Shown: in pieces, positions 1 through 36,172 of the stretch
How the letters are laid out: every line of letters starts with the position of its first letter
Position numbering within the stretch: position 1 is the stretch's first letter
Origin: Actinomycetes bacterium
GTDB taxonomy: Bacteria > Actinomycetota > Acidimicrobiia > Acidimicrobiales > SZUA-35
DNA: 36,172 bases
Assembly (NCBI GenBank): GCA_024276425.1
Contig: JAJRXF010000168.1
Location: 1-36,172 of the forward strand
Direction: 5' to 3'
Notes under the pieces: generated by a model
Databases searched by the model: none
What the model saw: only the letters and a program-made list of their open reading frames with translations
What the model was told of the DNA's origin: nothing
Translations under genes and position numbers: made by a program

Positions 1-2
1 AC

Positions 3-3000
3 CGCTTTTTCCAAGAAGTCATGACCGATCTGCCACCGGCCGGGCACTACGCCACCGGAATCGGTTTCCTGCCCGTTGATCAGGATCTACAACACAAGTC
101 CAAGGAGGCCATCGGCAAGATCGTGGCTGAGGAAGGCCTGGTCGTCATTGGTTGGCGGGAGGTGCCGGTCGTACCACATTCACTGGGACAACAGGCCTCC
201 AGCGCGATGCCTTCATTTCACCAGATCTTTATTTCGTCACCATCCGCACTCAGTGGCCTAGAACTCGATCGCGAGATCTACATTGTTCGTAAGCGGATCG
301 AACACGAGTTGTCCTCCGAAACCGCAGCGCATTTTCCGTCCCTGAGTTGCCGGACCATCGTTTACAAGGGCATGTTGACAACACCCCAGTTGTCGGAGTT
401 CTTTCCCGACCTATCTGATATTCGATTCGAGAGTGCACTGGCGCTGATCCACTCCCGATTCTCGACCAATACCTTTCCGAGTTGGCCCCTTGCTCACCCC
501 TATCGGTTTGTGGCCCATAACGGTGAGATCAACACCGTGATGGGAAATCGAAACTGGATGCGCACTCGAGAATCCCTACTTGAGACGTCCATCTGGGGCG
601 AGCGAATCTCCAAACTCTTTCCGATTTGTACACCGGGAGGGTCTGATACAGCCTCCTTTGACGAGACCCTCGAACTACTCCACCTCGGTGGCTATTCCTT
701 ACCCCACGCCGTTCTGATGATGATTCCTGAGGCCTGGGAGAAGAACCGTTTCATGGACCGCTCGAGGAAGGAGTTCTACCGGTTCCATGCCTCCATGATG
801 GAGCCGTGGGACGGTCCGGCATCGATTGCCTTCACCGATGGCACCATTATTGGAGCGGTCCTGGATCGCAATGGGCTGCGACCAAGCCGGTATTGGATAA
901 CTGAAGACGGCACTGTCTGTATGGCGTCCGAAGTCGGCGTGCTCGATGTAGATCCGGAATTGGTCGTGGCCAAAGGCAGACTTGAACCGGGAAAGATGTT
1001 CTTGGTCGATACTGCTCAGGGCCGAATCATTGACAATGATGAACTCAAGACGGAGCTAGCGTCGGCCCGGCCCTATGGGGAGTGGCTTCAGTCCAACGTT
1101 CGCCTGGGTGACCTGCCGCTGCGACCGGTGTCCCATCCGGTTCATGATGACCTGATGCCGCAGTTGGTCGCCAACGGATTCACTGAAGAAGAGCTTGAGT
1201 TGCTTATCGAACCCATGGTGCTAAGTGGGGCTGAAAGTATCGGTTCGATGGGCACCGACACTCCCCTCGCCGTGCTCTCCAATCGGCCGAGGATGCTTTT
1301 TGACTACTTCGCGCAACTCTTTGCCCAGGTGACGAATCCACCGCTGGATTCGATACGCGAAGAGCAGGTAACTTCGGCGGCTTCGACTATTGGACCCGAA
1401 GCCAACTTGTTAAGTCCCGGTCCGGACTCATGTCGTCAAATCCAGTTGCCGTACCCAATCATTACACGCCATGAATTGACCCAGATCCTGCACGCCAATG
1501 ATGAGGGCGCCTTCCCAGGGCTACAAGCCAAGGCGATCAAGGCACGCTACCGGGTAGCCGATGGGGGTGAGGGCCTTCGCTCCGCCATCGAAGACGTTCG
1601 CGCCCAGGCTTCAGCCGCCATTGCCCAGGGTGCCTCGATCCTCGTACTGAGTAATCGAGATGCCACGACCGAGCTCGCCCCGATTCCTTCGCTCTTGTTG
1701 TGCTCGGCCGTCCATCATCACCTGGTCCGACAGAAGATCCGGACCAAAGCTGGCCTCATTATCGACGCGGCGGATGCTCGCGAAGTTCACCACTTCGCTC
1801 TGCTCCTCGGGTATGGGGCTGGGGCCATCTGCCCTTCTGTCACGATGGAAGCCATTGAAGATCGGATCGCCTGGGACGCCTCATCAGCCGATATTGCTAC
1901 CGCCAGAGAGAACTACCTAAAGGCAGCGAGCAAGGGCGTGATCAAGGTCATGTCCAAGATGGGGATATCAACGGTTGCGTCCTACACCGGGGCACAGATT
2001 TTCGAGGCGATAGGCCTTGGGCAGGAACTGGTCGATGAGTACTTTACCAGTACTACCTCGCGCCTTGGCGGCGTCGGACTTGATGAGCTTGCCCAGGAGT
2101 GCGCTAGCAGGCATCGTCGGGCTTTCCCCGACCGGCCAGAAGAGTTGACTTATCGCCGACTTGAGGCAGGCGGTGAGTATCAGTGGCGACGCGAAGGTGA
2201 ATACCACCTTTTTAACCCCGAGACAGTGTTCAAGCTTCAGCATTCCACGCGATCAAAGCGTTACGAGGTGTTCAAGGAGTACACCAACCTGGTTAACGAC
2301 CAAGCCGAGCGGCTTGCCACATTGCGTGGCCTGTTTTCCTTTGCCCCCCAGGGACCAGCTATTCCCATCGAAGAAGTGGAGCCCGCCGCCGAGATCATCA
2401 AAAGGTTCTCAACGGGGGCAATGAGCTATGGTTCGATTTCATCCGAGGCACACGAGACCTTGGCCATTGCCATGAACCGACTAGGAGGCAAGTCCAACAC
2501 CGGCGAGGGGGGCGAGGATCCGGAACGATTCATCACCATGGGCTTGGGAGATTCCAAGCGTTCGGCTATCAAGCAGGTCGCATCTGGTCGCTTTGGCGTG
2601 ACCGCAGAGTACTTGACCAACGCCGATGACATCCAGATCAAAATGGCCCAGGGAGCCAAGCCAGGAGAGGGCGGCCAGCTTCCGGCTCGGAAGGTGTGGC
2701 CCTGGATTGCAAAGACCCGACATTCAACGGCCGGAGTCGGTCTGATTTCACCGCCTCCACATCACGACATTTATTCGATCGAGGATCTGGCCCAGCTCAT
2801 ACACGACCTGAAGAATGCTAATCCAGACGCGAGAATCCACGTCAAATTGGTGTCCGAGGTCGGCATTGGAACTGTGGCGGCTGGCGTTTCCAAGGCGAAG
2901 GCGGATGTGGTCTTGGTATCTGGTAATGATGGCGGAACCGGTGCGTCACCACTTACCTCCTTGAAACACGCGGGTGGACCGTGGGAGTTGGGGTTAGCCG

Positions 3001-4319
3001 AGACCCAACAAACCCTCTTGCTGAACGATCTACGAGATCGAATTGTTGTCCAGGTGGATGGTCAGCTCAAAACCGGCCGAGATGTGATCATTGGTGCTCT
3101 GCTTGGCGCGGAAGAGTTTGGGTTTGCCACCGCACCTTTGGTTGTATCTGGATGTGTCATGATGCGCGTCTGTCACCTCGATACCTGTCCAGTCGGAATC
3201 GCTACCCAGAACCCCGAGCTTCGGGCCCGCTTTTCCGGAAGGCCCGAATTTGTTGAAACATTCTTCGAGTTTATTGCCGAGGAGGTCCGAGAGATTCTGG
3301 CCCAACTGGGCTTTTCTTCCTTGGATGAGGCCATTGGCCGGGTTGAATACCTGAATGCATCCGAGGCAATAGATCACTGGAAGGCCTCCGGGCTTGATCT
3401 GACCCCAATCCTGCATCTGCCCAACATTGGGGCTGCCTCCAGACATGCCACGACCCTGCAGGATCATGGGCTTGATCGGGCGCTTGATCATTCCCTAATC
3501 GCTTCGGCTCAAGGTGCCATTCACCGTAATACGCCGATACGTATCGAGCGCTCAATCAGCAATGTGAACCGCACCGTTGGTACCTTGCTTTCTCACGAGA
3601 TAACCAAGGTACATGGGGGCGCCGGGTTAGCGGATGGATTGATCACGGTGTGCTTTGAGGGCCAGGCCGGAAACTCCTTTGGAGCCTTTGTAACCAATGG
3701 TGTAACCCTTGAATTAGCCGGTGATGCCAACGACTATCTGGGTAAGGGTCTGTGTGGTGGCCGAATTATTGTCCGCCCCCCTGCTACCGCCCGTTTCGTC
3801 GCCGAGGACAACATCATTGCTGGCAACGTCATCCTCTATGGAGCGACAAGCGGCGAAGTTTTTATTCGGGGCCAAGTAGGGGAGAGGTTTTGTGTGAGGA
3901 ACTCGGGTGCAACGGCGGTGGTAGAGGGAGTCGGAGACCACGGTTGCGAATATATGACCGGTGGAACCGTGGCCGTGCTGGGCCAGACGGGCCGAAACTT
4001 TGGGGCTGGAATGTCGGGAGGCATCGCCTATGTCCATGACCCGGACAACTCCTTCTACAGCAGAGTGAATCATGAGATGGTCGACCTTGATCGTCTTGGT
4101 GCGCCGGATCAAGAAGCACTGCAAGAGATGGTCATACAGCACCACCAATTCACCGGATCGACGGTGGCGGAGCGACTCCTTGACCAATGGGATGATCTGG
4201 TCAGCCAGTTTGTGAAGGTCATGCCCATTGACTACAAGCGAGTCCTGGAGGCGGAGCGCTACGCCATCGAAAACGATCTGGACCCAGTCGACGCGATTAT
4301 GGAGGCCTCTCGTGGGTGA
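3..4319 (+). CDS. gltB: Glutamate synthase (GOGAT) large subunit, 5' end cut by window edge
   Basis: The large subunit makes two glutamates from glutamine and 2-oxoglutarate; its N-terminal amidotransferase releases ammonia that passes to the FMN synthase domain. The frame is open from base 3 and reads RFFQEV before the ATG at 21, so the true start and the catalytic N-terminal Cys lie outside the window. Counting from base 21, the class II amidotransferase motifs HSRFSTNT and HNGEIN lie near residues 140-170. The central domain follows. The FMN domain carries [11 protein letters not shown] near residue 826. The 3Fe-4S cysteines are in [17 protein letters not shown] near 1043-1058. The C-terminal GXGXG helix domain includes [21 protein letters not shown]. 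Length fits a family of about 1500 residues. The last 8 bases overlap gltD, so the two subunits are very probably translationally coupled. Confidence 0.97.
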
Positions 4320-5790
4320 TCCTCAAGGTTTTCTCCGGCACCGGCGCGAGGTCCCGGCTCGAAGGCCTGTTCCCGTGCGCCTCAGGGATTGGAAGGAGGT
4401 CTATGAATCCCAGGCCGACGCCGAGCTACGTGCGCAAGCGTCGCGCTGTATGGACTGCGGGATTCCCTTCTGCAACATGGGATGCCCGCTGGGCAACCTT
4501 ATCCCGGACTGGAATGACCTTGTCTATCGCGACAACTGGGAAGACGCAGCGAGGCGGCTCCACGCAACCAACAACTTTCCCGAGTTCACCGGTCGTCTCT
4601 GTCCCGCCCCTTGTGAGGGTGCCTGTGTGGCCGGAATCAACATCGATCCCATCACGATCAAGAATGTTGAACTAGCCATCATCGAACGAGCTTTCGCCGA
4701 AGGGTGGGTCACTCCCGTAATCGCCTCTCAACCGACTGGAAAACGAGTAGCCATCGTCGGCTCCGGTCCGGCAGGTCTGGCTGCGGCACAACAACTCACT
4801 CGAGCGGGACACGAGGTCACGGTCTATGAGCGGGCCGACCGTATTGGTGGTTTGATGCGCTACGGGATTCCCGAGTTCAAGATGGAAAAACACCTTCTTG
4901 ATCGGCGATTGGACCAGATGCGAGCCGAGGGAACTCGTTTTGTGGTCAATGCCTTCATCGGGGGTCCGATCGAAGAGGACCGTTCGATCCCGGTAGAAAG
5001 GCTCCGGGCCGATGCCGACGCAATTGTGTTGGCAACCGGTGCGACTCAGTGGCGAGGCCTGCCAATCCCCGGACGAGAACTTGCCGGGGTCCACCAGGCG
5101 ATGGAATACCTTCCGTCGGCCAACCGAATCCAACATGGAGACTCCGTCTCCGGGGCCATTGACGCCAAGGACAAGAATGTCATCATTATCGGGGGAGGCG
5201 ACACGGGCGCCGATTGTCTTGGAACCGCTTTGCGTCAAGGCGCAGCCAGTGTCCACCAACTGGAGATTATGGCTCGTCCACCGGACGAACGAGCAGATTC
5301 GACACCCTGGCCAACTTGGCCCCTGATGTATCGGGTTTCTTCCGCCCACGAAGAAGGGGGCGAGCGGATGTTCTCGGTGAGCACCACCGAGTTCGTTGGA
5401 GAGAACGGCCAACTGAGCGGACTACGAGGCCACAAGGTTCGGATGGAAATGGCCGATGGGCGGCCCAACTTCATCAAGATCGACCAGAGTGAGTTCGAAT
5501 TGGCCGCCGACCTGGTGTTCTTGGCCCTGGGGTTCACCGGAACGGAGCAAACCACCGTCGTCGCTCAACTCGGTCTCGAACTCGACAATCGGGGGAACAT
5601 CGTCCGTGATCGTGATTGGATGTCCTCGGTGAGTGATGTTTTTGTGTGCGGCGACAGTGGCCGAGGCCAGAGCCTGATCGTGTGGGCCATCGCCGAGGGC
5701 CGAGCTTGTGCCGCGGCGGTAGATCGTTCATTGATGGGAGAAACACTGCTTCCTTCGCCAGTGGGCCCCAATGATCGCCCCATGCGGTAA
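4312..5790 (+). CDS. gltD: Glutamate synthase small subunit
   Basis: GltD oxidises NADPH through FAD and passes electrons through iron-sulfur clusters to GltB. I chose the GTG at 4312 because it gives the family N-terminus [13 protein letters not shown], is preceded by GGAGG at 4301-4305, and overlaps the gltB stop by 8 bases; a longer frame back to 4228 only adds out-of-frame gltB sequence. The product is 492 residues, the usual size. Cluster cysteines are C46, C49, C54 and C58 ([14 protein letters not shown]), with a second set in [12 protein letters not shown] (C97, C101, C105). The FAD motif [10 protein letters not shown] and the NADPH motif [11 protein letters not shown] are intact. It forms an operon with gltB. 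Confidence 0.97.
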
Positions 5791-5812
5791 AGATTTCGAC
5801 TTACAAGCTCAG

Positions 5813-5834
5813 TTTCGGCCGAATCCGGCCGAAA
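5813..5834. promoter_or_regulatory. Perfect 9-bp inverted repeat just upstream of the HTH gene
   Basis: TTTCGGCCG (5813-5821) and CGGCCGAAA (5826-5834) form a perfect 9-bp inverted repeat with a 4-base spacer. It ends 7 bases before the ATG at 5842 and 23 bases after the gltD stop. No T-run follows the right arm on the plus strand, so a classical intrinsic terminator is less likely, although a hairpin could still end gltBD transcripts. Because it covers the place where a ribosome-binding site would lie, an operator for the downstream HTH protein or an RNA hairpin controlling its translation is plausible. The function is inferred; only the symmetry is seen. Confidence 0.55.
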
Positions 5835-5841
5835 AACTACT

Positions 5842-6555
5842 ATGAAGCGGCACCAGAGTCTCGAACAACGTTCAAGAGAGGTACCCGAACGTATTGTCGA
5901 CAGCGTTCCGCTGGGTCGAGCGCTGGAAAAGGCGCGCTCACGACTTGGGTACTCGCTTGAAGCCGCAGCGTCGACCCTTGGTATCTCCGAACGTTTGCTT
6001 GGGCATTTGGAGGCCGGGCTCCGCACACCGACAGAGGGCTTGCTTGAGGTGCTTTGTGAGCGCCTTGGGCTTGATCCTGAACGCCTCGGCACCCGTGCCT
6101 ACGTGCCACGGGTCGCCCCCTACCTGAATGAGAGTGGCAACATCCTTTGGCTTGGCTGGTTACCAATACACCTGCCCGAAGGTTTTGGCAATGAGCATCT
6201 GGTGCGTTCGGTTGGTTCTACGCTCCGCTTGATGCGGTCCCTCGATCCGAGCCAGCCGGTTTACCTGAGGGCGAGTGATCTTCCGCTTTTGGTGAGCTTG
6301 CTTGATATTGAGGACCCAACGCTACCGACCCTGCTTATTCGCTACCTTGGGCTTACCCTTTCCGAAGCGGTATGGGAGATCACGCGGATGCAGGAGATTC
6401 TCACGGCGGACGACGTACCGCTCTTGAGCCGCTCATCACTCGATCCGCTGTCCCGTCCCCATTCCCTGTCTCTTACTGAGGAGCAGCCAACTTCCGCCAG
6501 ACTAAGGGTCGCGATGGAACCGGGCGTGGACCTGGACATGTCAGCCAGCGTCTAA
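5842..6555 (+). CDS. XRE-like helix-turn-helix protein with unknown C-terminal domain
   Basis: The 237-residue product has an XRE/Cro-like HTH at about residues 24-83: LGRALEKARSRLGYSLEAAA, then TLGISERLLGHLEAG and a helix ending LGLDPERL, matching the five-helix layout of this fold. The remaining 150 residues are soluble, have no membrane segment, and I do not recognise them; they may sense a ligand or mediate dimerisation. The ATG at 5842 is the only reasonable start and has no Shine-Dalgarno sequence; an inverted repeat sits directly before it, which fits autoregulation. The stop overlaps that of the convergent DUF4388 gene (CTAA, 6552-6555). Its closeness to the conservon makes a link possible but unproven. 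Confidence 0.85.
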   Translation: MKRHQSLEQRSREVPERIVDSVPLGRALEKARSRLGYSLEAAASTLGISERLLGHLEAGLRTPTEGLLEVLCERLGLDPERLGTRAYVPRVAPYLNESGNILWLGWLPIHLPEGFGNEHLVRSVGSTLRLMRSLDPSQPVYLRASDLPLLVSLLDIEDPTLPTLLIRYLGLTLSEAVWEITRMQEILTADDVPLLSRSSLDPLSRPHSLSLTEEQPTSARLRVAMEPGVDLDMSASV

Positions 6556-7244
6556 CCCTCTTCGATGAGGCCCTCCAGCAGCAATCGGTAGAGCGACGAG
6601 CAGACCCGAAATGCACTTTCGCCGGTTTGGCTAATGACATCGGCAACGCTGTTACGTCCATCGAGGAGGGCCAGGTAGCGCCACTCATCGGATGTAATCA
6701 CCCGTTCTTCCTCCTCTCGAGGAAGAACGCCAGTTAGCCGAAAGGCCATTGATGTGTTGGGGATCCGGGCAGCAATTTTGGTCCAAATAGCGAGGCGACG
6801 CTCGGCCTGGGACATCAGTTCGCCCACTGGCTCAGCAAAACGAGGCCCAACGGGATGGCGTCGACCGTCATGAAACACATAGGGGTGTGAGGAAGGCACA
6901 ATCAACTCGAACAGTGAGCTGAGATTGAACTCGTGAAGAAGCCGATCCAGAACCGCACTAGCCTCAGGGTATTGCTCAGCGATAGTGCCAGCCGCATTGG
7001 CTTCGCTGTCGGCAAGAAGATCTCCGATTGTTTCCTCACTGACAGACCCTGCACCGAAAAGCACATCGGCTACGGGGCTCGAGCTCGCCGTTACCGCAAG
7101 ATAAATCTCGCCCTCGTGGAACCAGATCTCGTTCACTTCATTGATCTGGAGTAAGCCAGTGGCCTTCTCCTGGGCGAGTTCGTTGAGAACCTCGTTCAAG
7201 GACTGTTGGGAAAAGTCACCGCTTACTGTGTTCTGCTCATGCAC
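6552..7244 (-). CDS. DUF4388 (PATAN-type) protein with C-terminal winged-helix-like domain
   Basis: The N-terminal 100 residues match DUF4388: SGDFSQQSLNEVLNELAQ, then TGLLQINEVNEIWFHEGEIY and a following LADVLFGAG-like region. Such domains occur in signalling proteins such as PatA and are thought to mediate protein contacts. The last 45 residues look like a winged helix and resemble the DUF742 protein encoded by the neighbouring conservon. I chose the GTG at 7244 (230 residues, MHEQNTVSGDF). A longer frame starts with TTG at 7328, but that would overlap the start of the divergent kinase gene. Neither start has a good Shine-Dalgarno sequence, so the start is uncertain. Divergent arrangement with cvnA suggests a shared promoter region and a common pathway. 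Confidence 0.85.
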   Translation of the reverse strand: MHEQNTVSGDFSQQSLNEVLNELAQEKATGLLQINEVNEIWFHEGEIYLAVTASSSPVADVLFGAGSVSEETIGDLLADSEANAAGTIAEQYPEASAVLDRLLHEFNLSSLFELIVPSSHPYVFHDGRRHPVGPRFAEPVGELMSQAERRLAIWTKIAARIPNTSMAFRLTGVLPREEEERVITSDEWRYLALLDGRNSVADVISQTGESAFRVCSSLYRLLLEGLIEEG

Positions 7245-7321
7245 GAGAGGAAACCGTACCTCAAGGTTCTCAAGTTTGTTCGTCTCAGTCCGATGGTTCT
7301 GGTAGTTGCCGAGCCTGTGAG

Positions 7322-9493
7322 ATGCCAATGTTTCAGAACCTAAGCCTGCGGTCGAAGTTGATCGCTCTTGCTACGCCCCCTCTGGTTGTACTTGGAGTCA
7401 TCGCTGCCTATGGGTTGCTTCTCAGTTTACGTGGAGCGGGTGCAGATCTTGAATCGGACGTGAAGACACTGGGAATCTTGGCTCTCGCCACGTTCATCAT
7501 CACGACCTTGGCTGGGATTCTGATTGGGCAGTCCCTCAAGAACCCACTCGATCAGGCCACCGAGGCCGCTCGCGAGTTGTCCGAGAAGCGTCTGCCGCTG
7601 CTTTTGGAAACGCTGCGTAATCCTGGTGTTGAGGTACCGGAGTTCGAGCCCCTCACCGTCTCACAGGATGATGAGATGGGAGACCTCGTTCGAGCCCTCA
7701 ATGACGTTCAAGAGTCCGCCGCTCGCCTGGCCACAGAACAGCGTGATGTTGTCAGGGCGGGTCTGCAGGATCTTGTCGTCAATATGGCACGGCGGAACCA
7801 GAGTTTGCTTGATCGACAAATCGAAGTCATCGACCGGATCGAGTCGGCCGAAGAGGACCCGGATCGTCTGGAAGAGCTCTATCGAATGGACCACCTGGCG
7901 ACCCGCATGCGACGCAACGCAGAAAGCTTGCTGGTTCTTGCCGGAGCGGACCCCGCTCGTCGTCGTGGAGGACCAGTCGCCATCGCCGATGTCCTGCGGG
8001 TGGCCATGAGCGAGATCGAGGACTATCAGCACATCAGTCTGGAAGAGATCGAGGAGTCCAAAATCGGCCCCCAAGGTGCGGTCGATCTGGCTCATCTTGT
8101 TTCCGAGCTTCTGGAAAATGCTACCCAATTTTCACCCCCAGACAGCCCCGTCAAGGTTGCTGGCTCGGTTCACCCCGATGGTTCGTATCTGATCTCTGTC
8201 ACCGACTCTGGCATCGGTATGGACGAAGCTCAACTTCTGGCAGCGAACAGCACCCTGGTCCGTCCACCCGAACTTGGTCTTGGTTTGACTCGTTCCCTTG
8301 GATTCATTGTTGTTGGCCGTTTGGCCAAACGCCTCAACGTCGCCGTCGAGCTTGTGGCCGCACCCGGTGGGGGTACCACAGCCATTGTTGAGGTCCCGGC
8401 TGCTGCGCTATATGGCTATTCCGGCGCAACTCCCACCGAATCGGATCCTACAGAATCAGTCGAGGGAGATCCGCTCCAGGATCTCGCAGCGAACCCGTCA
8501 GAAACGGGAGTAGCCGACAACGAACCGGCCTCCCCCAATCCTGGTGGGTCGGAGATTCCCGGAGCGACCGTACAAACCTCACCACAGATTCAGCCAGCCG
8601 CGTCATCGACGTTGGCAACCGAAGCCTTTCCCCCGGTTGGCGACTCCTGGGCTCCGCCAACCATCCCAGAACGAGGAGCAAACCCGCTAGGCGCCCCTGC
8701 AGATTCCGGAGTGATTCCCCAAAGTACATCCGAAGCTGCTCCAGAGCCAGCCATTTCGGCATCGCCGACGGAACCCGCGGCTGCTTCGTTGCAACCCCAA
8801 ATGCCTCAAACCGACGAATCTGGTGCCCAGGGTCCAGCCACATCGGCTGCTCTTGCCAAACTACTCGGTCTCGATCCGACCGCGGCAACTGCCGCCCCGG
8901 CGGACCCTGGTGCTTCGGGGCTGAGTACTCCTAGCGAGGGGCTACCGACCAGGGAGACCGTGGCGGGGGGCGGTCCGGCTGAGGTTCCAGGAGCGGGATC
9001 GAGCATCTTCGCTCGGGAGGAAACTACCGAAGCGCCGCCAGTAGACAACGCTCCCTGGAGCGAGCCGATCTTTGACCCCTCGTTACTCGAGATCTCCTAT
9101 GACGATCCAGCCGGTACGCCTTCCAATAGCCCTGGAGGGGTTCCTGCGGTAGAGACTGCGCCCTTCAGTGCGGTCGAGCCAACCGCTCACTTGGAAGAAG
9201 CAATTCCGAGCGGACAAGAGTTTGATCAGGGAATGGCTTCGCTACTTGCACCTGAGCCGGAGAAGACCTCAACAGGCTTGGTAAAACGCAACCGCTCGGA
9301 ATCCCACGCCCCTGTTAGTGAGGGCCGACCAGTCGCAGCCAGCGTGCGCTCTCCCGAAGAAATCCGTTCCATGCTTGCTCGTTATCGCGACGGTCTGCAT
9401 GGTCGACCAACGACCCCGCCACCCGGAGCCCCGAGCGAAGCTTCGTCGTCAGATAATCCCCTCAACAACAATCCATTTGGAGACCAGTCATGA
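7322..9493 (+). CDS. cvnA: Conservon histidine kinase-like ATPase (CvnA type)
   Basis: This is the membrane component of an actinobacterial conservon, a four-gene unit in which a kinase-like ATPase works with a Roadblock protein, a DUF742 protein and a small GTPase. Two membrane helices (about residues 13-35 and 48-70) enclose an outside loop of only about a dozen residues. A HAMP-like stretch follows. The helical region has the family motif DHLATRMRRN with H191, then a HATPase domain with ELLENATQFSPP, DSGIGM and LGLGLTRSLG. From about residue 365 there is a Pro/Ala/Ser/Glu-rich, probably disordered tail of some 300 residues. It ends in the typical motif EIRSMLARYRDGLHG. Start is ATG 7322, or ATG 7328 six bases on. 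It overlaps cvnB by ATGA. Confidence 0.93.
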   Translation: MPMFQNLSLRSKLIALATPPLVVLGVIAAYGLLLSLRGAGADLESDVKTLGILALATFIITTLAGILIGQSLKNPLDQATEAARELSEKRLPLLLETLRNPGVEVPEFEPLTVSQDDEMGDLVRALNDVQESAARLATEQRDVVRAGLQDLVVNMARRNQSLLDRQIEVIDRIESAEEDPDRLEELYRMDHLATRMRRNAESLLVLAGADPARRRGGPVAIADVLRVAMSEIEDYQHISLEEIEESKIGPQGAVDLAHLVSELLENATQFSPPDSPVKVAGSVHPDGSYLISVTDSGIGMDEAQLLAANSTLVRPPELGLGLTRSLGFIVVGRLAKRLNVAVELVAAPGGGTTAIVEVPAAALYGYSGATPTESDPTESVEGDPLQDLAANPSETGVADNEPASPNPGGSEIPGATVQTSPQIQPAASSTLATEAFPPVGDSWAPPTIPERGANPLGAPADSGVIPQSTSEAAPEPAISASPTEPAAASLQPQMPQTDESGAQGPATSAALAKLLGLDPTAATAAPADPGASGLSTPSEGLPTRETVAGGGPAEVPGAGSSIFAREETTEAPPVDNAPWSEPIFDPSLLEISYDDPAGTPSNSPGGVPAVETAPFSAVEPTAHLEEAIPSGQEFDQGMASLLAPEPEKTSTGLVKRNRSESHAPVSEGRPVAASVRSPEEIRSMLARYRDGLHGRPTTPPPGAPSEASSSDNPLNNNPFGDQS

Positions 9494-9912
9494 CCGTTAT
9501 GAGCAGCCAGGCCAGCAACGTAAACTGGCTCGTCAACAATTTTGTGAGTCAGGTGCCAGGGGTTAACGATTCGGTTGTTGTCTCCTCTGACGGCTTGCCT
9601 ATTGCTGCCTCCGCCGGACTTGACCGTGATGCAGTAGACCGCTTCTCTGCGGTTGCTTCGGGCCTGATTGGGCTTGCCTACGGTGCAGCCGGTCGGTTCG
9701 GTGGAGGTGCCGTGACCGAGGTGATCGTCGAAATGGAAAACGCCTTCTTGTTCGTGACGGGCATTAGCGATGGTTCACTTTTGGCCACAATTGCCGAGTC
9801 GGCATGTGATGTCGGACTTGTCGCATACGAGATGGCAGTCCTGGTTGAAAAGACCGGCGCCGTCCTCACTCCAGAACTTCGAGCCGAGCTGCAAGCTTCG
9901 CTCCCTCGCTAA
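9490..9912 (+). CDS. cvnB: Roadblock/LC7 domain protein of the conservon (CvnB type)
   Basis: A 140-residue, single-domain Roadblock/LC7 protein, expected to sit in the cytoplasm at the membrane complex and to act on the small GTPase. The hallmark is NWLVNNFVSQVPGVNDSVVVSSDGLPIAASAG near the N-terminus (shown in parts), followed by the alternating strands ending in LLATIAESACDVGLVAYEMA. The start ATG overlaps the cvnA stop (ATGA, 9490-9493) and has GGAG at 9479-9482, so it is translationally coupled to the kinase gene. Length and order (kinase, Roadblock, DUF742, GTPase) are exactly those of known conservons. Confidence 0.95.
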   Translation: MTVMSSQASNVNWLVNNFVSQVPGVNDSVVVSSDGLPIAASAGLDRDAVDRFSAVASGLIGLAYGAAGRFGGGAVTEVIVEMENAFLFVTGISDGSLLATIAESACDVGLVAYEMAVLVEKTGAVLTPELRAELQASLPR

Positions 9913-9997
9913 CCACGACCCTCTTGTAGCAACTACTAACTCCCGATATGCCGGCGCCGATAGGGCTAACAATCACAACGTTCCGGCATCGCATCAT

Positions 9998-10031
9998 CCA
10001 GGTGAATCCATGACCCAGGTGAACCCATGAC
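9998..10031 (+). repeat. 17-bp tandem duplication carrying a ribosome-binding site and start codon
   Basis: The unit CCAGGTGAAYCCATGAC occurs twice in a row (9998-10014 and 10015-10031), differing at one base. Each copy holds an AGGTGA Shine-Dalgarno-like sequence and an ATG. The second copy supplies the start of the DUF742 gene (ATG 10027). The first ATG (10010) opens a six-codon frame, MTQVNP, whose TGA overlaps the second ATG as ATGA. It therefore reads as a duplicated translation start that leaves a tiny leader ORF coupled to the gene. Confidence 0.85.
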
Positions 10032-10389
10032 AGACTCCAACCAAGAGCAACCCTCACTTCGGGTTCGCCCCTACCTCGTAACAGGTGGTCGTACACGAAG
10101 CACAATTGATTTGCCCCTTGAGGCGTTGGTCCTGACCACCCCTGCTGGTCAGGCGGCTATCGAGAGCATGAACCATGAGCGACGCCGAATCGTGGAACTC
10201 TGCGTCGAGCGGCAGTCACTGGCAGAGATCTCAGCTCTGACCCATGTTCATCTTCAGGTGGCCAAGGTTTTGGTTGGCGACCTGATCTCTGAGGGCTTTC
10301 TCGGTTCCCATACTGCGAACGCCTCCCCCTCTGTCCGCCCCGACGTTCAGTTGCTTGAACGTGTACTCGACGGCCTCCAGTCGCTGTAG
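10027..10389 (+). CDS. cvnC: DUF742 protein of the conservon (CvnC type)
   Basis: The 120-residue product carries the DUF742 signature RVRPYLVTGGRTRS near residue 12 and a winged-helix-like C-terminal half (ERRRIVELCVERQSLAEISA, then LISEGFLGSH). DUF742 proteins are conservon partners thought to bridge the kinase and the GTPase or to act in gene control. I chose the ATG at 10027 because it lies directly before the signature region and is preceded by AGGTGA; the ATG 17 bases upstream is out of frame. There is a gap of 114 bases after cvnB, larger than the other gaps in this operon, and it contains the tandem duplication of the start region. Confidence 0.94.
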   Translation: MTDSNQEQPSLRVRPYLVTGGRTRSTIDLPLEALVLTTPAGQAAIESMNHERRRIVELCVERQSLAEISALTHVHLQVAKVLVGDLISEGFLGSHTANASPSVRPDVQLLERVLDGLQSL

Positions 10390-10395
10390 GAACCA

Positions 10396-10974
10396 ATGAA
10401 CGCATCAGCTAACCCCATTCCAGTCAAGATCGTCATCGCCGGTGGCTTCGGTGTCGGTAAGAGCACCTTTGTTGGTTCCATCTCCGATATTGATCCTCTG
10501 ACAACCGAGGCGGCCATGACCAAGGCCAGCGAAGCCGTTGACGACGTCGGTGACGCAACGAGCAAGAAGTCGACGACCGTGGCTATGGACTTTGGCCGGG
10601 TTGCGCTGAGTTCTGAGCTTGTCTTGTATCTTTTTGGAACTCCGGGCCAGGATCGGTTCCACTTTATGTGGGATGAATTGATTCGAGGAGCGATCGGGGC
10701 CGTTGTCCTGGTGGACACGGGTCGTCTTGAGCAGTGCTTCGCCGCGGTTGACTATATGGAGCGCGCTGGGGTGCCCTTTGTCGTAGCCATTAATGCTTTT
10801 GACGGCGTATTGCGTCACCACCCAGACGATGTCCGTGAAGCACTTGATGTACCGGCCCACATTCCCGTTCTGGTGACCGATGCCCGTCACCGGGCCGCGG
10901 TTCGCGACACCCTCGTTGGTCTGGTTCGCCACGCGATGATGCAGGCCTCGTCCCCGGCGCCGGTCAACTCTTAG
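10396..10974 (+). CDS. cvnD: Small GTPase of the conservon (CvnD type)
   Basis: A Ras-like/MglA-like GTP-binding protein of 192 residues. The P-loop is GGFGVGKST at residues 16-24, the switch II region is FGTPGQDRF, and the base-recognition loop is NAFDG in place of the common NKxD, as usual for this family. It is the output switch of the conservon, cycling between GTP and GDP under control of the Roadblock protein. It starts 6 bases after the DUF742 stop with AGGA upstream (10388-10391), so all four genes form one operon. It ends 12 bases before the convergent 74-residue gene. Confidence 0.95.
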   Translation: MNASANPIPVKIVIAGGFGVGKSTFVGSISDIDPLTTEAAMTKASEAVDDVGDATSKKSTTVAMDFGRVALSSELVLYLFGTPGQDRFHFMWDELIRGAIGAVVLVDTGRLEQCFAAVDYMERAGVPFVVAINAFDGVLRHHPDDVREALDVPAHIPVLVTDARHRAAVRDTLVGLVRHAMMQASSPAPVNS

Positions 10975-10986
10975 GGGTCAATCGAT

Positions 10987-11211
10987 CTAGGCGGAGCGAA
11001 GCATGGGAGTTCCCTCGCCGTGAACGATGCGCCGGACCTTGACAATGTCAGCGGTCCGATAGCTGGCCAGGCGAGTGCTCCAAGAGTCGATTACGTTCCG
11101 ATTGTCGGCTAGGGCGAAGAAGGTGGTTAGTGGGCCTTCCTGTTGGTAGGCATCCGCTCCGTGGACGTCTTCGATTGTTTGGTCGGAGAGGGTTACGCTG
11201 AAGAGGGCCAT
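10987..11211 (-). CDS. Small hypothetical protein, 74 residues
   Basis: The frame begins at ATG 11211 and runs in a gap between plus-strand genes. The product starts MALFSVTLSDQTIEDVHGAD and contains PLTTFFALADNRNVIDSWST and ADIVKVRRI, which looks like a compact alpha/beta protein with normal amino-acid usage and no membrane segment or metal-binding cysteines. I do not recognise the family firmly, though similar short proteins are common in actinobacteria. No Shine-Dalgarno sequence precedes it, so a leaderless transcript is possible. It is the only good coding frame in this interval. Confidence 0.7.
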   Translation of the reverse strand: MALFSVTLSDQTIEDVHGADAYQQEGPLTTFFALADNRNVIDSWSTRLASYRTADIVKVRRIVHGEGTPMLRSA

Positions 11212-11496
11212 AGGCCAAGACTACGACAAGGCCCTTGTGGGGTGCTAGGGGTGTAACCCTGTGGATTGTCTAGGTTTTCCACAGATTCCGCCCTCGTTTG
11301 GTTCCAAAAACGCCATCAGCCGGCAAGCTGATTCGCTCACCGGCTGACGTAACCCCCGTTTGTCCGGAGCGATCAAGCGTGACGCTCGACACATGCTCAG
11401 GCCTGGTAACGCTCCCACTGATCCGACGGTCTGTCAAGGGTGAGTCAGTGTGGCCCCTGGCCTAACCTGACCTACCTAGGGTTGCATGGGAGGCGA
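11212..11496. other. Divergent intergenic region with two inverted repeats
   Basis: This stretch separates the divergent 74-residue gene and the DUF5522 gene and should hold promoters for both. TGTGGA (11260-11265) and TCCACA (11278-11283) form a 6-bp inverted pair 12 bases apart. TCAGCCGG (11316-11323) and CCGGCTGA (11340-11347) form an 8-bp stem with a 16-base loop. I see no tRNA, no clear riboswitch and no convincing -35/-10 pair. A strong GGGAGG follows at 11488-11493. Confidence 0.4.
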
Positions 11497-11562
11497 ATGC
11501 CGAGTTCTACCAAGCCAAAGAAAGCTAAAGTGAGGCAAAGTGGGTCAAAGCGGGTCAACTGA
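11497..11562 (+). CDS. Possible 21-residue lysine-rich small ORF overlapping the DUF5522 start
   Basis: GGGAGG at 11488-11493 lies just before ATG 11497, which opens a 21-codon frame beginning MPSSTKPKKAKVRQS and ending at TGA 11560-11562. The product would be very basic. It overlaps, in another frame, the GTG start of the DUF5522 gene at 11540. It could be a leader peptide that controls that gene, the remnant of an N-terminal extension after a frameshift, or chance. Spacing from the ribosome-binding site is short (3 bases). Confidence 0.25.
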   Translation: MPSSTKPKKAKVRQSGSKRVN

Positions 11563-11767
11563 AGAAACCACAGACTTAGTCCATGCCGCCTTCGCCCATG
11601 CCGCGGCCCAGGAACGGGGAGAGGACGGCTACCTCGATCCGACCACCGAACTCTTTGTGATGACCGCTAGCTATCTTGAGCGTCGGGGCTGGTGTTGTGA
11701 GAACGGCTGCCGTCATTGTCCCTATCCGTCTGGTTCCAACTTCGTTCCCCTCGATCCAACAGACTAG
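11540..11767 (+). CDS. DUF5522 family protein
   Basis: The 75-residue product has the DUF5522 hallmark near its C-terminus, GWCCENGCRHCPYPSG, with four cysteines and a histidine that probably bind a metal, preceded by YLDPTTELFVMTASYLERRG. The biochemical role of this family is unknown to me. The GTG at 11540 is the only start left in frame after the stop at 11531-11533, so the N-terminus is moderately sure. The stop is 10 bases before the crotonase start, so the two genes are likely co-transcribed. Confidence 0.82.
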   Translation: MGQSGSTEETTDLVHAAFAHAAAQERGEDGYLDPTTELFVMTASYLERRGWCCENGCRHCPYPSGSNFVPLDPTD

Positions 11768-11777
11768 GGTCCGAAGT

Positions 11778-12596
11778 ATGAGTGAGCGCGTAACGGTAGC
11801 GATGATCGATGGTGTGGCCGACGTTCGACTGAATCGGCCAGACAAACGAAATGCGTTGGACCGCGAGATGTTTGTCTCCCTGGTCGAAACCGCTGATCGG
11901 CTAGCCAAGGACCCAGCCCTTCGCTGTGTTGTCTTGTCGGGGGAGGGCCCATCGTTTTGTGCCGGTCTCGACTTTGCGAGCTTTCAGGGCATGGCCGATA
12001 GCGAGGCCGGAGATCCTCCGGCCATTGATCTGGGTGCTACCCAAGACGGTCGGATAACTCACTTCGCTCAGCAGGCCTGTTTTGGTTGGACCGAACTACC
12101 GGTTCCCGTGATTGGCGCAATTCAAGGACATGCCCTGGGCGGAGGAATTCAACTGGCTCTGAGCTGCGATATTCGCTTTGTCGCTCCCGGAACCAAGATG
12201 TCAGTTCTGGAGATTCGCTGGGGCCTCATCCCCGACATGACGGGAACCCAAAGCCTGGTGAACCTTGTCGGGCTTGACGTGGCCAAGGAGTTGACCTTTA
12301 CCGGTCGGATGGTTGAGGCCAGCGAGGCCGTCGAATTGGGTCTCGCCACTCACCTCGCAGAGCATCCACGGGAGCAGGCGCTTGAACTCGCAGCCGATAT
12401 TGCCCAGAAATCTCCTCATGCCATCCGTGCAGCCAAACGATTGTTCAATGATGCACCGAAACTGACCGTTGCTGAAGGCTTTGCCGCCGAACGCCAAGAA
12501 ATCGGGCGATTGATCGGATCGCCCAACCAGGTTGAGTCAGTCAAGGCATTTTTCGAGAAACGTCCCCCTAGTTATAGAGATGCCTCCCAGCCATAG
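11778..12596 (+). CDS. Enoyl-CoA hydratase/isomerase (crotonase) family protein
   Basis: A 272-residue crotonase acting on a CoA thioester, probably in fatty-acid or related breakdown. Motifs are LNRPDKRNALDREM, the oxyanion-hole segment FCAGLDF, and GHALGGGIQLALSCDIRF. Of the two catalytic glutamates of true hydratases, the first is Gln125 here while the second is kept as Glu145 (LEIRWGLIPDMTGTQ), so it may be an isomerase or have a different reaction. I chose ATG 11778 (MSERVTVAMIDG); an upstream extension to 11676 runs out of frame through DUF5522. The last residues (RDASQP) and the stop codon are encoded by a 19-bp tandem repeat. Confidence 0.92.
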   Translation: MSERVTVAMIDGVADVRLNRPDKRNALDREMFVSLVETADRLAKDPALRCVVLSGEGPSFCAGLDFASFQGMADSEAGDPPAIDLGATQDGRITHFAQQACFGWTELPVPVIGAIQGHALGGGIQLALSCDIRFVAPGTKMSVLEIRWGLIPDMTGTQSLVNLVGLDVAKELTFTGRMVEASEAVELGLATHLAEHPREQALELAADIAQKSPHAIRAAKRLFNDAPKLTVAEGFAAERQEIGRLIGSPNQVESVKAFFEKRPPSYRDASQP

Positions 12597-12641
12597 AGAT
12601 GCCTCCCAGCCATAGAGATGCCTCCCAGCCATAGAGATGCC
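12574..12641. repeat. 19-bp tandem repeat, three copies plus a partial, spanning a stop codon
   Basis: The unit ATAGAGATGCCTCCCAGCC occurs at 12574-12592, 12593-12611 and 12612-12630, identical each time, followed by 11 bases of a fourth copy (12631-12641). The crotonase stop TAG (12594-12596) lies inside the second copy, so the first copy encodes the C-terminal RDASQP. The repeat fills most of the gap between two convergent genes. The unit is not a multiple of three. It looks like a recently expanded minisatellite. Confidence 0.95.
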
Positions 12642-12670
12642 ACCGCGAGCTCAAGACCGGGATCGATCCG

Positions 12671-14263
12671 CTAAAGACCGATAGCCGCGCCGATGCCGGC
12701 CCTCGGTTCAGCACAGCCAGACACATGATCGGAGCGGATGTCGATCATGTGGGCGTGGCCGAACATTCCGAGACCCCACTCCATCTCCTTTACCTGATGA
12801 CCACGTTCCACCAAACCGGTGGACCAGCCGGAGCCAGCTTCCAGCCCAACAGCAATCTTGCTGGGGTCTGACCAGGTGTTAAATCCAACGGCTGCGGGAA
12901 CGGTGAGTGTGAATCGGGGAGCGGACAGAATTTGGCCGGGGCCTTGGTTAGAAAATAGCAATCGGGCCATCATTTGCAGCACGACCTGGGGTTGGCCATC
13001 TCCACCCATCGTCCCAAGCACAGCCCGCAGTCGGCCGTCGCGGTGGGTGATGAGGGTTGGCAACAGGGTGCTCGGCGGGCGCCGACCCGGGCCGAGTTCG
13101 GCTGGGTGGCCCGCCTTGAGAGAGAAACCAATGCCCCGGTTGTGAATGAAAACACCAATCTCGTCCAGCCCAACATTTGACCCAAAGCCGGCCGCGTTGC
13201 TTTGAATGAGGGAAACCGCACCGCCTTCACTGTCGGTAGCACATAGATAGATGGTGCCGCCAACGGCGGTCGATGCTGAGACGGGAGTTTGTTTGCTGGG
13301 GTCGATCCGGCGCCACCGTTCTTCTAACCGCTGGTCAGCGACTAAGGCAGCTCCGTCTGCCCCGTCGAAGAGGACTTCGGAGCGATCAAAGCCGGCCTGC
13401 TTCGACGATTCGACCAACAGGTGGGCCCATTGAGGGTCGGAGGGGTCCTCGGGCAGGTCAAGATGGAAAGCAATTCGGGCGGCGGAGAGGGCAAGGTATC
13501 CCTGGGAGTTGGGCGGAACCGTCCACAACCGGTGATCCCACGCATCGACGCTAATAGGGGTTACCCACTCAGCCTGGTCTCGAACCAGGTCGGCGTCGGA
13601 GAACTGTCCGGGAATGGCCCTCTGCAGTGACCGACCGAATTCCCCCTCATACCAGTGAGAGCGCCCACTCTTGGCAATGCCCTCCAGAGACCTGGCTATG
13701 CCTTCCCGCACGATTCGTTGCCCGGGCCGAGCCGCCGTGCCGTTGGGGAAGAAGTCAGCCGATCCGGATGCACCCGCAATGGCTGGCAGAGCGCTGGTGA
13801 GCGACAGTGAGGCGGGGAAGCCGTCTCTTGCGAGCTTGATGGCTGGGGCGAAGACAACATTCAGCGGTAGGCGGCCGCAATCGTGGAGGAGGGTTAGCCA
13901 GCCGTCGACACATCCCGGAAGGGGTGAGGAGCGGAGATCCTTGCGAAACGGCATCTGGTTCAGTCCTTCAGCCCGAAGTTCATCGGGGTCGGCCCCTGAC
14001 CCGGCACGACCCGAGGCGTTGAGTGCCCGAGGCGTCTCCTGGCCCGGTACGTGGACAAGTGCCCACAGATCTCCTCCCATCCCACACATCTGCTGGGTTG
14101 TCACGGCCAGAACTGCCGAGGTAGCAATGGCTGCGTCGGCGGCCGTCCCGCCCTGGGCGAGCATCTGAACACCAGCAGAAGAGGCAAGGTGATCAACTGA
14201 GCAGACCATTGCTCCGGAGGAATAGCGTTCTGCTTCGATGCGATAGCCCGTGTGTCGTGTCAA
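12671..14263 (-). CDS. ggt: Gamma-glutamyltransferase-like Ntn hydrolase
   Basis: The 530-residue product is a gamma-glutamyltransferase/transpeptidase-type enzyme made as a precursor that cleaves itself. The nucleophile is expected to be Thr337 in STAVGGTIYLCATDSEGG, followed by the small-subunit motifs AGFGSNV and TMGGDGQPQ. The large-subunit part has QGGTAADAAIATSAVLAV and MCGMGGDLW. No signal peptide is visible, unlike classical periplasmic enzymes, so it may act in the cytoplasm, on glutathione-like or other gamma-glutamyl compounds, or as an acylase. The start is TTG 14263 (MTRHTGYRIEAE), since the next ATG lies inside the conserved N-terminal motif. It is divergent from the orphan gene at 14408. 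Confidence 0.88.
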   Translation of the reverse strand: MTRHTGYRIEAERYSSGAMVCSVDHLASSAGVQMLAQGGTAADAAIATSAVLAVTTQQMCGMGGDLWALVHVPGQETPRALNASGRAGSGADPDELRAEGLNQMPFRKDLRSSPLPGCVDGWLTLLHDCGRLPLNVVFAPAIKLARDGFPASLSLTSALPAIAGASGSADFFPNGTAARPGQRIVREGIARSLEGIAKSGRSHWYEGEFGRSLQRAIPGQFSDADLVRDQAEWVTPISVDAWDHRLWTVPPNSQGYLALSAARIAFHLDLPEDPSDPQWAHLLVESSKQAGFDRSEVLFDGADGAALVADQRLEERWRRIDPSKQTPVSASTAVGGTIYLCATDSEGGAVSLIQSNAAGFGSNVGLDEIGVFIHNRGIGFSLKAGHPAELGPGRRPPSTLLPTLITHRDGRLRAVLGTMGGDGQPQVVLQMMARLLFSNQGPGQILSAPRFTLTVPAAVGFNTWSDPSKIAVGLEAGSGWSTGLVERGHQVKEMEWGLGMFGHAHMIDIRSDHVSGCAEPRAGIGAAIGL

Positions 14264-14330
14264 AACCTGAACTCCAATCCTTGTCGCCTCGTGCCCGGGT
14301 GGGCTATCACCCTAGGCCAAGCTCTTTGGT

Positions 14331-14352
14331 TGGTCCCCAATTGTAGGGACCA
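14331..14352. promoter_or_regulatory. 7-bp inverted repeat between divergent genes
   Basis: TGGTCCC (14331-14337) and GGGACCA (14346-14352) form a perfect 7-bp inverted repeat around an 8-base spacer, in the 144-base region between the divergent ggt-like gene and the orphan gene. It could be an operator for either gene. No regulator is identified and no T-run supports a terminator. Confidence 0.3.
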
Positions 14353-14407
14353 TAGGCGGTGAGAATGAAGGAAGGTCATCTGACCCATTTGTTGGACGAA
14401 GTTTGAA

Positions 14408-14869
14408 TTGACCATCTCCGCAGTCCCTGCTGGCGCCCGAACAGGGGAGGACGTGTTTGACCAGGATGCGCCCGACGGTCCGGATCAGGCCCTCATCGGC
14501 CAGGCCATCACCCCACTTTGGGTTGGCGGAGTGGCGTTGGTTGAGGGCGCCCTCCTCAACGCGGCCACCAGCCCTTTGAGAGGGCCCATCCAGCTTCTTA
14601 TTCAAGATCTTCCCGCCGGAGTCACCGTTACTGGCCTGGAGACTACTGCGGGCACCGATGCCCTCGACATCGACCTGCAGAACACTGCCAACATCAACGC
14701 CAGTGCATCCATCGCTGCTCAGGCCAAAATCCGGGGCAAATTCTGGTCTCTTGGTTGGAGTGGCTGGAAAGACATCCTCACAGTGGAAGTCCGTGGCTCA
14801 ACGGACCCCTGGAAGTTGAAGATCCGAGTAAAGGTCGCTGGCTTTACCGTCAAGTTCAGTATCTCCTAG
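14408..14869 (+). CDS. Hypothetical protein, 153 residues, probably beta-rich
   Basis: I do not recognise this protein. The second half alternates hydrophobic and polar residues in a beta-strand pattern (GVTVTGLETTAG, ALDIDLQNTANINASASI, KDILTVEVRGS, KLKIRVKVAGFTVKFSIS), which suggests a small beta-sandwich. There is no signal peptide or cysteine. The TTG at 14408 is the first start in frame and is doubtful; a GTG lies 15 codons later. Support for it being real comes from its end: its TAG shares CTAG (14866-14869) with the stop of the convergent glycerophosphodiesterase gene, a pattern repeated at other convergent pairs in this window. Confidence 0.55.
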   Translation: MTISAVPAGARTGEDVFDQDAPDGPDQALIGQAITPLWVGGVALVEGALLNAATSPLRGPIQLLIQDLPAGVTVTGLETTAGTDALDIDLQNTANINASASIAAQAKIRGKFWSLGWSGWKDILTVEVRGSTDPWKLKIRVKVAGFTVKFSIS

Positions 14870-15630
14870 TTGGCCCACTGGCCCCGTTGTCGGAGTACCT
14901 CACGTAACAGGACAACGTCGTCGCTCATGATTCCGTCGACGCCGAGATCGAGGAGCCGATTCATCTCGGTTCGCTTATTGATGGTCCAGACATGAACCGG
15001 AAGCCCAAGTTGGTGGTAGCCATCGATGAGTCCTTGGTCGAGCCGAATGGGACCGACGGATACTGGTAACTGCACACAGCCATAGCCAAAGTTCCTGTCG
15101 GTGTCCAAGGTGCGGCGAGACCAGATACGTAGCGTCAGTCGGAAGACATCGCGTGGCCCGGGTGAGGAACAGAGATTGGGGCCCAGAATCCGGCGCAGGT
15201 GATGAATCCGCGAATCATGAAAGGATCCAACCCCAACACGGCCCAGCGCGTTGTGGGCACCCAATGCCTTTGCCAATGGTTCAACGGAGTCATCAGACTT
15301 CGGATCGATATTGAAACGGGAAGTGGGGAACGTCTCGAGCAGCTCATCTAGCGTTGGAATCCGATGTCCTCCGCCAAGATCGACCGTCCGAAGATCGGCC
15401 CAAGTGTTTTCGGAGACCGTGTCAGCCATTCCAGCCACCCGGCTGAGTCCAGAGTCATGAAAGGCCACCAGCACGCCATCCTTGGTCAGATGGACATCGG
15501 TTTCCAGGTACCGGTATCCGGCGTCGACTGCATGCTGAAAGGCGGCGACGGTATTCTCCGGAGCCGCAAGGTTGCCACCACGGTGGGCGAAAGCCAGGAT
15601 CCCTGGATGTTGCAGGTAGGGCCACTTCAC
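14866..15630 (-). CDS. Glycerophosphodiester phosphodiesterase family protein
   Basis: A 254-residue TIM-barrel enzyme that hydrolyses glycerophosphodiesters to glycerol 3-phosphate and an alcohol. The family motifs are at the N-terminus: FAHRGGNLAAPENTVAAF, then YLETDVHLTKDGVLVAFHD, which hold the catalytic histidines and the metal-binding Glu and Asp. The C-terminal VHVWTINKRTEMNRLLDLGVD (shown in part) and GIMSDD are also typical. I chose GTG 15630 (MKWPYLQHPG) because the frame beyond it is antisense to the crotonase gene and has no family sequence. No signal peptide is seen, so it probably acts inside the cell. The stop overlaps that of the orphan gene in CTAG. Confidence 0.9.
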   Translation of the reverse strand: MKWPYLQHPGILAFAHRGGNLAAPENTVAAFQHAVDAGYRYLETDVHLTKDGVLVAFHDSGLSRVAGMADTVSENTWADLRTVDLGGGHRIPTLDELLETFPTSRFNIDPKSDDSVEPLAKALGAHNALGRVGVGSFHDSRIHHLRRILGPNLCSSPGPRDVFRLTLRIWSRRTLDTDRNFGYGCVQLPVSVGPIRLDQGLIDGYHQLGLPVHVWTINKRTEMNRLLDLGVDGIMSDDVVLLREVLRQRGQWAN

Positions 15631-15710
15631 TGCCCGGGACCCTAGTACATGACTCGTGGCCCCTACGGCGCTGTGCTGGCTCGGTGGGCGCGGGGTTAGG
15701 GTGGCGCATG

Positions 15711-15736
15711 AGGAGGTAGGTATCGTGGGGGAGTGA
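15711..15736 (+). promoter_or_regulatory. Strong Shine-Dalgarno sequence placed for a three-codon leader ORF
   Basis: AGGAGG (15711-15716) is 16 bases before the crotonase GTG at 15733, too far for normal use, but 8 bases before a GTG at 15725. That GTG opens a frame reading MGE and stopping at TGA 15734-15736, which overlaps the crotonase start as GTGA. The arrangement fits translation re-initiation from a mini-ORF; a GGGGGAG next to the crotonase start is an alternative weak site. Confidence 0.35.
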
Positions 15737-16536
15737 GCAATCCAGACCCACTCGCCAAGGCCGAGGTCAGCATTCAAGTCGACGGATCCATTGGCTGGCT
15801 GATCTTTGACCACGAAGCGCGACGAAACGCCATGACCCTGGAGATGTGGCAAGCGGTGCCCAGCCTGTGTCAAGAACTGGCCAACACGCCACCGGTTCGA
15901 GTTGTTGTGGTGAGGGGAGCAGGAGAACGTGCCTTTGTGGCAGGGGCGGACATCAGCCAGTTTGGCGAACAACGTACTCCGGACAACGCGGAGATATACA
16001 GCCAGGCCACCACAGCAGCATCCCAAGCGATTTTGGCCATACCTAAACCGGTGATCGCCATGATCCACGGCTTCTGCATTGGTGGTGGACTTGCCCTTGC
16101 CCTCGCGTGCGACATCCGTTATGCCGCGGACGACTGCCGGTTTGGGCTTCCTCCAGCAAAGCTCGGCATTGGCTACGGGATCGATGGAATCCGAGAACTG
16201 GTTGACCTGGTTGGACCATCGGTCACCAAGGAAATCATCTTCACCGCCGATCTATTCGATGGGTCAACAGCCTTGCGATGGGGCCTTTTGAATCGGGTGA
16301 TTCCCAAGAACAAGTTGGAGGCCTTCGTCAGAAAGCAATGTGCCACCATGGCCAGCCGTGCACCACTCAGTCAGGAGGCAGCCAAAGTAGCCGTGGCTCA
16401 CACACTGGAGAGTGGGTTCACAACGGCAAGCCCAGCGGTAGCCGACATCATCGAACGATGCATGGCTAGCCGCGACTATCAGGAGGGAGTCGCCGCCTTT
16501 TTGGATAAGCGTCCGCCGCGTTTCGAAGGCCGCTAG
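15733..16536 (+). CDS. Crotonase family protein lacking both catalytic glutamates
   Basis: A 267-residue enoyl-CoA hydratase/isomerase superfamily member. The oxyanion-hole segments are FVAGADISQF and GFCIGGGLALALACDIRY. Both glutamates of the classical hydratase are absent: the first is Ala121, and the second falls at Pro141 in FGLPPAKLGIGYG. It belongs to a crotonase subgroup whose reaction I cannot name; simple hydration is doubtful. GTG 15733 is the only start after the in-frame stop at 15709. Its stop overlaps the stop of the convergent acyl-CoA synthetase (CTAG, 16533-16536), and the shared theme suggests fatty-acid or branched-chain acid use. Confidence 0.9.
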   Translation: MSNPDPLAKAEVSIQVDGSIGWLIFDHEARRNAMTLEMWQAVPSLCQELANTPPVRVVVVRGAGERAFVAGADISQFGEQRTPDNAEIYSQATTAASQAILAIPKPVIAMIHGFCIGGGLALALACDIRYAADDCRFGLPPAKLGIGYGIDGIRELVDLVGPSVTKEIIFTADLFDGSTALRWGLLNRVIPKNKLEAFVRKQCATMASRAPLSQEAAKVAVAHTLESGFTTASPAVADIIERCMASRDYQEGVAAFLDKRPPRFEGR

Positions 16537-18080
16537 ATGATCTTTGATTGGTGCCCGGCCCAGTACTCATCCTTGAGCAGCCGCTTGTACAGCTTCCCGG
16601 TCGGATGACGGGGGAGTTCTTCTCGGAAGTCCACCGACCGTGGACATTTGATGTCGGCCAAATGCTCTCGGCAGTACTGGATCAGCTCTCTCTCTAGCGT
16701 CTGATTCGCCTGCACCCCCTCGGCTACTTGCACGATAGCCTTCACTTCCTCTCCAAAGTCTTCGTTTGGTACACCAATCACGGCTACGTCGAAGACCTTC
16801 GGATGCACAGTCAGAACGTTCTCCGCCTCCTGGGGGTAGATGTTGACCCCACCAGAGATGATCATGTACGCCTTGCGGTCGGTCAGGTACAAAAAGCCAT
16901 CTTCGTCGAGCCTGCCAACGTCCCCAAGGGTGCTCCATCCTTTCGGGTGACGAGACTCCGCAGTTTTTTGTTCATCGCCGTGGTACTCAAAGCTGCTTCC
17001 ACCCTCGAAATAGATCGTGCCCTCGTCGCCAACGTTTGGCACCTCGTTGCCGTCCTCATCGACAATGTGGACCACACAATTCACCGGGACACCGACGGTT
17101 CCCTTGTGGGCCATCCACATGTCGGAGTTGCAGTACACGATGCCATTGCCCTCCGTGCCGGCGTAATACTCGTGCACGACCGGCCCCCACCATTCAATAA
17201 TTTTCTCTTTGACTGGAATAGGGCAGGGTGCAGCCGCATGCACCACCATTCTCATGCTCGATATGTCATAGGACTCGCGCACCTCTTCATCGAGCTTCAG
17301 AATTCGCACAAACATGGTCGGAACGACCTGAGAGTGGGTGACCTGGTATTCCTCGATACAGGCAAGATACTCCCGAGGGTCGAACCGTTCCATGACCACA
17401 ACGGTGGCGCCGAGCGCATGGCAGCCCATAGTAAAGCGAAGGGGTGCGGCATGATAGAGAGGAGCGGGGGACAAGTACACGCCATCGCTATCAAGACCCA
17501 TGAGCAGACTGAGCATTCCGGCGACACTATGCTCGGCTTCTTCAAGCGCGGTACTGTCCATCTGCGGCATGATGCCCTTGGGTCGACCGGTCGTTCCCGA
17601 ACTGTAGAGCATGTCGGTGCCAGCAACGCGATCTTCGATTGGAGTGGGGTCAAGATCAGCAACCGCAGCCTCGAAACTTTCGTAACCATCGATTGTGCCG
17701 TCAAGCATGAGCCTCAGTGAGACCCCGGGCATCAGGTCGGTCAGTTTGGCTGCCTGCGCGCCCTTGTACATAGAAGTGATGAAGACCTTGGCCTCACAAT
17801 TGTTGATGATGTAGGCCATTTCCTCGGTGTTAAGTCGAGAACTCATTGCGGTATAGATCAGCCCGCAATAGTGAGCTCCCCATGCCAGCGGGAGGAAGGC
17901 AAGGCTGTTCTCCAGGCAAAAGGCAACGTGGTCACCGGGACGAAGCCCGGCGTCGTGGAACAGTCGAGCAATCCGATTTGCCAGATTGTCCAACTCAGCA
18001 TAGGTCAGTGTCTCCTTTGAGTTGGCCATAATGATGGCAGGTTGGTCTGGCTGGGTGGCAGCGAAAGCTCCTGGGTACAT
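16533..18080 (-). CDS. Acyl-CoA synthetase (AMP-forming), FadD-like
   Basis: A 515-residue adenylate-forming enzyme that activates a carboxylic acid, probably a fatty acid, to its CoA thioester. The phosphate-binding loop is LYSSGTTGRPKGI at residues 158-170. Motif A5 is HEYYAGTEGNG, and the hinge region is WSTLGDVGRLDEDGFLYLTDRK followed by GGVNIYPQEAENVL (shown in parts). The catalytic lysine is K496 in PTGKLYKRLL. The start ATG 18080 gives MYPGAFAATQPDQPA, where such proteins usually begin. It probably supplies substrate for the convergent crotonase. Substrate range cannot be read from sequence. Confidence 0.95.
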   Translation of the reverse strand: MYPGAFAATQPDQPAIIMANSKETLTYAELDNLANRIARLFHDAGLRPGDHVAFCLENSLAFLPLAWGAHYCGLIYTAMSSRLNTEEMAYIINNCEAKVFITSMYKGAQAAKLTDLMPGVSLRLMLDGTIDGYESFEAAVADLDPTPIEDRVAGTDMLYSSGTTGRPKGIMPQMDSTALEEAEHSVAGMLSLLMGLDSDGVYLSPAPLYHAAPLRFTMGCHALGATVVVMERFDPREYLACIEEYQVTHSQVVPTMFVRILKLDEEVRESYDISSMRMVVHAAAPCPIPVKEKIIEWWGPVVHEYYAGTEGNGIVYCNSDMWMAHKGTVGVPVNCVVHIVDEDGNEVPNVGDEGTIYFEGGSSFEYHGDEQKTAESRHPKGWSTLGDVGRLDEDGFLYLTDRKAYMIISGGVNIYPQEAENVLTVHPKVFDVAVIGVPNEDFGEEVKAIVQVAEGVQANQTLERELIQYCREHLADIKCPRSVDFREELPRHPTGKLYKRLLKDEYWAGHQSKII

Positions 18081-18213
18081 GAGCGAACGCTAACAGGGCT
18101 TATCGGGGCCAATCCAAATACGGGCAACGTTCGCGGAACAACGAACCAGCCCGGATAGTCCAAAACTATTCGAATCGACACGCTTCAAACAAGGGTGGGG
18201 GGGCCTAGCCTCG

Positions 18214-18996
18214 ATGCCGATGCCAGCAGTTCAGCGACTCCTCGATCTTCTTGGGAGACCCGACGTCGAACTCGATCGAGTCGCGGCGGTAATAGGCGCC
18301 CACCTTGGGGCCGACCCGGGAGAGAACGCTGTCGCCCAGCAAATGGATGACTTTGCTAGGGAGTTAGGTGTTGACGCCACCGCCGATGAGGTCATCGGCC
18401 ACGTTTTCGGCACGCTCGGATTCCAGGGCAACACCCGAAGCTACTACGAGGCCGAGAACTCCCTAATTCAGCACGTACTTGTCACCCGACGAGGTGTTCC
18501 GCTCACACTTGCTCTTGTGGCCATCGAAATCGGACGACGGGCTGGAGCAACCCTATCTCCGGTTGGGATGCCCGGCCATTTTCTTATTGGCGATGGAAAG
18601 GTTCCCACTCGCTATTTCGATCCGTTCGCTGGCGGGCGCATCCTTGACTCAGAAGAATGCCGGGAGATTTTCGAACGATTGGTTCCCGGGCAGAGTTTTC
18701 ATCCGCAGATGCTCAGACCGGTTTCTCCTGTGTCGATTGGGGCCAGAATGCTTCAAAATCTTCGGGTGGCAGCGCTTCGCCAAGGCGATGTTTCTCGGCT
18801 GGCCGCGGTACTCCAGTTACGAGTCGAACTTCCGGGTGCTTCGATTGAGGAAAGGTTGGAGTACTCAAAGATCCTGGGGGCACTGGGTCGATTCGATCAG
18901 GCGGCAGAACAACGGGACCTGCTGGCCCGGCTGCAGCCGGAGCAGGGGGCGGTGCACCGTCAGGCGGCCGGTAGGCACCGGGCCCGCCGGAACTAA
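18214..18996 (+). CDS. SirB1-type transglutaminase-like family protein
   Basis: The 260-residue product matches the SirB1/transglutaminase-like core 2 family: LGFQGNTRSYYEAENSLIQH, VLVTRRGVPLTLALVAIEIG, then VGMPGHFLI and RYFDPFAGG. The usual catalytic Cys of transglutaminases is absent, as in many SirB1 proteins. A TPR-like helical tail follows (LQLRVELPGASIEERLEYSK), ending in an Arg-rich tail. The molecular role is unknown. Start is ATG 18214, with another ATG two codons later. The 117 bases upstream separate it from the divergent acyl-CoA synthetase. It ends 16 bases before the convergent histidine phosphatase gene. Confidence 0.88.
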   Translation: MPMPAVQRLLDLLGRPDVELDRVAAVIGAHLGADPGENAVAQQMDDFARELGVDATADEVIGHVFGTLGFQGNTRSYYEAENSLIQHVLVTRRGVPLTLALVAIEIGRRAGATLSPVGMPGHFLIGDGKVPTRYFDPFAGGRILDSEECREIFERLVPGQSFHPQMLRPVSPVSIGARMLQNLRVAALRQGDVSRLAAVLQLRVELPGASIEERLEYSKILGALGRFDQAAEQRDLLARLQPEQGAVHRQAAGRHRARRN

Positions 18997-19012
18997 GGAC
19001 TCCACCCGAGAT

Positions 19013-19612
19013 CTATTCGCTCAACTGGAGGTCGGGATCTGCGTGCAGATGGCCGATGTCATTGAGGCTGACTAAACCCTTGTGGCCTCGCGAAGAGAAG
19101 AGGAAGCGGTTGATACTGGTGTAGTCGGGCGAGAAAAACATACGGGGCCCCAGGCCGAGAACATCGGCGGCAATAGAATTGATCACGCCGCCATGACAAA
19201 CAAGAGCAACCCGCTCGCCCGGATGAGAGTCCACGATCTTCGTGACCGCCCCGCGAACATCTTGGTGGAATGAGTCGGGTGGGGTCATCTGGTCGCTGTC
19301 GAGCCAAGCTCGCCATGCCTCTTTGTCCGCCTTCACCTCCTCCATTGGTATGTATTCGTCATGGAAGGCGTCATATTCACGGACACCGGGCTCAATTTTG
19401 GCGGTCATGCCCAGCACCCCGGCAAGGGGGTCGCAGGTTTGGACTGCCCGAAGCATCGGGCTGACATAGATGGCATCAATGGGCTCATCGGCGACCCACC
19501 GAGCCAAAGCCTCGGCCTGGCGCAGTCCAATGTCGGTCAACGCTGGATCTGCGCCCCCGGCGATACCAACCAGCCGCTCAGGCCTGGCATGGCGTATGAC
19601 TATTAGTTCCAT
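19013..19612 (-). CDS. Histidine phosphatase (phosphoglycerate mutase-like) family protein
   Basis: A 199-residue branch of the histidine phosphatase superfamily. The phosphate-accepting histidine is H8 in MELIVIRHARPER, and the second catalytic histidine is in ALVCHGGVINS. IYVSPMLRAVQT supplies the conserved arginine. The substrate is unknown; a phosphosugar or small phosphoester is likely. I chose ATG 19612 because the family begins exactly there; the frame runs 45 codons further but that part is antisense to pyk. Its start codon is three bases from the pyk start on the other strand, so its promoter must lie within pyk. Confidence 0.93.
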   Translation of the reverse strand: MELIVIRHARPERLVGIAGGADPALTDIGLRQAEALARWVADEPIDAIYVSPMLRAVQTCDPLAGVLGMTAKIEPGVREYDAFHDEYIPMEEVKADKEAWRAWLDSDQMTPPDSFHQDVRGAVTKIVDSHPGERVALVCHGGVINSIAADVLGLGPRMFFSPDYTSINRFLFSSRGHKGLVSLNDIGHLHADPDLQLSE

Positions 19613-19615
19613 CGG

Positions 19616-21061
19616 ATGAGTACCCTCGTTAAGGTGACACGGCGAACCAAGATTATCGCGACCATTGGCCCACAGTCCGAAAGCGAGTCGATGCTCCGGG
19701 AGATGATCGTGGCTGGCATGGATGTCGCTCGGCTGAACATGTCGCATGGGACCATAGATGATGGGCTTGAGCGCCTCAGGCGCATCAGGGCCCTTTCAAA
19801 TGAGCTCGACCGACCCGTCGGCATTCTGGCCGATTTGCCGGGGCCCAAAGTGCGACTTGGAACGGTGCAAGATCCTCGCGACCTGGTTGAGGATGCCCTG
19901 ATCTTGCTCGAACCCGGCGAGGGCCCGAGTCGGCCAGATCATTTCATGGTCGACTATGAGACCCTCCTAACCGATGTTCGGGTTGGTGATCGTCTGGCCA
20001 TTGGCGATGGGTCAATCGTTCTGGAAGTTTCCGATGTGCTCGACAATGCCCTCCAGGCCCGTGTCCTCTTTGGTGGCAATATTCAGGGTCGCCCCGGCTT
20101 ACACATTCCCTCGGATCGTTTACGGATCAGTACACCCACCCCCCAGGACCTCAAGATTCTTGACGCATTTGTCGAGGTTGGTGTCGACATGATCGCCGTT
20201 TCCTTTGTCCGTTCGGCCCATGATATTCGCCGTGTCGGACTAGAACCAGCCCCCAGAGGGCCTTTGGTGGTGGCTAAAATCGAGACTCGCGCTGCGGTGG
20301 AAAACCTCGATGGGATTATCTCGGCCTCGGGGGCGGTGATGGTGGCCCGCGGGGACCTCGGAGCCGAGTGCAGCATCGAAGACTTGCCTCATCTGCAAAA
20401 GGACATTATCGGGCGCTGCATAGCCCTTGGCCGACCTGCCATCACAGCCACCCAGATGCTGGAATCGATGATTTCTGCTCCATCACCAACCCGAGCCGAG
20501 GCCTCGGATGTGGCCAATGCTGTCTTTGATGGAACCAGCGCCGTGATGCTCTCGGGCGAAACAGCCATTGGTCGAGATCCCGCACATGTCGTAGCCACGA
20601 TGGCCCGGATCGCCGAGCGAGCGGATGAACAATTCGACCATGACGGTTGGGCTCATCACATTCGCCGCGACCGGCTCAGTGAGCCTCAGGGTGTTGATGC
20701 GGCAGTTACCGATGTGATGACGATGGCAACGTGGCGTGCGGCAGCAGAGATGGGGGTGAAAACCATCATCTGTATCTCACGCTCGGGGTTCACCGTTCGA
20801 GCCATCGCTCGGTTCCGCCCAGCCGCCAACATTCTTGGCTTTAGTCCCGAAGAACGTACGGTCCGGCAACTCACAATGAGTTGGGGGGCAACCCCGATCC
20901 TGATCGACAAAATCAGCGACAACTCCGAGAGCGTGAGAAAGGTTCTCTTGATGGCGCGTGAACTTGGCCATATAAGGGTTGGCGAAGTTGTTGCCGTGCT
21001 CGGAGGGAGTTCGGCTACCGTCGGCTCGACCGACACTCTGCGAATGGCACGCTGCCCCTAG
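19616..21061 (+). CDS. pyk: Pyruvate kinase
   Basis: Pyruvate kinase makes pyruvate and ATP from phosphoenolpyruvate and ADP at the end of glycolysis. The 481-residue length is normal. Motifs include TKIIATIGPQSES at the start, VARLNMSHG at 38-45 (cation and substrate binding), VAKIETRAA with the catalytic Lys-Glu pair, MVARGDLGAE at 242-251, and TQMLESMI with AEASDVANAVFDGTSAVMLS (shown in parts). The C-terminal allosteric domain is present. Start is ATG 19616, or possibly GTG 19634, six codons later, which would fit shorter family members. Neither has a Shine-Dalgarno sequence. It leads a plus-strand run with patatin, DUF3151, mobA and RNase D. Confidence 0.96.
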   Translation: MSTLVKVTRRTKIIATIGPQSESESMLREMIVAGMDVARLNMSHGTIDDGLERLRRIRALSNELDRPVGILADLPGPKVRLGTVQDPRDLVEDALILLEPGEGPSRPDHFMVDYETLLTDVRVGDRLAIGDGSIVLEVSDVLDNALQARVLFGGNIQGRPGLHIPSDRLRISTPTPQDLKILDAFVEVGVDMIAVSFVRSAHDIRRVGLEPAPRGPLVVAKIETRAAVENLDGIISASGAVMVARGDLGAECSIEDLPHLQKDIIGRCIALGRPAITATQMLESMISAPSPTRAEASDVANAVFDGTSAVMLSGETAIGRDPAHVVATMARIAERADEQFDHDGWAHHIRRDRLSEPQGVDAAVTDVMTMATWRAAAEMGVKTIICISRSGFTVRAIARFRPAANILGFSPEERTVRQLTMSWGATPILIDKISDNSESVRKVLLMARELGHIRVGEVVAVLGGSSATVGSTDTLRMARCP

Positions 21062-21104
21062 GTCGCCCATCCTTGGGGGATCACACCCAGGAGAGGAGAA
21101 CTGC

Positions 21105-22109
21105 TTGTCTGCACAACACCGCTCAGCCCAACAGCGGGGGCCAGCACGGTCCGCTGCCCGCCGCCTGGACGCGCTTCGGCGCAGGCTCCGACGGCCCAAG
21201 GTTGCCTTTGTGTTGTCGGGCGGAGGGAACCTTGGCGCGGTGCAAGCTGGCATGCTGCGGGCGCTGTACGAACACGAGATCACTCCCGATGTGATTGTTG
21301 GTTGTTCGGTAGGGGCCATTAACGGGGCCGCGTTCGCCGCTGAGCCGAATCAACGTGGTCTTCACCGCCTGGAACGAATCTGGTCTCGAATGGCTGATGG
21401 AGACCCAGATATTATGCCTAACCGAGGCTTTTTGCCCCTTGCCGTTCAGTTGGCCCGCAAGGGTGAAAGCCTCCATAGCCAAGATGGGCTGAAGGAGTTG
21501 CTTGAATCTGAGCTTCTCGATGGAGCCATAGACGATCTCACCATCCCCTTTTCGTGCGTCGCCACCGATATTGATAGGGCCGAAGAACACTGGTTCCAAG
21601 ACGGTCCGCTCTTACCTGCTCTTCTGGCATCTTCGGCGCTCCCAGGAATCTTTCCTCCCGTCCAGATCGCAGGACGTTTGTATTATGACGGGGGGGTTGT
21701 TCGCGAGGTCCCTATCCCATCCGCCGTCGAATTGGGCGCTACCAAAATATATCTTCTTCACCCCGGCCATCTAGAGTCCCGTGCTTCCGAGCAGCCCCCC
21801 AAGCGACCTTTCGATGTTCTTATTCATGCGTATTGGACAGCTAGGGCAAACCGGTTGCAAGACGAAATCGATCAGCTCCCGGAGTTCATTGAACTCATTC
21901 GTCTTCCGGCGGGAAGTAACCCGCAGCTCAGATTCGATGACTTTTCCACTGGCCGGGAACTGGCAGCACTGGCCTATGAGGCCTCCAGTCGATTTCTCGA
22001 GACGGGTGAAACTTCAGAACCGGTTTCTGGGCCGAGTTCGCTTCCGTCAGTTGAAGAGGACCTCCAACTCGACATTGACCAACCCAACTCAGAAGGTGAG
22101 AACGAGTGA
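21105..22109 (+). CDS. Patatin-like phospholipase
   Basis: A 334-residue cytoplasmic patatin-family lipid hydrolase of the bacterial RssA/YlbK type. The oxyanion loop is SGGGNLGAVQAGML at residues 38-51, the nucleophile is Ser68 in GCSVG, and the catalytic Asp is D195 in YYDGGVVREVP. I chose TTG 21105 because AGGAGAGGAG lies just upstream (21089-21098) with good spacing; a longer frame reaches back to 20979 inside pyk and lacks support. An Arg-rich N-terminus precedes the domain and a Glu/Ser-rich tail follows it. Its stop overlaps the next start by GTGA, so it is coupled to the DUF3151 gene. Confidence 0.93.
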   Translation: MSAQHRSAQQRGPARSAARRLDALRRRLRRPKVAFVLSGGGNLGAVQAGMLRALYEHEITPDVIVGCSVGAINGAAFAAEPNQRGLHRLERIWSRMADGDPDIMPNRGFLPLAVQLARKGESLHSQDGLKELLESELLDGAIDDLTIPFSCVATDIDRAEEHWFQDGPLLPALLASSALPGIFPPVQIAGRLYYDGGVVREVPIPSAVELGATKIYLLHPGHLESRASEQPPKRPFDVLIHAYWTARANRLQDEIDQLPEFIELIRLPAGSNPQLRFDDFSTGRELAALAYEASSRFLETGETSEPVSGPSSLPSVEEDLQLDIDQPNSEGENE

Positions 22110-22567
22110 CCTCCATCAGCATGCATAGCAGTGGACCGCCAGAGACGATCCTCCAACCAGAAAGCCCTGAGGCCATGTCTGCCTTGGCTTTGGCTCTTGA
22201 TGTGCCCGTGGCCCAGCGGCGTGATGCGTTAGCCGATGTGGTGAGTCGATGGCCGCGTTTTCTGGAGGGCTGGGCTCGGTTGGGTGACTACGGCCGAGAC
22301 CCCATCGAGCGTTACGCGGCGTACCGGGCTGGCTACCACCGGGGTCTCGATACGCTTCGCCAGAATGGCTGGCGAGGATCCGGTTATGTCCGTTGGGAGC
22401 ATCAGAACAATCGCGGGTTTTTGGGGGCACTTGCTGGCCTAGAGGAGATGGCGCGCCAGATTGGGGAACTCGACGAGGCAGAGCGTTGCTCCCACTTCCT
22501 CCAGCAGTTAGACCCTACCTGGCCTCCGACGGACATTCGAGGCTTGATTGATGGGGCGCGTGAGTAA
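22106..22567 (+). CDS. DUF3151 family protein
   Basis: A 153-residue protein of DUF3151, a family typical of actinobacteria. The hallmark is YAAYRAGYHRGLDTLRQNGW followed by RWEHQNNRGFLGALAGLEEM and EAERCSHFLQQLDP; the helical layout resembles TPR-like repeats. Function is unknown. It starts at GTG 22106 inside the GTGA overlap with the patatin gene, and mobA begins before its stop, so it is embedded in a coupled operon. Confidence 0.93.
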   Translation: MTSISMHSSGPPETILQPESPEAMSALALALDVPVAQRRDALADVVSRWPRFLEGWARLGDYGRDPIERYAAYRAGYHRGLDTLRQNGWRGSGYVRWEHQNNRGFLGALAGLEEMARQIGELDEAERCSHFLQQLDPTWPPTDIRGLIDGARE

Positions 22568-23228
22568 CAAACGACTCGGCGCCAAGACCGAAGTTGCCGC
22601 CAAGACCGAAGTTGCATTGACCGGAGCGGTGCTCACCGGCGGAGCGAGCCGTCGATTTGGCTCCGATAAGGCCCTCGCCCCCCTCACGCGTCCTGGGGGA
22701 GATGCTCGGGTTGAGAGCGCGATGGAGACTCTTGGCTCTCGGATCATCGACCAACTTCGCCTGGCTGGGGCCGATCCGGTTGTTGCCGTCGGCGGTGAGG
22801 CCGGGCACCTTCTTGGCGTACCCGTCGTGCCCGATAGACGCCCAGGCCTTGGGCCATTGGCCGGTTTGGCCACCGTCCTTCAATGGGTCGGCGGGGGTGT
22901 TGTTCTAGTCGTGCCTTGTGACGTGCCTCTCCTTCGGGCCGAGCATCTTGAGCATCTTGTGGATCGAGCGACCGCATCCTGGCTGAGTGGAAGGGAAGAG
23001 GCGGCAATCGCCCTCGTCAACGGGGTACCCCAGCCCACCGTAGCTTGCTGGCCCGCCGCAGCTGGCGTTGACCTTCAGCGGGCGGTGACCAAAGGGCATC
23101 GTTCGATGCGTGACGCTCTTAATCTTGTTGCCTGGGCCGGGGTTGGAATCGATGAGGAGGCCTTACTGGACGCCGACGATCAAGCAACTCTTGACTCTCT
23201 CATCGACCGCATTGTCCCAGACGTCTGA
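22551..23228 (+). CDS. mobA: Molybdenum cofactor guanylyltransferase
   Basis: MobA transfers GMP to molybdopterin to form the guanine dinucleotide cofactor. The nucleotide-binding signature AVLTGGASRRFGSDKAL is near residue 26 and PDRRPGLGPLAGL plus VVPCDVPLL (metal-binding Asp) follow. Length, 225 residues, is normal. I chose ATG 22551, which has GAGG at 22539-22542, overlapping the DUF3151 gene by 17 bases; GTG 22560 is an alternative. The first residues contain an 18-bp tandem duplication encoding AKTEVA twice, before the conserved fold. A related nucleotidyltransferase of similar type cannot be excluded, but the motif set fits MobA best. Confidence 0.9.
   Translation: MGRVSNKRLGAKTEVAAKTEVALTGAVLTGGASRRFGSDKALAPLTRPGGDARVESAMETLGSRIIDQLRLAGADPVVAVGGEAGHLLGVPVVPDRRPGLGPLAGLATVLQWVGGGVVLVVPCDVPLLRAEHLEHLVDRATASWLSGREEAAIALVNGVPQPTVACWPAAAGVDLQRAVTKGHRSMRDALNLVAWAGVGIDEEALLDADDQATLDSLIDRIVPDV
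22581..22616 (+). repeat. 18-bp in-frame tandem duplication in the mobA N-terminus
   Basis: GCCAAGACCGAAGTTGCC (22581-22598) is followed directly by a copy differing only in the last base (22599-22616), which adds the residues AKTEVA a second time ahead of the MobA fold. It keeps the reading frame and lies outside the conserved domain, so it is probably neutral. Confidence 0.95.
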
Positions 23229-23263
23229 CCAAAGCGTCGCGCGGCGACCTAGCCTGGGCCGCC

Positions 23264-24424
23264 GTGGCCTTTGATCTCATTACCGATCAAGATCGGTTCT
23301 CCCAAGTACTCCAAGCGGCTTGCCGAGCGGACCGCTATGCCCTCGACACCGAGTTCCATCGTGAGCGCACTTACTTCCCCCATGTCGCCCTCGTGCAGCT
23401 CGCGTGGGACGGAGGTTTGGTACTTATCGATCCTCTGGCCGTAGATCTCGCACCGATGGCCAAGCTGCTCGATGGTCCAGGGCTTTGTGTTATCCACGCC
23501 GGAACCCAAGACCTGGAGGTCCTCGATCTGGTGTGTGAAACTATCCCCTCCCGCATGCTTGACACCCAGATCGCTGCCGGGTTTCTTGGGGTGTCCTCCG
23601 GCTCGCTAATGACACTGCTCGAGACCTTCTTGGGGGTCTCCATCAAGAAGGGGAACCGCCTCACCGACTGGCTTCATCGGCCCCTCACCGATGAGCAACT
23701 GGAGTATGCGGCCGGAGACGTTTTGCACCTTCTTGACCTCACGGACAAGATTTGTGCCCAGTTGGAGAGCAAGGGGCGCCTGGACTGGGCCTACGAGGAA
23801 TCAAGCTTGCTTCGGGAACGGCCACGAAATCGACGTAGCCCGGAAGATGCCATCCATCGAATCAAGGAGGCTCGGTCTCTAAAGGGTACAACCCACCGCA
23901 TTGCCTCCGAAATCGCCGCGTGGCGTGAGCGGCGAGCGGCAACCCTCGATATTCCAGTGCGTCAGGTTCTGCCCGACATCGCCGTGGTCGCGTTGTCTCA
24001 ACAAACACCAAGGACCATCGAAGAACTCAAGAAAATTCGAGGCCTTGACTCCCGACATCTTCGCAAGGGAGCGGGCGAGGAGTTGTTGTTGGCCATCCAG
24101 GCTGGGCGAACCTCAAAAAGGCGAAGTCCAGCAACGGTGCGAGCTCCTGAGTTGTCTCGCGAACTGCGACCAGTCGTGACCCTTGTTACGTCTTGGATTT
24201 CTCAACTCGCTCGAAATCAGAATCTTGATCCCGCTTTGCTCGCTACGCGTGCCGACGTCGAGGCCTTGCTCCGAGAGGAAGATTGTCGACTAACTGAGGG
24301 GTGGAGAGCCGAACTGGTCGGCGGGCCGATTCGCGCGCTGGTGTCCGGAGACGCATCGCTGGCCTTTAGCGGTCGGGGACAACTGCTCTTGGAAGCTCGA
24401 AGTAACGTGCCGCTGAATCTCTAA
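23264..24424 (+). CDS. rnd: Ribonuclease D
   Basis: A 3'-5' exoribonuclease of the DEDDy class that trims RNA such as tRNA precursors. Catalytic residues are D28 and E30 (DTEFHRE), D83 (HAGTQDLEVL), and Tyr148 with D152 (YAAGD). An HRDC domain follows at about residues 205-285 (AWRERRAATLDIPVRQVLPD, then IRGLDSRHL). The 386-residue length is normal. Start GTG 23264 gives MAFDLITDQDRF and lies 35 bases after mobA; a small GTCGC-GCG-GCGAC hairpin (23236-23248) is in the gap. It is the last clear gene of the pyk-led run. Confidence 0.94.
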   Translation: MAFDLITDQDRFSQVLQAACRADRYALDTEFHRERTYFPHVALVQLAWDGGLVLIDPLAVDLAPMAKLLDGPGLCVIHAGTQDLEVLDLVCETIPSRMLDTQIAAGFLGVSSGSLMTLLETFLGVSIKKGNRLTDWLHRPLTDEQLEYAAGDVLHLLDLTDKICAQLESKGRLDWAYEESSLLRERPRNRRSPEDAIHRIKEARSLKGTTHRIASEIAAWRERRAATLDIPVRQVLPDIAVVALSQQTPRTIEELKKIRGLDSRHLRKGAGEELLLAIQAGRTSKRRSPATVRAPELSRELRPVVTLVTSWISQLARNQNLDPALLATRADVEALLREEDCRLTEGWRAELVGGPIRALVSGDASLAFSGRGQLLLEARSNVPLNL

Positions 24425-24656
24425 GGGACGCGCGACCAAATATATTCGTACAAAATTCACGATATATCGGGCAAATTCCTACTTCTAACATCGTTAAATT
24501 GGTCCTGATACGTCTATTTTGATTAGGTTCGCTAAAGAACTCTTGGTGGCATGATTCGCAGAACGGTCGATTGGGACCTACACTAGGCACTCGACCTGCC
24601 ACCGGGGACCGACAAGACGCTTCCCACCGGCCACCGTATGTTCCGAGGAGTGTCCC
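24425..24656. other. AT-rich intergenic spacer with inverted repeat
   Basis: The first 115 bases after rnd are strikingly AT-rich compared with the rest of the window. ATATATTCGT (24440-24449) and ACGATATAT (24459-24467) form an imperfect hairpin with a one-base bulge, and CGATATATCG (24460-24469) is itself a palindrome. TACACT at 24579-24584 could be a -10 element for the small gene at 24657, with a poor -35. CGAGGAG at 24644-24650 is that gene's ribosome-binding site. No other coding frame is convincing. Confidence 0.5.
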
Positions 24657-24830
24657 GTGAAAAAGGGGCGACACCGCCGATACGAAGAAGCACGAGCCCT
24701 CAAACGCAACACGTTTGACGACCTTGACTCGCTCATGGACCGCATAGACGAGGATCCTTTTGCGTTACCTACAACGGATCAAGCCCATGCCCCGTCATTG
24801 GAAGACGAAGAAGACGAAGACGAAGACTAA
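24657..24830 (+). CDS. 57-residue protein with basic head and polyacidic tail
   Basis: GTG 24657 follows a strong CGAGGAG (24644-24650) at ideal spacing and opens a 58-codon frame. The product starts MKKGRHRRYEEARALKR, continues with the amphipathic NTFDDLDSLMDRIDEDPF, and ends in SLEDEEDEDED from a run of GAAGAC-like hexamers. The charge split (basic N-terminus, acidic C-terminus) and absence of a membrane segment suggest a small nucleic-acid- or ribosome-associated protein, but I do not recognise the family. It stands alone between rnd and the convergent ClC gene, whose stop is 37 bases away; a weak hairpin around 24844-24864 lies in that gap. Confidence 0.65.
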   Translation: MKKGRHRRYEEARALKRNTFDDLDSLMDRIDEDPFALPTTDQAHAPSLEDEEDEDED

Positions 24831-24867
24831 GACCTACCAAGCACCGGGCTAAGCGAGCGCTCGGCCT

Positions 24868-26613
24868 TTATGGCAGGTAGCTTCCACCAGTCTGGTCAAG
24901 AATTTCTCCGAGTTTGACGATCTCAGATTCCTGCACGATGCCAACAAAGGAGCCATTGCCGTCGGTGACGGCAATGATGTCGCTGTGATGTCGATCCATC
25001 TCGGCCACGGCGTCGCGCAACGACCATGTTGGTAAGGCTGTCGGCATCTCATCGCTCAGAACCTCCGCAACCGTCGTCTGGTCCCATAGGGCCCGCTCTA
25101 TGTCCGCGCAGGCTTCGACCGAACAAAGCCCCAAATAGTCTCGACCATCGACCACCGGCACGATTCGCCGCCGTTGACCCAAGGCGTGGATCCAGACAAA
25201 CTCCGAGACCAGTGCGTCCGGGGGAACCGTCAATACGTCGGTCGTGAGGGCCGCTGCCAGCGGCATAGTAAAGCGCTGTTCTAGATGCCCAAGTCGCTCG
25301 ACCCGTTGGTCCGCAGACACCGAGGACCGGCCGGCAACAAGCTGAGAGACCGCAGCCGCGATCAGGGCTGGAACAACCGCTGACCCAACCCCCTGGATGC
25401 CGATGCCTGCGGTTGACTCTGCCACAAACATCACTGCTGCTATCGGTGTTCGATAGCCGGCGGCGATGAAGGCAGCTAGGCCCAGAACTGGCCAGATTCG
25501 ATCTGGGCTATCCCCCAAGGACAACTCGTCCAGCGCGGCAGAAACAATTCGACCAAGGAGCACACCCTGGATGGCAAGTGGAATGAACAATCCACCAGCG
25601 CCACGCGAACCAACGGTCACGATCGTGGCTAAGGCCCGAAAAACGAACAGTAGGAGGATCAGGATGAGGGTTGTCTCCCCCTCAGCCAGCCAGTCAACAA
25701 CATGGATGCCGGGACCCAGCGTAAGGGGTGCATCAAAGAGACGATCCGAAGCGAAGGCCAGTAACCCAAGAAGTGCTCCACCAAAGATTGCTAGCTTGAA
25801 TGGTTCATGGGTCTTAGCGATGGCTTTGGCTCGGCGGATTAGGGATGCATAGGCCCGACCGCCAAAGCCGGCGCCGATGCCAATGGCCACCGCTCCAAGG
25901 AGGTCACCCACACCAACCCCATTGGCCGTGACCTGACCGAGTAAAGGCTCCGGATCGATGAAGGGCAACGAAATAAAGGTCAAATAGCTGGCCGCGGAGG
26001 CGATCAGTGAGGGAAGCAGGGCTCGGTGGGCGATGTCATCGCGGTAGGGGGCCTCAAGGGCAAACATCACCCCGGTAGCGGGTGCCTGAAAAATTGCCGC
26101 GACACCAGCGGCCGCTCCGGCCGTCAGAAGAAGCCTGGCGGCATCGCGACCGAGCCAGCGATTGAGTCTGGCCTGCACGCTGAGTCCAAGTACAGAGCCG
26201 CTGTAGATTGCGGGCCCCTCCAGTCCAAGCGCTCCTCCAAACCCTATGGTGGCCGCACCGGCGATCAATCTTGCCGGAAGGAGCCGGACGGGCAGTTGGG
26301 GATAGCGCTGATGGTAAGCCGCTATGTACTCGTCCGATGTTGAGGGTGTTGTCCCCGCGCCGATATATCGAAGGGCGAGAACGGTGAGGGTGAGGCCAAC
26401 CATTGGCATCAGCGCCTGTACCGCAATCGGCAGACCGCTGACCCGGCGAAAGAGCAGTTCGAGCGTGACATACTCAAACAGACCTACGACTACGGCGACA
26501 CTCACTCCAAGCCCGACCGAGGCAACCAGCAACCGTGAGCTTTTGCCTTCAGGAAGCAATGGCTGCAGGCGTCTTGCCAGAGCAGAAGATTGGCTATCAG
26601 GGCTTTTGTTCAA
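24868..26613 (-). CDS. ClC-type chloride channel/antiporter with C-terminal CBS pair
   Basis: A membrane protein of the ClC family, 581 residues, with about ten hydrophobic segments followed by two CBS domains. The filter and gating region is GFGGALGLEGPAIYSGS with the gating glutamate of the GxEGP motif; a second motif is GSRGAGGLFIPLAIQG. The CBS pair covers roughly the last 130 residues (AALTTDVLTVPPDALVSEFV to HHSDIIAVTDGNGSFVGIVQ, shown in part) and probably senses adenine nucleotides. I chose TTG 26613 (MNKSPDSQSS) because GAGGG lies 6 bases upstream; a longer frame to 26703 overlaps the upstream gene. Overlap with that gene is 17 bases. Channel or H+ exchange cannot be decided with confidence. 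Confidence 0.92.
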   Translation of the reverse strand: MNKSPDSQSSALARRLQPLLPEGKSSRLLVASVGLGVSVAVVVGLFEYVTLELLFRRVSGLPIAVQALMPMVGLTLTVLALRYIGAGTTPSTSDEYIAAYHQRYPQLPVRLLPARLIAGAATIGFGGALGLEGPAIYSGSVLGLSVQARLNRWLGRDAARLLLTAGAAAGVAAIFQAPATGVMFALEAPYRDDIAHRALLPSLIASAASYLTFISLPFIDPEPLLGQVTANGVGVGDLLGAVAIGIGAGFGGRAYASLIRRAKAIAKTHEPFKLAIFGGALLGLLAFASDRLFDAPLTLGPGIHVVDWLAEGETTLILILLLFVFRALATIVTVGSRGAGGLFIPLAIQGVLLGRIVSAALDELSLGDSPDRIWPVLGLAAFIAAGYRTPIAAVMFVAESTAGIGIQGVGSAVVPALIAAAVSQLVAGRSSVSADQRVERLGHLEQRFTMPLAAALTTDVLTVPPDALVSEFVWIHALGQRRRIVPVVDGRDYLGLCSVEACADIERALWDQTTVAEVLSDEMPTALPTWSLRDAVAEMDRHHSDIIAVTDGNGSFVGIVQESEIVKLGEILDQTGGSYLP

Positions 26614-27394
26614 CGTGGACCCTCGTTCCTTGCGACTGGACCGTTTGCTGATTGGCGACGCGGATGAGATCCAGTTCTGCGCATAGGAGGTCATACACCT
26701 CACGGCCTACCATTTCCGTTAGTTCATCTTTGGCCTGTTCATAGAGTGGGGTTTGGCCTCCATAGGCCTCTGGGGCCTCGATGCACCACCAATTGAAGTC
26801 ATCGCCTCCGGCACCCCAATCGGCTCGTTCCCACGCCCGCACCATGACCGTATCTCGGCCGTGATCATCGGTATGAATGTCGAGGCGAATGGGGACTTGC
26901 CAACAAACGTCCGGCTTCCAATCCATTGGTCGGTCTTCACGCTCCAGGGCCGCTCGGTGTAAGGCGCAACCCGGTCCACCCGGAAATCCGCTTCGGTTCA
27001 GGAAGATGCATGCCCCATCGGCTTTACGAGTGACCCAGTCTCCCGACTTCTTCTTGCGTTTGAATGCACCGCCTTTGGCAATGGCTCGGCGACGGAATTG
27101 CCATTGATCCTCCCGCAGAAGGGCGGCATAGGCGGCGGTGCTTTCTAGGTCATCATCATCGACGAAATGCGCGCCATGTACACAGCAGCCCAGGGTCTCG
27201 GTTGGATCTGGCTCAGGCTCGATGGAGCGACAACCTGCGCCATAGATACATTCGTAACTCGAGAGCAAGAACGTTACGTCGAAGAGCCAAAGGTCTCGGG
27301 TTGAGTCGACAATGGAAAGCCAACGGTGACTGCTTGTCGTTCCCGGCGGGAGCGAGGCGGCGAAAGGAGGTTGATCAGAAAGTGGACTGCTCAC
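26597..27394 (-). CDS. Cysteine-rich conserved hypothetical protein (YkgJ/DUF3109-like cluster)
   Basis: The 265-residue product has a pattern of cysteines suited to a metal or iron-sulfur site: C49 and C55 (CIYGAGC), C70-C71 (GCCVHGAHF), C129 (GACIFLNRSGFPGGPGC to C143, ALH) and C164 (KPDVCWQVPIR). Similar proteins are common in actinobacteria, and the layout recalls YkgJ/DUF3109-type cysteine clusters, but I cannot name a function. I chose GTG 27394 (MSSPLSDQPPFAAS); the longer frame to 27481 runs under the divergent glcD start. It is transcribed ahead of the ClC gene and overlaps it by 17 bases, so the two are probably co-expressed. Confidence 0.8.
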   Translation of the reverse strand: MSSPLSDQPPFAASLPPGTTSSHRWLSIVDSTRDLWLFDVTFLLSSYECIYGAGCRSIEPEPDPTETLGCCVHGAHFVDDDDLESTAAYAALLREDQWQFRRRAIAKGGAFKRKKKSGDWVTRKADGACIFLNRSGFPGGPGCALHRAALEREDRPMDWKPDVCWQVPIRLDIHTDDHGRDTVMVRAWERADWGAGGDDFNWWCIEAPEAYGGQTPLYEQAKDELTEMVGREVYDLLCAELDLIRVANQQTVQSQGTRVHVEQKP

Positions 27395-27482
27395 GGAGAG
27401 AGAAATCGTGAAGGGTTCGCGGCATGGGTCGACCAAAGAGAACGGAGAAAATGCTGCACTTGGGCAGGCTAGCGGGCACACT

Positions 27483-28922
27483 ATGGCCGTGGATCTCTTG
27501 ATTCGGGAATTGGAAGAATCTCTTGGCCAGGATCGGGTTCGTGCCGATCGGATCGAGATTGGGTTGTTTAGTGGTGACGCATCGACCTTCGATCTTGGTC
27601 AAGCAGGCCTGGTTTGCATGCCACGCACCTCCAGTGAGGTACAGACCATCATCGAGGCCTGTAATCGGCACCAACGCCCATTTGTCGCTCGGGGTGGGGG
27701 TACCGGGCTAGCTGGGGGTGCCATTCCCTGTGGCGAGCGGCCGGTGGTTATTGCTCTCAGCGGTATGGATCAAATCTTAGAGGTTGACGTTTCAGCCCGC
27801 CTCGCTTGGGTGGAACCAGGCGTCATAAACCTGGATCTCACCCGCCACCTCACCCCGCTCGGATACCACTTCGCTCCCGACCCCTCAAGCCAGCAGGCAA
27901 GCACACTTGGCGGCAACTTGGCCAACAACTCCGGTGGCCCCCACTGTCTTTCTTACGGGGTAACCAACGCCCACATTTTGGCTATGGAATTGGTCTTGCC
28001 CGATGGCAGTGTGGCCATGATTGGTCAAGATGGTGGTGATGCGGTCGGTTATGACTTGCGTGGGATCGTCGTTGGCTCCGAAGGAATGCTGGGTGTCGCC
28101 ACCAAGATCGCAGTAAAGCTGACCCCAAACCCACCGGCGATCTCAACCTTGCTTGCTTCATTCCCGACGGTTCGCCAGGCGGCGTCGGCGGTGACATCGG
28201 TAATCGCCAACGGCTATGTTCCCGCCGCAATCGAACTCATGGACCGCAACGCAGTGAAACTCATTGAAGACTTTGTTCACGCTGGTTACCCCAGGGATGC
28301 CGAGGCGGTGGTGCTTTTGGAGTTGGACGGGCTTGAGGCTGGCGTGACCGCCACCACAAAGGAGGTCAGCCACCTGATGACAGGGGCCGGGGCGATTTCT
28401 GTTCGCTGCGCCGCCGATGATGCCGAGCGAATGCTCCTTTGGAAGGGGCGAAAGGCAGCCTTTGGAGCGATCTCACAAGCCCAACCCGATTACTACCTGC
28501 ACGACACGGTGGTGCCACGGACACGTCTGGTGGAAGTGTTGGACGAGGTCTACCGAATTGCAGAGAAGTACGAGTTGATGGTGATCAACGTATTCCATGC
28601 CGGCGACGGCAACCTTCACCCCATCCTTGCCTATGACGCACGCGAGAAGGGCAGGCTAGAACTCGTCCACCAAGCGGGCCGTGAAATCGTGGAAGCCTCA
28701 CTGGCCGCGGGCGGAGTTCTGAGTGGAGAACATGGAATTGGGGTGGAGAAACAGGCCTACATGTCACTCATGTTTAGTTCCATAGACCTGGCCCAACAGG
28801 ACTTGGTACGGACGGTCTTTGACCCCGAGCGACTTTCGAATCCTGGAAAGGTCCTTCCGACGGGAGCGACCTGCGCCGAGTTGCAATACATGAACCATGT
28901 TCCGGACGGTGTGTGGGCATGA
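27483..28922 (+). CDS. glcD: Glycolate oxidase FAD subunit GlcD
   Basis: GlcD is the main flavoprotein of glycolate oxidase, oxidising glycolate to glyoxylate, or of a related 2-hydroxyacid dehydrogenase. The PP-loop is ARGGGTGLAGGA, followed by DPSSQQASTLGGNLANNSGG for FAD binding. The C-terminal motifs are VINVFHAGDGNLHPIL and SGEHGIGVEKQAYM. I chose ATG 27483 (MAVDLLIRELEESLG, 479 residues) as it starts at the usual place; an upstream GTG at 27408 would add 25 atypical residues. The divergent cysteine-rich gene starts at 27394, so the promoters share about 88 bases. It overlaps glcE by ATGA. Confidence 0.93.
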   Translation: MAVDLLIRELEESLGQDRVRADRIEIGLFSGDASTFDLGQAGLVCMPRTSSEVQTIIEACNRHQRPFVARGGGTGLAGGAIPCGERPVVIALSGMDQILEVDVSARLAWVEPGVINLDLTRHLTPLGYHFAPDPSSQQASTLGGNLANNSGGPHCLSYGVTNAHILAMELVLPDGSVAMIGQDGGDAVGYDLRGIVVGSEGMLGVATKIAVKLTPNPPAISTLLASFPTVRQAASAVTSVIANGYVPAAIELMDRNAVKLIEDFVHAGYPRDAEAVVLLELDGLEAGVTATTKEVSHLMTGAGAISVRCAADDAERMLLWKGRKAAFGAISQAQPDYYLHDTVVPRTRLVEVLDEVYRIAEKYELMVINVFHAGDGNLHPILAYDAREKGRLELVHQAGREIVEASLAAGGVLSGEHGIGVEKQAYMSLMFSSIDLAQQDLVRTVFDPERLSNPGKVLPTGATCAELQYMNHVPDGVWA

Positions 28923-29974
28923 GTAAGGCGATGGCACCAAAACACTCAAACAGCAACCACCCATCAAAGGGTGACCTTCCCAGAACGTGGGCTGCGCAGA
29001 CCTTGGCCTTCGCAGCCGCAGTCGGAGATACGCGCCCTGTTACCTGTGTCGGAGGGCAGACTCACTGGTCCTTAGCTGGGACCGCCGACTCAACCGCAGA
29101 CAGGGTGTCTGCCCCAAGTGGGGTGGTCGATGTCTTGCCAGAGGAGATGTTAGTAAGGGTCGGAGCAGGCACCCCGCTTGTTGAGTTAGCCCAAGCCCTT
29201 TTTGCCGTTGGACAACAAGTTTGTCTTCCTCAGGATGCGGATCCTCTGGCCACTGTTGGGGGAGCGCTCGCAGTCGGCCATGGGGGTCGGCTTCAGCTCA
29301 AACTCGGACCCCCCCGTGACTCGGTTATGGAGGTGACCTACATAACCGCCCAAGGTCAGATTTCCAAATCCGGAGGGCCCGTGGTGAAGAACGTGTCTGG
29401 GTTCGATATGTGCCGCCTGCTGGTTGGCTCCTTCGGAACACTCGGATTCATTTCTGAAGTTGTACTCCGGGCCACGCCCATTCCCGCGGTCTCCCAGTGG
29501 CTGGTTGGCCCTCCACAAGCCCTGGATCCGCAGACACCTGAAGTCGACCAAAGTGCCACATCGCTCCAGACCCTTCTCCACGCTCCCGCCAGCCTCCTGT
29601 ACACACCTACCCAGACCTATGTGCTTCTAGAAGGTCACGCCATGGACGTGAAGAACGAAGCGACAATGCTTGGCACCCAGGGGTTCGAACCCGTGAGCCA
29701 AGGGCCGACTCTTTTGCCACACCGGATCTCGTGTCGCCGGGGGCAGGAATATCGGGCCGGAGTTGATAGCGGGGTCGACTTTGTCGCCTTGGGAGGAGTA
29801 GGGGTTGTAACCAGCACTCATCCCGGCCCAAAACCCCGGATCGACAGTGTCGCGGCATCGCTCAACCGGCGGCTTAAACAACACTTCGACCCAACAGGTC
29901 GGATGAATCCCGGCCGTGATGTTCTTGCTGGAACGGTGGAAACCGACTCTGCTGCCCGAGGAACGCTTCGGTGA
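28919..29974 (+). CDS. glcE: Glycolate oxidase FAD-binding subunit GlcE
   Basis: The second flavin-binding subunit, 351 residues. It has the FAD_binding_4 layout with CVGGQTHWSLAGT, VRVGAGTPLVELAQAL, QDADPLATVGGALAVGHGGR and KNVSGFDMCRLLVGSFGTLG, and it ends with FDPTGRMNPGRD, typical of GlcE. Start ATG 28919 overlaps the glcD stop as ATGA; a GTG two codons earlier is a weaker choice. Its own stop overlaps the glcF start as GTGA, so the three subunits are made in coupled fashion. Confidence 0.93.
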   Translation: MSKAMAPKHSNSNHPSKGDLPRTWAAQTLAFAAAVGDTRPVTCVGGQTHWSLAGTADSTADRVSAPSGVVDVLPEEMLVRVGAGTPLVELAQALFAVGQQVCLPQDADPLATVGGALAVGHGGRLQLKLGPPRDSVMEVTYITAQGQISKSGGPVVKNVSGFDMCRLLVGSFGTLGFISEVVLRATPIPAVSQWLVGPPQALDPQTPEVDQSATSLQTLLHAPASLLYTPTQTYVLLEGHAMDVKNEATMLGTQGFEPVSQGPTLLPHRISCRRGQEYRAGVDSGVDFVALGGVGVVTSTHPGPKPRIDSVAASLNRRLKQHFDPTGRMNPGRDVLAGTVETDSAARGTLR

Positions 29975-31137
29975 GCCTAAACCTCAATGCTGATGACCTA
30001 GCTGCTTGTGTTGGTTGTGGGCTTTGCTTGCCTCATTGCCCGACCTACCGGGTTACAAAGGAGGAGGGTTCCTCACCACGAGGCCGAATCGCGGCCATGC
30101 GAGAGGTGCAGGATCGAGGTGGCGACATAACGCCTCGCTTTATTGAAATGATCGATTCCTGCATCCAATGCCGTGGCTGCGAAACCGCTTGTCCGTCCTC
30201 GGTGCCATACGGGAGGCTGATTGAAACAACGATTGTCAGCCTGAACGACAAGGGACACTCGACTTCGCCCCGCTGGCTCGTGTCGGCACTGCGGCCGCTG
30301 GGTTCTCGCCACCTTCTTGCCCTTGGTTCCAGTGTGCTGGGGATCGCCCAGCGTCTTGGACTACAAACACAACGCTGGGGTGTTCCGCCTCTTCCGCTTC
30401 GTCGTCAGCCCCTTCGAGCCACCGGACGCGATGTCTATCTACATACGGGATGTGTGATGGATGCCTGGTACCGCCCGGTCCATCAAGCGGTCATCGACGT
30501 CCTTGGGGCCATGAACTTGGGGGCTCGGTTGGCGGAGCGGGGCGGGGATTGTTGCGGGGCACTTCACCACCATGCCGGAGATCTCAATACCGCACGGAAA
30601 CTCGCAGCGAGGACAATGAGGGCCTTCCCCGGAGCGGCTCCAATTCTGGTCGATTCCGCTGGTTGTGGCGCCGCGCTGAAGGAATACGGCGAACTGCTTG
30701 GAACTGCTGAGGCCGAGGACTTCGCCGCCCGGGTTTATGACGTTCATGAGTATGTTGAGCTGCATGCGGACCGGTTGCCCACTCCACCGGCCAAGGCTCC
30801 CTGGAGTGGTCGGGTTGTCATCCAAGATCCCTGTCATCTGCGCCACGCCCAGCGAGCCCACGATTCGGTTCAACGTCTGCTGAGTCGATTCGGATCGGTC
30901 GACATGCTCGATGATGAAGGAATGTGTTGTGGCTCAGGGGGGTCGTTCTCCCTCCAACATCCCGAGCTTGCTCGGGAGGTGCGAGACCGCAAGCATCAAT
31001 CGATCCAGAGGAGTGGAGCGTCCATCGTTGCTAGCGCGAATCCGGGATGCGCTGGCTTTCTCCAGCCCGAAGGAGCGACGACACAACACCCGATGATCCT
31101 CCTGGCCCAAGCCCTTGGATTGAGAGAGCCAACCTGA
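29971..31137 (+). CDS. glcF: Glycolate oxidase iron-sulfur subunit GlcF
   Basis: The electron-transfer subunit, 388 residues. Two 4Fe-4S motifs are present: C13, C16, C19, C23 (CVGCGLCLPHCP) and C64, C67, C70, C74 (CIQCRGCETACP). Two CCG domains follow, with TGCVMD, GGDCCGALHHHAG, DPCHLRHAQ and MCCGSGGSFSLQHPELA, as in heterodisulfide-reductase-like subunits. Start GTG 29971 lies in the GTGA overlap with glcE. It passes electrons from GlcDE to the respiratory chain. The downstream PAS gene begins 37 bases later and may be co-transcribed. Confidence 0.95.
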   Translation: MSLNLNADDLAACVGCGLCLPHCPTYRVTKEEGSSPRGRIAAMREVQDRGGDITPRFIEMIDSCIQCRGCETACPSSVPYGRLIETTIVSLNDKGHSTSPRWLVSALRPLGSRHLLALGSSVLGIAQRLGLQTQRWGVPPLPLRRQPLRATGRDVYLHTGCVMDAWYRPVHQAVIDVLGAMNLGARLAERGGDCCGALHHHAGDLNTARKLAARTMRAFPGAAPILVDSAGCGAALKEYGELLGTAEAEDFAARVYDVHEYVELHADRLPTPPAKAPWSGRVVIQDPCHLRHAQRAHDSVQRLLSRFGSVDMLDDEGMCCGSGGSFSLQHPELAREVRDRKHQSIQRSGASIVASANPGCAGFLQPEGATTQHPMILLAQALGLREPT

Positions 31138-31174
31138 AGCCAAGGCCACCAGTGATGGGTCAAAGTGACCGTCT

Positions 31175-32137
31175 GTGGACTATCTGGCAAGATCGCTCAA
31201 GAAATGGCTCGCCTTTCGCCGATACACATGGCGAAAGGGAAGGACCGTCATCATTAACTCCAAGAATGGTCGGCGCCAAACCGACAAGCCAATCGAACTG
31301 ATCTGCCGGTTCGATCTCAATAAAGCCATCATTTCCCTCAACCACGAATTCGCCTCGTTCTATCGATGCGATGCGGCGAAGATCCTTGGATCTCAACCGT
31401 TGGAACTTGACCGGGGAAGACTACGAACAGACCTAATGGCCTCGATTGGCCGCATGGAAGAATTGTCGCCCGACGCGCCGTTGGCGACTCATGAAGCCCA
31501 ACTATCAGACGCCCACGGCCGCCAGCGCTGGGTCCGCTGGACTGAACGCCTACTGCACGATCAAAGCCGAGCGGTGAGTGGATATGAGCTGCTTGGCACG
31601 GACGTCACATTGGAGCGAATGGCCGAGGAGGACGCCGCCTACCAGGCCGCCTTTGATCCCCTAACCGGTGTGCTCAACGATCGCTCGTTTGAGCACAACG
31701 CACAACGCGCCCTCAAACGAGCGGCCGGAGGCCGAGCGCCAGTCGGGGTGCTCATAGCTGACATTTCCCGCGTCGTTGATGTGGCTACCAGGCAGGTGGT
31801 ACCGGACATGGCCGTTGCTGCCGCGGACCGGATTCGAGAAGAGGTGGCGGAACGAATCGTCGGCACGTTTCGCAGCACCGACTCGGTCGGTCGCATCGGT
31901 CAAGATCGATTTGCGGTGCTTTGTCCGGATTTGCTTGGTCCAGACGTAGCCAACGCCTTAGTTCAACGACTGGAGTATGTCGTTGGAGGGCCCATGGTTG
32001 GTCTCGAGCACTTGCAGGTTCGTGCCGCCTGTGGGTGGGTTGTTTCCAATGGTGAACATGAGGTGAGCGAGATTTTGGCCGAGTTGGCCTCTCAGGTTGG
32101 AGACTCTGCGCGGTGTTCAGCCTTGGCGAGAACCTAG
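31175..32137 (+). CDS. PAS plus degenerate GGDEF domain protein
   Basis: The 320-residue product has a PAS-like region (about residues 40-145, ELICRFDLNKAIISLNHEFA) and then a GGDEF domain starting DPLTGVLNDRSF. The active-site motif is GQDRF (242-246) in place of GGDEF, so cyclase activity is unlikely. The product-binding I-site RxxD is kept as RSTD (233-236) at the right distance, so it may bind cyclic di-GMP as a receptor. It has no membrane segment, so it is cytoplasmic. GTG 31175 is the only start and lacks a clear Shine-Dalgarno sequence. Its TAG shares CTAG (32134-32137) with the convergent LOG gene. Confidence 0.85.
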   Translation: MDYLARSLKKWLAFRRYTWRKGRTVIINSKNGRRQTDKPIELICRFDLNKAIISLNHEFASFYRCDAAKILGSQPLELDRGRLRTDLMASIGRMEELSPDAPLATHEAQLSDAHGRQRWVRWTERLLHDQSRAVSGYELLGTDVTLERMAEEDAAYQAAFDPLTGVLNDRSFEHNAQRALKRAAGGRAPVGVLIADISRVVDVATRQVVPDMAVAAADRIREEVAERIVGTFRSTDSVGRIGQDRFAVLCPDLLGPDVANALVQRLEYVVGGPMVGLEHLQVRAACGWVVSNGEHEVSEILAELASQVGDSARCSALART

Positions 32138-33255
32138 TCGACCTCCAAGACGTTCGGTCCAAGCGCATGAGGAAGACCGCGGGCCGCCTTGGCTCGATGC
32201 TCACCGCCAAGCTCGTTCATTCGTCGAACCAAACGAATCAATGTGGCGAAGGAACGATTGTCAAACCCCATCACCAATCGGGGAAGTTCGACATGATCTC
32301 CATCGCTTAGCTCTGTCTGACTAATGTCGGTTGGTTCCAGAATGCCACCGGCCATGATGTGCCCAAACTGGTCATTGAGGGTACCAAGGACTGCCGGGTC
32401 GAGAGCCCGATTCAGGCGGATAACTAGACGCCCACCTACAAAACGCATGGAGTGATAACAAGAGTAGAAGTCGCAGAGGTAGTCAGCGGCGGCGATGGGG
32501 TCATTGGTATGAAAGTACAGCTCCCGATCATCGGCATTGACCAGGCCCGCATCGATCAACTCGCTTTCAACAAAGGCGGTCCAGCCCTTCCAGTAGGTGG
32601 ACTCTGGGTGATCCATCACCACAATTGGGGCCGGTGAACTCTTGCCCGTCTGGAGCAGAGTCAGCAGCTCGAAGCTCTCATCGAGGGTCCCGAAGCCACC
32701 GGGAAACAGAGCAAAGGCGTCGGTTTCTTTCATAAAAAACAGCTTCCGAGTGAAGAAATAGCGAAAGACTGCCAGCTTTTCGTCGCCTTCAATGAGATCT
32801 GCGGCCTTTTTCTCGAACGGAAGGATGATGCTCACCCCAAAACTGTTCTCGACGCCAGCGCCCTCAATGGCCGCAGTCATGATCCCCGGACCCGCCCCGC
32901 TGATAATCATCCAATCCAGTTCTGCCATCCGCCGGCTAAAGGCACTGGCTAGTTGATAGTCGGGACTCTCCGGCCCGGTTCGAGCTGATCCGAACACCGT
33001 GACCTTTGCTCGATCTTGATGTTGAGAGAACACCTTGTAGGCATTGAGGAGTTCCGCCATGGTTTGAGAGGCAATTTTCAGTTCCAGACGATCAACATCG
33101 ACCGCATCCATCTGCAGAGCCGTCACGACCATGCGGCGTATTAGGTCGTCGTTTTTGTCGGACCCGACGGAGGAAACGAGTTCGGTAATCAGCCGATCTA
33201 CCTGGCCGTCGCCAAAGGTTGTTTGAGCTCGGGGCGCGTTCATCGGGGTGCCCAT
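32134..33255 (-). CDS. LOG family protein (TIGR00730-like nucleotide 5'-monophosphate phosphoribohydrolase)
   Basis: A 373-residue protein containing a LOG-type Rossmann domain: VFGSARTG at 87-94, ISGAGPGIM near 118-126 and the signature PGGFGTLDE at 185-193. Such enzymes release the base from nucleoside 5'-monophosphates, as in cytokinin activation. This long form has an extra helical N-terminus and about 110 C-terminal residues whose role is unclear, so the substrate may differ. Start ATG 33255 is 3 bases after the fbiC stop; ATG 33243 is a shorter option. It is the last gene of the HxlR-fbiC operon. Confidence 0.92.
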   Translation of the reverse strand: MGTPMNAPRAQTTFGDGQVDRLITELVSSVGSDKNDDLIRRMVVTALQMDAVDVDRLELKIASQTMAELLNAYKVFSQHQDRAKVTVFGSARTGPESPDYQLASAFSRRMAELDWMIISGAGPGIMTAAIEGAGVENSFGVSIILPFEKKAADLIEGDEKLAVFRYFFTRKLFFMKETDAFALFPGGFGTLDESFELLTLLQTGKSSPAPIVVMDHPESTYWKGWTAFVESELIDAGLVNADDRELYFHTNDPIAAADYLCDFYSCYHSMRFVGGRLVIRLNRALDPAVLGTLNDQFGHIMAGGILEPTDISQTELSDGDHVELPRLVMGFDNRSFATLIRLVRRMNELGGEHRAKAARGLPHALGPNVLEVD

Positions 33256-33258
33256 TGA

Positions 33259-35670
33259 CTAGACGTGTGCCGGTTCATCCTTCTGACCGTAGCGGTCGGG
33301 AAGGCCATAAAGCGTCGTGCGTTGCCGTAGAGGCCTTCCCAGAGGAGCGACAATGTCGGCGAAGTCGGCGGCGGTCATTTCCTGACCGTGGGTAGCACCA
33401 GCAGCGCGCGATATGTTCTCATCCATCAAGGTTCCCCCAAGGTCATTGCAGCCCGCCTGCAAGAGTTGGCGAACGCTATCGACGCCGATCTTCACCCAGC
33501 CCGACTGGATATTGTCAATCAGGCCGTCATAGGCAATCCTGGCAATGGCGTGGATCAACAGATTCTCTCGAAACGTTGGCCCTCTGCGAGACATCCGGCG
33601 CAGGTATAGGGGCGACGCCATGTGGACGAACGGCAAACCAACGAACTCGGTGAACCCACCTGTTTCTTCCTGAAGGTCTCGGGTCCTCAGTAAATGGCGC
33701 ACCCAGTGCTCTGGCTGTTCGATTGATCCGAACATCATGGTGATGTTGGATGCCAGTCCGAGTTGGTGAGCAGTACGGTGCACCTCCAGCCACTCCTCGG
33801 TGTTGATCTTGTCCGGGCACAGAACCGTGCGGATGTCGTCATCAAGAATCTCTGCTGCGGTGCCTGGTAGCGAGCGTAAGCCGGCATCCATTGCTCGGCG
33901 AAGGTAGTCCGCCAATGGCTCGCCGAGTCGCCTTGACCCTTCGAGCACCTCGAGGGCGGTGAAGCCATGTATGTGGATGTCCGGAGCCGCGTCCTTGACC
34001 GCTCGGGCGACGTCGATGTAATAGTTGCCATCGAAGTCCGGATGGATCCCACCCTGAAGGCATACCTCGGTGGCCCCAAGCTCGACAGCCTCCAGCACCC
34101 GTTGCTGCATTTGCTCCAGGCTCAACAAGTATGGGGCGCCCCGCAAATTCAGACTCAGTGGCCCCTTTGAGAAACCACAGAATCGGCACTTGAAGGTACA
34201 AACGTTGGTGTAGTTGATGTTTCGATTTTGCACGTAGGTGACATCGTCTCCCACGGCCCTCTGCCGGAGCTCATCGGCCAGGCCAGCAATGGCGGCTACT
34301 TCTTGTCCTCGAGCCCCGAAAAGGGTAAGGAGTTCGTCATGGCCGGCCCTTTGGCCCTGACGCACCCCGGTGATCACCTCGATGACAGGCCCTGTGGTGG
34401 GAAGGCTCCCGCCAATTAGGTGTGGTGGAGTGGCGGGAGATCCGGAATACCACTGCGTCGAGCGGTCTCCAATCAGGACAACGTCAGCGCCGTCGTCTCC
34501 GGTTGTTACAAACTCGGCCTTCTCCGGGAAAACCGCTCCTGGGTCATCACGAGCGAGCATGTCAGAGTCGGCTCGGTCCAGAACCGGGAAGACGAGGTCC
34601 TCAGCGAGCCAGCCTTGGGCTGCCCCAAGAGCTGCCTCGACCGGCAGGGCCGACCGGGCGAACTCGGGGTAAATGGTGAGTCGCGGAGCCAGTTGGAAAC
34701 CGTGGGTTTCGCTGACACTACGCAGCACTTCGAGGTCTGGCCATGGTCGCTCTGGGTTGACATGGTCAGCGGTTACCGGCGAAACACCACCCCAGTCATC
34801 GATTCCGCTGTCGAGCAGTACTCCAAAGTTGTCGCTCAGGTTTGGCGGCGCCTGCAAGTGAATGTCCGCCGGCAGGACGAGTCGTGCCAAGGCGATGGCT
34901 CGCAGATACTCCTCTCGCCCGCAGGCCTGGTGTTTCCACATGGCCGTACCTGCCTTTGGCAAGAAGTTTTGCACGATCACTTCCTGGACATGACCGTGTT
35001 TAGCATGGCTGGCGGCAATGGCCTCTAGCGAAGAGGTCCAGTCGGACTCATCCTGACCGATACCAATCAGGATGCCTGTCGTGAACGGGATTCTTAACTC
35101 TCCGGCCCATTCAAGAGTGGCCAGGCGCCTCGATGGTTCTTTGTCGAGGGAACCCCGGTGGCATGCCAGGTCGTCGCGCATGGTTTCCAACATCATTCCC
35201 TGACTGGGAGCGACGGAGCGCAAAAGGGCCAGCTCATCCTCATAGAGAGCACCGGCGTTGGCATGAGGTAGTAGACCGGTCTTGTTCAGCACGAGTCGAC
35301 ACATGGCGGCGAGATAGTCAATGGTGCTGTCATAGCCATGCTCGCTAAGCCATTGAGCGGCTATCGGGTAGCGCAACTCCGGGCGTTCGCCCAAGGTAAA
35401 GAGGGCCTCGTGACAGCCTGCCCTTGCTCCCTGCTTGGCGATTCTCAAAACTTCGTTGGGTTCAAGGAACGGCGACTCGGTCCGGGCAGGTGGCTGGGCG
35501 AAGGTGCAGTACCCGCAGCGGTCCCGACAGAGCTTCGTTAGCGGAATAAAGACCTTCGGGGAGTAGGTCAGGCGAGTTCCCGTTGCTTTACGGCGCTTCT
35601 TTTGGGCCGCCAACTGGAGTTTGTCTGTTGACCACGATTGATAGGACGTGATAGTTGCTTGGTGGGTCAC
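33259..35670 (-). CDS. fbiC: FbiC, fused CofG/CofH F0 synthase for coenzyme F420
   Basis: FbiC makes F0 (7,8-didemethyl-8-hydroxy-5-deazariboflavin) from tyrosine and a ribityl pyrimidine with two radical-SAM domains in one chain, as in actinobacteria. The CofG half binds its 4Fe-4S cluster with C48, C52 and C55 (CRDRCGYC). The CofH half uses C491, C495 and C498 (CTFKCRFC). The 803 residues are close to the family size. Start GTG 35670 (MTHQATITSYQSW) overlaps the stop of the HxlR-type gene as GTGA, so the regulator and FbiC are coupled. The downstream LOG gene follows after 3 bases. Confidence 0.96.
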   Translation of the reverse strand: MTHQATITSYQSWSTDKLQLAAQKKRRKATGTRLTYSPKVFIPLTKLCRDRCGYCTFAQPPARTESPFLEPNEVLRIAKQGARAGCHEALFTLGERPELRYPIAAQWLSEHGYDSTIDYLAAMCRLVLNKTGLLPHANAGALYEDELALLRSVAPSQGMMLETMRDDLACHRGSLDKEPSRRLATLEWAGELRIPFTTGILIGIGQDESDWTSSLEAIAASHAKHGHVQEVIVQNFLPKAGTAMWKHQACGREEYLRAIALARLVLPADIHLQAPPNLSDNFGVLLDSGIDDWGGVSPVTADHVNPERPWPDLEVLRSVSETHGFQLAPRLTIYPEFARSALPVEAALGAAQGWLAEDLVFPVLDRADSDMLARDDPGAVFPEKAEFVTTGDDGADVVLIGDRSTQWYSGSPATPPHLIGGSLPTTGPVIEVITGVRQGQRAGHDELLTLFGARGQEVAAIAGLADELRQRAVGDDVTYVQNRNINYTNVCTFKCRFCGFSKGPLSLNLRGAPYLLSLEQMQQRVLEAVELGATEVCLQGGIHPDFDGNYYIDVARAVKDAAPDIHIHGFTALEVLEGSRRLGEPLADYLRRAMDAGLRSLPGTAAEILDDDIRTVLCPDKINTEEWLEVHRTAHQLGLASNITMMFGSIEQPEHWVRHLLRTRDLQEETGGFTEFVGLPFVHMASPLYLRRMSRRGPTFRENLLIHAIARIAYDGLIDNIQSGWVKIGVDSVRQLLQAGCNDLGGTLMDENISRAAGATHGQEMTAADFADIVAPLGRPLRQRTTLYGLPDRYGQKDEPAHV

Positions 35671-36172
35671 GATTGTGGGTCCTGGGGTCTTGGGCCGGGT
35701 TGGCTCCGAATTTGATGAGGCCGAACCTCGACATCACACGTTGGGCATTGAACCTGCAAAACAATTGGCTGACCACAGGCTTCGTGAATCAGTAGCGTTG
35801 GTGGTTCGCCGCCCTTGTACCAGCGGTCGCCCCAGCCCATGAGGGCTATGAGAGCGGGCGAGAGGTCGATGCCTTTGGGGGTTAGGTGATACTCATAGCG
35901 AGTTGGCCGCTCCTGGTAAGGAACCTTTTCCAAAACACCATTTGCAACTAGTTTGTTGAGACGATCAGACAAGATGTTCTTGGCAATATCGAGGTCGAGT
36001 TGCATCTGAGCGAAGCGCCGGACTCCCCGAAAGACATTGCGCAAGATCAGTAGTGTCCAGCGGTCGCGAATGACGGAGAGTGTGGCCTCGATCGAGCAGC
36101 CGTCGGTCTGACTACCCTGGTCTGGCTCCCAGGGTTGCGAACCCGATGGTTCAGACGGAGGCGACGAAGGGG
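35667..36172 (-). CDS. HxlR-type winged-helix regulator, N-terminus beyond window
   Basis: The HxlR family signature is complete: GCSIEATLSVIRDRWTLLIL, then RRFAQMQLDLDIAKNILSDR and ERPTRYEYHLTPKGIDLSPA. A TTG at 36044 lies in the middle of this signature, so it is not the start; the frame stays open to base 36170 and reads a Ser/Pro-rich N-terminus, and the true start is outside the window. The Cys in DGCSI is the conserved redox- or ligand-sensing position of many HxlR proteins, and HEACG with VQCPTC at the end could bind zinc. Its stop overlaps the fbiC start as GTGA, so it probably regulates fbiC and itself. Confidence 0.88.
   Translation of the reverse strand, partial: PSSPPSEPSGSQPWEPDQGSQTDGCSIEATLSVIRDRWTLLILRNVFRGVRRFAQMQLDLDIAKNILSDRLNKLVANGVLEKVPYQERPTRYEYHLTPKGIDLSPALIALMGWGDRWYKGGEPPTLLIHEACGQPIVLQVQCPTCDVEVRPHQIRSQPGPRPQDPQS

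Follow-up and report, generated by a model that had tools for sequence, protein, structure and literature searches.

What does a gene for a DUF4388 protein do when it stands divergently beside a complete conservon? The entry and exit of signals is an open matter for the conservon, and a conserved extra partner would give a handle on which proteins interact. PMC13343842 describes the phosphorylation target of CvnA8 as not known and treats the position of CvnC as a working model. The original prediction for this locus held that the DUF4388 protein ends in a stretch resembling the DUF742 protein CvnC, and that it is a fifth component which competes with or replaces CvnC. The features of the window (the whole stretch of DNA analysed, 36,172 nucleotides) that bear on this question were as follows.

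4228..5790, forward strand: gltD, a common neighbour of the DUF4388-conservon block (named by eye)
6552..7244, reverse strand: DUF4388/PATAN - winged-helix gene, an ORF with a GTG start, 230 aa
6783..7223, reverse strand: DUF4388 domain, residues 8-154 (Pfam envelope)
6555..6779, reverse strand: C-terminal winged helix, residues 156-230 (AlphaFold2 model, VIA and a profile of 117 tails)
7245..7321, no strand: divergent intergenic region, 77 bp
7270..7296, forward strand: WhiG/FliA-type promoter-like element TCAAGTTT-N11-TCCGATGG, pointing to cvnA
7322..9493, forward strand: cvnA, histidine-kinase-like (Pfam HATPase_c; HAMP below cut-off)
9490..9912, forward strand: cvnB, roadblock/LC7 (Pfam Robl_LC7, E 4e-20)
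10027..10389, forward strand: cvnC, DUF742 (Pfam E 1.2e-27), winged helix at residues 26-96
10396..10974, forward strand: cvnD, small Ras-like/MglA-type GTPase (Pfam ATP_bind_1 and GTP_EFTU above cut-off, Ras below cut-off)

The conservon was complete in the order cvnA, cvnB, cvnC, cvnD (7322-10974). The DUF4388 gene and cvnA formed a divergent gene pair separated by 77 bp. On the side of the DUF4388 gene away from the conservon lay gltB and gltD (names assigned by eye). Among the 30 family loci L004-L033, gltD was found in the 1.5-kb flank of 24; it was missing in the other six and in several loci beyond these. A hydropathy scan placed the transmembrane helices of the window CvnA at residues 16-34 and 50-68, about 15 residues apart, with no extracytoplasmic sensor domain. 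An Xre-like helix-turn-helix protein gene (5842-6555) lay between gltD and the DUF4388 gene, convergent with the latter. Related genes held the same position in some members of the family group, in either orientation, with two copies in L009 and L010.

The 230-aa protein matched DUF4388 (PF14332) in Pfam with an E value of 8.1e-8 and 32.8 bits against a cut-off of 25. This was its sole Pfam match above cut-off, so the GAF domain that marks CvnF was not found; the Pfam scan gave no cytochrome P450 domain, the trait of CvnE, and DUF742 (PF05331) was absent from the matches. DUF4388 was matched in 36 of 37 aligned family members. When the 37 members were scanned with Pfam at E values up to 10, 17 families were matched and DUF742 was not one of them. 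PATAN and DUF4388 are taken here to be one domain.

The structures of the DUF4388 protein and of CvnC were predicted by AlphaFold2, with a mean pLDDT of 92.3 and pTM of 0.81 for the former and 84.7 and 0.72 for the latter. The tail of the DUF4388 protein was modelled with helices at residues 185-193, 200-207, and 211-223 and strands at 167-170 and 227-229. The model has the winged-helix fold, which is the fold of CvnC and is shared by many other families. The top VIA-align match of residues 156-230 was the NPRL2 winged helix 9v0j_A (Z 9.2, rmsd 3.0, 71 aligned), tied with 8hkr_A at Z 9.2. CvnC residues 26-96 likewise matched 9v0j_A best (Z 9.1, rmsd 2.0, 70 aligned). Since top Z values of 7 to 8 are usual even where no true relative exists, these values are barely above the common level and the NPRL2 subtype of both predicted winged helices is only suggested. 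NPRL2 and NPRL3 are part of GATOR1, a regulator of Rag GTPases. The likeness to them is a top structural match tied with unrelated chains, with no sequence similarity shown. Foldseek alone gave no match at E ≤ 0.001 for either model. When solved structures were searched by sequence, the DUF4388 profile hit a single engineered protein (E 0.0011) and CvnC hit two structures (E 0.0016 and 0.98); these matches were set aside.

The predicted structures of the two C-termini, each compared separately, thus agreed as expected from the original prediction. Both are winged helices over about 70 residues with NPRL2 as the common top match. The two proteins differ in that the DUF4388 protein carries the DUF4388 domain and has neither the N-terminal RPY-TGGRTR part nor the last helix of CvnC, and both proteins co-occur. 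The winged helix of the window DUF4388 protein had a net charge of -5, with a mean of -4.05 and a range of -8 to 0 in 37 members, and the charge of its recognition helix was about 0. The winged helix of CvnC was likewise acidic (mean -2.26, n=19).

Sequence comparison gave a less specific result. The motifs that had been aligned by eye were present (RNSVAD/RQSLAE, a Thr, and LLLEGL/LISEGF). The match had been placed at the end of CvnC, which in fact runs about 25 residues further with an extra helix. BLASTP of the DUF4388 protein against CvnC gave nothing in the claimed region; the best E value was 0.47, elsewhere. Local alignment of the chosen ends scored 30, which was equalled or exceeded by 108 of 5000 shuffles, and the full-protein alignment score was equalled or exceeded by 230 of 2000 shuffles. 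Small profiles (37 DUF4388 and 19 DUF742 sequences) gave the register proposed by eye a probability of 0.3% and a P of 0.24. Larger profiles (117 DUF4388 tails and 97 DUF742 sequences) gave a score of 17.4 over 83 columns (P 0.0023, probability 5%), which exceeded all 100 column-shuffled controls (highest 11.4). The scores of the 117 tails in hhalign were 52.9 against MarR (26 sequences, probability 96.5%) and 37.9 against ArsR (24 sequences, probability 87.3%), and the DUF742 profile scored 25.5 and 21.8 against the same two families. Against the roadblock profile, the DUF4388 tails scored 2.2 (probability 0.05%) and DUF742 scored 7.2.

The shared fold is taken as real, and because MarR and ArsR outscored DUF742, no DUF742-specific signature is present. 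The by-eye match therefore held as a statement on fold and failed as a specific signature. Specific descent of the tail from DUF742 was set aside as unsupported on the same scores. Judged by sequence, the DUF4388 tail and DUF742 are both winged helices, and neither is the other's closest kin. The DUF742 of CvnC has already been placed in the helix-turn-helix superfamily in PMC8510531.

The linkage of the DUF4388 gene to cvnA was investigated in the family group of the window. An orthologue at E 4e-39 or better was found in 35 of the 37 genomes searched, own genome included, and no orthologue was found in G002 and G035. DUF742 lay within 5 kb on the same contig in 33 of these 35 genomes (exceptions G013 and G029). 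In each of the 30 loci fetched at the outset, from the window and 29 relatives, cvnA was adjacent on the opposite strand. A divergent cvnA was also adjacent in 29/29 named loci found by DUF4388 protein alignment alone, and this is the unselected linkage figure; the 30 first-fetched loci came from the G genomes and are partly the same organisms as the 29 named loci. The named loci belonged to metagenome-assembled Acidimicrobiales, Acidimicrobiia, Acidimicrobiaceae or more loosely named actinobacteria. From the named members, the order of the linked copies is Acidimicrobiales. In genomes with several conservons, of which the family group has many, the DUF4388 gene was found at one only.

Of 218 genomes in the order, 72 gave a match of some kind to the DUF4388 alignment, and DUF742 was matched in 64. 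These counts come from profile searches; ORF calls were crude in GC-rich DNA and missed genes. A single DUF4388 match that reached 60 bits or more and covered most of the model was found in 24 genomes (lists read by eye). Eighteen of them were conservon-linked, G053 and G233 being judged by the adjacent cvnA, and the remaining six were unlinked, all in group f3 with 88-105 bits. Five of the six had no cvnA within 1.5 kb on either side, and the flank of the sixth, G216, was incomplete. Split DUF4388 matches beside a conservon were found in G209, G242, and G114. The linked genomes spanned 11 family groups (f1, f6, f12, f14, f18, f24, f30, f40, f42, f44, and f53). The expected enrichment of DUF4388 beside conservons in related genomes was thus borne out, with 29/29 named loci and 11 family groups.

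Both gene trees agreed with this linkage. The linked CvnA clustered in a tree of 99 cores, with 8 changes against a shuffled mean of 33; 4 of 103 loci (L069, L105, L113, and L163) had been dropped for too little core. The DUF4388 tree held 119 proteins, and the 46 linked ones, from all 11 groups, lay on one side of a single branch (SH-aLRT 97), for which the shuffled mean was 36.8 changes. The other members of this tree were 53 phylum proteins in roadblock/GTPase operons, 9 phylum proteins without either gene, and 11 unlinked proteins of the order. The DUF4388 search alone supplied 29 of the 46 linked loci, and the other 17 were chosen because their coordinates suggested linkage or as a check; L042 was left out as a copy of L080. 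A single recruitment of DUF4388 followed by descent fits the DUF4388 tree best, within the limits set by long branches and a root that is not fixed.

The genes within 7 kb of the 46 linked loci were a divergent CvnA in 46, DUF742 in 40, cvnB in 39, and cvnD in 39. Of the six loci without DUF742, L057, L069, L035, L157, and L160 end at a contig end, and L072 continues. The reduced conservon of L072 (4929-7258) consisted of gltD, DUF4388, a 476-aa CvnA, and a nitroreductase-like ORF (by eye), with cvnB, cvnC, and cvnD gone. In the reduced conservon of L079 (2218-5928), DUF4388, CvnA, and CvnC were kept and cvnB and cvnD were gone. Both loci are from metagenome assemblies. Where the roadblock and GTPase genes were lost, DUF4388 was thus retained with CvnA in two genomes. 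Because CvnC was kept except at contig ends and at one reduced locus, it has not been replaced, and the proposal that DUF4388 replaces CvnC is unsupported in this order, where DUF742 is present at 40/46 linked loci. Groups f3 (G038, G135, and G240) and f53 (G160 and G235) had related conservons with no DUF4388 gene in the stretch examined. DUF4388 is therefore dispensable, an accessory.

Relatives elsewhere in the phylum had different neighbours. A match to the DUF4388 alignment was found in 100 of 346 phylum genomes. Sixty loci from 53 genomes outside the order were investigated; they were taken from the top of the match list downward, nearly in sequence, and are not a random sample. These loci held 62 long DUF4388 matches. 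Upstream, 44 had a roadblock gene on the same strand within 1.2 kb; downstream, 43 had a CvnD-like GTPase gene within 4 kb; 34 had both and 9 had neither. Many of the downstream GTPase genes were not adjacent, at 232 to 3751 bp from the DUF4388 gene. Neither DUF742 nor a CvnA-like kinase was found in any of the 60 loci. The order in L174 by Pfam was aroE, roadblock, DUF4388, GTPase. From gene order, DUF4388 relatives elsewhere appear mostly to occupy roughly the place of CvnC, between roadblock and GTPase genes. Three consecutive roadblock genes stood ahead of DUF4388 in L193, L194, L198, and L201.

Outside the order, 8 of the 32 genomes with DUF742 also had DUF4388 (Fisher p 0.49-0.66); the genome lists were read by eye and the table totals were assumed to be 310, 322, and 338. 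In these eight genomes, the two families were unlinked among the matches listed (coordinates judged by eye). Mutual exclusion of DUF4388 and DUF742 across genomes was rejected, as their distributions are independent. In the window's genome, a second DUF4388 gene (L001; L315 7891-10760) is flanked by aroE and a type IV leader peptidase gene, and it has no conservon beside it. This copy carries the same kind of tail far from the conservon, which indicates that the tail was not acquired from the conservon. Such a tail is a usual feature of DUF4388 proteins. Its locus recalls the order of L174 minus the roadblock and GTPase genes.

The intergenic DNA was investigated for promoters. The full form of the WhiG/FliA promoter is 8-N11-8. 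The element TCAAGTTT-N11-TCCGATGG in the window ended 25 bp ahead of the annotated cvnA start. The element is conserved in the family group. Scored against TAAAGTTT-N11-GCCGATAA with spacings of 10-12 allowed, the best matches of the 30 family loci averaged 10.9/16 toward cvnA, compared with 9.07 on the reverse strand and 8.93 for shuffled sequences. The spacing was exactly 11 in 27/30 loci, and in 11/30 at least 15% of the shuffles equalled the match. The strict pattern was found upstream of 31/47 linked cvnA (reverse strand 2/47, shuffled rate 0.007) and 10/51 unlinked cvnA (reverse 4/51, shuffled 0.006). Strict matches in L065, L041, and L037 lie far from the gene and may be due to chance, and the loci are related. 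In the close set, the -35-like part overlapped what may be the ribosome-binding site of DUF4388. L018, L021, L022, L024, and L026 had a comparable box on the opposite strand, toward DUF4388. A generic sigma-70 scan of 6500-7500 gave no promoter. The intergenic region also contained a 9-nt direct repeat at 7260-7277, the second copy being 89% identical.

This genome has a FliA/WhiG-family sigma gene (TIGR02479, 269.5 bits against a cut-off of 189.6). A sigma factor of this family was found in 61/61 relatives and was above the curated cut-off in 56. In PMC8325347, the consensus is given as -35 TAAA and -10 GCCGATAA, and WhiG is under c-di-GMP control in other actinobacteria. The WhiG-type element would thus tie the conservon switch to a sigma factor that is controlled by c-di-GMP in those organisms.

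The DUF4388 protein is read here as an accessory fifth component of one conservon that acts by protein binding, most likely at the kinase end, and we consider this reading about evenly poised between right and wrong. Of the original prediction, a fifth component is plausible from linkage and fold, and the replacement of CvnC is unsupported in this order. The protein is taken as a protein-binding adaptor because its winged helix is acidic and its relatives lie in roadblock/GTPase operons. The DUF4388/PATAN domain and the winged helix would then be protein-binding modules and not parts of a DNA-binding repressor. The cytosolic protein would modulate CvnA or link CvnA to CvnB/CvnD, and would act in parallel with CvnC; physical binding, its target, and the direction of its effect are presumed. 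For the target, the reduced loci point to CvnA and the phylum-wide operons to CvnB/CvnD. We lean to CvnA, although the absence of a CvnA-like kinase from the relatives' loci (0/60) argues for the GTPase end and against the kinase end. The two natural reductions keep DUF4388 with CvnA (one also CvnC), and the operons of the relatives put DUF4388 at about the place of CvnC. The winged helix might instead bind CvnB/CvnD at the site of CvnC, competing with it or substituting for it, which we rate as unlikely. This would agree with the fold common with CvnC, with NPRL2 and Npr2/3 winged helices ranking first or close to it for both models, and with the frequent position of DUF4388 between roadblock and GTPase genes at loci that lack DUF742 (0/60). 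PATAN genes near MglA and MglB, as described in PMC4316618, point the same way. However, CvnC stays beside DUF4388 save at contig ends and one reduced locus, and DUF4388 outlasts cvnB and cvnD in L072 and L079. The independent distribution of the two families also shows no mutual exclusion, and the sequence similarity to DUF742 is below that to MarR/ArsR.

A divergent arrangement is a classic layout of autoregulators, and the 77-bp gap with its 9-nt direct repeat would suit a winged helix that binds the intergenic DNA and controls cvnA and its own gene. The resemblance of the winged helix to MarR and ArsR profiles is consistent with this, and DNA binding was proposed, as a hypothesis, for CvnC of related fold (PMC8510531). 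We nevertheless consider such control improbable. The domain is acidic with an about neutral recognition helix, a charge by which a DNA-binding role is disfavoured, and the relatives elsewhere are mostly co-oriented in roadblock/GTPase operons. The sigma-type element accounts for the conserved DNA, and the best structural matches include protein-binding winged helices. It is equally improbable that the protein is a neighbour with its own job, such as a PATAN regulator of type IV pili, kept in place by the gltBD block or by shared regulation. In cyanobacteria, the pilus motor PilB is a binding partner of PATAN domains (PMC10519157), and the second DUF4388 gene adjoins a type IV leader peptidase gene. 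A WhiG switch controls pilus genes in Rubrobacter (PMC8325347), and a WhiG-type promoter-like element precedes cvnA here. Against an own job, the linkage to cvnA holds in 11 family groups, yet gltD is missing at 6/30 family loci and several others, and the linked copies form a branch of their own.

The accessory reading may be part of a wider picture, which we regard as rather doubtful. A unit of roadblock, winged helix, and small GTPase would be an old bacterial device, whose winged-helix slot is filled by DUF4388/PATAN or DUF742. The conservon would have arisen from this unit by adding the kinase and placing DUF742 in the middle slot, and this order would have added or kept DUF4388 as a fifth component. 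If true, the NPRL2/NPRL3-like winged helix would echo the eukaryotic GATOR1-Rag-roadblock machinery.

Known systems offer several comparisons. PATAN genes occur near MglA groups 1 and 5 and MglB (PMC4316618, citing Makarova 2006), as DUF4388 stands here beside roadblock and Ras-like GTPase genes, in order in 34/62 relatives. PMC4316618 gives the link for MglA groups 1 and 5; its account of the conservon (group 2) has four genes and mentions no PATAN gene. In Myxococcus, PATAN proteins co-occur with the MglA effector SgmX (PMC11580455). In the literature covered (titles and abstract starts, with subscription journals largely outside), no description of a DUF4388 gene at a conservon was found, and DUF4388 under that number appeared there in one paper, on another subject. 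CvnE and CvnF, as described in PMC13343842, are like DUF4388 in that an extra gene is tied to one conservon. They go with CvnA without sensory domains, as DUF4388 does in the family group, where the partner CvnA has no extracytoplasmic sensor domain. They differ in their GAF or P450 domain, whereas the DUF4388 protein consists of DUF4388 and a winged helix. CvnE/CvnF are also counted four genes from cvnA in that text, whereas the DUF4388 gene is divergent from cvnA. A further difference is that the sensor loop persists in 12/13 DUF4388-linked CvnA from outside the family group.

The sensor loop was measured by hydropathy scan. In linked CvnA of the family group, the transmembrane helices were 4-23 residues apart in 33/33 loci (29 named contigs and 4 genomes). 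Among the unlinked conservons of the same family group, the loop spanned 116-330 aa in 32 of the 38 retrieved; the loops of L099, L105, L106, L111, L113, and L118 were not measurable. The unlinked DUF742 places fetched (40) are a subset. Outside the family group, 12 linked CvnA had loops of 150-313 residues and one, G242, had 12 residues. The rule known from CvnE/CvnF was therefore dropped as proof for DUF4388; these loops fit it in the family group and G242 and do not establish it for DUF4388. Since the loop is kept in linked CvnA outside the family group, the link between DUF4388 and CvnA looks older than the loss of the sensor loop, which was one event inside the family group on the CvnA tree. 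Three unlinked CvnA were also loop-less (G045, G146, and one copy in G233). Four unlinked CvnA of the family group were scanned and gave no match to the NIT sensor family, and the four scanned linked CvnA with a loop matched NIT, one just below cut-off.
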